64,000 bases of DNA from Ferrigenium kumadai (lineage in GTDB: Bacteria; Pseudomonadota; Gammaproteobacteria; Burkholderiales; Gallionellaceae), in assembly GCF_018324385.1 (NCBI RefSeq), contig NZ_AP019536.1:2046001-2110000 (forward strand), written 5' to 3'. Position 1 is the stretch's first letter, and the number at the start of each line of letters is the position of its first letter. Made by a program: the position numbers and the translations under genes. Below are positions 1 to 64,000 of the stretch, in pieces. Below the pieces are notes generated by a model. That model did not search any database. It saw only the letters and a list, made by a program, of their open reading frames with translations, and was not told the DNA's origin.

Positions 1-581
1 CCAGCTGGTCGGCGGCGCAGGAGAACACCGTCTGGCAGATCGCCCTCGACACCCTGCTGTTCGCGCTGCTCGCTCCCGCGGTATTGAGCCTGCGCGCCCT
101 GCTCGGCTCGTTCGCGGGCCTGCTCCAGCGCCTCGCCCGCGGCCCGTCCATCCCCGCACCGTCTGCGGAAACGCAGGCTTTCATCCTGACGCCGCTCGCC
201 GCGCTGGGTCTGATCGGCGGCGCGGCATGGCCGGCGCAGCTGTTCTGGCTGCTGTGGTTATCCCCCTTGCTGTTGCTGGCCGCGCTGCAACTGCTGTGGC
301 ACGAGAGCACTGTCTTCTCCGGCGTGAAGTCCGGAGACTGGGGGCGCGCAGTCTGCGCCGCGATATCCGGCCTGGTCGTCGGCAACCTCGCCGTGTTCGG
401 CTATCAGGCAGTGGGCGGTGAGCTGCAGGTCAACCTGCTGCTCGCACAAGCAGGCTATATACTGTTCGGCCTGCTATGCCTGCAGCTTGGCGATATCATC
501 GCCGAACAATGGCGCGGCAAGACCCGCTTCGAGTTATTCAAGAGAAAACCGTTTCCTATTCCCGTCACCACCAAGAAATGA
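1..581 (+). CDS. Membrane protein, 3' part only
   Basis: The reading frame is open from the first bases of the window, so the true start lies upstream. About 190 residues are visible, with roughly five hydrophobic stretches (for example around [19 protein letters not shown] and [20 protein letters not shown]) and a short basic C-terminal tail ([14 protein letters not shown]). This indicates a multipass inner-membrane protein. The stop overlaps the pyrD start in an ATGA, so the two are probably translationally coupled. I do not recognise the family and propose no function. Confidence 0.75.
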
Positions 582-1609
582 ATCCGTATAACCTGCTTCG
601 CCCCGCGCTGTTCGCGCTCGACGCCGAAACGGCGCACCACCTCACCCTCAACACCCTGAATGCGGCGCACCGCCTCGGCCTGCTGCCGCTGGCCGCGCGC
701 CGTCCCGCCGACGATCCTCGCACCGTGATGGGACTGACCTTCCCCAACCCGGTCGGACTTGCAGCCGGACTGGACAAGAACGGCGAGTGCATCGATGCAC
801 TCGCAGCGCTCGGCTTCGGCTTCATCGAGATCGGCACCATCACCCCGCTGTCGCAGCCGGGCAACCCCAAGCCGCGCATGTTCCGCCTGCCCGAGGCACA
901 GGGCGTCATCAACCGCATGGGCTTCAACAACGACGGCGTGGATGCGCTGATCGCGAACGTGCAGCGCGCGAACTTCAAGGGCATCCTGGGCATCAACATC
1001 GGCAAGAACGCCGTCACGCCGATCGAAAAAGCGGCGGACGATTACCTGATCTGCCTGCGCAAGGTGTACATCCACGCCAGCTACGTCACCGTCAACATCT
1101 CCTCGCCCAACACCAAGAACCTGCGCCAGTTGCAGGGCGGCGACGAGCTCGATGCCCTGCTCGCGCAACTGAAAGCCGAGCAGGAGAAGCTCGCGCAACA
1201 GCATGGGCGTTACGTGCCCCTGGCGGTGAAGATCGCGCCCGACCTCGACGGCGAGCAGATCAAGCAGATCGCCGCGCTGCTCACCAAGCACCGCATCGAC
1301 GGCGTGATCGCCACGAACACCACGCTTTCGCGCGAGGGCGTGGAGAACCTGCCGCACGGCAATGAGACCGGCGGACTCTCCGGCGCGCCGGTACGCGACA
1401 GATCCACCGCCGTCATCCGCGCACTCGCCGCCGAACTCAAGGGCGCGCTGCCCATCATCGGCGTGGGCGGCATCCTCAACGGCGCGGACGCGGTGGAGAA
1501 GATGCAAGCAGGCGCATCGCTGGTGCAGGTCTACAGCGGCCTGGTCTACCGCGGCACCGATCTGGTGGCGGAATGCGCCGAAGCCATCCGGCGCATGAAC
1601 GCCCGGTGA
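578..1609 (+). CDS. pyrD: Dihydroorotate dehydrogenase (quinone), class 2
   Basis: Oxidises dihydroorotate to orotate in pyrimidine synthesis and passes electrons through FMN to membrane quinone. At 343 residues it matches the class 2 enzymes. Visible hallmarks are the N-terminal membrane-association helices ([19 protein letters not shown]), the FMN loop AAGLDKNGE, the [14 protein letters not shown] segment with the class 2 catalytic serine near residue 176, ATNTT, and the C-terminal phosphate-binding IIGVGGI and [11 protein letters not shown]. An in-frame start further upstream at 476 would read through the preceding gene; ATG 578 overlaps that gene's stop and gives the usual length. Confidence 0.96.
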
Positions 1610-2586
1610 CACATCCCAACTTCTCCTCGCTCACGCCGGACTGCGTGCTGAACGCGCTGGAGCATCTCGGCCTGCGCAGCGACGGGCGCCTGCTGGCGCT
1701 GAACAGCTACGAGAACCGCGTGTATCAGGTCGGTATCGAAGACGGCGCGCCGCTGGTGGCGAAGTTCTACCGCCCCGCGCGCTGGACCGACGCGGCGATC
1801 CTCGAAGAGCTCGCCTTCGTGCAGGAACTGGCCGAGCGCGAGATTCCCGTGGTGCCCGCGCTGGACATCGGCGGCAAGACGCTGCACCACTTCGAGGGTT
1901 TCCGCTTCGCCGTCTTCCCCAAGCACGGCGGACGCGCGCCCGAACTGGAAGACCGCGACACGCTGGAATGGATGGGGCGTTTCCTCGGACGCATCCACGC
2001 CATCGGCGCGCTCAAGCCCTTTACCCAACGTCCCGCGCTGGACATCGCGAGCTTCGGCATCGCGCCGCGCGACTACCTGCTGGCGAACGACTTCATCCCG
2101 CCGGACCTGCTGGCGGCTTACCGCAGCGTGGCCGATCAGTCGCTGGACGGCGTGCGCCACGGATTCGACCGTGCGGGCAAGCTGCAAACCTTGCGCCTGC
2201 ACGGCGACTGCCACGCGGGCAACGTGCTGTGGACGGACGACGGCCCGCACTTCGTCGACTTCGACGATAGCCGCACGGGACCGGCGGTGCAGGACCTGTG
2301 GATGCTGCTGTCGGGCGAGCGCGCCGACCGCGTGCGGCAACTGGGCGACGTGCTCGCCGGCTACGAGGATTTCTTCGAATTCGATACGCGCGAACTGCAC
2401 CTGGTCGAGGCCCTGCGTACCCTGCGCCTGATCCACTACGCCGCCTGGCTGGCGCAGCGCTGGGACGATCCCGCCTTCAAGCAGGCGTTCCCGTGGTTCA
2501 ACACGCAACACTACTGGCAGAACCACATCCTCGAACTGCGCGAACAGATCGCGGCGATGGATGAGCCGCCGCTGTGGCAAAGTTGA
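1606..2586 (+). CDS. srkA: Stress response Ser/Thr kinase SrkA (RdoA/YihE family)
   Basis: Kinase of the aminoglycoside-phosphotransferase fold; in E. coli SrkA protects against envelope and oxidative stress. The GTG at 1606 overlaps the pyrD stop (GTGA) and gives 326 residues, close to the 328 of E. coli SrkA. The catalytic HGDCHAGN loop starts at residue 199 (Asp201) and the metal-binding VDFDD aspartate is near 218, both at the positions known from E. coli. [11 protein letters not shown] carries the ATP-site lysine. Coupling to pyrD suggests one transcript with it; the link is probably positional, not metabolic. Confidence 0.92.
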
Positions 2587-2616
2587 GCCTCAAACGTTGA
2601 TGCCGGGAGAAAGAAC

Positions 2617-3213
2617 TTGAGAGCCGTTTCCATTTTGCCGTTCCTGTTATGCCTGCTCGCATTTCCAACAATGGCCGCCGAGCAATTCCAGAGCGAACAA
2701 GCCGCGCAGCAACATTGCCCGGACGACACCGTCGTCTGGCTCAATCTCCGCAGCGGCAATGTTCACTCGAAGGGTATGAAGTGGTACGGGAAAACGCAGG
2801 GCGGCGCGTATGTCTGCAAGAAGGATCTGCCAAAGAAAAAGGCCGAGGCAAAAGCAAGCGGGGGTAAGGACAAGGCCGGCTGGCGCAAGGTTGTGCAAGA
2901 TGACGCGCGCACCGTCTATGCCAGCTCATCCCCGCTCGAAAAAAACGGCGACAAGGTAACCATATTGTCTATGGTCGATCTCAGGAAAGCATCCAGGCTA
3001 AGCGATAGCAAGGAATTCCTGTCTTGGGAAACGCAATATGAGTTCGACTGCCCCAAAGGGCAATCCAGAATTGTCGCGGCCTCCATGTACTCCGGGAATA
3101 TGGGCGCGGGCGAGGTAACGGGCAGCATCGTTTATGAATCCCCGGAATGGGAGTCCATTCCCAAAGGCAGCAACGGGGAGGCTTTGTGGAAGCTCGCCTG
3201 CGGGAAAAAGTAG
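2617..3213 (+). CDS. Secreted protein with surface-adhesin-E-like C-terminal domain
   Basis: 198 residues starting at TTG 2617, preceded by GGGAGAAAG. A Sec signal peptide (VSILPFLLCLLAFPTMAAEQ) predicts export. Residues about 85-198 (GWRKVVQDDARTVYAS, MVDLRKA, YEFDCPKGQSRIVAAS, cysteines near the end) resemble the small beta-rich domain of Haemophilus surface adhesin E that recurs in many proteobacterial secreted proteins. A lysine-rich linker (KKDLPKKKAEAKASGGKDK) separates it from a short N-terminal region with two cysteines. The partner and function are unknown; the domain call is from memory of the family pattern. Confidence 0.72.
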   Translation: MRAVSILPFLLCLLAFPTMAAEQFQSEQAAQQHCPDDTVVWLNLRSGNVHSKGMKWYGKTQGGAYVCKKDLPKKKAEAKASGGKDKAGWRKVVQDDARTVYASSSPLEKNGDKVTILSMVDLRKASRLSDSKEFLSWETQYEFDCPKGQSRIVAASMYSGNMGAGEVTGSIVYESPEWESIPKGSNGEALWKLACGKK

Positions 3214-3265
3214 GTTGGGATTCCTGTTGAACCCGCCGTCGAAAGCCGCCCTTTAACCGAATGCC

Positions 3266-3616
3266 TCACCCGAATAAACTTTGCTGCACCGGCTCGCGTC
3301 CCGATCTGGTCAGTTCTTCAAGCGCGCGGCGCGCTCCATCGGTCATGCCATGCTGTTTGCCCAGATCGAGCAGCTTGGCCACCGCACGGTCGAACGGGTA
3401 ATCCGCATCCGACCATTCCTCGACCAGTTCTTTGGCGGAAAGCCTGGTCAGCTTCAACACTCCGGACTTCACGCGCACCAGATGCGCGCAGGTCCGGCCT
3501 TTCTTCGCCACGATAGCGATATGCCGCTGCCGGTCCATCAACACCTGGCCGCAGGTCACATGCAAGGTAGGCGCAATGAAATCGACGGTGCTGTAATCGG
3601 TCGGGTCCTTGGCCAT
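3266..3616 (-). CDS. Conserved hypothetical protein, 116 aa
   Basis: A soluble 116-residue protein with no signal peptide or membrane segment. It reads like a compact cytoplasmic protein: a beta-rich N-terminal half (FIAPTLHVTCGQVLMDRQRHIAIVAKK) and a helical, charged C-terminal half ending in QQSLFG. The ending resembles a clamp-binding QxxLF peptide, but that is only a suggestion. It is alone on its strand, convergent with the preceding secreted protein gene and divergent from kup. I do not recognise the family. Confidence 0.65.
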   Translation of the reverse strand: MAKDPTDYSTVDFIAPTLHVTCGQVLMDRQRHIAIVAKKGRTCAHLVRVKSGVLKLTRLSAKELVEEWSDADYPFDRAVAKLLDLGKQHGMTDGARRALEELTRSGREPVQQSLFG

Positions 3617-3790
3617 GCGTCTGACTTTATATCCTGAATATTTGCAATCTTAACTTGTATGAGGGGGAAATGCCCGCACTCGCAGCGAGTCATGGACATG
3701 CTGCCGCACCCCGGCACTTGCATTGCATTCAGCATGGCGCAGGCGTAGAGTGCCGCCCCATTCTTCCGCAAAGGGAGAAGAGGAGACGGC

Positions 3791-5659
3791 ATGAGCGGTA
3801 CGCATGTGAAACAAAAATTGCCCACTTTACTGCTGGGCGCCATCGGCGTGGTCTACGGCGACATCGGAACCAGCCCACTGTATGCATTGAAGGAGACCTT
3901 CGCCGGGCATCATCCATTGCCGGTGACCGAAGTCAACGTGCTCGGGGTGCTGTCCGTGATGTTCTGGACCATCATGCTGCTGGTGTCACTCAAATACGTG
4001 ACCATCATCATGCGCGCGGACAATCGCGGCCAAGGCGGCTCACTGGCACTGCTGGCGCTGGCCAGCGAACTGTCCGCCAAGCGTCCCGCCACGAAATGGC
4101 TCATCGCGGTACTCGGCGTATTTGCCGCCGCGCTGTTTTACGGCGACAGCATGATCACCCCCGCCATTTCCGTGCTTTCCGCCGTCGAGGGGCTGAATGT
4201 CGTGGCGCCCCAGCTCAACAGCTACGTCCTGCCCATCACCATCATGGTGCTGACCGCCTTGTTCATGGTGCAGAAGCGTGGCACCGGAGCGGTGGGGATG
4301 GCATTCGGCCCCATCATGATCTTCTGGTTCGCAATCCTGGGACTGCTGGGTGCGCTGTCCATCGCACAAAACCCGCAAGTATTGTTTGCGCTCAATCCGC
4401 TCTTTGCCTACCGCTTCCTTATCCTGGATCCCTGGCTGTCTTTTCTGACCCTGGGCTCCGTGGTGCTGGCCGTCACCGGCGGCGAAGCCCTCTACACCGA
4501 CATGGGACACTTCGGGAAATTCCCGATCCGGCTGACCTGGTTCTCCTTCGTGCTGCCAGCCTTGGTATTAAACTACTTCGGGCAAGGCGCGCTGTTGCTG
4601 GCCAACCCCCAAGCCATCGAAAGCCCGTTCTACCTGCTCGCCCCGGCATGGGCTTTGATACCGATGGTGTTGCTCGCCACCGCAGCCACGGTGATCGCTT
4701 CGCAGGCCGTGATCTCGGGCGCGTTCTCGGTCGCCAGCCAATCGGTACAGATGGGTCTTCTGCCGCGCATGGAAATCCGCCAGACTTCCGATAAGGCTCA
4801 AGGCCAGATCTATGTCCCACTGACCAACTGGACGCTTTATCTGGCGGTCGTTTTCCTGGTATTCACCTTCCAAAGCTCCAGCAATCTGGCAGCGGCGTAT
4901 GGCATTGCCGTCACCGGCACGATGATGATAGACACCGTACTGATCGGCTTCGTGCTGGTAGCCTGGCGCTGGTCGCCACTGCTCGTCACCCTGTTGATCG
5001 GCACTTTCTTCTGCATCGACCTGGCCTACTTCTCGGCCAATGCCCTCAAGATTCCGCAAGGCGGCTGGTTCCCATTGGGCATCGCAGCGCTTTCATTTAC
5101 CGTTCTGACCACCTGGAAACGCGGGCGGAAATTGTTATTGGAGGAGATATCCCGTCGATCCGTGCCCGTACAGATGTTTGTGGATAGTGCAGACAGCGTC
5201 AATCGGGCACAGGGCACCGCCGTCTTCCTGACCGGCATCGATGAAGGCGCGCCTGCCGCACTGTTGCACAATCTCAAACACAACCAGGTACTGCACGAAC
5301 GCAACATCCTGCTGACCGTCATCGTCGAAGACAAGCCCTATGTCTCCAAAGGCAACCGGCTGCTGATCGACAACCTGGGAAATAATTTTTACCGTGTCAG
5401 GATTTTCTACGGCTTCATGGATACCCCAGACATTCCGGCGGCACTGGAATTGTGTGCCTCACGGGGATTGCCCTTCGACATGATGGCCACCTCGTTCTTC
5501 ATCTCGCGCGACGTGATCGTTGCAGGCCCCACGCCCGGCATGACGAGGTGGCGCAAGCAGCTGTTCCTGGCTTTGTCGAAAAATGCCATGAACGTGGCAG
5601 ACTTCTTCAGGATCCCATCTAATCGGGTCATCGAAATGGGCACGAGGATCGAAATCTAA
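3791..5659 (+). CDS. kup: Potassium uptake protein Kup (KUP/HAK/KT family)
   Basis: A 622-residue K+/H+ symporter of the inner membrane, full length for the family. The N-terminal [20 protein letters not shown] is the family signature; about twelve hydrophobic helices follow to residue 430, including [14 protein letters not shown], and a soluble C-terminal domain of about 190 residues ends the protein. The start at 3791 has the purine-rich GGGAGAAGAGGAGA just upstream. The gene is monocistronic: 174 bases separate it from the divergent gene upstream, and the rnf promoter follows. Confidence 0.96.
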
Positions 5660-5691
5660 CTTCCGGCTATATCCATATTCCCCGGCGAATC

Positions 5692-5720
5692 TTGAAGCGG
5701 CTAGCAAATAAGCGCATAAT
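5692..5720 (+). promoter_or_regulatory. Predicted sigma-70 promoter of the rnf operon
   Basis: TTGAAG (5692-5697), a 17-base spacer and CATAAT (5715-5720) lie 25 bases before the rnfA start. It is the only good match in the kup-rnfA gap. Confidence 0.6.
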
Positions 5721-5745
5721 CCGCGGCTGTTTTTAAGAGCAAGCG

Positions 5746-6321
5746 ATGGCTGACTACTTACTTATAGTGATCGGCACGGTGTTCGTGAACAACATCGTGA
5801 TGGTCAAGATCCTCGGGCTGTGTCCGTTCATGGGGGTTTCCAAGAAACTGGAAGCCGCCATCGGCATGGGCGCCGCCACGACCTTCGTGCTCACGCTGGC
5901 CTCCGGCAGCAGTTACCTGATCAACCAGTACCTGCTCGGACCGGAACTGGCCTACCTCACCACGCTGTCGTTCATCGTGGTGATCGCGGGCATCGTGCAA
6001 TTCACCGAGATGGCGATCCAGAAGACCAGCCCGGAGCTGTACCAGGTGCTGGGCATCTACCTGCCGTTGATCACCACCAACTGCGCGGTGCTGGGCATTC
6101 CCCTGCTCAACGTGCAGGCGAAACACAACTTCGTCGAGTCGCTGCTGTTCGGCTTCGGCGGCGCGGTGGGCTTCACGCTCGTGATGGTGCTGTTCGCCGG
6201 CATGCGCGAACGCATGGAAGGCGCGGACGTCCCGGGCATCTTCAAGGGTTCCGCCATCGCGCTGGTCACCGCCGGATTGATGAGCCTTTCTTTCATGGGG
6301 TTCTCGGGGCTGGTGAAGTAA
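5746..6321 (+). CDS. rnfA: Rnf electron transport complex subunit A
   Basis: 191-residue integral membrane subunit, the normal RnfA/RsxA length. The six-helix pattern and the conserved [28 protein letters not shown], with the cysteine thought to help bind an intramembrane iron centre, are clear; a second such segment is [16 protein letters not shown]. First gene of rnfABCDGE. The complex moves electrons between NADH and ferredoxin coupled to an ion gradient, and in many proteobacteria supplies low-potential electrons for nitrogenase or keeps SoxR reduced. A promoter lies directly upstream. Confidence 0.97.
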
Positions 6322-6358
6322 TGCGTACCGCGAACTGCCTGACACAACGGGTGCTCCC

Positions 6359-6934
6359 ATGCTGACCGCCATCCTGGTGATGTCGGCCATCGCCATCGGA
6401 CTCGGCGCGGTGCTGGGCTACTCGGCGATCAAGTTCCGCGTCGAAGGCAACCCGCTGGCGGACAAGATCGACGCCATCCTGCCGCAGACGCAATGCGGCC
6501 AGTGCGGCTATCCCGGCTGCCGCCCCTACGCCGAGGCCATCGCCGAGGGCACGGCCGACATCAACCTGTGCCCGCCCGGCGGCGAGGAAGGCATCCGCAA
6601 GCTGGCCGAGCTGCTCGGCGTGGACTTCAAGCCTTTCGGCGCAGGAGCGGAACCCAAGCCCAAGTCGGTCGCCTTCATCGACGAAAACATCTGCATCGGC
6701 TGCACGCTCTGCCTGCAGGCCTGCCCGGTGGACGCCATCGCGGGCGCGGCCAAGCAGATGCACACCATCATCGCCTCGGAATGCACCGGCTGCGAACTGT
6801 GCATCGCGCCCTGCCCTGTGGACTGCATCAGCATGGTCCCCATCGAGGAGAAGATCACCACCTGGAAGAGGGAGTATCCCTTTTACGCGCTGAGACCGGT
6901 GCGCCAGGAAACTTATGGCCAGGCACCCGCATGA
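6359..6934 (+). CDS. rnfB: Rnf electron transport complex subunit B (Fe-S protein)
   Basis: 191 residues. An N-terminal membrane anchor ([22 protein letters not shown]) is followed by the [11 protein letters not shown]e-S motif near residue 45, then two ferredoxin-type 4Fe-4S motifs, [16 protein letters not shown] and [16 protein letters not shown]. RnfB is the likely contact point for soluble ferredoxin. It is shorter than clostridial RnfB, which carries additional clusters. Its stop overlaps the rnfC start in an ATGA. Confidence 0.97.
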
Positions 6935-8601
6935 GAACACTCCATAGATTCCATGGCGGAGTGCACCCGCCGACCAACAAGACGCAATCGAACGGGAAAG
7001 CGATCGCGCAGGTGGTGCTGCCCTCGAAACTTGTGGTTCCCCTGCATCAGCATGTCGGCAACAGCGCCAAGCCGTCGGTCAAAGTCGGCGATCACGTGCT
7101 CAAGGGCCAGATCATCGGCGCACCGGAAGGCCGTTTGTCCAGCGCGGTACATGCCCCCACCTCCGGCACCGTCGCCGCCATCGACATGCAGGTGGTTGCC
7201 CACCCGTCGGGCCTGTCCGACCTCTGCATCACCATCATCCCGGACGGCAAGGACGAATGGACCGAACGCAAAACCCACGACTGGCGCGAGATGCAGCACG
7301 CCGAACTGCGCCACATCCTGCGCGAGGCGGGCGTGGTCGGCTTGGGCGGTGCCGTATTCCCCAGCGACATGAAGCTGTATTCGCACCAGCACAAAATCAC
7401 CACACTGGTGCTGAACGGCGCGGAGTGCGAACCCTGGATCACTTGCGACGACCGGCTGATGCGCGAACGGGCGGCAGACATCCTGCAGGGCGCGGAGATC
7501 ATGCGCGGCCTGCTGTACGCCGATGAAGTGCTGATCGGCATCGAGGACAACAAGCCCGAGGCGATCGCGGCGATGCGCGCGGCAGTGGCGGCGGGCAAGC
7601 ACGAGCGCATGGAAGTCATCGCGGTGCCGACGGTATATCCGGGCGGCGGCGCGAAACAGCTGATCCGCGTGCTCACCGGCATCGAGGTCCCGCACGGGGT
7701 GCGTTCCACCGACATGGGCGTGCAGTGCTTCAACGTCGGCACCGCCTACGGCGCATGGCGTGCCGTCGCGCACGGCGAACCGCTGCTCTCGCGCATCGTC
7801 ACCGTGACTGGCAACGTCGGCGAACCGCAGAATTTCGAGGTGCCGTTCGGCATGCCGGTGGACGAACTGGTGGCTCAGGCGGGCCTGCAGCCCGGCACCA
7901 CCGGCCACATCATGGGCGGCCCGATGATGGGCTTCCGCCTGCCTTCGGCGCAGGTCGGCGTGATCAAGGCGACCAACTGCATCATCGCCATGTCGGACGC
8001 CCTGTTCCCGCCCGCGCCGCCCGCCCTGCCCTGCATCCGCTGCACGCGCTGCGCCGAGGCGTGCCCGGCAGACTTGCAGCCGCAGGAACTGTACTGGTTC
8101 TCCAAGGCGAAGAATTTCGGCAAGACGCAGGAATACCACCTGTTCGACTGCATCGAATGCGGCGCGTGCAGCTACGTCTGCCCCAGCCACATCCCGCTGG
8201 TGCAGTATTTCCTGTTCTCCAAGAGCGAGATCCACGCGCGCGAAAACGAAAAGCAAGCAGCCGACCGGGCGCGCGAACGCTTCGAGTACCGCGAATACCG
8301 CATCGAGCGCGAGAAGCAGGAAAAGGCCGAGCGTCTGGCAGCCAAGGAAAGAGCGGTAAAGGAACAGACCGCGAAACAGATTCCGCCTGTCGAGGCACCG
8401 GCGCAAGCCAACCCCGAAAACACCCTGCAGCTGAAGATCCAGGAAGCCATCGACCACGCCAAGGAACAGGCTGCCGCGGTCAAACCGAAGAACGTCGAGA
8501 ACCTCACGCCGGAACAGCAGGCGGAGATCGCCGAGATCGAGGCGCGCCGCGAGCGCATCCGCGAACTCGCCCAGTCCCACGTCGAACAGCCGAAGGAATA
8601 G
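6931..8601 (+). CDS. rnfC: Rnf electron transport complex subunit C (NADH-oxidising, Fe-S)
   Basis: 556 residues from ATG 6931, which overlaps the rnfB stop; the frame is open further upstream but only inside rnfB. The Nqo1-like core holds [11 protein letters not shown] and [13 protein letters not shown] for FMN/NADH binding, followed by two 4Fe-4S motifs, [17 protein letters not shown] and [17 protein letters not shown]. After residue 430 the protein becomes a charged Ala/Lys/Glu/Arg-rich coiled coil, a variable tail common in proteobacterial RnfC. It is a peripheral cytoplasmic subunit. Confidence 0.96.
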
Positions 8602-8607
8602 CCAGAC

Positions 8608-9636
8608 ATGCTTTTCGCCCCCTTCATCAGCAAACCGGACAACGTCTCGCAGATCATGCTCAGGGTGATGCTGGCGCTGATTCCCGGCATCGCGCTGTAT
8701 GTCTGGTATTTCGGCCCGGCGATCCTGATTTCGCTCACGCTGGCCAGCGTCACCGCGCTGGCGACCGAGGCCGCCATGCTCAAGCTGCGCGACCGTCCCG
8801 TCGCGCCGTTCGTCAAGGACAACACCGCCCTGCTCACCGCCTGGCTGCTGGCCCTGTCCATCCCGTCGCTGGCGCCGTGGTGGCTGGTTGTGGTCGGCAC
8901 GGCGTTCGCCATCAGCGTTTCCAAGCACCTGTACGGCGGGCTGGGCAACAACCCGTTCAACCCGGCGATGATCGGCTATGCCGTGCTGATCATCTCGTTC
9001 CCGGTGCAGATGACGCACTGGCTCACCCCGCACGGGCTGGGACAGGTCGAACTGACTTTCCTCGACCAACTGAACTTCATCTTCTCGGGCGCGTTGCCGC
9101 CGGGCGTGACGCTGGATGCGATCACCATGGCCACGCCGCTGGACACCCTGAAGACCCAGCTGCACTTGGACCGCCCCATGCAGGACATCATGGGGATGCC
9201 GATCTACGGCCGCCTCGCGGGGCAAGGCAGCGAAATGGTGGCGTGGGGATTCATGCTCGGCGGCGCCTACCTGCTGGCCACGCGCATCATCAGCTGGCAC
9301 ATCCCGGTGTTCTATCTCGGCTCGATCTTCGCCACCGCGGGCATCTTCCACCTGATCGACCCGGCCCACTATGCCACGCCGTTGTTCCACTGGTTCTCGG
9401 GTGCTGCGATGATAGGCGCGTTCTTCATCCTGACCGACCCGGTGACCGGCCCGACCACACCGCGCGGCAAGATGATCTTCGCCGCGGGTGCGGGCTTCCT
9501 CACCTACATCATCCGCGTGTTCGGCGGTTTCCCTGACGGCATGGCGTTCGCCACACTACTGATGAACATCTGCGTGCCGCTGATCGACGCCTACACGCAA
9601 CCCAAGGTATTCGGCAGGAAGGAGAAAAAGGCATGA
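8608..9636 (+). CDS. rnfD: Rnf electron transport complex subunit D
   Basis: 342-residue integral membrane subunit of the NqrB/RnfD family. It has about nine hydrophobic helices, the conserved LGNNPFNPAMIGYA segment, and ITMATPLDTLKTQ, the region whose threonine carries covalent FMN in characterised homologues (position inferred by similarity). LTDPVTGPTTPRGK near residue 275 is also typical. It follows rnfC by 6 bases and overlaps rnfG by 4. Confidence 0.96.
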   Translation: MLFAPFISKPDNVSQIMLRVMLALIPGIALYVWYFGPAILISLTLASVTALATEAAMLKLRDRPVAPFVKDNTALLTAWLLALSIPSLAPWWLVVVGTAFAISVSKHLYGGLGNNPFNPAMIGYAVLIISFPVQMTHWLTPHGLGQVELTFLDQLNFIFSGALPPGVTLDAITMATPLDTLKTQLHLDRPMQDIMGMPIYGRLAGQGSEMVAWGFMLGGAYLLATRIISWHIPVFYLGSIFATAGIFHLIDPAHYATPLFHWFSGAAMIGAFFILTDPVTGPTTPRGKMIFAAGAGFLTYIIRVFGGFPDGMAFATLLMNICVPLIDAYTQPKVFGRKEKKA

Positions 9637-10292
9637 GGCGCACCATGGCGAAAGCCTCAGTCCACGCCGCCGCGAACCTGCTGTTCTTCGCGACCCTCGC
9701 TACGGTCGTGCTGGCCTCGACCTATTTCCTCACCCGCGACAGCATCGCCAAGAGCGTGGAGGACGAGAAGCTCAAACTGATCGCCCAGGTCGTGCCACAG
9801 GAACTGTTCGACAATGCCATTGTGCAGGATACCGTCCAGGTGCCCGCCAGCGAACTGCTCGGAACATCGGACACCACCGCCGCTTACGTCGCGCGCCTTG
9901 GGAGCGAGGCCAGCGCAGTGGTGCTGCAGCCCATCGCACCGGACGGCTACAGCGGCAAGATTTTCCTGATCGTCGCCATCCGCAGCAATGGCGAACTCAG
10001 CGGCGTGCGCGTGGTTTCCCACCGCGAAACGCCGGGGCTGGGCGACTACATCGAACTGCCGAAGAGCCCGTGGATCAAGGGATTCGACGGCCAGTCGCAT
10101 GAAAAACGCAAGGAAGCGGCGTGGAAAGTGAAGAAGGACGGCGGCCAGTTCGACTACGTCGCGGGCGCCACCATCACCCCGCGCGCCATCGTCAAGGCGG
10201 TGCACAAGTCCCTGCTGTATTTCGAGCAAAACCGCGACCAGCTGCTCGCAGCCAATCCTCAACCCGCCGCAGCCAAGGAGGCCAGAAAATGA
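9633..10292 (+). CDS. rnfG: Rnf electron transport complex subunit G (FMN-binding)
   Basis: 219 residues: one N-terminal membrane helix ([21 protein letters not shown]), then a domain facing the periplasm. [16 protein letters not shown] carries the threonine to which FMN is covalently attached by ApbE in this family; the usual motif begins SGAT, here [17 protein letters not shown] is also conserved. The ATG at 9633 overlaps the rnfD stop. No apbE flavin transferase gene lies in the window. Confidence 0.95.
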
Positions 10293-10999
10293 GCCTGGGT
10301 GAATACAAGGACATCCTGCATAACGGCCTGTGGAAACAGAATCCCGGCATCGTACAGTTGCTCGGCCTGTGCCCGTTGCTGGCGGTCAGCTCTTCAGTGG
10401 TCAACGGCGCCAGTCTCGGCCTAGCCACTGCACTGGTGATGACCCTCAGCAACGCGAGCATCGCCCCGATCCGCAACTTCATCCCGAACGAGATACGCAT
10501 CCCCGTCTATGTTCTGATCATCGCGGTTCTGGTCACCGTCGTGCAGTATCTGATGAACGCCTACATGTACGGGCTGTATGTGGTGCTCGGCATCTTCATC
10601 CCGCTGATCGTCACCAACTGCATCGTGCTGGCGCGCGTCGAGGCCTTCGCCTCCAAGAACACCGTGGCTCCCTCCGCACTGGACGGCTTTGCCATGGGCC
10701 TCGGTTTGACCGCCGTACTGACGGTGCTGGGCGGCATGCGCGAGATCTTCGGGCACGGCACGCTGCTATCCGGCATTGACCTCGCGCTGGGTGAAGGGGC
10801 GAAGGACTGGGTCATCCACCTCATCCCTGACTACAAGGGCTTCCTGCTCGCCATCCTGCCGCCCGGCGCCTTCATCGGCCTGGCCCTGCTGATCGCCGGA
10901 CGCAATTGGCTCGCGCTACGCGCCGAACGCAAGGCGCATGGCGCCAGCGCCAGCATCGCGCCGGTCGAAGGCGGCTGCAGCCCCGCATCGCACGGATGA
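10289..10999 (+). CDS. rnfE: Rnf electron transport complex subunit E
   Basis: 236-residue membrane subunit homologous to RnfA, with the paired motifs [19 protein letters not shown] and [21 protein letters not shown] that supply cysteines in the membrane. The ATG at 10289 follows AAGGAGGCC and overlaps the rnfG stop. The final 25 residues ([20 protein letters not shown]) are low-complexity. Its stop overlaps the nth start in an ATGA, so nth is translationally coupled to the rnf genes, as in rsxABCDGE-nth of E. coli. Confidence 0.96.
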
Positions 11000-11628
11000 A
11001 CGCGGCCAAACGCCGCGAGATCTTCCTGCGCCTGCAAGCGGCAAACCCTCACCCCACCACCGAGCTCGAGTACCGCACGCCGTTCGAACTCCTGATCGCG
11101 GTGTTGCTCTCGGCACAGGCCACCGATGTCAGCGTCAACGCCGCTACACGGCAACTGTTTCCCATCGCAAACACGCCACAGGCATTGCTCGACCTCGGCG
11201 AAGCCGGCTTGCGTGTATACATCCAGCGCATCGGCCTGTACCAGACCAAGGCCAAACACGTGATCCAGACTTGCCGTTTGCTGCTGGAGCGCCACGGCGG
11301 CGAGGTGCCGCAGACACGCGAGGAACTGGAAGCCCTGCCCGGCGTGGGCCGCAAGACCGCCAACGTGGTGCTCAACACCGCCTTCGGCCAGCCCACCATC
11401 GCGGTGGACACCCACATCTTCCGGGTCAGCAACCGCACCGGCCTCGCTCCCGGCAAGAACGTGCTGGAAGTCGAAAACAGGCTGCTCAAGGTCGTGCCCG
11501 ACGAGTTCAAGCACGACGCGCACCACTGGCTGATCCTGCACGGACGATACATATGCCAGGCGCGCAAACCGAAGTGCGGCGAGTGCATCATCGAGAGCCT
11601 GTGCGAGTACAAGGAAAAGGTTTTCTGA
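10996..11628 (+). CDS. nth: Endonuclease III (base-excision DNA glycosylase/AP lyase)
   Basis: Removes oxidised pyrimidines and cleaves at abasic sites. 210 residues against 211 in E. coli. The helix-hairpin-helix [13 protein letters not shown] contains the catalytic lysine and [11 protein letters not shown] the catalytic aspartate. A C-terminal 4Fe-4S motif with C-x6-C-x2-C-x5-C spacing is intact ([17 protein letters not shown]). ATG 10996 overlaps the rnfE stop; an upstream in-frame start would lie inside rnfE. Confidence 0.97.
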
Positions 11629-12050
11629 TGTTCAATCCGAGCCGCGACGAAGCCCGCAACTTCCTGTTCGAATCCTGGCGCAAGCGGCGGGCCAAAGAAT
11701 TGCTCACGCCGCTGGAAGACCTCGCCGCACAGCTCATCGCCAAGCATCCCGAATTCCACAGCGCCTTCGAGGACAGCGAAGCCCACCGCGACAAGGACTA
11801 CCTGCCGGAACACGGCGCGGTCAATCCCTTCCTGCACCTGATGATGCACCTCACCATCGAGGAACAGATCTCCATCGACCAGCCGCCCGGCATCCGCGCG
11901 CATTTCACCCGACTGACGCACAAGTTCGAATCGGAGCACGAGGCACAGCACGCGATGATGGAGTGTCTGACCGAGATGATCTGGCAGGCGCAACGCGACC
12001 GCACCCAGCCGGACGCAGCCCTCTACTTCGCCTGCCTCGAAAAGCAGTAA
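11628..12050 (+). CDS. DUF1841 family protein
   Basis: 140-residue soluble protein that matches the DUF1841 pattern ([29 protein letters not shown], a run of histidines and acidic residues, and HDA/HEAQH near the end). The family occurs in beta- and gammaproteobacteria, often beside nth, and has no assigned activity. HLMMHL and EHEAQHAMME could form a metal site; that is an inference. The start overlaps the nth stop (TGATG), so it is the last gene of the rnf-nth unit. Confidence 0.85.
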   Translation: MFNPSRDEARNFLFESWRKRRAKELLTPLEDLAAQLIAKHPEFHSAFEDSEAHRDKDYLPEHGAVNPFLHLMMHLTIEEQISIDQPPGIRAHFTRLTHKFESEHEAQHAMMECLTEMIWQAQRDRTQPDAALYFACLEKQ

Positions 12051-12167
12051 TGGCTCGCCACGCGGACACATCGGCCGTCGAGCAGACGCCAAAGATGCCG
12101 TGGTAAAATCGCTGAAAAATAATGGCTTATCGGCTTAACTACGCTCTGCAACCAACATTTCTTGCCC

Positions 12168-15100
12168 ATGTCCTCCCGTTTCTGGTCCCGCTTAGCACGT
12201 AATTTCCTGCCCGCCGCGCTGCTCATCTGCGCGCTGGGCGGCATCTTTTACGTCAGCGAGTCTTCCGACGATGAGGTCACGCTGATCGAGAACGAGAAGG
12301 ACCATCTCCACGCCGGAGTGGAAACCACCCAGCGGATATTGCTCTCGCTGGCGCGCGATACCCAGTATCTGGCGCATTCCCAGCCCCTGGCGAAGGCCCT
12401 CGCCAATCCCGACGCCACCATGCTCGACAATGCGGCCAGCGACTTCGCCGCGTTCATCGATGCAAAGCGCATCTACAACAAGATACGCTGGATCGATCAA
12501 ACGGGAATGGAGCGGGTGCGGGTCGAATGGGTCGCTGGCAAGGCACGGACCGCCCCCCTCGGACAGACGGAAAACAAACGCCAGCGCTATTACGTCGATG
12601 AAGCGATGAAGTTGAAGCACGGCGAGGTCTACCTTTCGCGGCTCGATCTCGAGATCGAAAACGGCCAGATCGAAAAGCCTTACCATCCAGTCCTGCGCGC
12701 CGCCACCCCGCTGTTCGGGCCGCACCAGCAGCGGCTTGGCATCGCCATCGTCACCTATGAAGCGGAGGACTTGTTCCAGCGCATCGCGCAGGTTGCCAAC
12801 ACTGACGAATCGAACTGGATGCTGCTCGAACAGCAGGGCCATTGGCTGCACAGCCCGGTTGCGTCCGATGAATTCGGTTTCATGCTGTCGGCCCGGCCCA
12901 GCATGGCGGAACGCTATCCGCAGGCATGGAAAAAGATCAGTACCGCATCGACCGGGCACTTCAAGGATGAGGCCGGGGGCCTGTGGCTGTTCGAAACCAT
13001 CCATCCCTATCAGGCAATCGCGGAAGGTGCCGTATCGGACAGCGGGCTGGCTTGGAAATTGGTCAAGCACATCGATGCCGCCACACTTTCCACCTCGCAC
13101 AAATCGATGCGTCGGCAGACTGCCGCCCTCATCGCAATGCTGCTGGCTCTGGCGCTGCTGATCAGCGCAAGCCTGAGCCGTTCGCAACTGAGCCAGGAGT
13201 TGCATGAAACCGAGTTGCATCGCACGCTGAATGAACTCGGCCAGCAGAAATTCGCGCTCGACCAGCACGCCATCGTCGCCATCACCGACGTGCGCGGCAC
13301 CATCACCTACGTCAACGACAAGTTCTGCGCCATCAGCAAATACACCCGGGAAGAATTGCTGGGGCAGAACCATCGCATGCTCAAATCTGGCTACCACGAT
13401 GCCGGATTCTTCCGCGATATGTACCAAGCCATAGTCGGCGGCGAGGTATGGCATGGCGATATCTGCAACCGCGCCAAGGACGGGAGCATCTATTGGGTGA
13501 ATACCACCATCGTGCCGCTACTGGATGAGGGGCACAAACCCAAGGCGTATATTGCGATACGCACCGACATCACCCACACCAAACTGCACGAAGACATGCT
13601 CGAAGAGGCGCAACGTCTGGGCAGGATCGGCCACTGGGAACTCGATCTCACCACCAACCGGCTGACTTGGTCGGACGAGGTATTCAGGATCTTCGAGATC
13701 GACCCGCAACGCTTCGAAGCATCTTATGAATCGTTCCTGGCGCTGATCCATCCCGAAGACCGCAAAATGGTCAACCAGAGCTATCAGGATTCGGTGGCGA
13801 ATCAAGGCGAGTACGATATCGAGCACCGCCTGCAGTTCCCTGATGGACGCATCAAATGGGTGAAAGAGCGCGGCACTACGCACTACGACCAGAACGGCAA
13901 ACCGCTGCTCTCGCTGGGCACGGTGCAGGACATCAGCCAGCAGAAGGCAACCGAGGAAAAGCTGCGCATCGCGGCCATCGCGTTCGAGACCCAGGAAGCG
14001 ATCGTCGTCACCGACGCACAGGCCCGCATCATCAGCGTCAATCGTTCGTTCGAGCGCCTCACCGGCTACACCGCAGCCGAGGCGATCGGCCAGAATCCGC
14101 GCATCCTCCAATCAGGCAAGCACGATGCCGATTTCTACAAGACCATGTGGGAGTCGCTGAGCGAGTATGGCAGCTGGTCCGGCGAAATGTGGGACAAACG
14201 CAAGGATGGCCTGGTCTATCCCAAGTGGCTGAACATCACCAGCGTGCGCAACGAGGAAAACGAAGTCACGCACTATGTGGCGATCTTCATGGATATCACC
14301 GAGCGCAAGCGTGCCGAGGAAGAGATCCATCGCCTCGCCTATTACGATACGCTGACCCAATTGCCGAACCGCCGGCTGTTCATGAACCGGCTCGACCAGG
14401 CCATCAGCGCCAGCCACCGCAGCAGCCAGCACGGCGCGCTGCTGTTCATGGACCTGGACAATTTCAAGATACTCAACGACACCAAGGGGCACGATGTCGG
14501 CGACATGCTGCTGGTCGAAGTCGCCAACCGCCTCAGGTTGTGCGTACGCGAGACCGACACGGTAGCGCGGCTCGGGGGCGATGAGTTCGTGATCCTGCTG
14601 CAAGACCTCAGCAGCAGCGAAATACTGGCGGGCAACCAGGTCAGGGTGGTCGGCCAGAAGATCATCGAGGCCATCAACGCTCCATACATCCTCAAGCAGC
14701 ACGAACACCACACCAGCCCCAGCATCGGCGCCTGCCTGTTCCGCGAGCGCGGCATCTCCGCGGATGAGCTGCTCAAGCGCGCCGATACCGCGATGTATCA
14801 GGCCAAGGCAGCCGGGCGCAATGCGATGCACTTCTTCGAAGCCTCGATGCAGATCCAGCTGGAATCGCGCGCCGCCCTGGAAAAGGAGTTGCGCCACGCG
14901 CTCGCCAAGGACGAGCTCCAGCTCTACTACCAGCTGCAGGTCAACAACAAGCGGCGCATCATCGGCGCCGAGGTGCTGCTGCGCTGGATCAACCCGGAAC
15001 GCGGTTTCATCTCGCCCGCCCAATTCATCCCGCTCGCAGAGGAAACCGGCCTGATCCTGCCCATCGGACAATGGGTACTTGAAACGGCCTGCCAGCAACT

Positions 15101-15680
15101 CAAGCGCTGGGAAGCTGCCCCGGAAACACGCTACCTGCAACTGGCGGTGAACGTCAGCGCCCGCCAGTTCCGCCAGGCCGACTTTGCAAAACGGGTTCAG
15201 GAGACGCTGAAGATGACCGGCGTCAACCCCGCGCTGCTGAAGCTCGAGCTGACGGAAAGTCTGGTGCTGGTGAACGTGGAAGACACCATCCAGAAAATGA
15301 ACGAACTCAAGAACGTCGGCGTGCAGTTCTCGATGGACGATTTCGGGACGGGCTATTCGTCGCTCAGCTACCTGAAACGCCTGCCGTTGAGCCAGATCAA
15401 GGTCGACCAGTCCTTCGTGCGCGACATCGTGATCGACAAGAGCGATGCGGTGATCGTGAAGACCATCATCGATATGTCGAAGAACTTCGGACTCGACGTG
15501 ATCGCCGAAGGCGTGGAAACGGAAGAGCAGCTCGAGATACTGCAAAACAACGGCTGTTCGGCCTTCCAGGGCTATCTGTTCAGCAAGCCGGTGCCGGCGA
15601 AGGAATTCGAATCGTTGGTCAAAAGTGCGGCAGGGAACAAACCCGACCGCCCGAACCAGTTCATCGGATTGGACATTTAA
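12168..15680 (+). CDS. Membrane c-di-GMP regulator: periplasmic sensor, three PAS domains, GGDEF, EAL
   Basis: A 1170-residue hybrid. Order: membrane helix (about 10-30), periplasmic CACHE-like sensor (35-315), second helix (QTAALIAMLLALALLISASL, about 318-338), PAS at about 357-474, 478-594 and 598-714, GGDEF at 720-897, EAL at 905-1157. The cyclase motif is intact (RLGGDEF near residue 803). The phosphodiesterase residues also look intact: EVLLRW in place of EALLRW, VNVSARQF, ELTES, DDFGTGYSS, IKVDQSFV, EGVET and QGYLFSKP. Both activities are therefore possible. A TTG six bases upstream is a less likely start. It is transcribed alone; the signal sensed is unknown. Confidence 0.94.
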   Translation: MSSRFWSRLARNFLPAALLICALGGIFYVSESSDDEVTLIENEKDHLHAGVETTQRILLSLARDTQYLAHSQPLAKALANPDATMLDNAASDFAAFIDAKRIYNKIRWIDQTGMERVRVEWVAGKARTAPLGQTENKRQRYYVDEAMKLKHGEVYLSRLDLEIENGQIEKPYHPVLRAATPLFGPHQQRLGIAIVTYEAEDLFQRIAQVANTDESNWMLLEQQGHWLHSPVASDEFGFMLSARPSMAERYPQAWKKISTASTGHFKDEAGGLWLFETIHPYQAIAEGAVSDSGLAWKLVKHIDAATLSTSHKSMRRQTAALIAMLLALALLISASLSRSQLSQELHETELHRTLNELGQQKFALDQHAIVAITDVRGTITYVNDKFCAISKYTREELLGQNHRMLKSGYHDAGFFRDMYQAIVGGEVWHGDICNRAKDGSIYWVNTTIVPLLDEGHKPKAYIAIRTDITHTKLHEDMLEEAQRLGRIGHWELDLTTNRLTWSDEVFRIFEIDPQRFEASYESFLALIHPEDRKMVNQSYQDSVANQGEYDIEHRLQFPDGRIKWVKERGTTHYDQNGKPLLSLGTVQDISQQKATEEKLRIAAIAFETQEAIVVTDAQARIISVNRSFERLTGYTAAEAIGQNPRILQSGKHDADFYKTMWESLSEYGSWSGEMWDKRKDGLVYPKWLNITSVRNEENEVTHYVAIFMDITERKRAEEEIHRLAYYDTLTQLPNRRLFMNRLDQAISASHRSSQHGALLFMDLDNFKILNDTKGHDVGDMLLVEVANRLRLCVRETDTVARLGGDEFVILLQDLSSSEILAGNQVRVVGQKIIEAINAPYILKQHEHHTSPSIGACLFRERGISADELLKRADTAMYQAKAAGRNAMHFFEASMQIQLESRAALEKELRHALAKDELQLYYQLQVNNKRRIIGAEVLLRWINPERGFISPAQFIPLAEETGLILPIGQWVLETACQQLKRWEAAPETRYLQLAVNVSARQFRQADFAKRVQETLKMTGVNPALLKLELTESLVLVNVEDTIQKMNELKNVGVQFSMDDFGTGYSSLSYLKRLPLSQIKVDQSFVRDIVIDKSDAVIVKTIIDMSKNFGLDVIAEGVETEEQLEILQNNGCSAFQGYLFSKPVPAKEFESLVKSAAGNKPDRPNQFIGLDI

Positions 15681-15727
15681 CGTTCCCGCCGATCCGCATG
15701 CATTGCGGATCAGTGAAAGTGACGCGA

Positions 15728-16114
15728 CTACGCTCCCAGCCGGGCGGCGATCTCCAGCTCGGCCGCCGCCCAATGGTCTGTGGAACACCCCTGAAAACCG
15801 TTGCGTTCGGCGATGAAATAGGCCGCGGTCTGAACCATGCGGTAGCGCTCTTCCGGGGTTGGACGGTCCTTGGCCGGGGATTTTGCCGCAACGGCTTTCT
15901 TGGCAGCGGCCTTCTTTTCGGCGGCGGGCGCCGCCGTTTTCTTCACTACCGTAACCTTGGGCTTTTTCGGTTCGGCCGTAGCGGCGGTGGTTTTCTTTGC
16001 AGCCGTCTTCTTGACGGCGATGGCGACGGACGACGCCTTGGCGGACTTTGACTTGCCGGCAACCGGGCGGGCCGCGGCTATCTTTTTTGCAGCTGGTTTC
16101 TTGTGCTCTGCCAT
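15728..16114 (-). CDS. Lys/Ala-rich protein with C-terminal DUF2934 domain
   Basis: 128 residues. The N-terminal 85 residues are almost entirely Lys, Ala, Pro, Thr and Val (KKTAAKKTTAATAEPKKPK), resembling histone-H1 tails and likely to bind nucleic acid. The last 45 residues (RPTPEERYRMVQTAAYFIAE, WAAAELEIAARLGA) match DUF2934. GAGG seven bases before ATG 16114 fixes that start over an earlier in-frame GTG. The gene is convergent with the c-di-GMP gene. Function unknown. A second, longer Lys/Ala repeat protein lies at 38.4 kb. Confidence 0.8.
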   Translation of the reverse strand: MAEHKKPAAKKIAAARPVAGKSKSAKASSVAIAVKKTAAKKTTAATAEPKKPKVTVVKKTAAPAAEKKAAAKKAVAAKSPAKDRPTPEERYRMVQTAAYFIAERNGFQGCSTDHWAAAELEIAARLGA

Positions 16115-16306
16115 GTAAATCACCTCGTTCTTATTGGGTTGCCAGGATTCCTCCTAATCCCCCGCACAAGCTCGCCATGATGCCCCAAGGCCTGTCCAGT
16201 GATTATTAACTGCTTGTTATGGCGGGCATAATATTGGGTTGAGACTATACCAGTCAACAACTTAACGTTAACATCCGGCTTCCTGAACTACACATTCCGC
16301 TCACTC

Positions 16307-17383
16307 GTGAAATATCTCAAATCAGAATTCCCCATCGCCATCGCCCTTATTGTTCTGGGACTGGGCCTCACCTTCGAACATGCCGCCGCGGGAAACGGCG
16401 GCGCAATGCTGTGGGGCCTGCTGCTGGTGATCCTCTCCGCCATCATCGGCGTGGCCTTCCGCATCGCCCATCATGCCGAAGTGCTGGCGATGCGCCTGGG
16501 CGAGCCCTACGGCACGCTGATCCTCACCCTCGCAGCCGTCTCGGTGGAAGTGGTGATCCTGGTGGTGCTGCTGCAGGGCGAGCCGAACCCGACGCTGGCG
16601 CGCGACACGGTATTTTCCGCGGTGATGTTCGACATCAACGGCATCCTCGGCCTTGCGGCCATCGTCGGCGGGCTGAAGCACGGCCAGACCAAATACAACG
16701 TCTCCTCCGCCAACTCGTTCATCTCCATGCTCCTAGTCGCCATCGGCGTCGGCATGTTTGTTCCCGACTTCGTGCCGGAGGCGAAATGGCAGATCTATTC
16801 TGTGTTCTCCATCGGCATCATGGCGATCATGTACATGGCGTTCCTGCGCCTGCAGACGGTCGAACACCGCAACTTCTTCGAATATTCCGCCGAGACGGAA
16901 GAAGAGTCGCACGATGAAGCGCACAGCCCGAACGCGTTACACATCGGGGTAATGATCGGCGCGATCGCGCTCGTCGGCCTGCTCTCGGAAGTGCTGTCGG
17001 TGCTGCTGGATGCCGGTCTGTCCGGCAGCAGCCTGCCCAAGGCCATCCCCGCCGTGCTGGTGGCGCTGATCTCCGCCAGCCCGGAGATACTCACCGCGCT
17101 CAAGGCCGCGCAGCAGGACCGCATGCAGACCACGGTCAACATCGCGCTGGGTGCCTCGCTGGCCACCGTGCTGCTCACCCTGCCGGTGATCGAGGCTATC
17201 GCCCTGTTCAACGGAGAGCGCATCGACATGGCGCTCACGCCGGTCCAGGCCGGCATGCTGCTGCTGACCTTCCTCGCCGTGATGAACAATCTGCACGACG
17301 GCGAGACCAACGCCATCGAAGGCATCAGCCACTTCGTGCTGTTCGCGGCGTTCATCGCGCTGGTGGCGCTGGGATTGATCTGA
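16307..17383 (+). CDS. chaA: Calcium/proton antiporter, ChaA/CaCA family
   Basis: 358-residue inner-membrane cation/H+ exchanger with about eleven helices. The two inverted exchanger repeats are recognisable: HHAEVLAMRLGEPYGTLILTLAAVSVEV in the first half and LISASPEILTALKAAQQDRMQTTVN in the second; DGETNAIEGISHF closes the protein as in ChaA. Between them is a short acidic, His-containing cytoplasmic loop (SAETEEESHDEAH). GTG 16307 is the start. The stop overlaps the next gene (TGATG). Confidence 0.88.
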   Translation: MKYLKSEFPIAIALIVLGLGLTFEHAAAGNGGAMLWGLLLVILSAIIGVAFRIAHHAEVLAMRLGEPYGTLILTLAAVSVEVVILVVLLQGEPNPTLARDTVFSAVMFDINGILGLAAIVGGLKHGQTKYNVSSANSFISMLLVAIGVGMFVPDFVPEAKWQIYSVFSIGIMAIMYMAFLRLQTVEHRNFFEYSAETEEESHDEAHSPNALHIGVMIGAIALVGLLSEVLSVLLDAGLSGSSLPKAIPAVLVALISASPEILTALKAAQQDRMQTTVNIALGASLATVLLTLPVIEAIALFNGERIDMALTPVQAGMLLLTFLAVMNNLHDGETNAIEGISHFVLFAAFIALVALGLI

Positions 17384-17850
17384 TGCTCACGTTGGAGACC
17401 TGGGAGCTGCTGAGCTATGTAGTGACCGTGATCGGCCTGCCGCTGGCGATCGCGGTGTTCATCTTCGAACAGCGCAAGGAGCGCGACAACGAGGACGAGG
17501 AAGTCTACCAGCTGCTCTCCGACAACTATCAGGAGTTCCTCAAGATCGCGCTGGCCAATCCCGACCTGCGCCTGTTCGCAACGGAAGAGACTCCCGAGCT
17601 CTCGGCGGAACAGCACGAACGCATGTTCATCATCTTCAGCATGCTGATCTCGTTGTTCGAGCGTGCCTACCTGTTGCTCTACGAGGAAGGCATGAGAGAG
17701 AAGCAATTGCGCCGCTGGCGCTCTTGGGAGGACTACATGGGCGAGTGGTGCGACCGCGCGGATTTCCGCGACGCGTTACCCACCTTGTTGCGAGGAGAGG
17801 ATCCGGCGTTCGCAAGTTACATCCAGCAGCTGGCGTCGCATCACTCCTGA
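17383..17850 (+). CDS. Hypothetical single-pass membrane protein
   Basis: 155 residues with one N-terminal hydrophobic helix (LLSYVVTVIGLPLAIAVFIF) and a cytoplasmic helical domain rich in Glu and Arg, containing a second amphipathic stretch (MFIIFSMLISLFERAYLLLY) and tryptophans (RRWRSWEDYMGEWC). The start overlaps chaA, so the two are coupled and it may modulate the antiporter; that is only contextual. Its 3' end overlaps the convergent DAHP synthase gene by 10 bases. Confidence 0.75.
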   Translation: MLTLETWELLSYVVTVIGLPLAIAVFIFEQRKERDNEDEEVYQLLSDNYQEFLKIALANPDLRLFATEETPELSAEQHERMFIIFSMLISLFERAYLLLYEEGMREKQLRRWRSWEDYMGEWCDRADFRDALPTLLRGEDPAFASYIQQLASHHS

Positions 17851-18953
17851 CGTTGCCGCAGCGCGACGCGCTTGAGGTAGGCCTCGCGCGCGATCTGCAC
17901 GTCTTCGAGGAACCAGGGAAGCTCTTTCAGCAGCAGCGCCTGCGGACCGTCCACCAGCGCCTTGGGCGGCGCGGGATGGAAGTCCACCAGCACCATGTTC
18001 GCGCCGGCCATGATGCCTTGCGCCGTGACGTGCATCACATCGAGGATGCCGTCCGGCGCCGCGGCGCGTGTGCCGACCGAGTGCGACGGGTCGATACACA
18101 CCGGCATGCGCGTCAGGCGCTTGACCACCGGCACGTGCGCAAAATCGACGAAGTTGCGGTGCGGGTCGCCCATGTTGGTCTTCATCCCGCGCAACCCGAA
18201 GATCACCTTGCGGTTACCCTCGGAGGCCAGATATTCCGCGGCGTTCAGCGATTCGTCCAGCGTGATGCCGAAGCCGCGCTTGAGCAGGATGGGCATCTCG
18301 GTCTGGCGGCCGACGATCTTCAGCAGCTCGAAGTTCTGCGTGTTGCGCGTGCCGATCTGAAGCATCACGCCGGTCGGGTCGCCAGTCTGGCGCAATGCCT
18401 CGCGGATCTCGTCGAGGTGGGATTCGTGGGTGATCTCCATCGCGATCACCTTGATGCCGTACTTGCCCGCCAGCTCGAACACGTAGGGCAGGCAGTTCCT
18501 GCCGTGCCCCTGGAAGGCATAGGGGCTGGTGCGCGGCTTGTACGCGCCCATGCGCGTGCACACCTGACCGGCGTCGGCGACCGCCTTCATCATGATCTCG
18601 ACATGCTCGCGATTGTCCACCGCGCACAGACCGGCAAACACATGCAGCGTATCCTGCCCGAAACGCACGCCGTTGTAGTCGAAATGGGTGGGACGCTGTT
18701 CGTCCTTGTGCCGACCGAGGATGCGGTATTCCTCGGACACGCGCACCACGCGCTCGACGCAAGGCAGACTCTGCATTTCGTCGATGTCGAGCTGGTTGGT
18801 GTTGCCGATCAGGTAGATCTCCGTCAGCGTCTGCTCGGTGCCGCGCTCGACATGAATGCGCGTCCGGATGCCGTCGAGAGTCGCGAGGTGCGCCAGCAAC
18901 TGCCGGTATTCCGGCGACTGGTCGCCGACGTTGGGTTCGAGGATCAGGATCAT
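17841..18953 (-). CDS. 3-deoxy-7-phosphoheptulonate (DAHP) synthase, type I-beta
   Basis: Condenses phosphoenolpyruvate and erythrose 4-phosphate, the first step of the shikimate pathway; aroE at 35.2 kb is a later step. 370 residues: an N-terminal ferredoxin-like domain (about 1-95, with EEYRILGRHKD) as in the AroQ-free type I-beta enzymes, then the TIM barrel with RMGAYKPRTSPYAFQGHG, MLQIGTRNTQNFELLK, PILLKRGFG and CIDPSHSVGTR. Several loops differ from the common form (GLRGMKTN in place of the CERG-type segment), so it belongs to a divergent branch. Probably monocistronic. Confidence 0.86.
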   Translation of the reverse strand: MILILEPNVGDQSPEYRQLLAHLATLDGIRTRIHVERGTEQTLTEIYLIGNTNQLDIDEMQSLPCVERVVRVSEEYRILGRHKDEQRPTHFDYNGVRFGQDTLHVFAGLCAVDNREHVEIMMKAVADAGQVCTRMGAYKPRTSPYAFQGHGRNCLPYVFELAGKYGIKVIAMEITHESHLDEIREALRQTGDPTGVMLQIGTRNTQNFELLKIVGRQTEMPILLKRGFGITLDESLNAAEYLASEGNRKVIFGLRGMKTNMGDPHRNFVDFAHVPVVKRLTRMPVCIDPSHSVGTRAAAPDGILDVMHVTAQGIMAGANMVLVDFHPAPPKALVDGPQALLLKELPWFLEDVQIAREAYLKRVALRQRQE

Positions 18954-18969
18954 TTTTTTGTCAGGCCAT

Positions 18970-19818
18970 CTATACTTCGTTTTCGAATTTCTTGTTTACA
19001 AGAACAGTTCTTCCCTTTGGTTGAATGTACAAATCACCATTAGGCGCTCTCAGCACATATTTGCCTTCAATCAAATTATCCAAACAGTGCAAGATGAAAT
19101 TTATCCCTTGCTCAGCTAAGCCTAATTCTGAGTTTGAGCTGGTCGCGACACGGGTAAATTCATCCTCATCTACACCCCCTTTTGGGGAAATCTGAGATAA
19201 CAATCTCAGCACCGACAGCATTCCGTCCCTAACCTCGCTGGAGTGCGCACCATATGACAGGAAATTCGTTGCAGTCTTTTCTTTTTCTACAATCGTACCA
19301 AGATCGACGATTGTGCCTTTACCAATTGGAATAGCCTCCTCCTTCTGTTGTAGCGACTTAACAAGGCTTTCCAAATCTCTAATTCTCGTCTCTCTCTTTT
19401 CTCGTTCTTCCTGATAACGAAGCTCTGAGAGTAAAGCCTGATTTCTTATTTCTTGTGCCTCTTCCTTTTTTAATGGCGTCTCACCATCTTTTTCGATTTG
19501 AACTTTCTTGAGTTTATTTTGCTGTTCGCGCCAGTAACCATAAACCCCTCTTGCAATCGGCGGATATACGTAAATGAAGAAGGCCGTTGTTGTGGCAGGT
19601 AAAAGCAAGCCGTAAATGAATGTCACACCGTTGCTTGGATATAACTCGGAATCGACATACTGAAATTTCTTAGCAATTGTTGTTGACGAGTCGGACAGAA
19701 AAAGAAGAATCAAACGCCAATTCCATGCACACCATGAAAGTATGAATGTCCCAAAAAGTGGGCTTACAATTCTGTCGTAAAGAATGGCCTTTATGGTCTT
19801 GCCAACATCATCAATCAT
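18970..19818 (-). CDS. Hypothetical membrane/coiled-coil protein, low GC
   Basis: 282 residues in a clearly AT-richer stretch than its neighbours. Two N-terminal membrane helices (around VSPLFGTFILSWCAWNWRLI and FIYGLLLPATTTAFFIYV) are followed by a long charged coiled coil (about residues 95-165, EEREKRETRIRDLESLVK) and a C-terminal domain of about 110 residues that looks like a small winged-helix-type fold (SEVRDGMLSVLRLL, GLAEQGINFILHCLDNL, GKYVLRAPNGDLYI). The SPLFGTF.LSW pattern recurs in uncharacterised, patchily distributed proteins as I recall. Base composition and isolation suggest acquisition by transfer. Confidence 0.72.
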   Translation of the reverse strand: MIDDVGKTIKAILYDRIVSPLFGTFILSWCAWNWRLILLFLSDSSTTIAKKFQYVDSELYPSNGVTFIYGLLLPATTTAFFIYVYPPIARGVYGYWREQQNKLKKVQIEKDGETPLKKEEAQEIRNQALLSELRYQEEREKRETRIRDLESLVKSLQQKEEAIPIGKGTIVDLGTIVEKEKTATNFLSYGAHSSEVRDGMLSVLRLLSQISPKGGVDEDEFTRVATSSNSELGLAEQGINFILHCLDNLIEGKYVLRAPNGDLYIQPKGRTVLVNKKFENEV

Positions 19819-19896
19819 CCTGCCGCTCTCCCATTAAATGGATTAACGCTATCCCAAACTTTGCGATGCAATCAACCGCCCATTCGGCAGGCTCTT

Positions 19897-20019
19897 GAAA
19901 AACGTAGCGAGGATGGTCAGATGCAAGGCGCACGGAGCGCAGGAACCGGAATGTACATTCAGTACATGAGGATTCCGAGCACCGCGCAACGCCGCAGGTG
20001 ACCACCGCAGTAGTTTTTC
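19897..20019 (+). repeat. Imperfect palindromic intergenic element overlapping the slmA stop
   Basis: About 123 bases bounded by GAAAAAC (19897-19903) and its complement GTTTTTC (20013-20019), with an inner dyad GGAATGTAC / GTACATGAGGATTCC around 19951-19977 and GC-rich arms on either side. The right end supplies part of the slmA stop codon. It looks like a dispersed intergenic repeat of the genome; only one copy is in this window, so its multiplicity is inferred. The rest of the gap from 19819 holds no gene I can support. Confidence 0.6.
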
Positions 20020-20596
20020 ATTTGCCCAGCAGGATAGCGCGCTGTGCCGCCCACTGCGCCAGCGGGTCTCGCGTAAAACCGCTCTTGGCGAACTGCTGCC
20101 AGCGGCCGAGCACGTGGCACACCAGCACGTTGGCGTGAGCGCCCACGTCCACCGCTTCGCCCATCTCGCCCTGCGTCGCGGCCATGCGCAGCGATTGCTT
20201 GAGCGTCGCCTCGATGCGGTCCATCAGCTGGTTGATGCGCTGCTGCAGGCGCTCGTCCTCGTTCACCAGCGCATCGCCGGTCAGCACTCGCGTCATGCCG
20301 CGGTTCTTTTGCGCAAAGCCGAGCAGCATCGAGACGATGGCTTCGGCCTGTTGCAGGCCGCTCTTCTCTTCCTGGGTGATCTTGTTGATGAGGCCGAACA
20401 CGGTCTGCTCGATGAACTCGATCAGGCCCTCGAACATCTGCGCCTTGCTGGCGAAGTGGCGGTACAACGCCGCCTCGGAGATGTCCAGCCGCGCCGCCAG
20501 CGCCGCGGTGGTGATCTTCTCGCCCTTGGGCTGTTCCAGCATCGCAGCCACGGTTTGCAGGATCTGCAGTTTGCGTTCGCCCGGTTTGCTCGCCAT
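20018..20596 (-). CDS. slmA: Nucleoid occlusion factor SlmA (TetR family)
   Basis: 192 residues against 198 in E. coli. It binds chromosomal sites and blocks FtsZ assembly over the nucleoid. The helix-turn-helix ITTAALAARLDISEAALYRHFASKAQMFEGLIEFIE is very close to the E. coli protein, as are LLGFAQKNRGMTRVLTGDAL and QRINQLMDRIEATLKQSL. ATG 20596 is preceded by AAAGGGA. It is the last gene of argB-HAD-slmA, 11 bases after the HAD gene. The frame is open upstream but only through that gene. Confidence 0.93.
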   Translation of the reverse strand: MASKPGERKLQILQTVAAMLEQPKGEKITTAALAARLDISEAALYRHFASKAQMFEGLIEFIEQTVFGLINKITQEEKSGLQQAEAIVSMLLGFAQKNRGMTRVLTGDALVNEDERLQQRINQLMDRIEATLKQSLRMAATQGEMGEAVDVGAHANVLVCHVLGRWQQFAKSGFTRDPLAQWAAQRAILLGK

Positions 20597-20607
20597 CTTT
20601 TTCCCTT

Positions 20608-21248
20608 TCAGTCCAGCCGCGACATCGCGCGCGGCAACTCCATCACATTCCGCACCTTCACGTCCACATAGGGCGGCTTGCGCGTCTCGGTGGTCACCCA
20701 TACGGTGTGCATCCCCAGCTTTTTCGCGGCTTGCAGGTTCTCCGTGCTGTCCTCCACCATCACGCACTGCGCCGCCTTGAGGCGGTGCCGCCGCAACAGG
20801 CGCATGAAACCGAAACTGTCCGGCTTGGGGCGGTAACGCGTCTGCTCCACCGCCATCACGTCGTCGAACTGGCCTTCGATGCGCAGCAGTCTCAGCACCG
20901 CATGCGCGTAATGCCGAGGCGCATTGGAGAACACCACCTTCCTGCCCGGTAACGCCTTCAGCACATGGCGCAGGCGCGGCTCGCGCAACACCATCCGCTC
21001 AAGATCCGGGAACTGATGGGTGTGCCATAAAAAATGATCCGGATTGGTGCCGTGGTGGCGCATCAGCCCGGAAAGCGTCGCACCGTAGCGCTGCCAGTAG
21101 TGCATGCGTAGCGCGTTCGCCGCTTGCTCATCCAGCTGCAGATGCTGCTGCAGATACTCCGTCATGCTGCGGTTGATGTGCGGGAACACATGAGCCGAAG
21201 CGTTGTGCAAGGTATTGTCCAGATCGAAAATCCAGACACGCCTTGTCA

Positions 21249-21249
<1 letters not shown>
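20608..21249 (-). CDS. HAD-family pyrimidine 5'-nucleotidase
   Basis: 213-residue HAD hydrolase. Motif I is WIFDLDNTLHNAS with both aspartates, motif II is VVFSNAPRHYA, motif III includes RYRPKPDSFGF, and motif IV is VMVEDSTENLQAA. The DLDNTLH form and overall pattern fit the pyrimidine 5'-nucleotidase (SDT1/Phm8-like) subfamily, which dephosphorylates UMP/CMP-type nucleotides; substrate is by family only. ATG 21249 overlaps the argB stop by one base, and this gene regularly lies between argB and slmA in betaproteobacteria. Confidence 0.88.
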
Positions 21250-22142
<893 letters not shown>

Positions 22143-22196
22143 TCAAATAAATTGAGGCGAATTTTACACCATGAGAAAAAACGAATGGCTAAAAAT

Positions 22197-22224
22197 AAAT
22201 CAGGCGGCACGTGCCGCCTGATTT
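22197..22224 (-). terminator. Rho-independent terminator after the copper chaperone gene
   Basis: A perfect inverted repeat, AATCAGGCGGCAC / GTGCCGCCTGATT, followed on the minus strand by TTATTTTT. It separates the copper chaperone gene from argB; its flanking A and T runs could let it work both ways. Confidence 0.85.
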
Positions 22225-22256
22225 TGCAACGAAGCCAACACTTACTTAGTGATGGT

Positions 22257-22745
22257 TTAGTGATGATTATGATGCATGTGCTCATCCGCTTTCGGCTCGG
22301 CCTTGGCCTCGGCAAGCGGCTTCACTTCCGCCTTGGCCTCGACATTCACCTCGCGCTTGCCTGCCGCCCTGATCTTCAGCATCAGCGGCACCGCCTCGCC
22401 CGCCTTGAGCGGCGCCTTCAGGCCGATCAGCATCAGGTGATAGCCGCTCTCGCCCAGGCTCACGCGCTTGCCGGCCGGCAACTCCAGCGTCTTCACTTCG
22501 CGCATCTTCATCACGCCGCCCTCGTGCGTCATGCTGTGCAACTCGACGCTCTTGCACGCTGTGCTGGAAATGCCGACCAGGGTGGCCGCCTGCTTACTGG
22601 TGATGGACAGGTCCGCCATCGCATCCGCCTGCCCCGGCGCGGTGGCTCGCGACCATGCACCGTCGACCTGGATGTCGCCCGCATAAGCGCTGATGTTCAA
22701 GGACAATGCAGCCAGCAACGCGCCGACTCGAAGAAGATTAGTCAT
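22257..22745 (-). CDS. Periplasmic copper chaperone PCu(A)C
   Basis: 162-residue exported protein that binds Cu(I) and helps load copper sites of cytochrome oxidase. The signal peptide ends near ISAYA. The copper motif H-M-x(n)-M-x(n)-H-x-M is visible in ELHSMTHEGGVMKMREV and SGYHLMLIGLK. A charged Ala/Lys/Glu linker leads to a His/Met tail, HMHHNHH, a likely second copper site. It is transcribed divergently from regBA with its own promoter and terminator. Confidence 0.92.
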   Translation of the reverse strand: MTNLLRVGALLAALSLNISAYAGDIQVDGAWSRATAPGQADAMADLSITSKQAATLVGISSTACKSVELHSMTHEGGVMKMREVKTLELPAGKRVSLGESGYHLMLIGLKAPLKAGEAVPLMLKIRAAGKREVNVEAKAEVKPLAEAKAEPKADEHMHHNHH

Positions 22746-22778
22746 GTCAGTTCCCTGTTCGTATGAGTAAGGGAACGG

Positions 22779-22807
22779 ATTGTACCCGCCCCGTAGCGCA
22801 GAAACAA
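22779..22807 (-). promoter_or_regulatory. Predicted promoter of the copper chaperone gene
   Basis: On the minus strand TTGTTT (22807-22802), a 17-base spacer and TACAAT (22784-22779), about 34 bases before the ATG. Confidence 0.6.
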
Positions 22808-22858
22808 AAAGCCCAAAGCAGACATCACGCTCCCTGCTGTGCCAGGGGAGGAGACACC

Positions 22859-22954
22859 ATGCTTGAATTCACATCGGGTGCCGGGAGCGGGAATGCCTTA
22901 CCTTGGGCGGGAATGAGTATTGGGCAAAATACAGCGATTGAGAATGCGTCATGA
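22859..22954 (+). CDS. Possible 31-residue peptide upstream of regB
   Basis: ATG 22859 lies six bases after a very strong ribosome-binding sequence (GGGGAGGAGA) and opens 31 codons (MLEFTSGAGSGNALPWAGMS and on to a TGA at 22952). The product is Gly/Ala/Ser-rich with no clear membrane helix and matches nothing I know. It could be a leader peptide for regB or the remnant of a longer gene. The start signal is the only support. Confidence 0.3.
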   Translation: MLEFTSGAGSGNALPWAGMSIGQNTAIENAS

Positions 22955-22969
22955 TGTCGCACCCGCCCT

Positions 22970-22984
22970 GCGGCATCTTGTCGC
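22970..22984. promoter_or_regulatory. Candidate RegA/PrrA binding site
   Basis: GCGGC-ATCTT-GTCGC fits the RegA/PrrA half-site pattern GCGNC-N5-GNCGC exactly. It is 37 bases before the regB ATG and about 160 bases upstream of the divergent copper chaperone promoter, so autoregulation of regBA is the simplest reading. Confidence 0.5.
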
Positions 22985-23020
22985 ACACAGCGATTCTGCT
23001 ATCCGTTTTACAATCGCGAC

Positions 23021-24283
23021 ATGAACAGCACGATACTCTCTTCCCTGCCCGGCCACAGCCAGTTGCGCCGCCTGGTCGCCCTGCGCGGCATGGCGGTCGC
23101 GGCGCAACTGCTGACACTGGCCGCGGTATGGAAAATACTGGAACTGGAACTGGACTGGCAGCCGATGCTGCTGACCGTCGCCACGCTCACCGGAATCAAT
23201 CTTCTCACCTGGCTGCGTCTGCGCAGCAGCAAACCGGTCTCCAACTCGGAACTTTTCGCACAGCTGTGCGTGGACGTGCTGGCGCTTACTATCCTGCTGT
23301 ATTACGGCGGCGGTTCGACCAACCCCTTCGTCTCGCTCTACCTGCTGCCGCTGGTGATCGCCGCCGCCACGCTCCCGGCCCGCTACACCTGGGGCATGGC
23401 GGCGATCACGGCTGCCTGCTACAGCGTGCTGATGCTCTATTACATCCCGCTGCCGCACAACCATCACCACGACAGCGACAGCGCATTCAATGCGCATGTG
23501 ATGGGCATGTGGTTCGGCTTCGTTATCAGCGCGGTGGTGGTGGCCTATTTCGTGGTACAGATGGCGCAGGCGGTACGCAACCGCGACGAGGCGCTGGTGC
23601 GGGTACGCGAGGAGATCCTGCGCAACGAACGCATCGTGGCGCTCGGCACGCAGGCCGCCGGCGCGGCGCACGAACTGGGCACGCCGCTGTCCACCATGTC
23701 GGTGGTGATCGGCGAATTGCAGCACGATGCAACGGCACAACCGGAATGGCACGACGCGCTGACCATCCTCGACGAGCAGGTGCGCGGTTGCAAGCGCATC
23801 CTCGACAAGATACTGGCCAATGCTCAGGACAGCGGCGCTGCTGTGCTGCTTCCGGCGGACAAGTTGGTAGCCGAGGTGCTGGATGAATGGCAGCTGCTGC
23901 GCCCGACGGCGCAATATCGATACCGTAACAGCGATGCACAACCTGCGCCGCTCGTCAGTGCGGATGCCACGCTGCGTGCAGCGCTGATGAACCTGCTTAA
24001 CAACGCCGCCGACGCGGCTCCGCAATCGATCGATATCGAGACGCACTGGGATGCGAACCGCTTCATGCTGGAGATCCACGACCACGGCAAGGGACTGAGC
24101 GAGGAAGCCGGGCTCAAGGCAGGGTCGGCGTTCTTCACCACCAAGAGCGAAGGACGCGGTTTGGGCCTGTTCCTCGCCAACGCCACCGTCGAGCGCCTGG
24201 GCGGCACGGTGCGGCTGTTCAACCGCGACACGGGCGGCGCGACCACGCAACTTATCCTGCCGCTGGCCGGAGCGCAGTCATGA
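23021..24283 (+). CDS. regB: Redox sensor histidine kinase RegB (PrrB/RoxS family)
   Basis: 420 residues with six predicted membrane helices. The quinone-sensing GGGSTNPFVSLYLLPL segment is present, and a His-rich periplasmic-side loop (PLPHNHHHDSDS) follows. The phosphoacceptor is His217 in AAHELGTPLSTMS, the RegB-specific form. The redox-active cysteine of this family is present at 257 (RGCKRILDKI). N, G1 and G2 boxes (LNNAADAA, HDHGKGLSEEAG, GRGLGLFLA) complete the kinase. RegBA adjusts respiration, carbon and nitrogen fixation to redox state in Rhodobacter; here targets are unknown. Confidence 0.93.
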   Translation: MNSTILSSLPGHSQLRRLVALRGMAVAAQLLTLAAVWKILELELDWQPMLLTVATLTGINLLTWLRLRSSKPVSNSELFAQLCVDVLALTILLYYGGGSTNPFVSLYLLPLVIAAATLPARYTWGMAAITAACYSVLMLYYIPLPHNHHHDSDSAFNAHVMGMWFGFVISAVVVAYFVVQMAQAVRNRDEALVRVREEILRNERIVALGTQAAGAAHELGTPLSTMSVVIGELQHDATAQPEWHDALTILDEQVRGCKRILDKILANAQDSGAAVLLPADKLVAEVLDEWQLLRPTAQYRYRNSDAQPAPLVSADATLRAALMNLLNNAADAAPQSIDIETHWDANRFMLEIHDHGKGLSEEAGLKAGSAFFTTKSEGRGLGLFLANATVERLGGTVRLFNRDTGGATTQLILPLAGAQS

Positions 24284-24828
24284 CGCTGCAATGTGAAGAA
24301 TCGGCCTCGCTGCTGCTGGTGGACGACGATATCACCTTCTGCAAGGTGTTGCGCAGCGCCCTTGTAAAACGCGGCTTTTGCGTCACCGTAGCGCACAGCG
24401 TGGAGCAGGCGCTTCCACTGGCGGAAGCCAATCCGCCGGAATATGCCGTGGTGGACCTGAAGATGGGCGGCGCGCCTGGTCTATCTCTGGTCAAGGCGCT
24501 GCACGACCTCGACCCGAACACGCGCATCGTTGTGCTGACGGGCTACGCCAGCATCGCCACCGCGGTCGAGGCGATCAAGCTGGGCGCGACGCAATACCTG
24601 TCCAAGCCCGCCAATGCGGACGAGATCGTCGCTGCCTTCAACCACGCGCCGGACAGTAACGCGCCGCTCAAGGCGCAGCCGACACAGATCGACAAACTGG
24701 AGTGGGAGCACATCCAGCGCGTGCTGCGCGAACACGACGACAATATCTCCGCCACCGCCCGCGCTCTCAACATGCATCGCCGCACACTGCAGCGCAAACT
24801 CGCCAAGCCGCCCACCCGCACGGAATAA
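24280..24828 (+). CDS. regA: Response regulator RegA (PrrA/ActR family)
   Basis: 182 residues: receiver domain (LLLVDDDITFC, phosphoacceptor Asp59 in YAVVDLKMGG, VLTGYASIATAVEAIKLGA, LSKPA) and a short Fis-type helix-turn-helix (WEHIQRVLREHDDNISATARALNMHRRTLQRKL) that is almost invariant among RegA/PrrA/ActR proteins. The Pro-rich linker is typical. ATGA overlap with regB indicates coupled translation. A matching binding site precedes regB. Confidence 0.94.
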   Translation: MTLQCEESASLLLVDDDITFCKVLRSALVKRGFCVTVAHSVEQALPLAEANPPEYAVVDLKMGGAPGLSLVKALHDLDPNTRIVVLTGYASIATAVEAIKLGATQYLSKPANADEIVAAFNHAPDSNAPLKAQPTQIDKLEWEHIQRVLREHDDNISATARALNMHRRTLQRKLAKPPTRTE

Positions 24829-24940
24829 CCCCCTCGCGCAATCCGGCAATCTCTCGTATAGTCTGCCTATGAGCCCGGGGCCGATATTGCGACAATCGCC
24901 AACGGTCCCAAAGAATACGAACTTAAGAGATACTCGATAC

Positions 24941-25816
24941 ATGACCGACGAAAGCACACGCGCAAGGCTCAAACGAGCCTTGTCCAATCTCGATTCCCTG
25001 CCCGCCATGCCGGCCACCGCACAGAAGCTGCTGGCGCTGCCGCTGGATACTGACGAGGGCGAAGCGCAATTGCTCACCCTGATCGGACAGGATCCCCAAA
25101 TTTCCGCCAAAGTCATCGGCTTGGCCAATTCACCTGCGCTAGGCATAGCGCGCAAGGTCAGCACCGTCCCCGATGCCGCCCTGCTGCTCGGCCTGAGCCG
25201 AATCAAGTCGGTTGCGATCGGCATCGCCGCGTTATCAGACCTCTCCAAACTGACCGCATGCAGACACTTCAAACCGCAAGATCTGTGGCTGCACAGCATG
25301 ACCATGGCCATCGTAATGCGCGTGATCGCGCAATCCATGCCCAGAGAACTTCGCCCCAAGGAAGACCAGATATTCCTGGCGGGGCTGCTGCACGACATCG
25401 GATTCATGGCGCTGCATCACATCGATGCAGAAGCGAGCAACGAACTGCATCAGCAACTAGGCATGCAACCCGAACGCCCGATACTGGACATCGAACTGGA
25501 AACACTGGGCATCACCCACTGTTACATCGGCTCGGAATTGGCCCGGCGTTGGCACCTGCCGCCGGAAATCGCGGCCGTGCTGGGCTACCACCACCCGCCC
25601 TATGTCGATGAAATGGGCGAACAGCATCCGCTGGTTCGTCTGGTCAGCGTGACGGAAAAGATCCTGCCCGACTTCGGGATCGCCGAACACACCGGCGGGG
25701 AAGTTGAAGAAAGGGAATGGCTGGAACTGGGTATCGACCTGGCGGATACTGAGGATCTTTGCCTTCAGGCCAATGAACTCGCGGTGCAAACCGCACAACT
25801 GAGCGACATGTTCTAA
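24941..25816 (+). CDS. HDOD domain protein
   Basis: 291 residues. The HDOD domain spans about 10-210: LPAMPATAQKLLALPLD, DPQISAKVIGLANSPALG, VSTVPDAALLLGLSRIKSVAIG and the HD-like FLAGLLHDIGFMALHH. HDOD proteins are catalytically silent relatives of HD phosphohydrolases used in signalling, often with c-di-GMP or chemosensory pathways. I placed the start at ATG 24941; an in-frame ATG at 24869 would add 24 residues. A TATAGT at 24857-24862 may be the -10 of its promoter. Confidence 0.85.
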   Translation: MTDESTRARLKRALSNLDSLPAMPATAQKLLALPLDTDEGEAQLLTLIGQDPQISAKVIGLANSPALGIARKVSTVPDAALLLGLSRIKSVAIGIAALSDLSKLTACRHFKPQDLWLHSMTMAIVMRVIAQSMPRELRPKEDQIFLAGLLHDIGFMALHHIDAEASNELHQQLGMQPERPILDIELETLGITHCYIGSELARRWHLPPEIAAVLGYHHPPYVDEMGEQHPLVRLVSVTEKILPDFGIAEHTGGEVEEREWLELGIDLADTEDLCLQANELAVQTAQLSDMF

Positions 25817-25837
25817 GCGGGTGCTTCGCCGCGTGGA

Positions 25838-26266
25838 TCAATCTTCGTGAAGACGCTTGTTGATCTCCGTCAGCGCCTGGATGGTGCGGCGCAACGACTG
25901 ATTGTATTCGTTCCTGAATATCGTCTCGGCGCCGCTGCGATCGCCCACCTTCAACCTTTCAACGATAAGCCTGCCCAATTGATGGAACTGCTGGTGCGCC
26001 TCGCTTAATTGCATGAACTCCGGCAATTCGCGGAACGGTGCGAACTCTTGGCCGTTGATCCAGCTCCCCAGCTGGCAAATGCTATCCTGGCCAACCAATG
26101 CGGCTTCCAGCGGCTCGCGGATATTTCCCTGAATGTGGTGGCCCAGGCGTGTCTTCCACAAGATATGCGCCTCCGCGACCCCGATCAGGTTCAACCTGTC
26201 GCGCAAATTCCGCTTGTGGTAGTAATCGAATCCGAAGAAGTCTTTCATACCGGCAAACAGGGCCAT
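25838..26266 (-). CDS. Stand-alone CZB (chemoreceptor zinc-binding) domain protein
   Basis: 142 residues. The zinc ligands of the CZB fold are in order: VAEAHILWKTRLGHH (His), CQLGSWING (Cys), FMQLSEAHQQFHQLG (His residues). CZB domains sense zinc or hypochlorite in chemoreceptors and diguanylate cyclases; here there is no attached output domain. ATG 26266 is preceded by AAGGGA and preferred to GTG 26281. It is convergent with the HDOD gene. An N-terminal amphipathic stretch (MALFAGMKDFFGFDYYHK) may mediate partner binding. Confidence 0.84.
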   Translation of the reverse strand: MALFAGMKDFFGFDYYHKRNLRDRLNLIGVAEAHILWKTRLGHHIQGNIREPLEAALVGQDSICQLGSWINGQEFAPFRELPEFMQLSEAHQQFHQLGRLIVERLKVGDRSGAETIFRNEYNQSLRRTIQALTEINKRLHED

Positions 26267-26426
26267 CGCATTTCCCTTCACTTCGTCAATGATGGGCGCT
26301 TTATAACCAGCACCTAATCAAAGAACAATATGCCGGAATACCTATATATTTCGGTCTAGATATATTGCGGCTACCTTCGCCCATGCGGCTGCGACTATAA
26401 TTGCGCCCCGTTATCGCCACTCGACC

Positions 26427-27563
26427 ATGAAATTCGCCCTCCTGCTCATCAGCCTGTTGTTGCCCGCCCTGAGCCATGCGCTACCGGTGTCCGCACCCGG
26501 CGCTCCGCTGCTCGCCGCCAAGTCATACCTGCTGTATGACTACACCAGCAGCCAGGTGCTGGTGAACCAGAACGGCGATGCGCGCATGGAGCCCGCTTCG
26601 CTGACCAAGCTGATGACCGCCTATCTGGCCTTCGATGCGCTCAAGCACGGCACCCTGTCGCAGGATCAGGAACTAACCGTTCCCGCCGCCGCGGTACGCA
26701 ACACCAATGGCGAATCGCGCATGCTGCTCAAGGCGGGACAGACCGTGACGGTGGATGAGCTGCTGCGCGGCCTGATCGTGCAGTCCGGCAACGATGCGGC
26801 CATCACGCTGGCCGACCACATCGCCGGCAGCGAGGCCGGTTTCGTCGACCTGATGAACAAGGAAGCGAAACGGCTGGGCATGAATAACACCCACTTCACC
26901 AACCCGGTCGGCCTGCCGGACGCCCAGCACTACAGCAGCGCATATGACCTAGCCCTGCTGGCCGCCGCCGTCGTGCGCGACTATCCGCAGCAGTACCAGC
27001 TGTTCGCCCTGCGCGAATACACTTTCAACAACGTCACCCAGGCCAACCGCAACCGCCTGCTGTGGATCGACCCCTATGCCGACGGCATCAAGACCGGCCA
27101 CACCGAGACCGCCGGCTACTGCCTGGTCGGATCGGTCAGGCGCGACAACCGCCGCCTAATCTCGGTGCTGCTCGGCGCAAGCTCCGACAGCCTGCGCGCC
27201 ACCGAGAGCCAGAAGCTGCTGAATTTCGGCTTCCAGTATTTCGACGCCGTGCGCCTGTATCAAAAGGACCAGCCCATCACCCAGTTGCGCATCTGGAAGG
27301 GAACCGACAGCCATGTCGGGGTCGGCTTCCGCCGCGACCTGTTCCTGAGCATCCCCAAAGGGAAGCTCGCCCAGCTCAAGGCCACGGTGGAAACGCGCCA
27401 GCCCATCCTCGCCCCGATCAGCAGCGGCCAGCAACTGGGCGTGCTGAAACTCACGCTGGCGGGCAAGCCTTATGCGGAATTCCCCCTGATCGCACTGGAT
27501 GCGGTTCCGCTGGCGAACGTATTCTCGCGCGGATGGGATAGCATACGGCTGTTGTTCCAATAA
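26427..27563 (+). CDS. dacC: D-alanyl-D-alanine carboxypeptidase (PBP5/6 type)
   Basis: 378-residue periplasmic enzyme that trims the terminal D-Ala of peptidoglycan stem peptides. The signal peptide ends near SHALP. The serine-peptidase motifs are SLTK (Ser58), SGN (about 120) and KTG (about 222). The C-terminal PBP5 domain ends in an amphipathic membrane anchor (LANVFSRGWDSIRLLFQ). A TATAAT at 26396-26401 is a plausible -10. Next to D-amino-acid transaminase and ybeD-lipB-lipA, as in the dacA region of enterobacteria. The symbol (dacA, dacC) is by convention. Confidence 0.94.
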   Translation: MKFALLLISLLLPALSHALPVSAPGAPLLAAKSYLLYDYTSSQVLVNQNGDARMEPASLTKLMTAYLAFDALKHGTLSQDQELTVPAAAVRNTNGESRMLLKAGQTVTVDELLRGLIVQSGNDAAITLADHIAGSEAGFVDLMNKEAKRLGMNNTHFTNPVGLPDAQHYSSAYDLALLAAAVVRDYPQQYQLFALREYTFNNVTQANRNRLLWIDPYADGIKTGHTETAGYCLVGSVRRDNRRLISVLLGASSDSLRATESQKLLNFGFQYFDAVRLYQKDQPITQLRIWKGTDSHVGVGFRRDLFLSIPKGKLAQLKATVETRQPILAPISSGQQLGVLKLTLAGKPYAEFPLIALDAVPLANVFSRGWDSIRLLFQ

Positions 27564-27574
27564 AGGAGAGCGAC

Positions 27575-28429
27575 ATGACGATCTACCTGAACGGCGAATT
27601 CATGCCCATCGCGGAAGCGAAGGTTTCCGTGCTGGATCGCGGCTTCATCTTCGGCGATGGCGTGTATGAGGTGATCCCGGTCTACTCGCGCAAGGCGTTC
27701 CGCCTGCCGGAGCACCTGCGTCGCCTGCAGCACAGCCTGGACGGCATCAAACTCCCCAATCCGCACAGCGAGGCGGAATGGACGCACATCGTCGAAGAGA
27801 TCATCGCGCGCAACGAGGGCGAGGATCAGTACCTGTACCTGCACATCACGCGCGGCGCCGCCAAACGCGACCACGCCTTCCCCAACCCGCCAGTCCCGCC
27901 TACCGTCTTCGCCATGACCAGCCCGCTGCCCGCGCCGCCCGCCGAGCTGCTGGCCAGCGGCGTCTGCTGCGTCACGGCGGAGGACAACCGCTGGCTGCGC
28001 TGCGACATCAAGTCCATCTCGTTGCTGCCCAACGTGCTGCTGCGCCAGATGGCGGTGGAAGCGGGCTGCGCGGAAACCATCCTGATCCGCGACAACGAAT
28101 TCATGACCGAGGGTGCGGCCAGCAACATCTTCGTGGTGAAGAACGGCAAGCTGCTCGCGCCGCCCAAAGACAACCTGATGCTGCCCGGCATCACTTACGA
28201 TGTGATACTGGAGATCGCCGCCGCCAACGGCATTCCCTGCGAAGTACGCCGGGTGATGAAGGAAGAGGTATTCGCCGCCGATGAACTATTGCTCACTTCC
28301 TCCACCAAAGAGGTGCTGGCGATCACCCATGTCGACGGCAAGCCGGTGGGTACCGGCAAGCCCGGCGCGATGTTCGCCAGGCTGTATCAGTTGTATCAGG
28401 ACTTCAAACGGGATGTGATGCGCAAATGA
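27575..28429 (+). CDS. dat: D-amino acid aminotransferase (D-alanine transaminase)
   Basis: PLP enzyme of fold type IV, 284 residues, converting D-Ala and 2-oxoglutarate to pyruvate and D-Glu. The N-terminal MTIYLNGEFMPIAEAKVSVLDRGFIFGDGVYEVI is typical of D-specific members. The PLP lysine is Lys146 in CDIKSISLLPNVL; EGAASNIFVV and GITYDVIL bind the phosphate. It starts 11 bases after dacC behind AAAGGAG, so D-Ala released by DacC could be recycled here. A branched-chain transaminase is the alternative but fits less well. Confidence 0.9.
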   Translation: MTIYLNGEFMPIAEAKVSVLDRGFIFGDGVYEVIPVYSRKAFRLPEHLRRLQHSLDGIKLPNPHSEAEWTHIVEEIIARNEGEDQYLYLHITRGAAKRDHAFPNPPVPPTVFAMTSPLPAPPAELLASGVCCVTAEDNRWLRCDIKSISLLPNVLLRQMAVEAGCAETILIRDNEFMTEGAASNIFVVKNGKLLAPPKDNLMLPGITYDVILEIAAANGIPCEVRRVMKEEVFAADELLLTSSTKEVLAITHVDGKPVGTGKPGAMFARLYQLYQDFKRDVMRK

Positions 28430-28713
28430 ATAACGAAGCAACCAAGAGCGAATTGAGAGACAGTCTGGTCGAGTATCCCTGCGACTTTCCGCTGAAGGTA
28501 TTCGGTCAGCAGCAGGCGGGCTTCGCGCAGGCCGTGCTGGAAGTGGTCAACAAGCATGACCCCGGGTTCCTCGCGGCCAGCATGGAGATGCGCGCCAGCA
28601 AGAACGCCCGCTATGTCAGCCTGACCTGCACCATCCGCGCCACCTCGCGCGAGCAGCTCGACGCGGTCTACCAGGAACTTTGCGACCATCCCATGGTGGT
28701 GATGGTCCTGTAA
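28426..28713 (+). CDS. ybeD: YbeD family protein (DUF493)
   Basis: 95 residues, with the family pattern [42 protein letters not shown] and a VVMVL end. The fold resembles the ACT-like regulatory domain. It lies between the wall genes and lipB in many proteobacteria; its role is not established. It overlaps dat by 4 bases. Confidence 0.93.
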
Positions 28714-28720
28714 CCCAGCG

Positions 28721-29365
28721 ATGCTCCCGCACATCAGAACGCTGGGTTTGGTCGAGTATCAGCCGACCTGGGACGCGATGAAGCAGTTCACCGCCGAGCG
28801 CAGCGGCGAGACGCGCGACGAGATCTGGCTGGTGCAGCATCCTCCAACCTATACGCAAGGACTCTCGGGCAAGCCCGAGCATCTGCTCAACCCCACCGAC
28901 ATCCCCGTGGTCAAGATCGACCGCGGCGGCCAGATCACCTACCACGGTCCCGGCCAGATCGTCGCCTACCTGCTGCTCGACATGCGCCGCTGGAAGATCG
29001 GGGTACGCGAACTGGTGCGGCTGATGGAACAGGCGGTGATCGACCTGCTGGCCGACTACAGCGTTGTTGCCGAAGGCCGCGAGGGTGCGCCGGGCGTGTA
29101 CGTCAACGGCGCCAAGATAGCCTCGCTGGGACTGAAGATCAGGAACGGTTACTGCTATCACGGCCTGGCATTCAACGTTGACATGGACCTGGCGCCGTTC
29201 GCCAACATCAACCCCTGCGGCTACGCCGGGCTGCGCGTCACCCAGGCCTGCGAACTCGGCATCACCGCCCCGCTCAACGAACTGCAGGCGGAACTGGCGC
29301 AGCACCTGGTTCACGGATTGCAGCGACATCTGGCTTCCGCAGGAGCGGGGCCTGCCCGCGAATGA
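28721..29365 (+). CDS. lipB: Octanoyl-[acyl carrier protein]:protein octanoyltransferase
   Basis: Transfers octanoyl from ACP to lipoyl domains. 214 residues. [24 protein letters not shown] with catalytic Lys132, and INPCGYAGL with catalytic Cys166 are intact. The last eight codons (AGAGPARE) and the stop are part of a long perfect hairpin, so the C-terminus appears to have been shaped by a repeat insertion after the conserved fold ends. Confidence 0.96.
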
Positions 29366-29394
29366 AATATGTATCGCGGGCAGGCCCCGCTCCT
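29341..29394 (+). repeat. Perfect 21-bp inverted repeat (REP-like) carrying the lipB stop
   Basis: Left arm 29341-29361 (AGGAGCGGGGCCTGCCCGCG plus one), 12-base AT-rich loop, right arm 29374-29394, with no mismatch. The lipB TGA at 29363-29365 is in the loop. Its sequence is of the GGAGCGGGGCCTGCCCGCGA type that recurs between genes of several proteobacteria. It may act as a terminator or mRNA stabiliser between lipB and lipA. Confidence 0.8.
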
Positions 29395-29423
29395 ACGAAA
29401 TGAAATTCACGAATAACGGACAT

Positions 29424-30362
29424 ATGAGTACCGCCGAAAAGCAAACCGGAAAAGAAAAGACCGCGCGCAACCCCATCAAGATCGTGCCCTTGCAGGAACG
29501 CCTGCGCAAGCCGCAGTGGATACGCGTCAAAGCTGGCAGCGGCGCGGGCTACAACGAGGTGAAGCGCATGCTGCGCGAGAACCAGCTGCATACCGTGTGC
29601 GAGGAGGCATCCTGCCCCAACATCGGCGAATGCTTCGGCAAAGGTACTGCCAGCTTCATGATCCTCGGCGACGTGTGCACGCGCCGCTGCCCGTTCTGCG
29701 ACGTGGCGCACGGCAAGCCGCTGCCGCCCGATGCGGACGAGCCCAAGAACCTCGCGCACTCCATCGGCTTGCTCAAGCTGCGCTACGTGGTCATCACCAG
29801 CGTGGACCGAGACGACCTGCGTGACGGTGGAGCGCAGCATTTCTCCGACTGCCTGCGCGCGATTCGCGCGTCATCGCCTACCACCAGGCTGGAGACGCTG
29901 GTGCCCGACTTCCGCGGCCGCCTCGACATCGCGCTGGATGCGATGGCCAGCGAACTGCCCGATGTGCTGAACCATAACATGGAGACCGTGCCGCGCCTTT
30001 ATCCTCTGGCGCGCCCCGGCGCCGAATACGCGCACTCGCTCAAACTGCTCAAGGAATTCAAGGGGCGTTTCCCGCAGGTGATGACCAAGTCCGGCCTGAT
30101 GCTGGGACTGGGAGAGACCGACGAGGAGGTGTTGCACGTCATGCGCGACCTGCGCGCGCACGACGTGGAGATGCTCACGCTGGGACAATACCTGCAACCT
30201 TCCGACGGCCACCTGCCCGTGCTGCGCTATGTACCGCCGGAAACATTCAAGATGTTCGAGCAAGCCGCAAAGGAAATGGGCTTCAGCCACGCCGCCTGCG
30301 CCCCCATGGTGCGCAGCAGCTACTTTGCGGATGTGCAGGCCGAACACGCGGGCGCTATTTAG
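29424..30362 (+). CDS. lipA: Lipoyl synthase (radical SAM)
   Basis: Inserts two sulfurs into protein-bound octanoyl groups. 312 residues. The auxiliary cluster motif [12 protein letters not shown] and the radical-SAM motif [10 protein letters not shown] are intact, and the C-terminal RSSY serine ligand is present ([11 protein letters not shown]). ATG 29424 was chosen; ATG 29400 would add eight residues of no conserved character. It is separated from lipB by the hairpin repeat and may be transcribed through it. Confidence 0.96.
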
Positions 30363-30395
30363 CGCGCCTTTTATCCCGATCAACGGAGGAATACG

Positions 30396-31781
30396 ATGCG
30401 TCACTTGGTTTTGTTTGGTTCCCTGGTTCTGCTGTCCGCTTCTGCACTGGCAGAAGAAGTCACCGTTGCCCCCCCTGCCCCGGCAACCAGCGCAGGCACG
30501 CCGGCTGATGCCGGGAATTACCGTCCTGCCCCATCGTCAGAGCGCAAGCCCGAAAACAGCGTAGCCGCCGGAGAAATCGATCTTCTGCGCCGCACGATCA
30601 ACGAAACCACTCGCAGCAAGAGCTTCTTCAGCCTGTTTTCTTCCCCGGCGGTCCCCATCGACGGCGAGTTGTTGCAGGAAGCGGATCGTTTCATCCAGCG
30701 CCACGCCGGCCTGCCGGAAACCGCCGAGGTCTACCATCTCAAGGCGCAAGTGCATCACCGCATGGAGAACTACCCCGCTGCCGCACTGGATTGGCTGATG
30801 CTGAGAGTCGTCTATCCCGATTCCGCCTTCGCCATCGAAGCGGAAAAACGTTTGACCGAACTGGGCGGCAACCAGTTGAAGAAGCAAGCGGCCCTGCTCG
30901 ACGAGATGGCGCGGTGGACCAAGTCGCTGAACGGGGACCGCGACCATCGCATCGCGACCTACCTCAGCGCGATCTCCGGCACCTCGAACGAGCCCGGCTT
31001 CGCCGCACCCATCGTGGCCGAATGCGCGGCCTTCCTGGTGAACAACCGGAGCTACCCGAACGAGGACGACATCGAGCATGCCCTTGCCCGACAGGCGCTG
31101 CTGATCGATCCGCAGATCGGCATCTACCACTTCGACAAGCTGCTGGCGCTCTATCCGGACAGCCCGTTCCGCCCCGACAGCCTGCTCTCTATCGCTAACA
31201 CCCAGCGTCGGTCGCAGCATACCTATGAACGCGCCGCACAGACCTTCAACCGCCTGATAGAACAATACCCGGACACCGCCGAGACCGCGCAAGGCTATGA
31301 ATCGCTGGCCGAGATGTACGACCAGGACATGCATGACTACCCGAACGCTCTCAAGACCGATGAAGCGATCATCGCGAAATACCGGGACACGCCCATTGTG
31401 CTGCGCGCACTGAACAACATGGCGTCCATCTACCAGAACCGCACGAACCAGCCCGCGAAGGCCGTCGACAGCTATCTCCGGATAGCCGGGATATTCAGGG
31501 GGCCGGAAGTGCTGGACGCACTGAACAAGGCGGAGAAGATCGCGCGGTACACCATGCAAGACTGGAATTCGGCCCTCAGCATCAACGACCGCATCGTCGC
31601 GCACGCCCCCGGCAGCGAAGATGCGGCGAAAGCGATGTTCGCCAATGCCGAAATTGTCGAAGAGCATCTGGGCGACAAGCGTCAGGCCCGCGTGCTCTAC
31701 GAAAAGCTGATCGCCGCCCGGCCGGGTCATCCGCTGGCGAAGGAGGCGCAGCAGCGCATCGCGGCCATGGACAGGAAGTGA
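30396..31781 (+). CDS. Periplasmic TPR-repeat protein
   Basis: 461 residues with a cleavable signal peptide (LVLFGSLVLLSASALAEE), then a Pro/Ala linker and a series of tetratricopeptide-like helical pairs from about 95 to the end (YHLKAQVHHRMENYPAAALDW, YERAAQTFNRLIEQYPDTAE, ARVLYEKLIAARPGHPLAKEA). Such proteins scaffold envelope complexes. GGAGG precedes the ATG. No enzymatic motif is seen. It follows lipA by 33 bases but is unrelated in function. Confidence 0.82.
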   Translation: MRHLVLFGSLVLLSASALAEEVTVAPPAPATSAGTPADAGNYRPAPSSERKPENSVAAGEIDLLRRTINETTRSKSFFSLFSSPAVPIDGELLQEADRFIQRHAGLPETAEVYHLKAQVHHRMENYPAAALDWLMLRVVYPDSAFAIEAEKRLTELGGNQLKKQAALLDEMARWTKSLNGDRDHRIATYLSAISGTSNEPGFAAPIVAECAAFLVNNRSYPNEDDIEHALARQALLIDPQIGIYHFDKLLALYPDSPFRPDSLLSIANTQRRSQHTYERAAQTFNRLIEQYPDTAETAQGYESLAEMYDQDMHDYPNALKTDEAIIAKYRDTPIVLRALNNMASIYQNRTNQPAKAVDSYLRIAGIFRGPEVLDALNKAEKIARYTMQDWNSALSINDRIVAHAPGSEDAAKAMFANAEIVEEHLGDKRQARVLYEKLIAARPGHPLAKEAQQRIAAMDRK

Positions 31782-31858
31782 CGGAGCGTGACTCTGCTCA
31801 TTACAGAAGGAACCAACGGACGCGGGACCAGTCTATTTGCCCGATGCATGCGATCCGT

Positions 31859-31899
31859 TTGATTTATGTCAATGTGTCACCTGCCAGCAAGAGTAAATT
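31859..31899 (+). promoter_or_regulatory. FNR/Anr-type box and -10 for the cytochrome c gene
   Basis: TTGAT-TTAT-GTCAA (31859-31872) differs at one base from the FNR consensus TTGAT-N4-ATCAA. TAAATT at 31894-31899 is a suitable -10, putting the box centre about 41 bases before the expected start of transcription, the class II FNR arrangement. Confidence 0.6.
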
Positions 31900-31933
31900 C
31901 GCCCTCACTGACCGCTTACCGAAGGAGATCACA

Positions 31934-32254
31934 ATGAAAGTCCGCCACCTCATCGCCCTGACCGCCGCCCTGGCCGTTTCGTCTACAGCCCTTGCCGCAG
32001 AGAGCGGCGAAGCCGTGTTCAAGAAGAGCAATTGCGCCTCTTGCCACACCCTCGACAAGAAGTCCGTAGGGCCGGCCCTGAAGGACGTTGCAGCGAAGTA
32101 CAAGGGCGACAAGGGCGCACCAGGCAAGCTGGAAGCCAAGGTACGCAACGGCGGCTCCGGGTCGTTCGGCGCGATGCCGATGCCGGCCACAGCGAAGACT
32201 GTCAGCGACGGCGACATCAAGACCATGGTGGCGTGGATTCTGAGCCAGAAGTAA
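31934..32254 (+). CDS. Small periplasmic cytochrome c (c551/c552 type)
   Basis: 106 residues: signal peptide to about ALAAE, haem site CASCH at 34-38, and an axial methionine in FGAMPMPA, the pattern of class I cytochromes c551/c552 that carry electrons to oxidases, nitrite reductase or peroxidase. GAAGGAG precedes ATG 31934; the frame is open upstream without a ribosome-binding site. It has its own FNR-type promoter and terminator, so it is expressed alone, probably under low oxygen. Confidence 0.93.
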   Translation: MKVRHLIALTAALAVSSTALAAESGEAVFKKSNCASCHTLDKKSVGPALKDVAAKYKGDKGAPGKLEAKVRNGGSGSFGAMPMPATAKTVSDGDIKTMVAWILSQK

Positions 32255-32273
32255 TCCACTTCCCTCTCGGACC

Positions 32274-32299
32274 AAAAAGCCGGCTCAGCCGGCTTTTTT
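32274..32299 (+). terminator. Rho-independent terminator of the cytochrome c gene
   Basis: Stem AAAAAGCCGGC / GCCGGCTTTTT with a 3-base loop and six T, 20 bases after the cytochrome stop. Confidence 0.93.
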
Positions 32300-32370
32300 G
32301 TTGTCCACCGGAACCGGAACGGCACGCCCCAGCTGGTATAATTCGCGTCAGATTTTTTTTGCAATCCCCA

Positions 32371-34227
32371 ATGAATATCCTTTACGAAGAAGACGGCAGT
32401 TTCAAGGTCGGCAGCATCATGGTCGACAACACTACCTCGCTCCAGGTCGAAAGCCAGTCCGGCAAGCGCAGCAAGATCAAGGCAGCCAATGCAATGCTGC
32501 GTTTCACCCAGCCCTCCCTGTCCGAGTTCCTGCCGCAGGCTGAGCAGCTCGCCAACGGCATCGAGGTGGATTTCCTGTGGGAATGCTGCCCGCCGGAGGA
32601 ATTCGGCTTCGAGCAGATCGCTGCCGAATATTTCGGCCACGCGCCGAATCCGCTGGAAGCGGCTGCAGCCCTGATCCGCCTGCACGGTGCGCCGATCTAT
32701 TTCCACAAGAAAGGCAAGGGCCGCTATCGTGCAGCCCCCCCCGACGTCCTGAAAGCCGCGCTGGCCGGAGCCGAGAAGAAACGCCAGCAACTGGCGTTGC
32801 AGGAACACATGACCGGCCAGCTGACACGGTTCGAATTGCCCGCGGAGTTTGCCGACAAACTTCTGCAACTGCTCTACAAACCGGACCGCAACACCCTCGA
32901 GACCAAGGCGCTGGAAGCCGCTTGCGCGGCAACCCATTTGTCCGCCGCGCACCTGCTGCATCGCTGCGGTGCGCTGCCCTCCACGCAGGATTATCACCTG
33001 AACCGCTTCCTGTTCGAGCATTTCCCCAAGGGCACGGGCTTCCCGCCGGTCGAGATCGGCACATGGGAAGAGTTGCCGCTGGCCGGTGCCAATGCGTTCA
33101 GCATCGACGATGCGACCACCACCGAGATCGACGACGCGTTCTCGGTCGAAAAGCTCCCCAACGGCAATTGGCGCATCGGCGTGCATATCGCAGCCCCGGC
33201 GCTGGGACTGCCGCGCGATTCCGACGGCGACAAGGTCGCCGCCGGGCGGCTGTCCACCGTGTACATGCCCGGCAACAAGATCACCATGCTGCCGGACAGC
33301 GTGGTACAGGCGTTCACCCTGTGCGCGGACAGCGTCTGCCCGGCATTGTCCATGTACAACGAAGTGGATGCCGAAACACTGGAGATACTGAGCCACGAAA
33401 GCCGCGTCGAGCGCATCCACATCGCCGCGAACCTGCGCCACGACACGCTGGAACCGCTGTTCAACGAGGAGACGCTGGCGGCGGGCAAGCTCGACTATCC
33501 CTGGGCCGCCGAACTGGCACTGTTGTGGCAGCTGGCGCAGAAACTCGAAGCGTTGCGCGGCAAGCCGTCCGACAACAGCACGCAACAGGTCGACTACAAC
33601 TTCAACGTCGAGAATGACCGCATCAGCATCACCACCCGCCGGCGCGGCTCGCCCATCGACAAGGTGGTGTCCGAACTGATGATCCTAGTGAACAGCGAAT
33701 GGGGCAGGCACATTGCGGCGCACGGCTTCGTCGCCATCTACCGCACCCAGCAGGGCGGCAAGGTGAAGATGAGCACCGTCGCCGCGCCGCACCAAGGCTT
33801 GGGCGTGGCGCAATACATGTGGTCGAGCTCGCCGCTGCGCCGTTACGTGGACATGGTGAACCAGCGCCAGATCATCGCCATGCTGAGCGGCGGCGAGCCC
33901 GCCTACGCCAAGAACGACACCGCGCTGTATGCCGCGATGCGCGACTTCGACACCATGTACGGCATCTACAACGACTTCCAGCGGCACATGGAACGCTACT
34001 GGTGTTTGCGCTGGCTGCAGCAGGAAAAGATCGAACAGGCCGAAGCCGTGGTACTGCGCGAAAACCTGGTCAAGCTGACCGACATCCCCTTGGTCTTCCG
34101 CGCCTCGTCGCTGCCCGAACTGCCCGGCGGCACACGAGTGCGTCTGGCGATCGGCGACATCGACCTGATCGATCTGGATGTGCAGACGCGTTTCATCGAA
34201 AAAGTTGATGATGAGGAGGCGGCATGA
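32371..34227 (+). CDS. Exoribonuclease of the RNase II/RNB family
   Basis: 618 residues; degrades RNA 3' to 5'. A small N-terminal OB-like region and a winged-helix region precede the RNB catalytic domain (about 235-560). The metal-binding segment reads FSIDDATTTEIDDAFSVE: three of the four aspartates of E. coli RNase II are kept and the position of Asp207 is Glu. MPGNKITMLPDSVV, VSELMILVNSEWG and SSPLRRYVDMVNQRQI are conserved. The C-terminal S1-like part is short. ATG 32371 is the first start after the terminator. Confidence 0.9.
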   Translation: MNILYEEDGSFKVGSIMVDNTTSLQVESQSGKRSKIKAANAMLRFTQPSLSEFLPQAEQLANGIEVDFLWECCPPEEFGFEQIAAEYFGHAPNPLEAAAALIRLHGAPIYFHKKGKGRYRAAPPDVLKAALAGAEKKRQQLALQEHMTGQLTRFELPAEFADKLLQLLYKPDRNTLETKALEAACAATHLSAAHLLHRCGALPSTQDYHLNRFLFEHFPKGTGFPPVEIGTWEELPLAGANAFSIDDATTTEIDDAFSVEKLPNGNWRIGVHIAAPALGLPRDSDGDKVAAGRLSTVYMPGNKITMLPDSVVQAFTLCADSVCPALSMYNEVDAETLEILSHESRVERIHIAANLRHDTLEPLFNEETLAAGKLDYPWAAELALLWQLAQKLEALRGKPSDNSTQQVDYNFNVENDRISITTRRRGSPIDKVVSELMILVNSEWGRHIAAHGFVAIYRTQQGGKVKMSTVAAPHQGLGVAQYMWSSSPLRRYVDMVNQRQIIAMLSGGEPAYAKNDTALYAAMRDFDTMYGIYNDFQRHMERYWCLRWLQQEKIEQAEAVVLRENLVKLTDIPLVFRASSLPELPGGTRVRLAIGDIDLIDLDVQTRFIEKVDDEEAA

Positions 34228-34336
34228 GCAGGAAGCAGGGGCCCCGCGTAGTGGGGATGCGACCGTCCGCGATTGCCGCCAGCAGCCGACATACTTGGCC
34301 CATGAATGGCTGCAAAACTATAAAGGAGGCTGCCGC

Positions 34337-35188
34337 TTGCTGACATGGCTGAAACTGCCGCTGACGGCCGCGATGATCTTCTCCATCGCGCTCCACGCCT
34401 TCGCGCTATTCGGCGTCGGCCTGGTGATGCCCGACCCGCGCAACGCGGCCAGTTTCGCCCAGCCGCTGCAAGTGGTGCTGGTCAACAGCAAGTCGCAGTC
34501 CAAACCCGTCCAGGCCGATGCGCTGGCGCAGGCCAACCTCGACGGCGGCGGCAATACACCGGAAGACCGCCAGGCCAAGACCCCGCTGCCCACCATCAGC
34601 GACGACCAACAGTTCACGCCGGAACAGGTCGCCAAGCGCGTGGCCGAAATGGAAGAAGAATCGAAGCGGATCATGTCCAGGCTGAAGAGCGATTACAAGG
34701 TAACGCAGCCGGTACTCAAGAAACAGCAGAACACCGCTCCCAACAGCGGCGAAGACCTGGTGGAGAAATCCATGGAGATCGCCCGCCTTGAAGCGCAGAT
34801 CAACAAGAATTTCGATGCCTACCAGAAGATGCCGCGCCGCAAGTTCATCGGCGCACGCACCCAGGAATACCGCTTCGCGCAGTACATCGAGGACTGGCGC
34901 ATCAAGGTCGAGCGCATCGGCAACCTGAACTATCCCGAGGAAGCGCGCCGCAAACAGCTATATGGAAAGCTGCAGCTCAGCGTCTCGATCCGCGCCGACG
35001 GCAGCCTGGAATCCGTCGAGGTCAGCCGTTCGTCCGGCCAGCGCATCCTCGACGCCGCGGCGATGCGCATCGTGAAGCTCGCCGCCCCCTATGCACCGCT
35101 GCCGCCGGACATCACCAAGGACACCGACATCCTCACCATCATCCGCACCTGGACGTTTACTTCAGCCGACCGGATGGAAAGCGAGTAA
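34337..35188 (+). CDS. TonB-family protein
   Basis: 283 residues from TTG 34337, chosen because AAAGGAGG sits seven bases before it; no in-frame ATG is near. An N-terminal membrane anchor (LPLTAAMIFSIALHAFALFG) is followed by a polar coiled spacer (EEESKRIMSRLKSDYK) instead of the usual Pro-rich one, and a TonB C-terminal domain (NYPEEARRKQLYGKLQLSVSI, SSGQRILDAAAMRIVKLAAPYAPLPPDI). No exbB, exbD or receptor gene is adjacent; it is followed directly by aroE. Role in uptake or envelope stability is open. Confidence 0.84.
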   Translation: MLTWLKLPLTAAMIFSIALHAFALFGVGLVMPDPRNAASFAQPLQVVLVNSKSQSKPVQADALAQANLDGGGNTPEDRQAKTPLPTISDDQQFTPEQVAKRVAEMEEESKRIMSRLKSDYKVTQPVLKKQQNTAPNSGEDLVEKSMEIARLEAQINKNFDAYQKMPRRKFIGARTQEYRFAQYIEDWRIKVERIGNLNYPEEARRKQLYGKLQLSVSIRADGSLESVEVSRSSGQRILDAAAMRIVKLAAPYAPLPPDITKDTDILTIIRTWTFTSADRMESE

Positions 35189-35192
35189 GCAC

Positions 35193-36005
35193 ATGACCGA
35201 CAAATACGCCGTCCTCGGCAATCCCATCTCGCACAGCAAGTCGCCGCTGATCCACAGGATGTTCGCAGAGCAGACCGGGCAAGACATCAGCTATGAGGCT
35301 ATCGAGGCACCGCTGGATGGCTTCGCCGCGAAGATCGAGGAATTGCGTGCCAAAGGCTACAAGGGCTGCAACGTCACGGTGCCGTTCAAGGTGGAGGCCT
35401 TCAATCTTGCCAATCAACTATCGCAAAAGTCTCTTGAGGCAGAAGCGGTAAACACACTCAAGTTTGAAGGTGATGCCATCATTGGCGATAACACCGATGG
35501 CGCAGGCCTCGTACGTGACATCGAGCAAAACCTTGGCATCCCGCTCAAAGGCAAGCGTATCCTGCTGATTGGAGCAGGAGGCGCAGCGCAGGGCGTTTTG
35601 CACCCGATTCTCGCCACAGAGCCCAAACAGTTGGTCATCAGCAACCGCACGCCGGACAAGGCGCTTGCCCTGAAAAAGTCGGTCAAAAACGACGTCGTTT
35701 CCGTCGAGGCAGTTGGATTCGGCGAACTGGATAATGCCCAATTCGATGTCATCATCAACGCCACCTCTGCCGGCCTAACCGACAGCGAAATCCCAATCCC
35801 CTCGACCATCTTCGCTCCCGGCGCGCTGGCCTACGACATGATGTACGGACGCGAAACGCCGTTCATGGCGTTCGCCCGGCAGCACGGCGCGCGTGTCGCC
35901 GACGGGCTCGGCATGCTCGTCGAACAGGCCGCCGAGGCGTTCTGCCTCTGGCGCCGCGTTCGGCCCGAAACCAAACCCGTACGTGACAGGCTGCGCCTGT
36001 CCTGA
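35193..36005 (+). CDS. aroE: Shikimate dehydrogenase (NADP)
   Basis: Reduces 3-dehydroshikimate. 270 residues. YAVLGNPISHSKSPLIHRMF binds shikimate, NVTVPFK holds catalytic Lys66, GDNTDGAGL the paired Asp, and GAGGAAQGV with SNRT the NADP. The last residues (KPVRDRLRLS) lie beyond the normal fold and are encoded by a GACAGG/CCTGTC hairpin and repeat sequence that also supplies the TGA. Four bases separate it from the TonB-like gene. Confidence 0.95.
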   Translation: MTDKYAVLGNPISHSKSPLIHRMFAEQTGQDISYEAIEAPLDGFAAKIEELRAKGYKGCNVTVPFKVEAFNLANQLSQKSLEAEAVNTLKFEGDAIIGDNTDGAGLVRDIEQNLGIPLKGKRILLIGAGGAAQGVLHPILATEPKQLVISNRTPDKALALKKSVKNDVVSVEAVGFGELDNAQFDVIINATSAGLTDSEIPIPSTIFAPGALAYDMMYGRETPFMAFARQHGARVADGLGMLVEQAAEAFCLWRRVRPETKPVRDRLRLS

Positions 36006-36018
36006 GCATGTCGAAGGG
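35985..36018 (+). repeat. Short repeat fragment at the aroE/mtgA junction
   Basis: A small hairpin GACAGG-CTGCG-CCTGTC (35985-36001) runs into CCTGAGCATGTCGAAGGG (36001-36018), one base from CCTGAGCTTGTCGAAGGG, the arm of the inverted repeat at 42.65 kb. The aroE stop is inside it. Confidence 0.6.
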
Positions 36019-36024
36019 CTCCGC

Positions 36025-36720
36025 ATGAAGAAATTCCGTTACTGGTCCTGGCGCATCCTACTGGCGCTGTTCACACTGGTAGTGCTCTATCAGGTGTGGA
36101 TCTTCGCGCATATCCTGTGGTGGGTGAAGTTCAACCCGTCCACCAGTTCGTTCATGGAGGACCGCCTTGAGGTGATGCAGGACAAGAACCCTGACGCGGA
36201 GCTGCAGCACAAGTGGGTACCCTACGAGAAGATATCCAACAACCTCAAGCGCGCGCTGATCGCTGCGGAGGATGCGAAGTTCGTCGATCACGAGGGCTTC
36301 GACTGGGAGGGCATCCAGAAGGCTTACGAGAAGAACCTGAAGAAGGGCAAGATCGTCGCGGGTGGCTCCACCATCAGCCAGCAGCTCGCCAAGAACCTGT
36401 TCCTGTCCACCAAGCGCACGCCGTGGCGCAAAGGCGAGGAAGCAATCATCACGCTGATGCTGGAAGCGGTGATGGACAAGCGGCGCATCTTCGAGATCTA
36501 CCTCAACGTGATCGAATGGGGCAACGGGGTGTTCGGCGCGGAAGCGGCTGCACGCCATTACTACCGCACCAGCGCCGCGGGGCTGTCCGCCGAACAAGCC
36601 GCCAAGCTGGCGGCGATGGTCCCCAACCCGCGCTATTACGACAAGCACCGTGAGGCGGGGGGGCTGTTGCGCAAGACCGGCATCATCCTGGCACGGATGA
36701 ATTACGCGGAAATTCCTTGA
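36025..36720 (+). CDS. mtgA: Monofunctional biosynthetic peptidoglycan transglycosylase
   Basis: 231-residue inner-membrane enzyme that polymerises lipid II. N-terminal anchor (ILLALFTLVVLYQVWIFAHIL), then the GT51 domain with AAEDAKFVDHEGFDW holding the catalytic Glu, GGSTISQQLAKNLFLS, KRRIFEIYLNVIEWGNGVFGAEAAARHYY and AAMVPNPRYYD. ATG 36025 is the first methionine after the repeat fragment. It commonly follows aroE in betaproteobacteria. Confidence 0.95.
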   Translation: MKKFRYWSWRILLALFTLVVLYQVWIFAHILWWVKFNPSTSSFMEDRLEVMQDKNPDAELQHKWVPYEKISNNLKRALIAAEDAKFVDHEGFDWEGIQKAYEKNLKKGKIVAGGSTISQQLAKNLFLSTKRTPWRKGEEAIITLMLEAVMDKRRIFEIYLNVIEWGNGVFGAEAAARHYYRTSAAGLSAEQAAKLAAMVPNPRYYDKHREAGGLLRKTGIILARMNYAEIP

Positions 36721-36772
36721 GCGTCCACCCCGCCATTTCTTTACAATAGCGCGCGATTCACAGGGGCGCGCA

Positions 36773-38227
36773 ATGACCGACACCACCCAGGAAAGCCACC
36801 ACACCGACAACGTGCAGGAACACCTCAAGCAGGTGGAGTCGCTGCTGCACAAACACGCCCTGGTGGAATCGGTGGCGCACAATCAGGAGTTGCCACGACA
36901 GGACCGCCACGCCCTGGTCGGCAGCTTGCTGCACAAGCAGCATCTGACCGAATTGCAGCGTAAGCTGGACGGGCTGCACCCAGCCGACATCGCCTACATC
37001 CTCGAAGCCCTTCCCATCGAGCAGCGTCTGCTGGTGTGGGATATGGTCAAGTCGGAACGCGACGGCGAAATACTGATCGAGGTTTCCGATGCGGTGCGCG
37101 AATCGCTGATCGCGACCATGAACCGCGAGGAACTGCGCGCCGCGGCCGAGCAGCTCGACACCGACGAGATCGCCGACCTCGCGCCCGACCTGCCGCAGAA
37201 CGTGATGCGCGACGTGTTCAAGTCGCTGTCCATCGAGGAACGCGAGCAGCTGCGCGCGGCAATGTCGTATTCAGAGGATTCAGTCGGCGCGCTGATGGAC
37301 TTCAACATGATCCAGGTGCGCGAGGATGTCACGCTGGAAGTGGTGTCACGCTACCTGCGCCGCTTCGACGAACTGCCCGACCACACCGACCAGGTGTTCG
37401 TGGTGGACCGCGACGACCGCTTCAAGGGCGTGCTGCCGATCAATCTCATCGTCGTCAACGAACCGGAAGTGGTCGTCGGCGACCTGATGCTGACCGACAC
37501 CATACAGCTCCATCCCGAGGAAAAGGCGGACCAGGCCGCGCAGGCGTTCGAACGCTACGACCTGGTTTCCGCGCCGGTGGTGGACGAGGACGGCAAACTG
37601 ATCGGACGTGTGACGGTGAACGTGGTACTGGACTTCATCCGTACCGAATCGGAGAGCGACCTGCTCAACCAGGCCGGTCTGCGCGAGGAGGAAGACATCT
37701 TCGCCTCGGTATGGAAGTCCGCGCAGAACCGTTGGACCTGGCTGGCACTGAATCTGTGCACCGCGTTCTTCGCATCGCGCGTGATCGGCGAATTCGAAGG
37801 AACGATCGAGAAATTCGTCGCACTGGCCACGCTGATGCCCATCGTTGCCGGCATCGCGGGCAACTCGGCGAACCAGACCACCACCATCATCATCCGTTCG
37901 CTCGCGCTAGGGCAAATCACACCGGGCAATGCACGTCGCTTGATGGCCAAGGAATTGGCGATCAGCGGATTGAACGGTCTGGTATGGGGGGGTATTGCCG
38001 GATTGTTTGCCTACTTCCTGTATCACAGCGTCTCACTCGGCGTCGTGATGACCAGCGCGATGCTGCTCAACCTCACCGTCGGCGCCATCGTCGGCATGGC
38101 AATCCCGCTCATCATGCAAAGATTCGGGCGCGACCCGGCCATCGGCTCGAGCGTCATGATCACCGCCATTACCGACAGCGGCGGCTTCTTCATCTTCCTG
38201 GGATTGGCAACGATCTTCCTGATCTAG
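36773..38227 (+). CDS. mgtE: Magnesium transporter MgtE
   Basis: 484 residues: cytoplasmic N domain of MgtE repeats (LHPADIAYILEALPIEQRLLVW), two CBS domains (about 160-280, with VVDEDGKLIGRVTVNVVLDFI), then five membrane helices starting near WTWLALNLCTAFFASRVI, including MPIVAGIAGNSANQTTTIIIRSLALGQI. In known MgtE, Mg2+ bound to the cytoplasmic domains closes the channel. Only 52 bases precede it, too little for a large riboswitch. Confidence 0.95.
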   Translation: MTDTTQESHHTDNVQEHLKQVESLLHKHALVESVAHNQELPRQDRHALVGSLLHKQHLTELQRKLDGLHPADIAYILEALPIEQRLLVWDMVKSERDGEILIEVSDAVRESLIATMNREELRAAAEQLDTDEIADLAPDLPQNVMRDVFKSLSIEEREQLRAAMSYSEDSVGALMDFNMIQVREDVTLEVVSRYLRRFDELPDHTDQVFVVDRDDRFKGVLPINLIVVNEPEVVVGDLMLTDTIQLHPEEKADQAAQAFERYDLVSAPVVDEDGKLIGRVTVNVVLDFIRTESESDLLNQAGLREEEDIFASVWKSAQNRWTWLALNLCTAFFASRVIGEFEGTIEKFVALATLMPIVAGIAGNSANQTTTIIIRSLALGQITPGNARRLMAKELAISGLNGLVWGGIAGLFAYFLYHSVSLGVVMTSAMLLNLTVGAIVGMAIPLIMQRFGRDPAIGSSVMITAITDSGGFFIFLGLATIFLI

Positions 38228-38336
38228 GGGAGACCCGGAGACAAGAATATCTACGGCATTCTGACGGACTCTTGTTTGTGCGAGAACAACAACCCACCCG
38301 TTTCAGAAGACGGGTTGCCGGTGGAGCAAGTTGGCT

Positions 38337-38360
38337 AAAAGGGCGGTAAAGCAACCGCCC
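38337..38360 (-). terminator. Probable terminator of the Lys/Ala-repeat gene
   Basis: On the minus strand GGGCGGT-TGCTTT-ACCGCCC is followed by TTTT, 17 bases after the stop of the gene at 38377. The rest of the 149-base gap after mgtE shows only a weak ACCCGT/ACGGGT hairpin at 38297-38316. Confidence 0.65.
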
Positions 38361-38376
38361 CTAGCGAGGCAGAAAA

Positions 38377-38979
38377 CTACGCGCCCAGAATACCCTTGCC
38401 AGCTGGCTTCGCTGCAGCTTTTTTCACTGCCGGCTTAGCTGCTGCTTTTTTGACCGCGGGTTTCTTGGCTACTGCTTTTTTCGCTGCGGGCTTGGCGGCG
38501 GCTTTCTTTGCTACTGGCTTTGCTGCTGCTTTTTTGACTGCGGGTTTCTTGGCCGCTGTCTTTTTCGCTGCGGGCTTGGCGGCGGCTTTTTTCACTGCCG
38601 GCTTTGCTGCTGCTTTTTTGACTGCGGGTTTCTTGGCCGCTGTCTTTTTCGCTGCGGGCTTGGCGGCGGCTTTCTTTGCTACCGGCTTAGCTGCTGCTTT
38701 TTTGACTGCGGGTTTCTTGGCTGCTGTCTTTTTAGCTGCGGGCTTGGCGGCGGCCTTCTTTGCTACCGGCTTAGCTGCTGCCTTCTTTACTGCCGGCTTT
38801 GCTGCTGCTTTTTTGACTGCGGGTTTCTTGGCTGCTGTCTTTTTCGCTGCGGGCTTCGCGGCTGCTTTCTTTGCTGCCGGTTTAGCTGCTGCCTTTTTTA
38901 CTGCCGGTTTGGCGGCTGCTTTTTTCGCTGCGGGCTTTTTGGCTGCGGGCGTTTTGGCTTTTGTATCGGATGTTGCCAT
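38377..38979 (-). CDS. Histone-H1-like Lys/Ala/Pro repeat protein (AlgP/HctB-like)
   Basis: 200 residues composed almost solely of Ala, Lys, Pro and Val. After a short start (MATSDTKAKTPAAKKPAAKK) there are about five tandem units of 28 residues (84 bp) built on PAAKKTAAKKPAVKKAAAKP, one unit extended by nine residues, ending in PAGKGILGA. Such proteins bind DNA through their charge and resemble the C-terminal tail of histone H1. ATG 38979 is preceded by GGAGA. Repeat number is likely to vary between strains. A terminator follows. Confidence 0.85.
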   Translation of the reverse strand: MATSDTKAKTPAAKKPAAKKAAAKPAVKKAAAKPAAKKAAAKPAAKKTAAKKPAVKKAAAKPAVKKAAAKPVAKKAAAKPAAKKTAAKKPAVKKAAAKPVAKKAAAKPAAKKTAAKKPAVKKAAAKPAVKKAAAKPAAKKTAAKKPAVKKAAAKPVAKKAAAKPAAKKAVAKKPAVKKAAAKPAVKKAAAKPAGKGILGA

Positions 38980-39137
38980 TTTCATTCTCCATAAAAATTT
39001 AGAACATTCACTACAACTCACTACACACCCAAACGCCCTGTTTTTCAGCGATAGACGCTTGCGGCATCGGCACTGTATCCACGTTTAAAAAAACGCGCAA
39101 CAAATTTCGTGAAAAACTTTTGCGGAAATTGCAACAC

Positions 39138-40385
39138 TCACGAGATTATTTTTTCGCCCGCAAACAACTGTGGCACGGTCTCCCGCTCGCGCACCAGATG
39201 CACCGATGCACCGTCCACCATCACCTCGGCGGCACGCGGACGGGTGTTGTAATTGGAGCTCATGCTCATCCCGTATGCGCCCGCGGAAAGCACAGCCAGC
39301 AAGGATTGCGGGGCGATCGCCAGTTCGCGCGCATGGCCGATGAAGTCGCCCGTTTCGCAGATCGGGCCGACCACTTCATAGCTCTGCGATACATGGTTTT
39401 CGCGCTGCACCGGCAGGATGTTGTGGTACGCATCGTACAAAGCGGGACGCATCAGATCGTTCATCGCCGCATCGACGATGGCGAAATTTTTCTCCTCGCC
39501 GGGCTTGAGATATTCGACGCGCGTCAGCAGCGCGCCGGCGTTTCCAACCAGCACGCGCCCCGGCTCGAGCACCAGCTTCTCGCTACGTCCGGCAAGTGCG
39601 CCCAGCAACGCAGCCACATAGTCCGCGATTGCCGGCGGCGTCTCGTCGTTGTAACGGATACCCAGGCCGCCGCCCAGATCGATGTGTTCGAGACGAATGC
39701 CTTCGCGCGCCAGCGCATCGACCAGCGCCAGCACCTTTTCCACCGCGGCGATGAACGGGCTGGTCTCGGTGAGCTGCGATCCGATGTGACAGTCCACGCC
39801 GGTAATGCGCAGATGCGGCAGCGTCGCTGCCTTGCGGTACAAAGCGACGGCTTCGGTGTAGGCCACACCGAACTTGTTCTGCTTGAGGCCGGTGGAGATG
39901 TAGGGATGGGTCTTCGCATCCACGTCGGGATTCACGCGCAGGCTGATCGGCGCGACCTTGCCCATGCTGCCGGCCACCTCGTTCAGCCGTTCCAGCTCGG
40001 CGGCAGACTCGACGTTGAAACACAGGATGCCCGCATCCAGTGCCAGGCGCATCTCGGCGACGCTCTTGCCCACGCCGGAGAACACCACCTTGCCCGCATC
40101 ACCGCCAGCCGCGAGCACGCGCTGCAGCTCGCCGCCGGAAACGATATCGAAGCCCGCCCCCAGGCGAGCGAACACGTTCAGGATCGCCAGGTTGGAATTC
40201 GCCTTCACCGCATAGCAGATCAGATGTTCCCGGCCTTGCAGCGCGTTGCTGAATTGTCGGTAGCCGTCAGTCAACGCGGCGCGCGAATATACATAACAGG
40301 GAGTGCCGAACTGCGCGGCGATGTCGGCCAAGGGCACTTGCTCGACGCACAGCGCGCCTTCGCGATATTGAAAATGACTGCTCAT
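39138..40385 (-). CDS. lysA: Diaminopimelate decarboxylase
   Basis: Last step of lysine synthesis. 415 residues, alanine-racemase-type barrel with PLP lysine in YAVKANSNLAIL, GGELQRVLAAG, HIGSQLTE, HIDLGGGLGIRYNDE for PLP phosphate, EPGRVLVGNAG, and the substrate CETGDFIG near the end. MSSHFQYREG at 40385 is taken as the start; the open frame continues upstream only over the lptM gene. It follows lptM by 14 bases. Confidence 0.96.
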   Translation of the reverse strand: MSSHFQYREGALCVEQVPLADIAAQFGTPCYVYSRAALTDGYRQFSNALQGREHLICYAVKANSNLAILNVFARLGAGFDIVSGGELQRVLAAGGDAGKVVFSGVGKSVAEMRLALDAGILCFNVESAAELERLNEVAGSMGKVAPISLRVNPDVDAKTHPYISTGLKQNKFGVAYTEAVALYRKAATLPHLRITGVDCHIGSQLTETSPFIAAVEKVLALVDALAREGIRLEHIDLGGGLGIRYNDETPPAIADYVAALLGALAGRSEKLVLEPGRVLVGNAGALLTRVEYLKPGEEKNFAIVDAAMNDLMRPALYDAYHNILPVQRENHVSQSYEVVGPICETGDFIGHARELAIAPQSLLAVLSAGAYGMSMSSNYNTRPRAAEVMVDGASVHLVRERETVPQLFAGEKIIS

Positions 40386-40399
40386 GATTGATCGTCCGT

Positions 40400-40525
40400 T
40401 CAGAAAATTGTTTGTGCCGCCGCAAGAGACTGGGCAGCGGGAAGTTTCAGCGGTCCTTTCTTGCCGCAGCCTTGCAGCGACAAGACCAGAGCCACGATAA
40501 TGGCCAGCGTAAGTTTCAGGCGCAT
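40400..40525 (-). CDS. lptM: Small lipoprotein LptM (YifL family)
   Basis: A 41-residue lipoprotein: hydrophobic leader (LKLTLAIIVALVLS), lipobox LQGC with acylated Cys20, then GKKGPLKLP, the diagnostic family motif. In E. coli LptM assists assembly of the LptD/LptE lipopolysaccharide translocon. Its place directly upstream of lysA is conserved in proteobacteria. The following coding tail (AAQSLAAAQTIF) is Ala-rich. Confidence 0.92.
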   Translation of the reverse strand: MRLKLTLAIIVALVLSLQGCGKKGPLKLPAAQSLAAAQTIF

Positions 40526-40578
40526 GATGGTTTACCAAGAGAATAGAAATTTAACCGACCGGATTATAAAGGCTGAGC

Positions 40579-40890
40579 ATGAACGAAAGCGAATTCAACC
40601 AATTGGCCGATGCCGCGCTAGCGCGCATCGAAACAGCCGTCGACAACTGCGGCGGTGACGTCGAGTGCAACCGCAGCGGCAACGTGCTGGAGATCGAGTT
40701 CGACAACGGACAGAAGATCATCGTCAACCGCCACGACGTCAATCAGGAAATATGGGTCGCAGCTAAGTCCGGCGGCTTCCACTACGCCTGGCAGGACGGC
40801 GCATGGCGCAGCCAGCGCGACGGCAGCGAATTGTACGCAAAACTCACCGAGCTTTTCGCGGCGCAGGGCGAGGATATCGCCCTGTCGTAG
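40579..40890 (+). CDS. cyaY: Iron-sulfur assembly protein CyaY (bacterial frataxin)
   Basis: 103 residues, normal length. Acidic first helix (NESEFNQLADAALARIETAVD), beta sheet with NVLEIEFDNGQKIIVNRHDVNQEIWVAAKSGGFHYAW and the closing GSELYAKLTELF. CyaY binds iron and IscS and tunes Fe-S assembly. Divergent from lptM-lysA, its classic neighbour. The TAG stop is the first part of a palindromic repeat. Confidence 0.96.
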   Translation: MNESEFNQLADAALARIETAVDNCGGDVECNRSGNVLEIEFDNGQKIIVNRHDVNQEIWVAAKSGGFHYAWQDGAWRSQRDGSELYAKLTELFAAQGEDIALS

Positions 40891-40952
40891 GGGCAGGTTT
40901 AAAACCTGCCCGTTGTCGAATTGAAGCGGGCGGGTCTGAGACCCGCCCCTAC
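40887..40952 (+). repeat. REPIN-like double palindrome, copy 1
   Basis: GTAGGGGCAGGTTT/AAAACCTGCCC hairpin, 13-base spacer, then GGGCGGGTCTGAGACCCGCCC ending CCCTAC; outer ends GTAGGGGC and GCCCCTAC also pair. The same two-hairpin structure recurs at 51907-51984. The cyaY TAG lies in the left end, and the acyl-CoA ligase stop is six bases beyond the right end. Confidence 0.85.
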
Positions 40953-40958
40953 GCACCA

Positions 40959-42557
40959 TCACCCCGCATGCTGCCGCATCACCTTCTTGTCCAGCTTCCC
41001 GACACTGGTACGCGGCAAGGCGGCTACGAAATGGATTTCCATCAAACGGGCATATCGGGGAAGCCGCCCCTCGTCGACGCGCCGATTCACCGGTTCACGC
41101 AAGGCATGGGCGTCCGCCTCATACCCATCCTTGAGCACCACCATTGCACGCGGGCGTTCGCCCCACTTCTCGTCCGGCACGCCGATCACAGCGACTTCGC
41201 TGACCGCAGGATGTTCCGAGATCAGGCTTTCCAGCTCCAGCGAAGATAGCCATTCGCCGCTGCACTTGATGACATCCTTGAGCCGGTCGGTGACGTTCAG
41301 CATCCCGGTCGCATCGCGGTTTCCGATGTCGCCGGTATGCAGGTAGCCGCCCTCCCACAGCGTGGCCGACGCCGCTTCGTCATGCAGGTAACCCTGAGTC
41401 AGCCAGGGAGCGCGTACGACAACTTCTCCCGTGCTCACCCCGTCATGCGGCAGCTCCGCTACCGTGTCATCCACCACGCGCATGTCCACCAGCGGAATGG
41501 CGCGTCCGGCACGGATGCGGCGGGACAAGGCAGCGTCCTCATCCTCTGCCTCACCGGGCTCCAGCAGCCCGAGCGACAGGATCGGGCAGGTCTCGGACAG
41601 TCCGTATCCGGCATACACATCCGCCCCCAGGTCCAGCGCAGCCTGCGCCAAGCCCTTGGGCAACGCCGACCCGCCGATGACCACCTTCCAGCCATGCAAC
41701 GTCACTTCCGCCGTTTGCGCAGCCGACAGCAGCATGTGCAGCAGCGTCGGCACGCAATGCGAGAACGTCACGCCCTCATGCCGGATCAGCTGCAACAGGA
41801 CATCCGGCTGGTAGCGCCCCGGATAGACCTGCTTCACGCCGAGCATCGTGGCGATATAGGGGAAGCCCCAGGCATGAACATGGAACATCGGCGTGATCGG
41901 CATATACACATCGCTGCGCCCGAAGCGTCCCTGCACCGGCGCCGTACCGAAGGCCGCCGCGGCCGCGAGGGTATGCAGCACCAGCTGGCGATGGCTGAAG
42001 TAAACGCCCTTGGGGTGCCCCGTCGTGCCGGTGGTATAGAAAGTCGTCGCGCGCGTGTTCTCGTCGAAATCCGGGAATTCATGATCCGGATCGCCGCCCG
42101 CCAGCAGCGTCTCATAGTCGGTCGCAAACGGTGCCGGGCAATCCGGAAATTCTGCGTCGGACAGCAGGACGAAGCGCTGCACCGTTTCCAGTTGGGCGCT
42201 AAAACTCTCCAGCAGCGGCAGAAAATCTTCGTGGACCAGCAAGACGTCGGCGCGCGCATGGTTGAGGGTATAGACGATCTGCTCCGGCGACAGGCGCACG
42301 TTCACTGTCTGCAACACTGCGCCCAGCATCGGGATGGCGAAGAAGCATTCGAGGTAGCGGTGGCTATCCCAGTCCATCACCGCGACCGTCTGTCCCGGCA
42401 TCACGCCCAGGCTGCTGCCCAAGCGGCCGATGCGCTCGCGCAGGGTGCGGTAGTCGTAACGGCTCTTGTCGCGGTAGACGATCTCCTGCTCCGTCGCATT
42501 GGCCAGCGGCGTGAGCAGCAACTGCTTGATGAGCAGCGGATAGGCATAGGCAGGCAT
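40959..42557 (-). CDS. Medium/long-chain fatty acyl-CoA synthetase (AMP-forming)
   Basis: Activates a carboxylic acid through an acyl-AMP to a CoA thioester. About 532 residues. The AMP-binding signature is TFYTTGTTGHPKGVYFSH; PITPMFHVHAWGFPY, YAGYGLSETCPILSL, GYLHTGDIGNRD, DRLKDVIKCSGEWLSSLELE and the C-terminal lysine region RTSVGKLDKKVMRQ follow. I chose ATG 42557 because GGGAAGA precedes it; ATG 42581 is an alternative adding eight residues. The exact chain length cannot be read from sequence. Monocistronic. Confidence 0.88.
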   Translation of the reverse strand: MPAYAYPLLIKQLLLTPLANATEQEIVYRDKSRYDYRTLRERIGRLGSSLGVMPGQTVAVMDWDSHRYLECFFAIPMLGAVLQTVNVRLSPEQIVYTLNHARADVLLVHEDFLPLLESFSAQLETVQRFVLLSDAEFPDCPAPFATDYETLLAGGDPDHEFPDFDENTRATTFYTTGTTGHPKGVYFSHRQLVLHTLAAAAAFGTAPVQGRFGRSDVYMPITPMFHVHAWGFPYIATMLGVKQVYPGRYQPDVLLQLIRHEGVTFSHCVPTLLHMLLSAAQTAEVTLHGWKVVIGGSALPKGLAQAALDLGADVYAGYGLSETCPILSLGLLEPGEAEDEDAALSRRIRAGRAIPLVDMRVVDDTVAELPHDGVSTGEVVVRAPWLTQGYLHDEAASATLWEGGYLHTGDIGNRDATGMLNVTDRLKDVIKCSGEWLSSLELESLISEHPAVSEVAVIGVPDEKWGERPRAMVVLKDGYEADAHALREPVNRRVDEGRLPRYARLMEIHFVAALPRTSVGKLDKKVMRQHAG

Positions 42558-42643
42558 TGCGGTCTTCCCGTATTTCTTCATGCATTTACGAAACAGCGGA
42601 AACGGCTCGCGCCTATTAATCCGGCACGGTGAAGTCACAATAG

Positions 42644-42701
42644 CCGTTCGGGCTAAGCTTGTCGAAGCCCCTTCACCCTTCGACAAGCTCAGGGCGAACG
42701 G
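42644..42701 (+). repeat. Inverted repeat upstream of the acyl-CoA ligase gene
   Basis: Left arm 42644-42667 (CCGTTCGGGCTAAGCTTGTC and onward), 10-base loop, right arm from CTTCGACAAGCTCAGGGCGA to 42701, with two mismatches. The GTTCGCCCTGAGCTTGTCGAAGG motif is a widespread dispersed repeat. A diverged half copy is at 36001-36018. Confidence 0.75.
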
Positions 42702-42740
42702 ACTTCAAATTTCATCTGGCCGGATCAATAGCTTGTGCGC

Positions 42741-43475
42741 TTACAGTCCCACCGACTTCAGTTCGCGGCGCAGCTTCGCATAATCGGGGCAGGTGCTGCC
42801 CACCACATCCCAGAACGCCGCCGAGTGGTTCATCTCGCGCAGGTGCGCCAGTTCGTGCACCACCACGTAATCGATCAGGCGCAGCGGCAGGCGGACTAGC
42901 TGTTCGTTGAGCCGCACCGTGCCGCGCGCCGTGCAGCTGCCCCACTGCGTCTTCGCCGACGACAGCTTGAGGACGCGAGGAGCAACGTTCAGCAGCGGCG
43001 CGTAATGCGCGACACGCTCGGCGAACAACGGCTCGGCCTGCCTTCGATACCAGTCCGACACCAGGCCCTCGATATGAGCAGCGTCGGACTGGTCTACGAC
43101 GAACAGCCACAGCTCCCTGCCGCGCTGCTGCGGGACTCCGGCGAACAAGCTGGGACGGATGCGCAGCGTGAGCTTCTCGCCGATGAAGGAAATGCTCTCG
43201 CCGTCCGCCCAGCGCACCTCCGCCGGCTTGCGCGACTGCCAGCCATCTAGCTTCTCGACCACCCAATGAGCCTTGTCCTGCAGCACGCTGTGCAGCCAGC
43301 TTTCCGATGCGCGCAGCGGCATGCTCACGGTGAGGCCGCGATCGTCGATGCGCAGACCGATGCTGCGGCGCTTGCCGCTGCGCTTGAGGGTGTAGGTGAT
43401 GTGCTTGCCGGCGAGAAGCGCGGCTCGCTGTTCGGCGGCGGGAGGAGTGACCGTGTTGCGCAGTCGCTTGAACAT
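42741..43475 (-). CDS. YgjP-like zinc metallohydrolase (DUF45/SprT-like)
   Basis: 244 residues. The zinc site is VVHELAHLREMNHSAAFW (HExxH with a third His downstream). KTQWGSCTARGTVRLNEQLVRLP precedes it, as in E. coli YgjP and the UPF0758-unrelated M48-like group. The N-terminal YTLKRSGKRRSIGLRIDDRGLTVSMP is also typical. Substrate unknown. Its start overlaps the plsC stop (TGATG), making a gmhB-plsC-ygjP string. Confidence 0.88.
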   Translation of the reverse strand: MFKRLRNTVTPPAAEQRAALLAGKHITYTLKRSGKRRSIGLRIDDRGLTVSMPLRASESWLHSVLQDKAHWVVEKLDGWQSRKPAEVRWADGESISFIGEKLTLRIRPSLFAGVPQQRGRELWLFVVDQSDAAHIEGLVSDWYRRQAEPLFAERVAHYAPLLNVAPRVLKLSSAKTQWGSCTARGTVRLNEQLVRLPLRLIDYVVVHELAHLREMNHSAAFWDVVGSTCPDYAKLRRELKSVGL

Positions 43476-44182
43476 CAATGTGCGATCTGCTGGATCTCGT
43501 TCTCGATCCACGCCTCGACCTCGGCGTTGATCTCTTCGGCCTTGCGGCCTTGCGTAATGATGGGCTTGCCGATGCTCATGGTGACCAAGCCGGGGTGCTT
43601 GCTGAACGCCTTGCGCCCCCACAAACGTCCGGCATTGTGCGCCACCGGCACTACCGGCACGCCGGAGCTCGCCGCCAGCAGCGCGCCGCCGATCTTGTAC
43701 TTGCCGCGCTTGCCGTAGGGCACGCGCGTCCCTTCGGGGAAGATCACCACGCAGAAGCCCTGTGCCAGACGGTCCTTGCCCTGCTTGAGCAACTGCCTCA
43801 TCGCGCCCTTGCCGTCGCTGCGGTCGATCGCGATAGGGCTGGTCATCGCCAGCCCCCAGCCGAAGAACGGCAACCACAGCAACTCGCGCTTCAGCACCCA
43901 CACCTGCGGCGGGAAGATGACCTGCAGTGCCAGCGTCTCCCAGGCCGACTGGTGCTTGCACAGCACGATGCACGGTTCCTTGGGAATGTTCTCGAGGCCG
44001 CGCACCTCGTGGCGGATGCCGCACACCAGGCGCAGCAGCCAGATCATGGTCCGTGCATAGCTGGAGATGAGGCGATAGCGCGCCAGCGGCGGGAATGGAA
44101 AGGTCAGCAGGGCCAGCGTAGAAAAGATCGGCGTGAGCACGAACTGCAGCAGCAGGAATACGAACGAGCGGACGGCAAGCAT
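43475..44182 (-). CDS. plsC: 1-acyl-sn-glycerol-3-phosphate acyltransferase
   Basis: 235-residue membrane enzyme that adds the second acyl chain in phosphatidic acid synthesis. Two N-terminal hydrophobic stretches, then acyltransferase motif I as KHQSAWETL (H-x4-E in place of the usual H-x4-D), VLKRELLWLPFFGW (II), VVIFPEGTRVPYGKRGKYK (III) and VPVVPVAHNAG (IV). It overlaps both neighbours by one or two bases. Its grouping with gmhB and glyS-glyQ is common in betaproteobacteria. Confidence 0.92.
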   Translation of the reverse strand: MLAVRSFVFLLLQFVLTPIFSTLALLTFPFPPLARYRLISSYARTMIWLLRLVCGIRHEVRGLENIPKEPCIVLCKHQSAWETLALQVIFPPQVWVLKRELLWLPFFGWGLAMTSPIAIDRSDGKGAMRQLLKQGKDRLAQGFCVVIFPEGTRVPYGKRGKYKIGGALLAASSGVPVVPVAHNAGRLWGRKAFSKHPGLVTMSIGKPIITQGRKAEEINAEVEAWIENEIQQIAH

Positions 44183-44712
44183 CAGATCAGCTCCGTAACG
44201 ACCGCCGCAAGGTCCGGCAGAACGATGGTTCCCTCCGGCAAGCCGCCGGTCGCCTGCGTCTTCGCGCCCTTGCCGGTCAGCACCAGGTAGGGTTGCGCGC
44301 CCACTGCGGCGGCACACTGCAGGTCGCGCAGCGAGTCGCCGACCGCGGGCACGTCGTCGAGGCTGACGCCGTAGCGCGCCGCGATCTCCTCCAACATGCC
44401 GCTCTTGGGCTTGCGGCAATGGCAGTTGCTCTCGGCGGTATGAGGGCAATAGAACACGGCATCGATGCGCGCGCCGACCTGCGCGCAGGCCTTGTGCATC
44501 TTGTCGTGGATCGCATTCAGCATCGCCATGTCGAACAGCCCGCGCCCGACGCCGGACTGATTGGTCGCCACCACCACCCGGTAGTCGGCCTGGTTCAGCC
44601 GCGCGATCGCCTCGAGGCTGCCGGGGAGCGGCTTCCACTCCTCCGGGCTCTTGATGAACTGGTCGGAGTCGTAGTTGATCACGCCGTCGCGGTCGAGGAT
44701 GACGAGGTTCAT
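44182..44712 (-). CDS. gmhB: D-glycero-D-manno-heptose-1,7-bisphosphate 7-phosphatase
   Basis: HAD phosphatase of the LPS heptose pathway, 176 residues. Motif I is VILDRDGVINYDSDQF, then VVVATNQSGVGRGLF, the zinc-binding loop YCPHTAESNCHCRKPKSGML with its Cys/His ligands, and VGDSLRDLQCA. The start is ATG 44712, 19 bases after glyS. Confidence 0.95.
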   Translation of the reverse strand: MNLVILDRDGVINYDSDQFIKSPEEWKPLPGSLEAIARLNQADYRVVVATNQSGVGRGLFDMAMLNAIHDKMHKACAQVGARIDAVFYCPHTAESNCHCRKPKSGMLEEIAARYGVSLDDVPAVGDSLRDLQCAAAVGAQPYLVLTGKGAKTQATGGLPEGTIVLPDLAAVVTELI

Positions 44713-44731
44713 GGCTGTTCCATCCGTAGGT

Positions 44732-46840
44732 TCAGGCTGCCAGTTTGGAAATATCCGCAACGCGGTTCATCGCCTGCTGCAACTGCGCCAGCAGCGCGAG
44801 GCGGTTGGTGCGCAACTTTTCGTCCTCGGCATTCACCATCACGTTGTCGAAGAAGGCATCCACCGGCGCACGCAACGCAGCGAGCGCCTGCAGCGAGGCG
44901 GTGTAATCGCCTGCGGCAAAAGCGGCATCGGCCTTGGGCGCGATCTCGCCCAACGCCTGATGCAACGCCTGCTCTGCGGCTTCTTGCAGCACGGCAACAT
45001 CGACCTTGTCGCTCACCGCTCCCTCGACCTTCTTCAGGATATTGCCGACACGCTTGTTGGCCGCGGCCAGCGCGGCGGCTTCAGACAACGCGGCGAAGGC
45101 GCGCACTGCGGCAAGCCGTTGTGCAACTTCGCTCAACTGCTGCGGGCGCAGGGACAGGACCGCATCGACTTCCTGAGCGGTGTACCCCTGCTCGCGCAGC
45201 AAGCCCGCGAGTCGTTCATAAATGAAGCTCGTCAGTTGATTAGTCGCTTCGACAGATTTTTCACTGAAGAAACCGAACGCGTAGAACAGCAACGTCTCGA
45301 GTTGCAGCGGCAAATCCTTTGCGATCAGAATACGGATCACACCCAACGCATGGCGGCGCAACGCGAACGGATCCTTGTCGCCGGTTGGGACCTGACCGAT
45401 GCTGAACAAGCCCGCCAATGTCTCCAGCTTGTCAGCGAGCGACACGCAAATGCCAACCATGTTGCGAGGCAGTTCGTCGCCCGCAAAGCGCGGCTTGTAG
45501 TGGTCTTCAATCGCATAAGAGACATCGTCGGAAAGGCCGTCGTGCTGCGCATAGTAGCGTCCCATGATGCCCTGCAACTCGGGAAACTCGCCCACCATGT
45601 CGGTGAGCAGGTCGGCCTTAGCCAGAGTAGCAGCCTGTTGTGCTTGCCCAGCAAGCGCTTCGCCGCCGAGTTCATTGCCTATCATCAACGCGATTTGTCG
45701 CACCCGCTCCACGCGCTCGCCCTGTGTGCCGAGCTTGTTGTGATAGACCACTTTGCCCAAGCCTTCCACGCGGGACGCCAGCGTCTTCTTGCGATCCTGG
45801 TCGAAGAAGAACTTCGCGTCGGCGAGGCGCGGACGCACCACGCGCTCGTTGCCGCCGACCACCAGGCTCGCATCCGCCGGACGGATGTTCGACACGATGA
45901 GGAACTTGTTGGTGAGCTTGCCGTTCGCGTCCAGCAGAGGGAAGTATTTCTGGTTCGCCTTCATGGTCAGGATCAGGCATTCCTGAGGCACTTCAAGGAA
46001 TGCCTCCTCGAACTTGCCGAGCAGCACGTTGGGACGCTCGACCAGCGCGGTCACTTCGTCCAGCAGCGCATCGTCCTCGATGGGCTTCAATCCTTCCTTC
46101 GCGGCAGCGGCTGTCAGTTGCTTGACGATCTCCGCACGACGCGCAGCGAAGCTCGCAACGACTGCGCCTTCGCTTTCCAGTTGCTGCGCATAGCTGTCCG
46201 CATCCTTCAGCACCACAGTCGCGTTAGCGGCCTCGAAGCGGTGACCTTGCGTCGTCCGCCCGGCATTCAAACCCAGCGTAGAAATCGCCACGATGTCCGC
46301 GCCGTGCAGCGCGACCAATCCATGCGCGGGGCGCACGAAGTTCACGCTGCTCCAGCCGTCGGCCAACTGGTAGGTCATCACCTTGGCGATGGGCAGTTTG
46401 GCGAGTGCATCTTCCAGCGCCTTCTGCAGCCCTTCGACCAGGTGCGCACCTTTCACCACGCTGTCGAAAAACAGCGCCTCGGCCTTGCCGTCCTGTGCGC
46501 GCTTCAATTGCGGCACCACCGAGGCATCCGCACCCAGCGCGGCGAGGCGCTTCAGCAGTGCGGGCGTCGCCTGGCCGTTGGCATCCAGACCGACGGCGAC
46601 AGGCATCAGCTTTTGCGAAACCGATTTGTCCGCCGCCTGCGCCGCCACATCGGCGACATGAACCGCAAGGCGGCGCGGAGAAGCATAGGCAGTCACGGCG
46701 GCATCGGCAGCAGCAAGGCCTTGTGCCTTCAAGCTCGCAGCCAATGTTTCGGCAAAGCTGTCGCCCAGCTTCTTCAGCGACTTGGGCGGCAGCTCCTCGA
46801 CGAACAGTTCGACCAGCAGATTATTCTTGGCAATCGTCAT
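44732..46840 (-). CDS. glyS: Glycine-tRNA ligase, beta subunit
   Basis: 702 residues, the usual size for the tRNA-binding beta chain of the tetrameric enzyme. NNLLVELFVEELPPKSLKKLGDSFAE, YASPRRLAVHV, EFLEVPQECLILTMKANQKYFPL, FFFDQDRKKTLASRVEGLGKVVYHNKLGTQGERVER-type segments and KADLLTDMVGEFPELQGIMGRYYA are recognisable. ATG 46840 is one base after the glyQ stop. Confidence 0.97.
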   Translation of the reverse strand: MTIAKNNLLVELFVEELPPKSLKKLGDSFAETLAASLKAQGLAAADAAVTAYASPRRLAVHVADVAAQAADKSVSQKLMPVAVGLDANGQATPALLKRLAALGADASVVPQLKRAQDGKAEALFFDSVVKGAHLVEGLQKALEDALAKLPIAKVMTYQLADGWSSVNFVRPAHGLVALHGADIVAISTLGLNAGRTTQGHRFEAANATVVLKDADSYAQQLESEGAVVASFAARRAEIVKQLTAAAAKEGLKPIEDDALLDEVTALVERPNVLLGKFEEAFLEVPQECLILTMKANQKYFPLLDANGKLTNKFLIVSNIRPADASLVVGGNERVVRPRLADAKFFFDQDRKKTLASRVEGLGKVVYHNKLGTQGERVERVRQIALMIGNELGGEALAGQAQQAATLAKADLLTDMVGEFPELQGIMGRYYAQHDGLSDDVSYAIEDHYKPRFAGDELPRNMVGICVSLADKLETLAGLFSIGQVPTGDKDPFALRRHALGVIRILIAKDLPLQLETLLFYAFGFFSEKSVEATNQLTSFIYERLAGLLREQGYTAQEVDAVLSLRPQQLSEVAQRLAAVRAFAALSEAAALAAANKRVGNILKKVEGAVSDKVDVAVLQEAAEQALHQALGEIAPKADAAFAAGDYTASLQALAALRAPVDAFFDNVMVNAEDEKLRTNRLALLAQLQQAMNRVADISKLAA

Positions 46841-46841
46841 G

Positions 46842-47804
46842 TCAGGCAGCCTTCTTCTTGTTATCGAGTTGCGCAATCACTTCGTCGGCCCATTCCTTCG
46901 GTGCCATCGGGAAGCCCAGGCGTGCGCGGCTGTCGAGATAACTCTGCGCGACGCTGCGCGCCAGGTTGCGGATGCGGCCGATGTAGGCGGCTCGCTCGGT
47001 CACCGAGATCGCGCCGCGCGCATCCAGCAGGTTGAAGGTGTGCGCGGCCTTCAGCACCTGCTCGTAGGCGGGCAGCGCGAGTTGCTGCTCCATCAGGTGT
47101 TTGGCGTTGCCTTCATGCGCCCCGAAGGCCTGCAGCAGGAATTCGACGTTGCTGTGCTCGAAGTTGTAGGTCGATTGCTCGACCTCGTTCTGGTGGTACA
47201 CGTCGCCGTAGGACACACCCTCGGTCCAAGTCAGGTCGTAGACGTTCTCCACGCCCTGCAGGTACATCGCGAGGCGCTCGAGGCCGTAGGTGATCTCGCC
47301 GGTGATCGGCTTGCAGTCGATGCCGCCGACCTGCTGGAAATAGGTGAACTGCGTGACTTCCATGCCGTTCAGCCATACCTCCCAGCCCAGACCCCACGCG
47401 CCCAGCGTCGGGTTCTCCCAGTCGTCCTCGACGAAGCGGATGTCGTTCTGCTTGAGGTCGAAACCCAGCGCTTCCAGCGAGCCGAGATACAGGTCGAGGA
47501 TGTTGGCGGGAGCTGGCTTCAGCACCACCTGGAACTGGTAGTAGTGCTGCAGGCGGTTAGGATTCTCGCCGTAGCGGCCGTCCTTGGGGCGGCGGGAAGG
47601 CTGCACGTAAGCGGCTTTCCAGGGCTCCGGGCCGAGCGAGCGCAGGAAGGTGGCGGTGTGCGAAGTGCCCGCGCCGACTTCCATGTCGTAAGGCTGCAGC
47701 AGCGCGCAGCCCTGCTTGTCCCAGTATTTCTGCAGGGTCAGGATGATTTGCTGAAAGCTGAGCCCTTGGCTCAGCTTCGGTGAAGACTCACTTTTGGTAG
47801 GCAT
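46842..47804 (-). CDS. glyQ: Glycine-tRNA ligase, alpha subunit
   Basis: 320 residues, the catalytic class II alpha chain. [66 protein letters not shown] and [18 protein letters not shown] are highly conserved. ATG 47804 is used; a TTG two codons upstream is possible. A promoter lies upstream, giving a glyQ-glyS-gmhB-plsC-ygjP transcript. Confidence 0.97.
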
Positions 47805-47837
47805 GTGCAAAAAACGACTTGATTTGCGAAAGCGCGC

Positions 47838-47867
47838 ATTTTACTGGTTTTCGGGCGGCAAGGTCAG
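47838..47867 (-). promoter_or_regulatory. Possible glyQ promoter
   Basis: Minus-strand CTGACC (47867-47862), 18-base spacer, TAAAAT (47843-47838), 34 bases before the glyQ ATG. The -35 match is modest. Confidence 0.4.
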
Positions 47868-47921
47868 CACAACGTTCCTCTGGCACGAATATCGGATTGT
47901 CTGTACTAGCTTGAGGAACGG

Positions 47922-49160
47922 CTATTCGGATGCCGGCCTGGCAGCCAATTCCGGCAAGTCCTCATAGCCGAAGAAATACGGGAACACCCTCATGTCTGTC
48001 AGGAGGCCGCCTTCCGAGGGCGGGCGGCTCAAGATCTCGACATCCTCGGGGGTAAGCGGCTTGATCTTTTCGGCATCGCGCAAACGGCTGAAAACACCGT
48101 TCCTCCATTGATACACCTCATCCAGCTTCTGCTGGTAGGTGTACGAGTGGTGATGGTCGTTGAAGTAATCGGCGAATTTGTTTCGTCCCAGATAGATCGG
48201 ATTGGAGCCCTCATAGCCGGTCTTCCGGTAGCTAGCCGGATCGGTATTCAAAAAATGAACCCAGTCGCCGGGCACAAAGTTCTTCGGTGCGATGCGGTAT
48301 TCGATCTTCAGGAGTTTGCCCGGGCGATGCAGCTCTCGCGGATCGAAATCTTTTTCGAAGTCCCACATCCTGCCCGGCTCGATGTACCGCAGCGGATCAT
48401 GGTCGGCCAACAGCCGCTGCTTCACTCGCTCTTGCTGCACGCGATCCTTCTTGATGCGGCGAAAATAGTCCAGCACACCCTGAACCATCAGCAGCTTGCT
48501 GGCCGTGTAGCAACCGATGGAATATTTGTCCTGGTTCATGAAGACATCGTTGAGCGCTTCATGCAGCGGGTATCCCGGCTTTGGGGTGCCATGATCCCAA
48601 TATTTGTCGTTCCATTTCGCAGGGCTGCCGTCGGGCCAAACCCAATTCAGGTCTTCCGCCCAGGCTGTAATGTTCTGGCGTATACCGATGTGTTCCTTCA
48701 GCGCTTGCACGTCGCAGGCATCGCCTTTGAATTCGGTGAGCCGGCCATGCTGAAGCAGCGTCAGCAGGATTTCCTTTTTGGACACGGTGACGACTTTTCG
48801 CTTTTTCCCTTGTTTCGCGGGAAGAAATACGATGGCGTCCCGAATTTGCAACTCCGGCCTGTCATTGACATCAAGCGTGCTGGTATCGCCCTTAGGCGTA
48901 TTCAACGTGTAAACCGCGATGCCGTTCACCCGATCTGTTTTTTTGACAATCAGAGAAGGTGCGACTTTCAGGGTGGACAGATACGCAGACATGCCGGCTT
49001 CGATGGCTTTGAGCCGGGATGGATGACAGGAAAAACGGATGCCTTCGTCGGCAGGGGCATTGATTTGTGCCGCCATGTTTTCCGGATGTTGCGGCGTAAC
49101 GGCGGCTGCGCCGGGAGAGGCGCAAAGAACGACGAGCAGGAACGTCAACGCACGCAACAT
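47922..49160 (-). CDS. Secreted protein resembling protein-glutamine gamma-glutamyltransferase (Tgl)
   Basis: 412 residues with a signal peptide (ALTFLLVVLCASPGAAAV). The C-terminal half resembles Bacillus spore transglutaminase Tgl: a Cys at 217 in YSIGCYTASKLL (compare Tgl FECATA), PGDWVHFLN at 297-305 (compare GDCLYFKNP), and SNPIYLGRNKFADYFND followed by HHH at 336-338 (compare the ENVILLGEDKYFAHG region with the catalytic His). An added N-terminal domain of about 150 residues is not in Bacillus Tgl. If active it would cross-link Gln and Lys side chains outside the cytoplasm. Monocistronic. Function is inferred from motif order only. Confidence 0.58.
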   Translation of the reverse strand: MLRALTFLLVVLCASPGAAAVTPQHPENMAAQINAPADEGIRFSCHPSRLKAIEAGMSAYLSTLKVAPSLIVKKTDRVNGIAVYTLNTPKGDTSTLDVNDRPELQIRDAIVFLPAKQGKKRKVVTVSKKEILLTLLQHGRLTEFKGDACDVQALKEHIGIRQNITAWAEDLNWVWPDGSPAKWNDKYWDHGTPKPGYPLHEALNDVFMNQDKYSIGCYTASKLLMVQGVLDYFRRIKKDRVQQERVKQRLLADHDPLRYIEPGRMWDFEKDFDPRELHRPGKLLKIEYRIAPKNFVPGDWVHFLNTDPASYRKTGYEGSNPIYLGRNKFADYFNDHHHSYTYQQKLDEVYQWRNGVFSRLRDAEKIKPLTPEDVEILSRPPSEGGLLTDMRVFPYFFGYEDLPELAARPASE

Positions 49161-49230
49161 TTGATTGATCTCGCATTTAATGGCTTGGGCATGCCACAGC
49201 GAACGACTCTCATCGACACGACCAGGTAAA

Positions 49231-49491
49231 TCAGGCTGCGACTATCGAGCCGGAGTCGATCAACGCCAGTTTCTCCGCACGGGTCAGTTGCTTGATCGCC
49301 ATCTCGCGCTTCAGCGCGGCGGACTTGTCAGGGCAGCGCTCCATGTACGCCAGTTCGACCGGCCCGCGCGTGCGGGTGTACTTCGCCGCGATCCCGGCGT
49401 TATGCGCCGCAAGGCGCTTGTCGAGATCGTTGGTGATGCCGCAATACAGGGTGCCGTCGGCGCAGCGCAGCAGGTAGCAGACCCAGCTCAC
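49231..49491 (-). CDS. GIY-YIG nuclease family protein (UPF0213/YhbQ-like)
   Basis: 86 residues from GTG 49491, which overlaps the lnt stop (GTGA). The GIY-YIG core reads WVCYLLRCADGTLYCGITNDLDKRLAAHN, then GIAAKYTRTRGPVELAYMERC and a helical end (SAALKREMAIKQLTRAEKLAL), as in the single-domain YhbQ group. The family may act on DNA, but a cellular role is not settled. An in-frame ATG at 49542 lies inside lnt and is less likely. Confidence 0.9.
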   Translation of the reverse strand: MSWVCYLLRCADGTLYCGITNDLDKRLAAHNAGIAAKYTRTRGPVELAYMERCPDKSAALKREMAIKQLTRAEKLALIDSGSIVAA

Positions 49492-51071
49492 CCCTGCTCC
49501 CCCGCCGTGCCTTTTTCCGGCAAAGGCTCGCGCCTCATCCATGCGTAGGCCAGCAGGCCGATCAGCAGCAATACCACTCCGGTATTGCCCAGGCGCACGT
49601 AGGGCGTGATGCCTTCGTAGCCCTGCGCCGTGCCGGACAGCACGCCCTCCTCATGCTGGGGAAGTTTTTTCAGCACCTTGCCGTCCGCGCCGATGATGGA
49701 GGTCACGCCGGTGTTGGTGGCGCGCAGCATCATGCGACCGGTCTCGAGCGCGCGCAGTTGCGCGATCTGGTTGTGCTGTTCGGCGGCATAGGAGTCTCCG
49801 TACCAGGCATCGTTGGTGACGTTGACCAGCAGCGTGGCCTGCGGCAGGGCACGGATGATCTCTTCGCCGAACACGTCTTCGTAACAGATGTTCACGGCGA
49901 CACGCTGCCCCGCGACTTCCAGCGGTTTCTGGCGCTCGCCGCCGCGGGCAAGGTCGCCCATCGGGATGTTCAGCACGTCGTTGATTAGCGGCCCCAGGAC
50001 GTAGCGCAACGGAATGAATTCTCCGAATGGCACCAGGTGCTCCTTGCGGTAGTGCTGTTCTTCCGCCGAGCCCAGCGTGAACACGCTGTTATAGAACCCC
50101 TTCTCGTCGTGCTCGAATGCGCCTACCAGCATGTCACCGTCGTTCATCCTCGCATGCTGACGCAATTGCTCGACCAGGCTGGGCGGCACTTCTTCGCGCA
50201 GCAGCGGGAATGCCGTCTCGGGCAGGACGGTCAGTCGCGCCTCGCCCTGTGTCACCAGGCGGCGGTAGGTCTCCAGCGTGCCGACCAGTGCGTCCTGGTT
50301 GAACTTGATGTCCTGCGCGATGTTGCCCTGCACCAGCGCCACGCCGAACGGCTCGCCTTGCGGCTGCGTCCACGCGACGCTACGCAAGGCCGCACCGCCG
50401 ACCCACAACACAACGAGCACCGCCAGGGCGATGCGCCCCTGCCGGTTCCAGCGTTCCAGCCAAAGCGTGGTCAGCAAACCGGCGCTGACCGCCGCCACCA
50501 GCGACACACCATACACACCAAGCACCGGCGCATAACCTGCGAGCGAGCTATCGCTGTGGGCATAGCCCAGCGTCAGCCACGGGAAGCCGGTGAAGATCAG
50601 GCCGCGCACCCACTCCACCAACACCCACGCCGCGGGCATCAGCACGCCCAGCGCGACCTGCACGGGGATGCGGAACGTCACATCGGGGTGCGGGCGCTTT
50701 TCCTCTTCTGGACTCCAGAACACCGCGCCCCTCCAGGCCGGAAAACGCGCCTGCACGAAACCCGCCAGCGCAGGGAATAAGGCGAGGAAAGCAGCAAACA
50801 GCAGCGTCGCGGGCAAAGCCAGCCACAGCGGCATGCCGCCGTAATCGTGCAGCGCGACGTAGATCCAGCCGATGCCCGCGGTGAACAAGCCGAAGCCGAA
50901 CGCGAAGCCCAGCCATCCTGCTGCGCGAGGTGTAGCGGCGCGTGCCCACAAAACGAACAGCACGGCGAGCGCCAGCACCGGCACGGGAAACAGGCCGAAC
51001 GGCGCGAAGCCAAGCACGCACACCAAACCGGCGGCGAAGGCGGCGATCAGGGATTGATATTTTTTGAACAT
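49488..51071 (-). CDS. lnt: Apolipoprotein N-acyltransferase
   Basis: Adds the third acyl chain to lipoproteins. 527 residues: about seven membrane helices, then the nitrilase domain with the triad Glu (VLPETAFPLL), Lys (HYRKEHLVPFGEFIPLR) and Cys (VNICYEDVFG), and NVTNDAWYGDSYAAEQH. A polar stretch (WSPEEEKRPHPDVTFRIPVQ) in a loop between helices is longer than I expect for the family. ATG 51071 is the start. The normal neighbour corC is present but separated by a gene on the other strand. Confidence 0.95.
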   Translation of the reverse strand: MFKKYQSLIAAFAAGLVCVLGFAPFGLFPVPVLALAVLFVLWARAATPRAAGWLGFAFGFGLFTAGIGWIYVALHDYGGMPLWLALPATLLFAAFLALFPALAGFVQARFPAWRGAVFWSPEEEKRPHPDVTFRIPVQVALGVLMPAAWVLVEWVRGLIFTGFPWLTLGYAHSDSSLAGYAPVLGVYGVSLVAAVSAGLLTTLWLERWNRQGRIALAVLVVLWVGGAALRSVAWTQPQGEPFGVALVQGNIAQDIKFNQDALVGTLETYRRLVTQGEARLTVLPETAFPLLREEVPPSLVEQLRQHARMNDGDMLVGAFEHDEKGFYNSVFTLGSAEEQHYRKEHLVPFGEFIPLRYVLGPLINDVLNIPMGDLARGGERQKPLEVAGQRVAVNICYEDVFGEEIIRALPQATLLVNVTNDAWYGDSYAAEQHNQIAQLRALETGRMMLRATNTGVTSIIGADGKVLKKLPQHEEGVLSGTAQGYEGITPYVRLGNTGVVLLLIGLLAYAWMRREPLPEKGTAGEQG

Positions 51072-51173
51072 CGAACGAACTAGCCTCAAATGAGTCGTCA
51101 AGAATAACCGATTCCGCCCGGGGCGGCATTTTGTGATTAAATCGCCCCCCAATCACTCAGAACACCTCACCCC

Positions 51174-51905
51174 ATGGAAAAAGTCCGCCTCTCCAAACGC
51201 ATGTCCGAACTCGGTCTGTGCTCGCGCCGCGAAGCCGACAGTTACATCGAAAAGGGCTGGGTGCAGGTGGACGGCGAAACGGTCAGTGAACTAGGCAGCA
51301 AGGTCTATCCGCACCAGCAGATAACCCTTCGCAACGCGGCACAAGCGTCGCAGCAGCAGCGCGTGACCATCCTGCTCAACAAGCCCATCGGCTATGTCTC
51401 CGGACAGGCCGAGCACAACTACAAACCGGCAAGCACCCTGCTGGATGCCTCGACGCGCTGGGCCGAAGACACTTCGCCGCTGCGCTTCCATCGCAGCCAG
51501 CTGGTGGGGCTCGCCCCTGCAGGCCGCCTCGACATCGACTCGACCGGCCTGCTGGTGCTCACGCAGGACGGTCGCATCGCCAAGCAGCTGATCGGCGAAG
51601 ATTCCAAAGTGGACAAGGAATACCTGGTGCGCGTACAGGGCAAGCTGGAGGGCGGCGGGCTGGCGCTGCTCAACCACGGCCTCAAACTGGACGGCGAATA
51701 TCTCAAACCCGCGAAGGTGACCTGGCAGAACGAGGACCAGCTGCGCTTCGTGCTGCGCGAAGGCAAGAAACGCCAGATCCGCCGCATGTGCGAACTGGTC
51801 GGATTGAAGGTGACCGGCCTGAAACGCATCCGCATCGGCAAGGTAAAGCTGGGAAATCTGCCGCTGGGGCAGTGGCGCTACCTGGGCGAGAACGAGCAGT
51901 TCTGA
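51174..51905 (+). CDS. rluF: 23S rRNA pseudouridine synthase, RsuA/RluF family
   Basis: 243 residues: S4 domain ([31 protein letters not shown]), then the catalytic domain with [12 protein letters not shown], the active Asp in [28 protein letters not shown] and [27 protein letters not shown]. The sequence fits RluF, which modifies U2604, better than RsuA or RluB; the target base is inferred. It lies on the plus strand between lnt and corC. Confidence 0.85.
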
Positions 51906-51906
51906 C

Positions 51907-51984
51907 GTAGGGGCGGGTTTCAAACCCGCCCTTTTGTTCGGCGCAATATCCGGAAATCCGGGCGGGTCTGAGACCCGCCCCTAC
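51907..51984 (+). repeat. REPIN-like double palindrome, copy 2
   Basis: GTAGGGGCGGGTTT/AAACCCGCCC hairpin, 29-base spacer, GGGCGGGTCTGAGACCCGCCC and CCCTAC. The arms are almost identical to copy 1 at 40.9 kb while the spacers differ. The corC stop is read from its right end, and the rluF stop is one base before its left end. Confidence 0.87.
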
Positions 51985-52820
51985 AGGACCTCTTCGGTCT
52001 TCTTGCGCTCGACCAGCAGCGAATACAGCCTGCGGCTGTCGGCGCGCAGCACGGTGAAGGTCAGGTCGCCGAGATGGATGTGCGCACCGCGCTTGGGCAG
52101 CTGCCCGGCAGCCTTGAGCACCAGTCCTCCCACCGTGTCGCATTCCTCGTCGCTGAATTCGGTGCCGAGGACCTCGTTGAAGTCGGCGATCTTGGTGTCG
52201 GCCTTGACGCGCCAGTTACCTGCGCCATCAGGGATGATGTTGTCCTCATCCTCGTCGAAATCGTATTCGTCCTCGATGTCGCCGACGATCTGTTCCAGCA
52301 CGTCCTCGATGGTCACCATCCCGGACACACCGCCGTATTCGTCCGCCACCAGTGCGATGTGGTTTCGGTTGCTGCGGAAGTCGCGCAGCAGCACGTTCAG
52401 GCGTTTGGACTCGGGCACGAACACAGCCGGGCGCAGCATGTCACGCACGTTGAACTCCTCGCCCGCGTAATAGCGCAGCAGGTCCTTCGCCAGCAGGATG
52501 CCGATGATGTTGTCCTTGTCGCCGTCGATGACGGGGAAACGCGAGTGTGCGGTCTCGATCACGAAGGGGATGAACTTCTCGGGCGACTCGCTGATGTCGA
52601 TGACGTCCATCTGAGCGCGCGGGATCATGATCTCGCGCACCGGTCGCTCGGACACCTGCAGCACGCCTTCCATCATGGACAGCGCGTCGGCGTCGAGCAG
52701 ATTGTGTTCGTAGGCGGAGTGCAGCAGTTTGACCAGTTGCTCGCGGTCTTCAGGTTCGCGCAGCAACAGTGCGGAAAGGCGTTCTAACAGGCTGGGTTTG
52801 TTACTCTCGGGTGAGTCCAT
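51981..52820 (-). CDS. corC: CorC/HlyC family CBS-domain protein (YbeX)
   Basis: 279 residues: two CBS domains (about 65-185, with IMIPRAQMDVIDI and VFVPESKRLNVLLRDFRSNRNHIALVADEYGGVSGMVTIEDVLEQIVGDIEDEYD) and a C-terminal CorC_HlyC transporter-associated domain (WRVKADTKIADFNEVLG to the end). YbeX is linked to ribosome health and magnesium or cobalt resistance. Order miaB-phoH-ybeY-corC is conserved. Its TAG comes from the REPIN-like repeat. Confidence 0.93.
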   Translation of the reverse strand: MDSPESNKPSLLERLSALLLREPEDREQLVKLLHSAYEHNLLDADALSMMEGVLQVSERPVREIMIPRAQMDVIDISESPEKFIPFVIETAHSRFPVIDGDKDNIIGILLAKDLLRYYAGEEFNVRDMLRPAVFVPESKRLNVLLRDFRSNRNHIALVADEYGGVSGMVTIEDVLEQIVGDIEDEYDFDEDEDNIIPDGAGNWRVKADTKIADFNEVLGTEFSDEECDTVGGLVLKAAGQLPKRGAHIHLGDLTFTVLRADSRRLYSLLVERKKTEEVL

Positions 52821-52828
52821 TTAGTGCT

Positions 52829-53278
52829 TTAAGTTTCCTGATAAGGATCGGGGTGGCGCAATTTTAACATCAGCCGCGTTTCCAGCGCTTCCATCTCGGC
52901 GGCATCGGCATCGTTCTCATGGTCGTAGCCCTGCAGGTGCAGCAGCGCATGGATGGTCATGTGCGCATAGTGCGCCAGCAGATCCTTATGCTGCTCTCGC
53001 GCCTCGCGCTCCACCACGGGCGCGCAGACGATCACATCGCCGTACAGCAGCTCATCGTCATAAACGAACGTCAACACATTGGTCGGATAGTCCTTGCCGC
53101 GATACCCCTTGTTCAGTTCGCGCCCCTCGACCTCGTCGACAATACGCAGCGTCAGGCTCACGTCGCGCTGCAGCGCAGCCTTGACCCAGCGACGGAACTG
53201 CGGCCGAGTCGGCAGATGCGCCGATTCGCTGGCGTATTGCACGGCCAGGGAGAGTTTGGGTAGCGTAGTCTTATGCAT
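52829..53278 (-). CDS. ybeY: Endoribonuclease YbeY
   Basis: 149 residues. The zinc motif HALLHLQGYDH (H-x3-H-x5-H) is intact, preceded by NKGYRGKDYPTNVLTFVYDD and GDVIVCAPVVEREA. YbeY takes part in 16S rRNA 3'-end maturation and ribosome quality control. ATG 53278 is used, overlapping the phoH end by 8 bases; an earlier in-frame ATG lies deeper within phoH. Confidence 0.95.
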   Translation of the reverse strand: MHKTTLPKLSLAVQYASESAHLPTRPQFRRWVKAALQRDVSLTLRIVDEVEGRELNKGYRGKDYPTNVLTFVYDDELLYGDVIVCAPVVEREAREQHKDLLAHYAHMTIHALLHLQGYDHENDADAAEMEALETRLMLKLRHPDPYQET

Positions 53279-54236
53279 TTCTTTTCTCTTCATAGCGCTC
53301 ATAGGCCGTAACGATCTTCTGCACCAGAGGATGGCGCACCACATCCTCGGCGAGGAATTCGCTGAACGCGATGCCGCGCACATCCTCCAGCACGTGGCGC
53401 GCCTCGACCAGCCCGCTTTTCTGTCCGCGCGCCAGGTCGATCTGCGTGACGTCGCCGGTGATGACCGCCTTGCTGCCGAAACCGATGCGGGTCAGGAACA
53501 TCTTCATCTGTTCCGGCGTGGTGTTCTGTGCCTCGTCGAGGATGATGAATGAGTGGTTCAGCGTGCGCCCGCGCATGTAGGCCAGCGGTGCGATCTCGAT
53601 CACGCCGCGCTCGAAGGCGCGGCTGACCTTCTCCAACCCCATCAAGTCGTACAACGCGTCGTACAACGGACGCAGATAAGGATCGACTTTCTGCGTAAGG
53701 TCGCCGGGCAGGAAGCCGAGTTTCTCGCCGGCCTCGACCGCCGGCCGAACCAACACCAGACGGCGCACCGTCTCGCGCTGCAGCGCATCCACTGCACAGG
53801 CCACGGCGAGATAGGTCTTGCCGGTGCCGGCCGGACCGACGCCGAAGGTGATGTCATGTTCCTGTATCGCCTGCAGATAACTATTCTGGCGCGGCGTGCG
53901 CCCGCGAATCTCGGCCTTGCGCGTCATCAGCAACGGAATGAAGTCATTGGAAGGCTGGGGTTCGGTGCGCCACTTCATCGCCTCGATCAATCCGAGCTGC
54001 AGACGCTCCAGCGTGATGTCGTGCTTCGCCTCGCGGTAGAAATCCTGCAGCACCTCGCGTGCCAGTTCCGCCTGCGCGCCCTGCACGCTGAAGTGCTCGC
54101 CGCGCCGTGCGATGGTAACTTCCAGCGCCGTCTCGATTTGGCGCAGGTTTTCGTCCAGCGGGCCGCACAGGTGCGCCAGCCGCTGGTTGTCCAGCGGCTC
54201 GAGTGCGAATTGCAACGTATGGATCTCTGTATTCAT
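53271..54236 (-). CDS. ybeZ: PhoH-like ATPase (YbeZ)
   Basis: 321 residues. Walker A is VGPAGTGKTYLA, Walker B FIILDEAQNTTPEQMK, with TRIGFGSKAVITGDVTQIDL and GRTPRQNSYLQAI also typical. The N-terminal KH-like region precedes the ATPase. YbeZ works with YbeY in RNA metabolism. ATG 54236 overlaps the miaB stop (TGATG). Confidence 0.95.
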   Translation of the reverse strand: MNTEIHTLQFALEPLDNQRLAHLCGPLDENLRQIETALEVTIARRGEHFSVQGAQAELAREVLQDFYREAKHDITLERLQLGLIEAMKWRTEPQPSNDFIPLLMTRKAEIRGRTPRQNSYLQAIQEHDITFGVGPAGTGKTYLAVACAVDALQRETVRRLVLVRPAVEAGEKLGFLPGDLTQKVDPYLRPLYDALYDLMGLEKVSRAFERGVIEIAPLAYMRGRTLNHSFIILDEAQNTTPEQMKMFLTRIGFGSKAVITGDVTQIDLARGQKSGLVEARHVLEDVRGIAFSEFLAEDVVRHPLVQKIVTAYERYEEKRNA

Positions 54237-55591
54237 CAAGATGCGCTCAATACTAACTCACCACGCAATGTGTGTCTCACCACCTCGGTGATCTTCACCT
54301 CGACGAAGCGGCCGATCATGGCCTGCGATCTGGTTATATCGGGCGAGCCGCGAAAATTCACCACGCGGTTGTTGTCGGTGCGCCCCGCCAGCTCCTGTGC
54401 ATCTTTCTTCGATGTGCCCTCGACCAGCACGCGCTGTACTGTGCCCAACATCGCTTGCGCGACTTCATTTTCCAGTTCCGTGATGCGATCCTGCAAGCGC
54501 TTCAGGCGCGCAGCCTTCACCTCATGCGGGGTATCATCGTGCAGCTCGGCAGCAGGCGTTCCTGGACGCGGGCTATACAGGTAACTGAAACTGACGTCGA
54601 AGCCAACCTCCTCGATCAGCTTCATCGTTGCCTCGAAATCCTGCTCGGTCTCGCCTGGAAATCCGACGATAAAATCCGAAGTGATGCTGATGTCGGGACG
54701 CGCCGCACGCACCTGGCGAATAATGGATTTGTATTCCAGCACGGTGTGGCCGCGTTTCATCGCCGCCAGAACTCGATCCGAACCGGACTGCACCGGCAGG
54801 TGCAGATGACTGACCAGCTTGGGCGTGTTCGCGTAAACATCGATCAGTCGCCGCGTCATTTCCTTGGGATGCGAGGTGGTGTAGCGCAGACGCTCCACAC
54901 CATCCAGCGCCGCGATGGCCTGCAACAGGAACGCGAAATCCACTATGTCGTCGCCGTCGTCGATCGCGCCGCGGTAGGCGTTCACATTCTGGCCCAGCAG
55001 GGTGATCTCCTTCACGCCCTGAGCGACCAACTCCTCCACGTCACGCATCACGTCGGCAAACGGGCGCGACACTTCCTCGCCACGCGTATAGGGCACCACA
55101 CAGAATGTGCAATACTTGCTGCAGCCCTCCATGATGGCAACGAAAGCCGCGCCGGATGCCGTTTCTGCTGACGGCAGATGATCGAACTTCTCGATCTCGG
55201 GGAAGCTGATATCCACCTGCGGCAGCCCGGTTTCGCGCCGCGCCTGAAGGAGCTGCGGCAGTCGATGCAGCGTCTGCGGGCCGAACACCACGTCCACATA
55301 GGGCGCGCGCTTGACGATGGCCTCGCCCTCTTGGCTCGCCACGCAGCCGCCCACGCCGATCAGCAGGCCCGGTTTTGCCTGTTTCAGCGGACGCACGCGC
55401 CCCAGATCGGAAAACACCTTTTCCTCGGCCTTCTCGCGGATCGAGCAGGTATTGAACAGGATGACGTCGGCCTCTTCCGGCTTGTCGGTCTGCTCCATGC
55501 CCTCGCAGGCACGCAGGACATCCGCCATCTTGTCCGAGTCATACTCGTTCATCTGGCAACCGTAGGTCTTTATATAGAGTTTCGTTAACAC
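54236..55591 (-). CDS. miaB: tRNA-2-methylthio-N6-dimethylallyladenosine synthase
   Basis: Radical-SAM methylthiotransferase for A37 of tRNA. 451 residues: N-terminal cluster domain ([48 protein letters not shown]), radical SAM motif [25 protein letters not shown], and C-terminal TRAM domain ([26 protein letters not shown]). The start is GTG 55591, eleven bases after AGGA, because it aligns with other MiaB starts. It heads the miaB-phoH-ybeY-corC unit. Confidence 0.95.
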
Positions 55592-55645
55592 GCTGTATCG
55601 ATTCCTGAATTCCTGAAGATTTCCATCAAACCCGACCTGCTTAAT

Positions 55646-55736
55646 CCACAATTAAATTGTGGGAATTGTCGACAAAAATGCTTGTATAATAAAAAAAGCT
55701 TTAGTCGGCTATTGTCTTTAATTTAGTCAACTATTG
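55646..55736 (+). promoter_or_regulatory. Complex control region of the first small membrane peptide
   Basis: Four elements in order: a perfect dyad CCACAATT-A-AATTGTGG (55646-55662); a perfect 10-base palindrome TTGTCGACAA (55666-55675); TATAAT (55685-55690) with no good -35 at the proper distance; and two direct repeats TTAGTCGGCTATTG (55701-55714) and TTAGTCAACTATTG (55723-55736), 22 bases apart. The first dyad is centred about 43 bases before the expected start of transcription, as for an activator. The repeats each fit the half-site YAGTCRRSTAT of type 1 IscR sites. Confidence 0.6.
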
Positions 55737-55784
55737 CCACCGCAAGTGTCATCAAAACTTAAACACTTTCAAGGGAGAGAAAAC

Positions 55785-55877
55785 ATGTCGATTATTGCAG
55801 ACGTAGCATCTATTGGTACCGCATTGTTCTCAGTTGCATTTGCCGTGTGGATCACCATCCAGCTCTTCAAGAGCTAA
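55785..55877 (+). CDS. 30-residue single-pass membrane peptide, paralogue 1
   Basis: ATG 55785 follows AAGGGAGAGAAAAC and opens 30 codons. The peptide begins MSIIADVASIGTALFSV, continues AFAVWITIQLF and ends KS: a short polar start, one membrane helix of about 20 residues (8-27) and a basic tail. It is 17/30 identical to the 32-residue product 190 bases downstream, which argues strongly that both are real. A complex promoter precedes it and a strong terminator follows. I recognise no family; small subunits or regulators of membrane complexes are the natural comparison. Confidence 0.82.
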   Translation: MSIIADVASIGTALFSVAFAVWITIQLFKS

Positions 55878-55889
55878 GCAGAAACTTAT

Positions 55890-55920
55890 AGCGGGGAGTT
55901 TTTAACAACTCCCCGCTTTC
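55890..55920 (+). terminator. Rho-independent terminator after the first small peptide
   Basis: Perfect 11-bp stem AGCGGGGAGTT / AACTCCCCGCT, 6-base loop, then TTCTCC, starting 12 bases after the stop. Confidence 0.85.
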
Positions 55921-55986
55921 TCCTCTCCAGCCTCCCCCGTTGCCTATGGGTCTACCCATCGGGCTCGCCGTGCATTTACAAAATGC

Positions 55987-56014
55987 TTGCCATAAAAAAT
56001 AACTGTGCTAGGAT
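55987..56014 (+). promoter_or_regulatory. Predicted promoter of the second small peptide
   Basis: TTGCCA (55987-55992), 16-base spacer, TAGGAT (56009-56014) with an extended -10 TGC in front. The surrounding ACAAAATGCTTG resembles ACAAAAATGCTTG at 55672-55684, before the first copy, so the duplication probably included the upstream region. Confidence 0.6.
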
Positions 56015-56067
56015 TCGAATACCCATTTCGTTGTTGTGTTTAACCTAGTTCTCTCGGGAGGAGAAAA

Positions 56068-56166
56068 ATGTCGTACATCGCTGACTTGGTATCAATTGGC
56101 GCTAGCCTGTTTGTTGTAAGCTTTGCTCTGTGGATGGTGAAGCAGCTTTTCACAGACAACAAGTAA
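56068..56166 (+). CDS. 32-residue single-pass membrane peptide, paralogue 2
   Basis: ATG 56068 follows CGGGAGGAGAAAA, a near-ideal ribosome-binding sequence. The peptide begins MSYIADLVSIGASLFVV, continues SFALWMVKQLF and ends TDNK. It shares M-S-x-I-A-D-x-x-S-I-G-x-x-L-F-x-V-x-F-A-x-W-x-x-x-Q-L-F with paralogue 1. One predicted membrane helix with a polar C-terminus. It has its own promoter and terminator, so the two copies can be expressed separately. Function unknown. Confidence 0.83.
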   Translation: MSYIADLVSIGASLFVVSFALWMVKQLFTDNK

Positions 56167-56189
56167 ATCGAAGTTGCACAGCACCAAAT

Positions 56190-56219
56190 AAAAAACTCCA
56201 GCCTAGGCTGGAGTTTTTT
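56190..56219 (+). terminator. Rho-independent terminator after the second small peptide
   Basis: Perfect palindrome AAAAAACTCCAGCCT / AGGCTGGAGTTTTTT. The A and T runs on both sides let it also serve the tRNA gene arriving on the minus strand. Confidence 0.92.
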
Positions 56220-56232
56220 ATTTCTGCTTGTT

Positions 56233-56309
56233 TGGTGGTGATAGGTGGATTTGAACCACCGACCCCAGCATTATGAGTGCTGTGCTCTAACCAACTGAGC
56301 TATATCACC
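56233..56309 (-). tRNA. tRNA-Met (CAT)
   Basis: 77 bases including an encoded CCA. The acceptor stem GGTGATA / TATCACC, D arm AGCTCAGTTGGTTAGAGC, anticodon loop CTCATAA (anticodon complement at 56273-56275), variable loop and T arm GGTTCAAATCC are all well formed. CAT can also be a lysidine-modified Ile tRNA or initiator; the A-U-rich 5' stem end that pairs properly and the lack of the initiator's G-C anticodon-stem triplet favour elongator Met. Confidence 0.93.
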
Positions 56310-56340
56310 GCGAAGAGCGCGGCATTCTCCAGATTTCCGC

Positions 56341-57072
56341 CTACCTTGTCAATGCACATGGCACTTTCTTTAGCTCGCTTCCGGAAAAATCCTTCTGCAT
56401 CGCCGTCAATTTGGCTTCAGCTGTGCCATCCAGCCCATTCAGCACAAATACGGTCATCTTGAGTTTGCTGGCGCGCTCACCGATCTGGGCCGAGCGCACA
56501 TCCTTGGCGCGCAGCCCTTCCAGGAAGCTCTGCGCCGCCTCCTGAGTCTTGAATACACCGAGCGAAATGGCATGCAACCAGGGTCCCGCATCCGGCACGA
56601 CAAAATACTCCTCGATGCCGCGCGCCTTGAGCTGTGCGATCTTCTGCGCGACCGCAGCTTTGTCCTTGAGCGGGGGGATGTACACCCAATAGCCGATGCT
56701 TTGTTCGACCTGGCGCTGATTCAGCCGATCCCCAAGCCGCAAGGCCCCTAAGGCCGCCGTCGCCCGTTTCAAGTCCGCGCCTGAAAACTCCCCCCATTCC
56801 ATGCAGGCCAGCATATCGAGCTTGGTCGATGCGCGAAGGGCCGGTGTCACTTCGACCGGCGCCGGGACTGCCACAGGCGCCGAGGCGGGAACAGAGGCCG
56901 GTAAGGCTGCGACTGGCGCGCTCTGCGGCATATCCGCCAGGCGGATCTTCTCAGCATTCAGCGGGGGTTGCGGCTGCGCCGCCTGTTCGTCGCCAGCCAT
57001 CAGCCCGCCCCACTGCATCACCGCGAAGAAAATCACATTCCCCAGCAACAGAATCCAGAATAACGTCCTCAT
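56341..57072 (-). CDS. SPOR-domain membrane protein
   Basis: 243 residues: N-terminal helix (LFWILLLGNVIFFAVMQWGG), Pro/Ala/Val-rich periplasmic linker (about 55-80), and a SPOR domain (about 125-205, YWVYIPPLKDKAAVAQKIAQ, GVFKTQEAAQSFLEGLRAKG-like segment). SPOR domains bind denuded glycan strands at the division septum. ATG 57072 overlaps the coaX stop; it closes a birA-coaX-SPOR string seen in other betaproteobacteria. Confidence 0.86.
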   Translation of the reverse strand: MRTLFWILLLGNVIFFAVMQWGGLMAGDEQAAQPQPPLNAEKIRLADMPQSAPVAALPASVPASAPVAVPAPVEVTPALRASTKLDMLACMEWGEFSGADLKRATAALGALRLGDRLNQRQVEQSIGYWVYIPPLKDKAAVAQKIAQLKARGIEEYFVVPDAGPWLHAISLGVFKTQEAAQSFLEGLRAKDVRSAQIGERASKLKMTVFVLNGLDGTAEAKLTAMQKDFSGSELKKVPCALTR

Positions 57073-57794
57073 CACTCGCTCGCTTCCTGTGCGATTAACA
57101 AAATCCCTTGCAGGACCAGATTATCCACGACGAGCAGCGGAAGGTTAAGGTGCTCGCGCAGGATTTCCGCAGCCCCGCCGCCCAGCACCACGGGCGCGCC
57201 CGCATCGTCCAGCAGCGCATGCTGCCGCCCGATCGCGCCGCAACTGGCCTGGATCGCCCCGCTGAACAGCGCATCGGCAGTATTTTTCGGGAACGCAGCA
57301 TAGCTACCCTGCGCAAGTCTGATCCGTGCGGTTGACGCCGACAGGCTGCGCTGCATCAGCACCATCCCCGGCAGTATCAGCCCACCAAGGAACTCGCCCG
57401 TCGCCGACAAGGCATCTACCGTGGTCGCCGTGCCGCTGTTCACCACCAGACACCCCCGGCCTGCCAGATGCCATGCCGCAATCAGGGCGGCCCAGCGGTC
57501 GCTGCCCAGTTGCGCTGGATCGTCATAGCCGTTGCGCACGCCGCATTGCATTGTGCGGGCGACGATGAAGTGTGGCTCACCATGCTGCCCCACACGAAGC
57601 TCGCGGATATGCCGCGCCACCGTTTCGCCGGCGACATTGCTCACCCAGATCTGACGCACCTCGCCGACATCGGCCAGCTGCTGCGACAATTCCTCCGCCC
57701 GCTCGGTCGGCGAATCGCCCCTGCGCAGCCATTCATCCCCGCTCACCAGGGCCCATTTGATGCGTGTGTTGCCTGCGTCGAGCAGCAGCCTCAT
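57072..57794 (-). CDS. coaX: Type III pantothenate kinase
   Basis: First step of coenzyme A synthesis. 240 residues. LLLDAGNTRIKWALV is the phosphate loop, YDDPAQLGSDRWAALIAA and LVVNSGTATTVDAL the pantothenate/ATP motifs, and GGLILPGMVLM follows. Type III kinases need a monovalent cation and are insensitive to CoA feedback. The start overlaps birA (ATGA). Confidence 0.95.
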   Translation of the reverse strand: MRLLLDAGNTRIKWALVSGDEWLRRGDSPTERAEELSQQLADVGEVRQIWVSNVAGETVARHIRELRVGQHGEPHFIVARTMQCGVRNGYDDPAQLGSDRWAALIAAWHLAGRGCLVVNSGTATTVDALSATGEFLGGLILPGMVLMQRSLSASTARIRLAQGSYAAFPKNTADALFSGAIQASCGAIGRQHALLDDAGAPVVLGGGAAEILREHLNLPLLVVDNLVLQGILLIAQEASE

Positions 57795-58777
57795 CGCAGT
57801 CCTCCCACTTCACCTGAATTGAACTGGCGCAGCCCCTGCGCGGTTTCCACGCACAGCTCGCCGGAATCGCTCACACCGCATGCGATTCCGCTGACTATTT
57901 GGCCATCCGGCATGCGTAATTGAATCGTCTTCTGCTGGTGCACATGGTATCGCTCCCACTCGTCGCGCAATGCGGCGAACCCGTCCTGCGCGAACTGCTG
58001 CAGGACAGCCGCCAGTTCGCGCAGCAGAGCTGCCAGCAACTGGTTGCGCGATGGCATGTTACCGCACACTTCGTCCAAGGCGCTGGCGGGCTGATCGATC
58101 TGCCGCTCAAGCTGCACAGACAGAGTGCAGTTGAGGCCGATGCCGATCACCACCGCACTCGGGCCGAGCATGTCGCCCTGCGCCTCGATCAATACGCCCG
58201 CCAGCTTGCCCTGATCGGTCAGGACGTCGTTCGGCCATTTCAGCTTCACGCCTTGCGCCCCGAATTCATTCAACGCGCGCACGATCGCCACGCCCACCGC
58301 CAGGCTCAGCCCGGACAGCGCGTTCAGGCCGCACTCGAAGCGCCACAACAGCGAAAAGGTCAGCGCATTGCCCAGCCCGGAATGCCAGGCGCGCCCCAGT
58401 CGTCCGCGCCCCGCGGTCTGCAATTCCACCGCCAGCACGCTGCCGCTTGCAGCATTCGCCGCGGCGCGCTGCAGCAGCAAGGCATTGCTGGAAGTCGCCT
58501 GTGCCAGCACCTCGATGTCGAAGCGAGTCGCCTCCTTGCCCAGCAAGCGCAGGATCTCGTCGCGCTCCAGGCGTTGCCAGGGACGGGCCAGCCGGTAACC
58601 CCGCCCGCGGATGCGCTGCAGTTCTATGCCGTATTCCGCCACGCTTTCCAGCGCATTGAACACGCTGGCACGCGACAGGCCGAATTGCTGCGCCAGCGCT
58701 TCGCCGGAATGGAACTCCCCATCCGCCAGCAGCTCCAGCAGCCGCCAGGTACGCGCCTGGACCGAATCCGCATTCAT
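57791..58777 (-). CDS. birA: Biotin-[acetyl-CoA-carboxylase] ligase and biotin repressor BirA
   Basis: 328 residues: N-terminal winged helix (WRLLELLADGEFHSGEALAQQFGLSRASVFNALESV), so it may also repress biotin genes, then the ligase with ATSSNALLLQ, QTAGRGRLGRAWHS (biotinyl-AMP loop), LKWPNDVLTDQGKLAGVLIEAQ and a C-terminal SH3-like domain. ATG 58777 overlaps the stop of the patatin-like gene. Good length match to bifunctional BirA. Confidence 0.94.
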   Translation of the reverse strand: MNADSVQARTWRLLELLADGEFHSGEALAQQFGLSRASVFNALESVAEYGIELQRIRGRGYRLARPWQRLERDEILRLLGKEATRFDIEVLAQATSSNALLLQRAAANAASGSVLAVELQTAGRGRLGRAWHSGLGNALTFSLLWRFECGLNALSGLSLAVGVAIVRALNEFGAQGVKLKWPNDVLTDQGKLAGVLIEAQGDMLGPSAVVIGIGLNCTLSVQLERQIDQPASALDEVCGNMPSRNQLLAALLRELAAVLQQFAQDGFAALRDEWERYHVHQQKTIQLRMPDGQIVSGIACGVSDSGELCVETAQGLRQFNSGEVGGLR

Positions 58778-59940
58778 TGCGGCATCCCCTCGTCCCGATG
58801 GGCACGCACTTCGAAAAAGCGCGCGATCTCGTCGCGGCGCTGCATCGCATCGCGGTAACCGAGATCGATCAGCGCGCTGCAATATTTTTTCTCGGACAAC
58901 AGGAAGCTGACCAGCGTCGCATTGCCACTTTGCTTCCCTGCGCCGGCCAGACGCAGCAGCATGCGTATCGTCCAGGGCAGGTCGTGGGCATGGCTTGCGG
59001 CGATCTTGTCGATGGATTCGCTGGGCGAGATCACCAGCATCTCGACGTGCTTCAGGCCAGTGCGCTGACGCATATCCTCCGGCATCATCGAAACCAGGCG
59101 ATTGACGGTCTGCACCCGCTCCAGGTCGACTTCCATGCTGTCGAGGAAAATGCTGTTCAACGCATGCCCGGCGATCTGCGCCAGCGAGGGATATTCGCTG
59201 CCATCCGGGTGCCGGCCTTGCTCGAGGCCGTCATTGGTGGAACCGACCACCAGGATGCGCGTCGCGCCCAGATGCAGCGCGGAACTGATCGGCGCGATCT
59301 GGCGCATCGACCCGTCGCCGAAGTATTCGCGGTTGATCAGGGTCGCGGGAAAGATGAACGGGATCGCAGAAGAGGCCAGCAAATGCCTGTTATCGATGCG
59401 CGTCGGCACGCCGATCCGCCGGGTTCGCCGCCATGGCGCGATCTCATCCACGCCCTGGTAGAACGTGACGGATTGCCCGGAACCGTAGCCGGATGCCGTG
59501 ATGCTCAAAGCGCGCAACCGACCGGCATCGATGTGCGGTTGTATCTTGTCGCAGGGCAGGATCTCATCCAGCAACTCGGCCAAGGGCGAGTTGTCGAGCA
59601 AGGATATCTGCTTGAGTTTGTTGATCCCCAAGCCGCTCAGGATCATCCCTGCCAGCCACAACATGGTGTTGTTGAACACGCCGACCACATCGGTGCGGTA
59701 GATCTGGTTGGCGTGGAAATTCTTCCAGATGTTGTTGAGGTAGCCCACCCCCTTGCGGAAGTTCTGCGCGTTCACCGCGATGGTCGCGGCATTGAGTGCA
59801 CCGGCCGAGGTGCCGCAGATCACCGGAAAGGGGTTATGCGCGCGGCGTGGCAGGAGTTCGGCGATCGCCTTGAGCACGCCGACCTGATAGGCGGCGCGCG
59901 CGCCGCCGCCGGTGAGTATCAGTCCGACGCGCTCTTCCAT
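58774..59940 (-). CDS. Patatin-like phospholipase
   Basis: 388 residues. The oxyanion loop GGGARAAYQVGVL, the nucleophile CGTSAGALNA and the catalytic Asp in YFGDGSMRQIAPISSAL give the complete patatin Ser-Asp dyad. The second half is helical and basic with no signal peptide; it probably acts on membrane phospholipids from the cytoplasmic side. ATG 59940 preferred to GTG 59946. Coupled to birA. Confidence 0.9.
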   Translation of the reverse strand: MEERVGLILTGGGARAAYQVGVLKAIAELLPRRAHNPFPVICGTSAGALNAATIAVNAQNFRKGVGYLNNIWKNFHANQIYRTDVVGVFNNTMLWLAGMILSGLGINKLKQISLLDNSPLAELLDEILPCDKIQPHIDAGRLRALSITASGYGSGQSVTFYQGVDEIAPWRRTRRIGVPTRIDNRHLLASSAIPFIFPATLINREYFGDGSMRQIAPISSALHLGATRILVVGSTNDGLEQGRHPDGSEYPSLAQIAGHALNSIFLDSMEVDLERVQTVNRLVSMMPEDMRQRTGLKHVEMLVISPSESIDKIAASHAHDLPWTIRMLLRLAGAGKQSGNATLVSFLLSEKKYCSALIDLGYRDAMQRRDEIARFFEVRAHRDEGMPQ

Positions 59941-59947
59941 GTGCACG

Positions 59948-60181
59948 CTATTCGACTTCGGCCTTCACCGACTCCAGCGCGTCCTTCAGCGTCTCTTCTG
60001 GCAGCGCATTCAGCGCCTGGGACAGTACCTCCGCCGCATTTACCGCGCCATCCGGCAAACTCTTCTCATCGGTGTTCGCCACCAGCACTGCAGCCGCGCC
60101 GACCACCTTGAGCAGACGTGCGCGCTCGGCCATCAGCATCTCGATCTCATTGCTGAGCATTTCAACCTCTTGCTTGTTCAT
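59948..60181 (-). CDS. Small hypothetical helical protein
   Basis: 77 residues: a coiled-coil start (KQEVEMLSNEIEMLMAERARLLKVVGAAAVLV) and an acidic helical C-terminus (LSQALNALPEETLKDALESVKAEVE). AGGAGA precedes the ATG. It sits nine bases after maeB and eight before the patatin gene, so it is part of that transcript. No family recognised. Confidence 0.75.
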   Translation of the reverse strand: MNKQEVEMLSNEIEMLMAERARLLKVVGAAAVLVANTDEKSLPDGAVNAAEVLSQALNALPEETLKDALESVKAEVE

Positions 60182-60190
60182 CGTGCTCTC

Positions 60191-62377
<2,187 letters not shown>

Positions 62378-62422
62378 TTATTCCTCGAATATCGAACAGT
62401 TATCGGATTATAGCTTGTTGAC

Positions 62423-64000
62423 TCAACGCATAGCCGCCAGCATCTTTTCCAGCCGCTTCACCGACACGATCACCGGGGTCTTCAGTTCCTGCGCGAACAA
62501 CGACACGCGCAGCTCCTGCAGCAACCATGCGAACTCGTCCATGCGCGGGTCGGGCTTTCCCTGCTGCGCCTGGCGCTGTTTCTGCAACGCCTGCAACAGG
62601 GGCTGCATCTGGCTCATGCACTGCGCATCGCGCACCGGGTTGCTGCGCAGCTTCTCGATGCGCAGACTGATGGCTTTAAGGTAGCGCGGCACATGCTGCA
62701 GGCGCTCATAGGCCGTCGCAGCGACGAAGCGCTTGTGGCATAAGCCTTCCAGCTGCGCGCGCACGTCCTGTGCAGCCTGGGCATGTGCCTTGATCTGCGG
62801 CAGGCTCTTCTGCACCGCCTGGTATTCGTTGAGGATGTTGCCGACCAGCCGCGCGATCTCCTGCGCGATCAGCAGCAGGCGGTTCTTCGCCTCCTTGCCG
62901 CGCGCGGTGAACTCCGCCTCGTTCGACGGCAAGGGATCGTTCAGGCAGCAGCGATCGAATGTGAGCGCGAGTATCTGCTGCTGCAACTCCTGCTGGGTGC
63001 CGAACGGCATGAACAGCATGAACAGTTTCTGCGCATCCGGCAGGTTCTTCTCCAGATATTTCACCTGCTCTTTCAACAGCAGCATGAACAGGCGGCGCAG
63101 CCCGCCGCGATGCGCCACCTGCGCCGCCTCGCGCGTATCGAAGGCGCGCAGCACCACCGCGTCCCCATCGTCCACCAGCGCGTTAAACAGTGTGACGTTC
63201 TGGCCGGCGCGCCTCACTTCGCGCGTCTCGGCGAATGCACCGAAACTCCACGATGTGTATCGTTGCTCCGCGGCGGCATCACCCTCGCCCTTCTCTTCCG
63301 CCGCTGCCGCGACTGCGACAGGGGCGACGCGCGAAGCCAGCTCGCCGTGCAGTTGCGCGAAATTGCGCGACATGCCGAGCTGACGGCCGTGCTCGTCGAT
63401 CACGCGGAAGTTCATCAACAGGTGCGGCGGCAGTTGCTCGAGGCGGAACGCGTCCAGCGGAACGTCGACCTGTTTCTGCTCGCGGATGTAGCGCGCCAGA
63501 GCGGACAACAGCGCAGTGTTGGACGGCTGCACCTCGCGACAGAAGGCCGCTGCAAATTCGGGCACAGGCACCATATGCCGGCGCAGCCGCTGTGGCAGCG
63601 TCTTGATCAGCTGCTGTACTTTCTCCGCCAGCAGGCCGGGCACCAGCCACTCGCAGCGCGTAGCGCTCACCTGGTTGATGAGTGCGAGCGGCACGCTGAA
63701 TGTGATGCCGTCGTCGCTCTTGCCAGGCGAGAAGTTGTAGCCCAGTGCGAAACTGACGTTGTCTATCTTCAGTTGCGGCGGGAACTGGTCGGTCGTGATA
63801 CCTGCCGCCTCATGGCGCATCAGGTCGTCCTTCTTCAGGTACAACAGCTTCGCGTTGTCGCGCTCCGCCTCTTTGCGCCAATGCTCAAACGTCGCACCCT
63901 TATGGATGTCCGCAGGGAGGCGGCTGTCGTAAAAGGCAAAGATCAGCTCGTCGTCCACCAGCACGTCGGGGCGGCGCGCCTTGTGTTCCAGCGCCTCGAT
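62423..64000 (-). CDS. hrpA: ATP-dependent RNA helicase HrpA, C-terminal part
   Basis: 525 residues are visible and the frame is open to the window edge. The sequence is the long C-terminal region (DUF3418) of Hrp[71 protein letters not shown], and [24 protein letters not shown]. The helicase motor lies outside the window. HrpA rescues stalled ribosomes in E. coli. Confidence 0.92.

Follow-up and report, generated by a model that had tools for sequence, protein, structure and literature searches.

The high-affinity cbb3-type oxidases serve respiration at very low oxygen, and members of the Gallionellaceae inhabit places in which iron is exposed to trace amounts of oxygen. Several small proteins have been described as partners of terminal oxidases. 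CcoQ is a small single-helix protein associated with CcoNOP, and CydX and CioY are helices of about 30 residues attached to an oxidase of the bd type. The accessible portion of PMC10433244 gives CcoM a length of 36 residues, and that of PMC11955535 gives 34 residues for CioY of C. jejuni, which was recognised through conservation and synteny after Ribo-seq.

We identified two tandem genes for short, predicted membrane peptides in a Gallionellaceae genome, within a window of 64 kb (the whole stretch of DNA analysed). From their sequences, the peptides would resemble CcoM in consisting of one short hydrophobic helix, in falling within 30–36 residues, and in depending on a cbb3 oxidase of like type; the CcoN of the window's genome matches the CcoN of 3mk7 and 5djq with an E-value of 1e-201. 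Chain 5djq_N (36 residues) we take to be CcoM of the P. stutzeri cbb3 oxidase. Comparison of this chain with the family profile described below (A1) using hhalign gave a probability of 0.4% over 5 columns, and because there is no detectable sequence relation we do not file the peptides as CcoM. The peptides further differ from CcoM in that they often occur as two paralogues with differing promoters, one of them with IscR-type sites, and in their phylogenetic range. With CcoQ they share small size, a predicted single helix and a putative association with CcoNOP. However, they are not encoded between ccoO and ccoP, where a separate frame of about 55 residues, presumably CcoQ from its place and look, is present in the window's genome and in 54 of 64 cco loci. 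The length of CydX and CioY is similar, but the partner of those proteins is a bd-type oxidase, and the family described here has no NCBIfam or Pfam match to them.

Two tandem genes for single-helix peptides

Copy A (positions 55785 to 55877, MSIIADVASIGTALFSVAFAVWITIQLFKS) encodes a predicted single-helix peptide of 30 residues and copy B (56068 to 56166, MSYIADLVSIGASLFVVSFALWMVKQLFTDNK) one of 32 residues. Both lie on the plus strand with 190 bases between them and are identical at 17 of their first 30 residues, as the first-pass annotation of this DNA had read them. In their own genome, copy A matches the family profile with an E-value of 1.1e-14; the value for copy B is 5.4e-15. The ribosome-binding sequences that had been noted are found immediately 5' of each ATG, AAGGGAGAG at 55771 to 55779 and GGGAGGAG at 56056 to 56063, both on the plus strand. 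A strong terminator had also been claimed after each gene. This holds fully for copy B, where a pattern scan calls a hairpin at 56186 to 56223 with a T run on one side and an A run on the other (z -6.8 for the fold compared with shuffled sequences). For copy A it holds only in part, because the plus-strand hairpin at 55890 to 55925 (z -5.7 on the same measure) is missed by the pattern scan and ends in a short U run.

The pair occupies an AT-rich interval (42% G+C compared with 61% for the window) between miaB (54236 to 55651; TIGR01574 over its cut-off) on the left and a tRNA-Met(CAT) gene (56233 to 56309) on the right. Both of these neighbors are encoded on the minus strand, opposite to the peptide genes, and both are conserved by synteny; the position between miaB and tRNA-Met is kept in many genomes. 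Among named organisms, MiaB has its best match in Gallionella sp. (85%).

A conserved peptide family in the Gallionellaceae

A profile HMM built from 40 relatives (A1) identifies homologues in 61 of the 76 genomes of the genus (E <= 0.01) and in 109 of the 158 genomes of the family, where they are spread over 9 of 15 genera (E <= 0.001). No convincing homologue was found outside the family in samples of 399 genomes from the order and 398 from the phylum. Matches there with E-values of about 1e-3 to 0.1 were rejected, as they are partial and most fall within longer frames.

The A1 alignment shows no variation at M1 or F19 and almost none at I4, A5, T12 and W22. Of the 109 peptide-bearing genomes, 63 supplied a set of 85 peptides; F19 is found in all 85, W22 in 79, and a glutamine or glutamate at position 26 in 83. 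Conservation along the peptide has a helical period, with the best fit at 100 degrees (p 0.04). The single membrane helix predicted in the first-pass annotation agrees with the AlphaFold2 model of copy B, which predicts one helix at residues 3–29 with a mean pLDDT of 89, and the hydropathy maximum is about 2.0 over 19 residues.

The median dN/dS is about 0.3 and the pooled pN/pS 0.42–0.51, both rough values because synonymous sites are near saturation, and the mean entropy at codon positions 1, 2 and 3 is about 0.9, 0.4 and 1.4. Judged by their conservation in related genomes and by this bias toward synonymous change, the two checks that the first-pass annotation had proposed, the two small genes are real and under purifying selection. 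Its view of the pair as a duplicated small-protein gene is also borne out, as 21 of the 63 genomes hold a tandem pair, with 261–301 bases from start to start. The remaining 43 entries are stand-alone at their locus, and one genome (G470; genomes and loci are given below by G and L numbers) has a second copy elsewhere that lies outside the 85-peptide set.

We know of no described family to which the peptides belong, in agreement with the first reading. Profile A1 has no match in PDB sequences at E-values up to 10, NCBIfam yielded nothing firm for the family members (best E 0.034), nothing convincing was found in Pfam, and no description of the family was found among the open-licence papers listed by literature searches on small proteins and cbb3 in Gallionella relatives. 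The Pfam family Phage_Coat_B (best E 3.6e-4, with 5 of 40 members at E <= 1) was rejected as a generic short-helix match.

Distribution of the peptide and of ccoN

The presence of the peptide is closely tied to that of one form of ccoN, which we marked by TIGR00780 at E <= 1e-100 and refer to as the usual ccoN. Across the 158 family genomes, peptide and ccoN occur together in 97, the peptide alone in 12, ccoN alone in 11, and neither in 38 (Fisher p 2e-16, with kinship ignored). All 12 peptide-only genomes are less than 90% complete. When only the 94 good-quality genomes are considered (completeness of 90% or more, contamination of 5% or less), the corresponding counts are 65, 0, 5 and 24, and the peptide is thus found apart from this oxidase in none of the 94. 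A possible exception is G026 (87% complete), which has the peptide and a divergent CcoN, and in which the usual ccoN was not found.

The 11 genomes with ccoN only comprise six in which CcoN belongs to other lineages, three that are incomplete (60–86%), G002 and G543. In a CcoN tree of 64 rows, the first six form two separate groups. Their CcoN is 58–60% identical to that of the window's genome in G435, G469 and G471, 73% in G479 and G480 (with CcoO at 49–50%), and 79% in G494 (with CcoO at 56%). Because the peptide is absent where CcoN belongs to these other lineages, it follows one CcoN lineage and not cbb3 oxidases generally. The five ccoN-only genomes of good quality are G002, G435, G471, G480 and G543. 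The contig of G002 ends inside miaB and carries no information on the peptide site, and G543 is the single clean exception, a genome that is 100% complete, with a CcoN 86% identical and no detectable peptide. In G435, G469 and G471, which belong to one genus, the cbb3 cluster (L218, L219 and L220) has a ccoI-like gene upstream and no peptide.

We searched 15 of the 38 genomes that lack both for a divergent CcoN, together with four controls and G026. A full-length divergent CcoN scoring 225–237 bits is present in 11 of the 15, only short partial matches are found in G019 and G108, and G025 and G052 have no divergent CcoN match. Among the controls with the usual ccoN, this search shows that CcoN alone in G055, G294 and G543. 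Carrying one form does not strictly preclude the other, since the window's genome has an additional, weak CcoN-like match of 228 bits inside a 1033-residue frame (G000:C1:2430167-2431510, L310). The part of PMC10734462 available to us reports that most Gallionellaceae genomes have either a proximal or a distal form of ccoN, and the high-scoring form here is probably the proximal type.

At the miaB site of three genomes that lack both, decayed remnants of the peptide gene can be recognized by eye. The close relatives G019 and G105 retain a promoter, a ribosome-binding site and the first codons, and G472 retains the last codons and the terminator. In G006, G046, G047 and G052, miaB is followed directly by tRNA-Met, and the contigs of G025 and G108 stop inside miaB and are uninformative about the peptide site. 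When 65 genomes are placed on a MiaB tree, the absence of peptide and ccoN together takes 7 changes, compared with 12.0 for shuffled labels, and at least four changes to joint absence are forced by well-supported branches. Peptide distances show a weak correlation with CcoN distances given MiaB (partial r 0.22, Mantel p 0.003) and a partial r of 0.45 with MiaB distances given CcoN, both in 21 genomes.

Linkage of the peptide gene to the cco cluster

In at least 12 genomes the peptide gene and ccoN lie within 6 kb of each other on one contig (G477, G474, G111, G054, G103, G107, G022, G045, G049, G010, G008 and G024); in G024 it is the miaB site itself that is near ccoN. The peptide gene of G477 and G474 is directly upstream of ccoN and has its own promoter and terminator. 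Eleven loci were found away from miaB, and seven of these adjoin ccoN, ccoO or ccoP or SCO-like or UreH/SafE-like genes, which are part of the cluster in relatives. In two of the seven (G050 and G026) the UreH-like gene alone is seen beside the peptide. Neither miaB nor a cco gene was found beside the peptide in G020, G023, G030 or for copy A of G041, with 1.5 kb per side covered for G020 and G030. The tight co-occurrence and the repeated linkage with one cbb3 lineage support, at the level of sequence, the earlier suggestion that the peptides are accessory to a respiratory complex.

In two of the linked genomes, G103 and G107 (L213 and L214), vestiges of the miaB start remain upstream of the peptide, at distances of about 250 and 220 bases, respectively. 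These vestiges score above all 300 shuffles, and a move of the peptide gene from the miaB site to the cco cluster is therefore likely for at least this group. The miaB-like traces in G045 and G049 are within the range of the shuffles, that in G008 is slightly above it but 550 bases off, and no vestige was found in the other nine of the 14 tested.

NCBIfam matches over the cut-offs support the names ccoO, ccoP, ccoG, the copper P-type ATPase (ccoI), Fnr and MiaB. The CcoQ-, CcoH-, UreH/SafE- and SCO-like proteins of the cco loci have no NCBIfam model at an E-value of 1e-5, and these names are our presumptive assignments.

Promoters and IscR-type sites of the two copies

The promoters of the two copies are of different types. 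Copy B is preceded by a candidate promoter at 55987 to 56014 on the plus strand (TTGCCA, a spacer of 16, TAGGAT, with an extended -10 element), for which a scan found one instance with 1.3 expected in shuffles. This extended -10 promoter, AtTGTGCTAcGATTc, is common to copy B and most of the stand-alone genes (62 upstream regions). The promoter of copy A has instead the conserved core ATTcCcGACtAatTtaCTtaTATAAT, seen in 23 rows that include two stand-alone genes of the A kind and in which G060 is misaligned. In the window its conserved -10 box, TATAAT, is at 55685 to 55690, and a weak site resembling type-1 IscR operators overlies the promoter at 55665 to 55689, with 8 mismatches in 25 positions; the site is clearer in relatives. 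Downstream of the -10 box are two IscR-type half-sites, TTAGTCGGCTAT at 55701 to 55712, one of just three genomic matches, and TTAGTCAACTAT at 55723 to 55734, which is identical to a half-site upstream of an iscR-like gene. All these elements are on the plus strand.

The pattern TTAGTCRRCTAT has three instances in the complete genome of the window: one lies 110 bases before the start of the iscR-like gene, and the other two precede copy A. The reversed pattern is absent from that genome. The iscR-like gene scores 203.2 bits, slightly below the TIGR02010 cut-off of 207.55, and the gene that follows it reads like IscS. Across the family, the half-site AGTCRRSTA is found 14 times in the 200 bases upstream of copy A, in 13 of 21 genomes, with the other 8 having no exact half-site, whereas it is found in none of the 21 copy-B and none of the 43 stand-alone upstream regions (shuffle average about 0.15). 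The conserved differences in promoter and half-sites suggest that the copies are separately controlled, as the first-pass annotation had supposed.

We also compared each upstream region with the 25-base type-1 consensus, to which the site of the iscR-like gene has 3 mismatches. A 25-mer with at most 8 mismatches is found upstream of copy A in 21 of 21 cases, of copy B in none of 21, and of the stand-alone genes in 17 of 43; as background, 12 such places occur per strand in the 64-kb window. At a limit of 7 mismatches, the counts are 16 of 21, none of 21, and 9 of 43. The evidence for copy A in the window rests on the half-sites, since its promoter 25-mer is weak. From these patterns, copy A is probably under an IscR-type operator that is common to the iscR-like gene.

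The IscR type-1 consensus is printed in PMC6599224, and the portion of that paper at hand gives the P. aeruginosa iscR sites A and B an identity of 68% and 76% (8 and 6 mismatches) and places one iscR site between -35 and -10. The 16 of 21 copy-A sites with at most 7 mismatches are in a similar range. The putative arrangement here differs in that the target would be a small oxidase subunit and in the extra half-sites downstream of the -10 box. A link between IscR and an oxidase has precedent, because in Caulobacter IscR is reported, in the accessible text of PMC11475020, to act on oxidase operons via fixK.

Many of the IscR-like matches of stand-alone genes lie near -125 of the ATG, upstream of the promoter, for example AAACCCGAGTAATGAAGTCGAATAA in G007, and an element CCGAGYAA...AGTC is conserved at about -125 in the stand-alone genes of G007, G032, G009, G049 and G470. 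Stand-alone genes may thus own an IscR-like element, and given the IscR-like 25-mers in 9 of the 43 stand-alone upstream regions, IscR-type control may not be peculiar to copy A. We looked for FNR-type boxes near the peptides and detected none. In the window's genome, one FNR-type palindrome, TTGATATACATCAA, lies upstream of ccoN (L208:4164), and another, TTGATATATATCAA (L208:14834), immediately precedes the Fnr gene, which is at 14070-14828 on the minus strand.

Possible role of the peptides

We propose that the peptides are exchangeable small accessory subunits of one cbb3 lineage (CcoNOP), probably the Gallionellaceae proximal type, with copy A under the control of IscR, and put the probability of this reading at about 0.6. 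The predicted helix (residues 3–29) would pack against the oxidase, probably against CcoN or CcoP, through a conserved face formed by T12, F19, W22 and Q26. It would stabilize or tune the cbb3 complex in the manner of CcoM in Pseudomonas. The extended -10 promoter would give steady production of copy B, and copy A would be expressed once IscR is released from its operator, as happens when Fe-S clusters are scarce. Fe-S or oxidative stress would then lead the oxidase to exchange one small subunit for the other. More tentatively still, and with considerable doubt, Gallionella-type iron oxidizers might swap a copy B of 31–32 residues for the IscR-controlled copy A when Fe-S clusters fail; that this swap would retune oxygen respiration through cbb3 to iron-sulfur status is an equally doubtful proposal.

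Several observations count against the peptides being subunits. These are the ccoN-bearing G543 without a detectable peptide, the peptide-bearing G026 without the usual ccoN, the loci without linkage to miaB or cco, the weak correlation between peptide and CcoN distances, and the FNR-type box that precedes ccoN while none was found near the peptides. In addition, CcoG, CcoH or CcoI as partners would give the same co-occurrence, since they are encoded in the same cluster. The main alternative is a role in the assembly of this cbb3 oxidase, in which the peptides would act alongside CcoG, CcoH, CcoI, SCO or the UreH/SafE-like protein and would form no part of the finished enzyme. Such factors would be expected to show an equal pattern of co-occurrence, several of the relocated copies adjoin UreH-like and SCO-like genes and not ccoN itself, and two differently controlled copies would fit biogenesis under Fe-S or copper stress. 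However, UreH-like or SCO-like genes are found in only about 12 of 64 cco loci (loci of limited length), and in G477 and G474 the peptide is beside ccoN. We regard an assembly role as unlikely, while giving it serious weight.

It is improbable that the peptides serve another low-oxygen complex, such as bc1 or alternative complex III, and follow ccoN through lifestyle and shared ancestry. The weak partial Mantel signal with CcoN and the many peptide genes that are far from cco would be expected in that case, but the peptide is repeatedly beside cco, is missing where the cbb3 cluster has a CcoN of another lineage, and is absent together with ccoN after at least four forced changes. Short hydrophobic peptides in tandem within an intergenic region also recall type I toxins or stress-induced membrane-depolarizing peptides, duplicated by chance, and in NCBIfam a single member of the 40 weakly matches PepG1 (E 0.068). 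Yet the near-ideal ribosome-binding sites, the conserved promoter, the retention of one locus across many genomes and the tight dependence on one oxidase lineage make a toxin very improbable; in addition, a plasmid search with copy B found no match, and the tRNA is the sole Rfam match between 50 and 60 kb of the window.

If the peptides are indeed accessory subunits of the cbb3 oxidase, a conserved tiny subunit would fill a gap in the respiratory chain of the Gallionellaceae, and any complex rebuilt without the peptide would be missing a part. The tandem pair with one IscR-type promoter would connect Fe-S status to a terminal oxidase in a simple way that can be tested. The approach used here, following how a 30-codon gene decays along with a single oxidase lineage, could reveal similar parts elsewhere.

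Two further variants of the family were observed. Strongly diverged peptides are present at the miaB site of G508 (L248, MSIVTTAIAIVIFFVVIGFALNMIKKLFKSR) and G027 (L230, MAIIADLSTVICVVGLGLFSLWVVQQVLASK), where ccoN is retained. In G116, a weak third match (E 0.046) in a 42-residue frame at G116:C4:21653-21745 is possibly a third paralogue.
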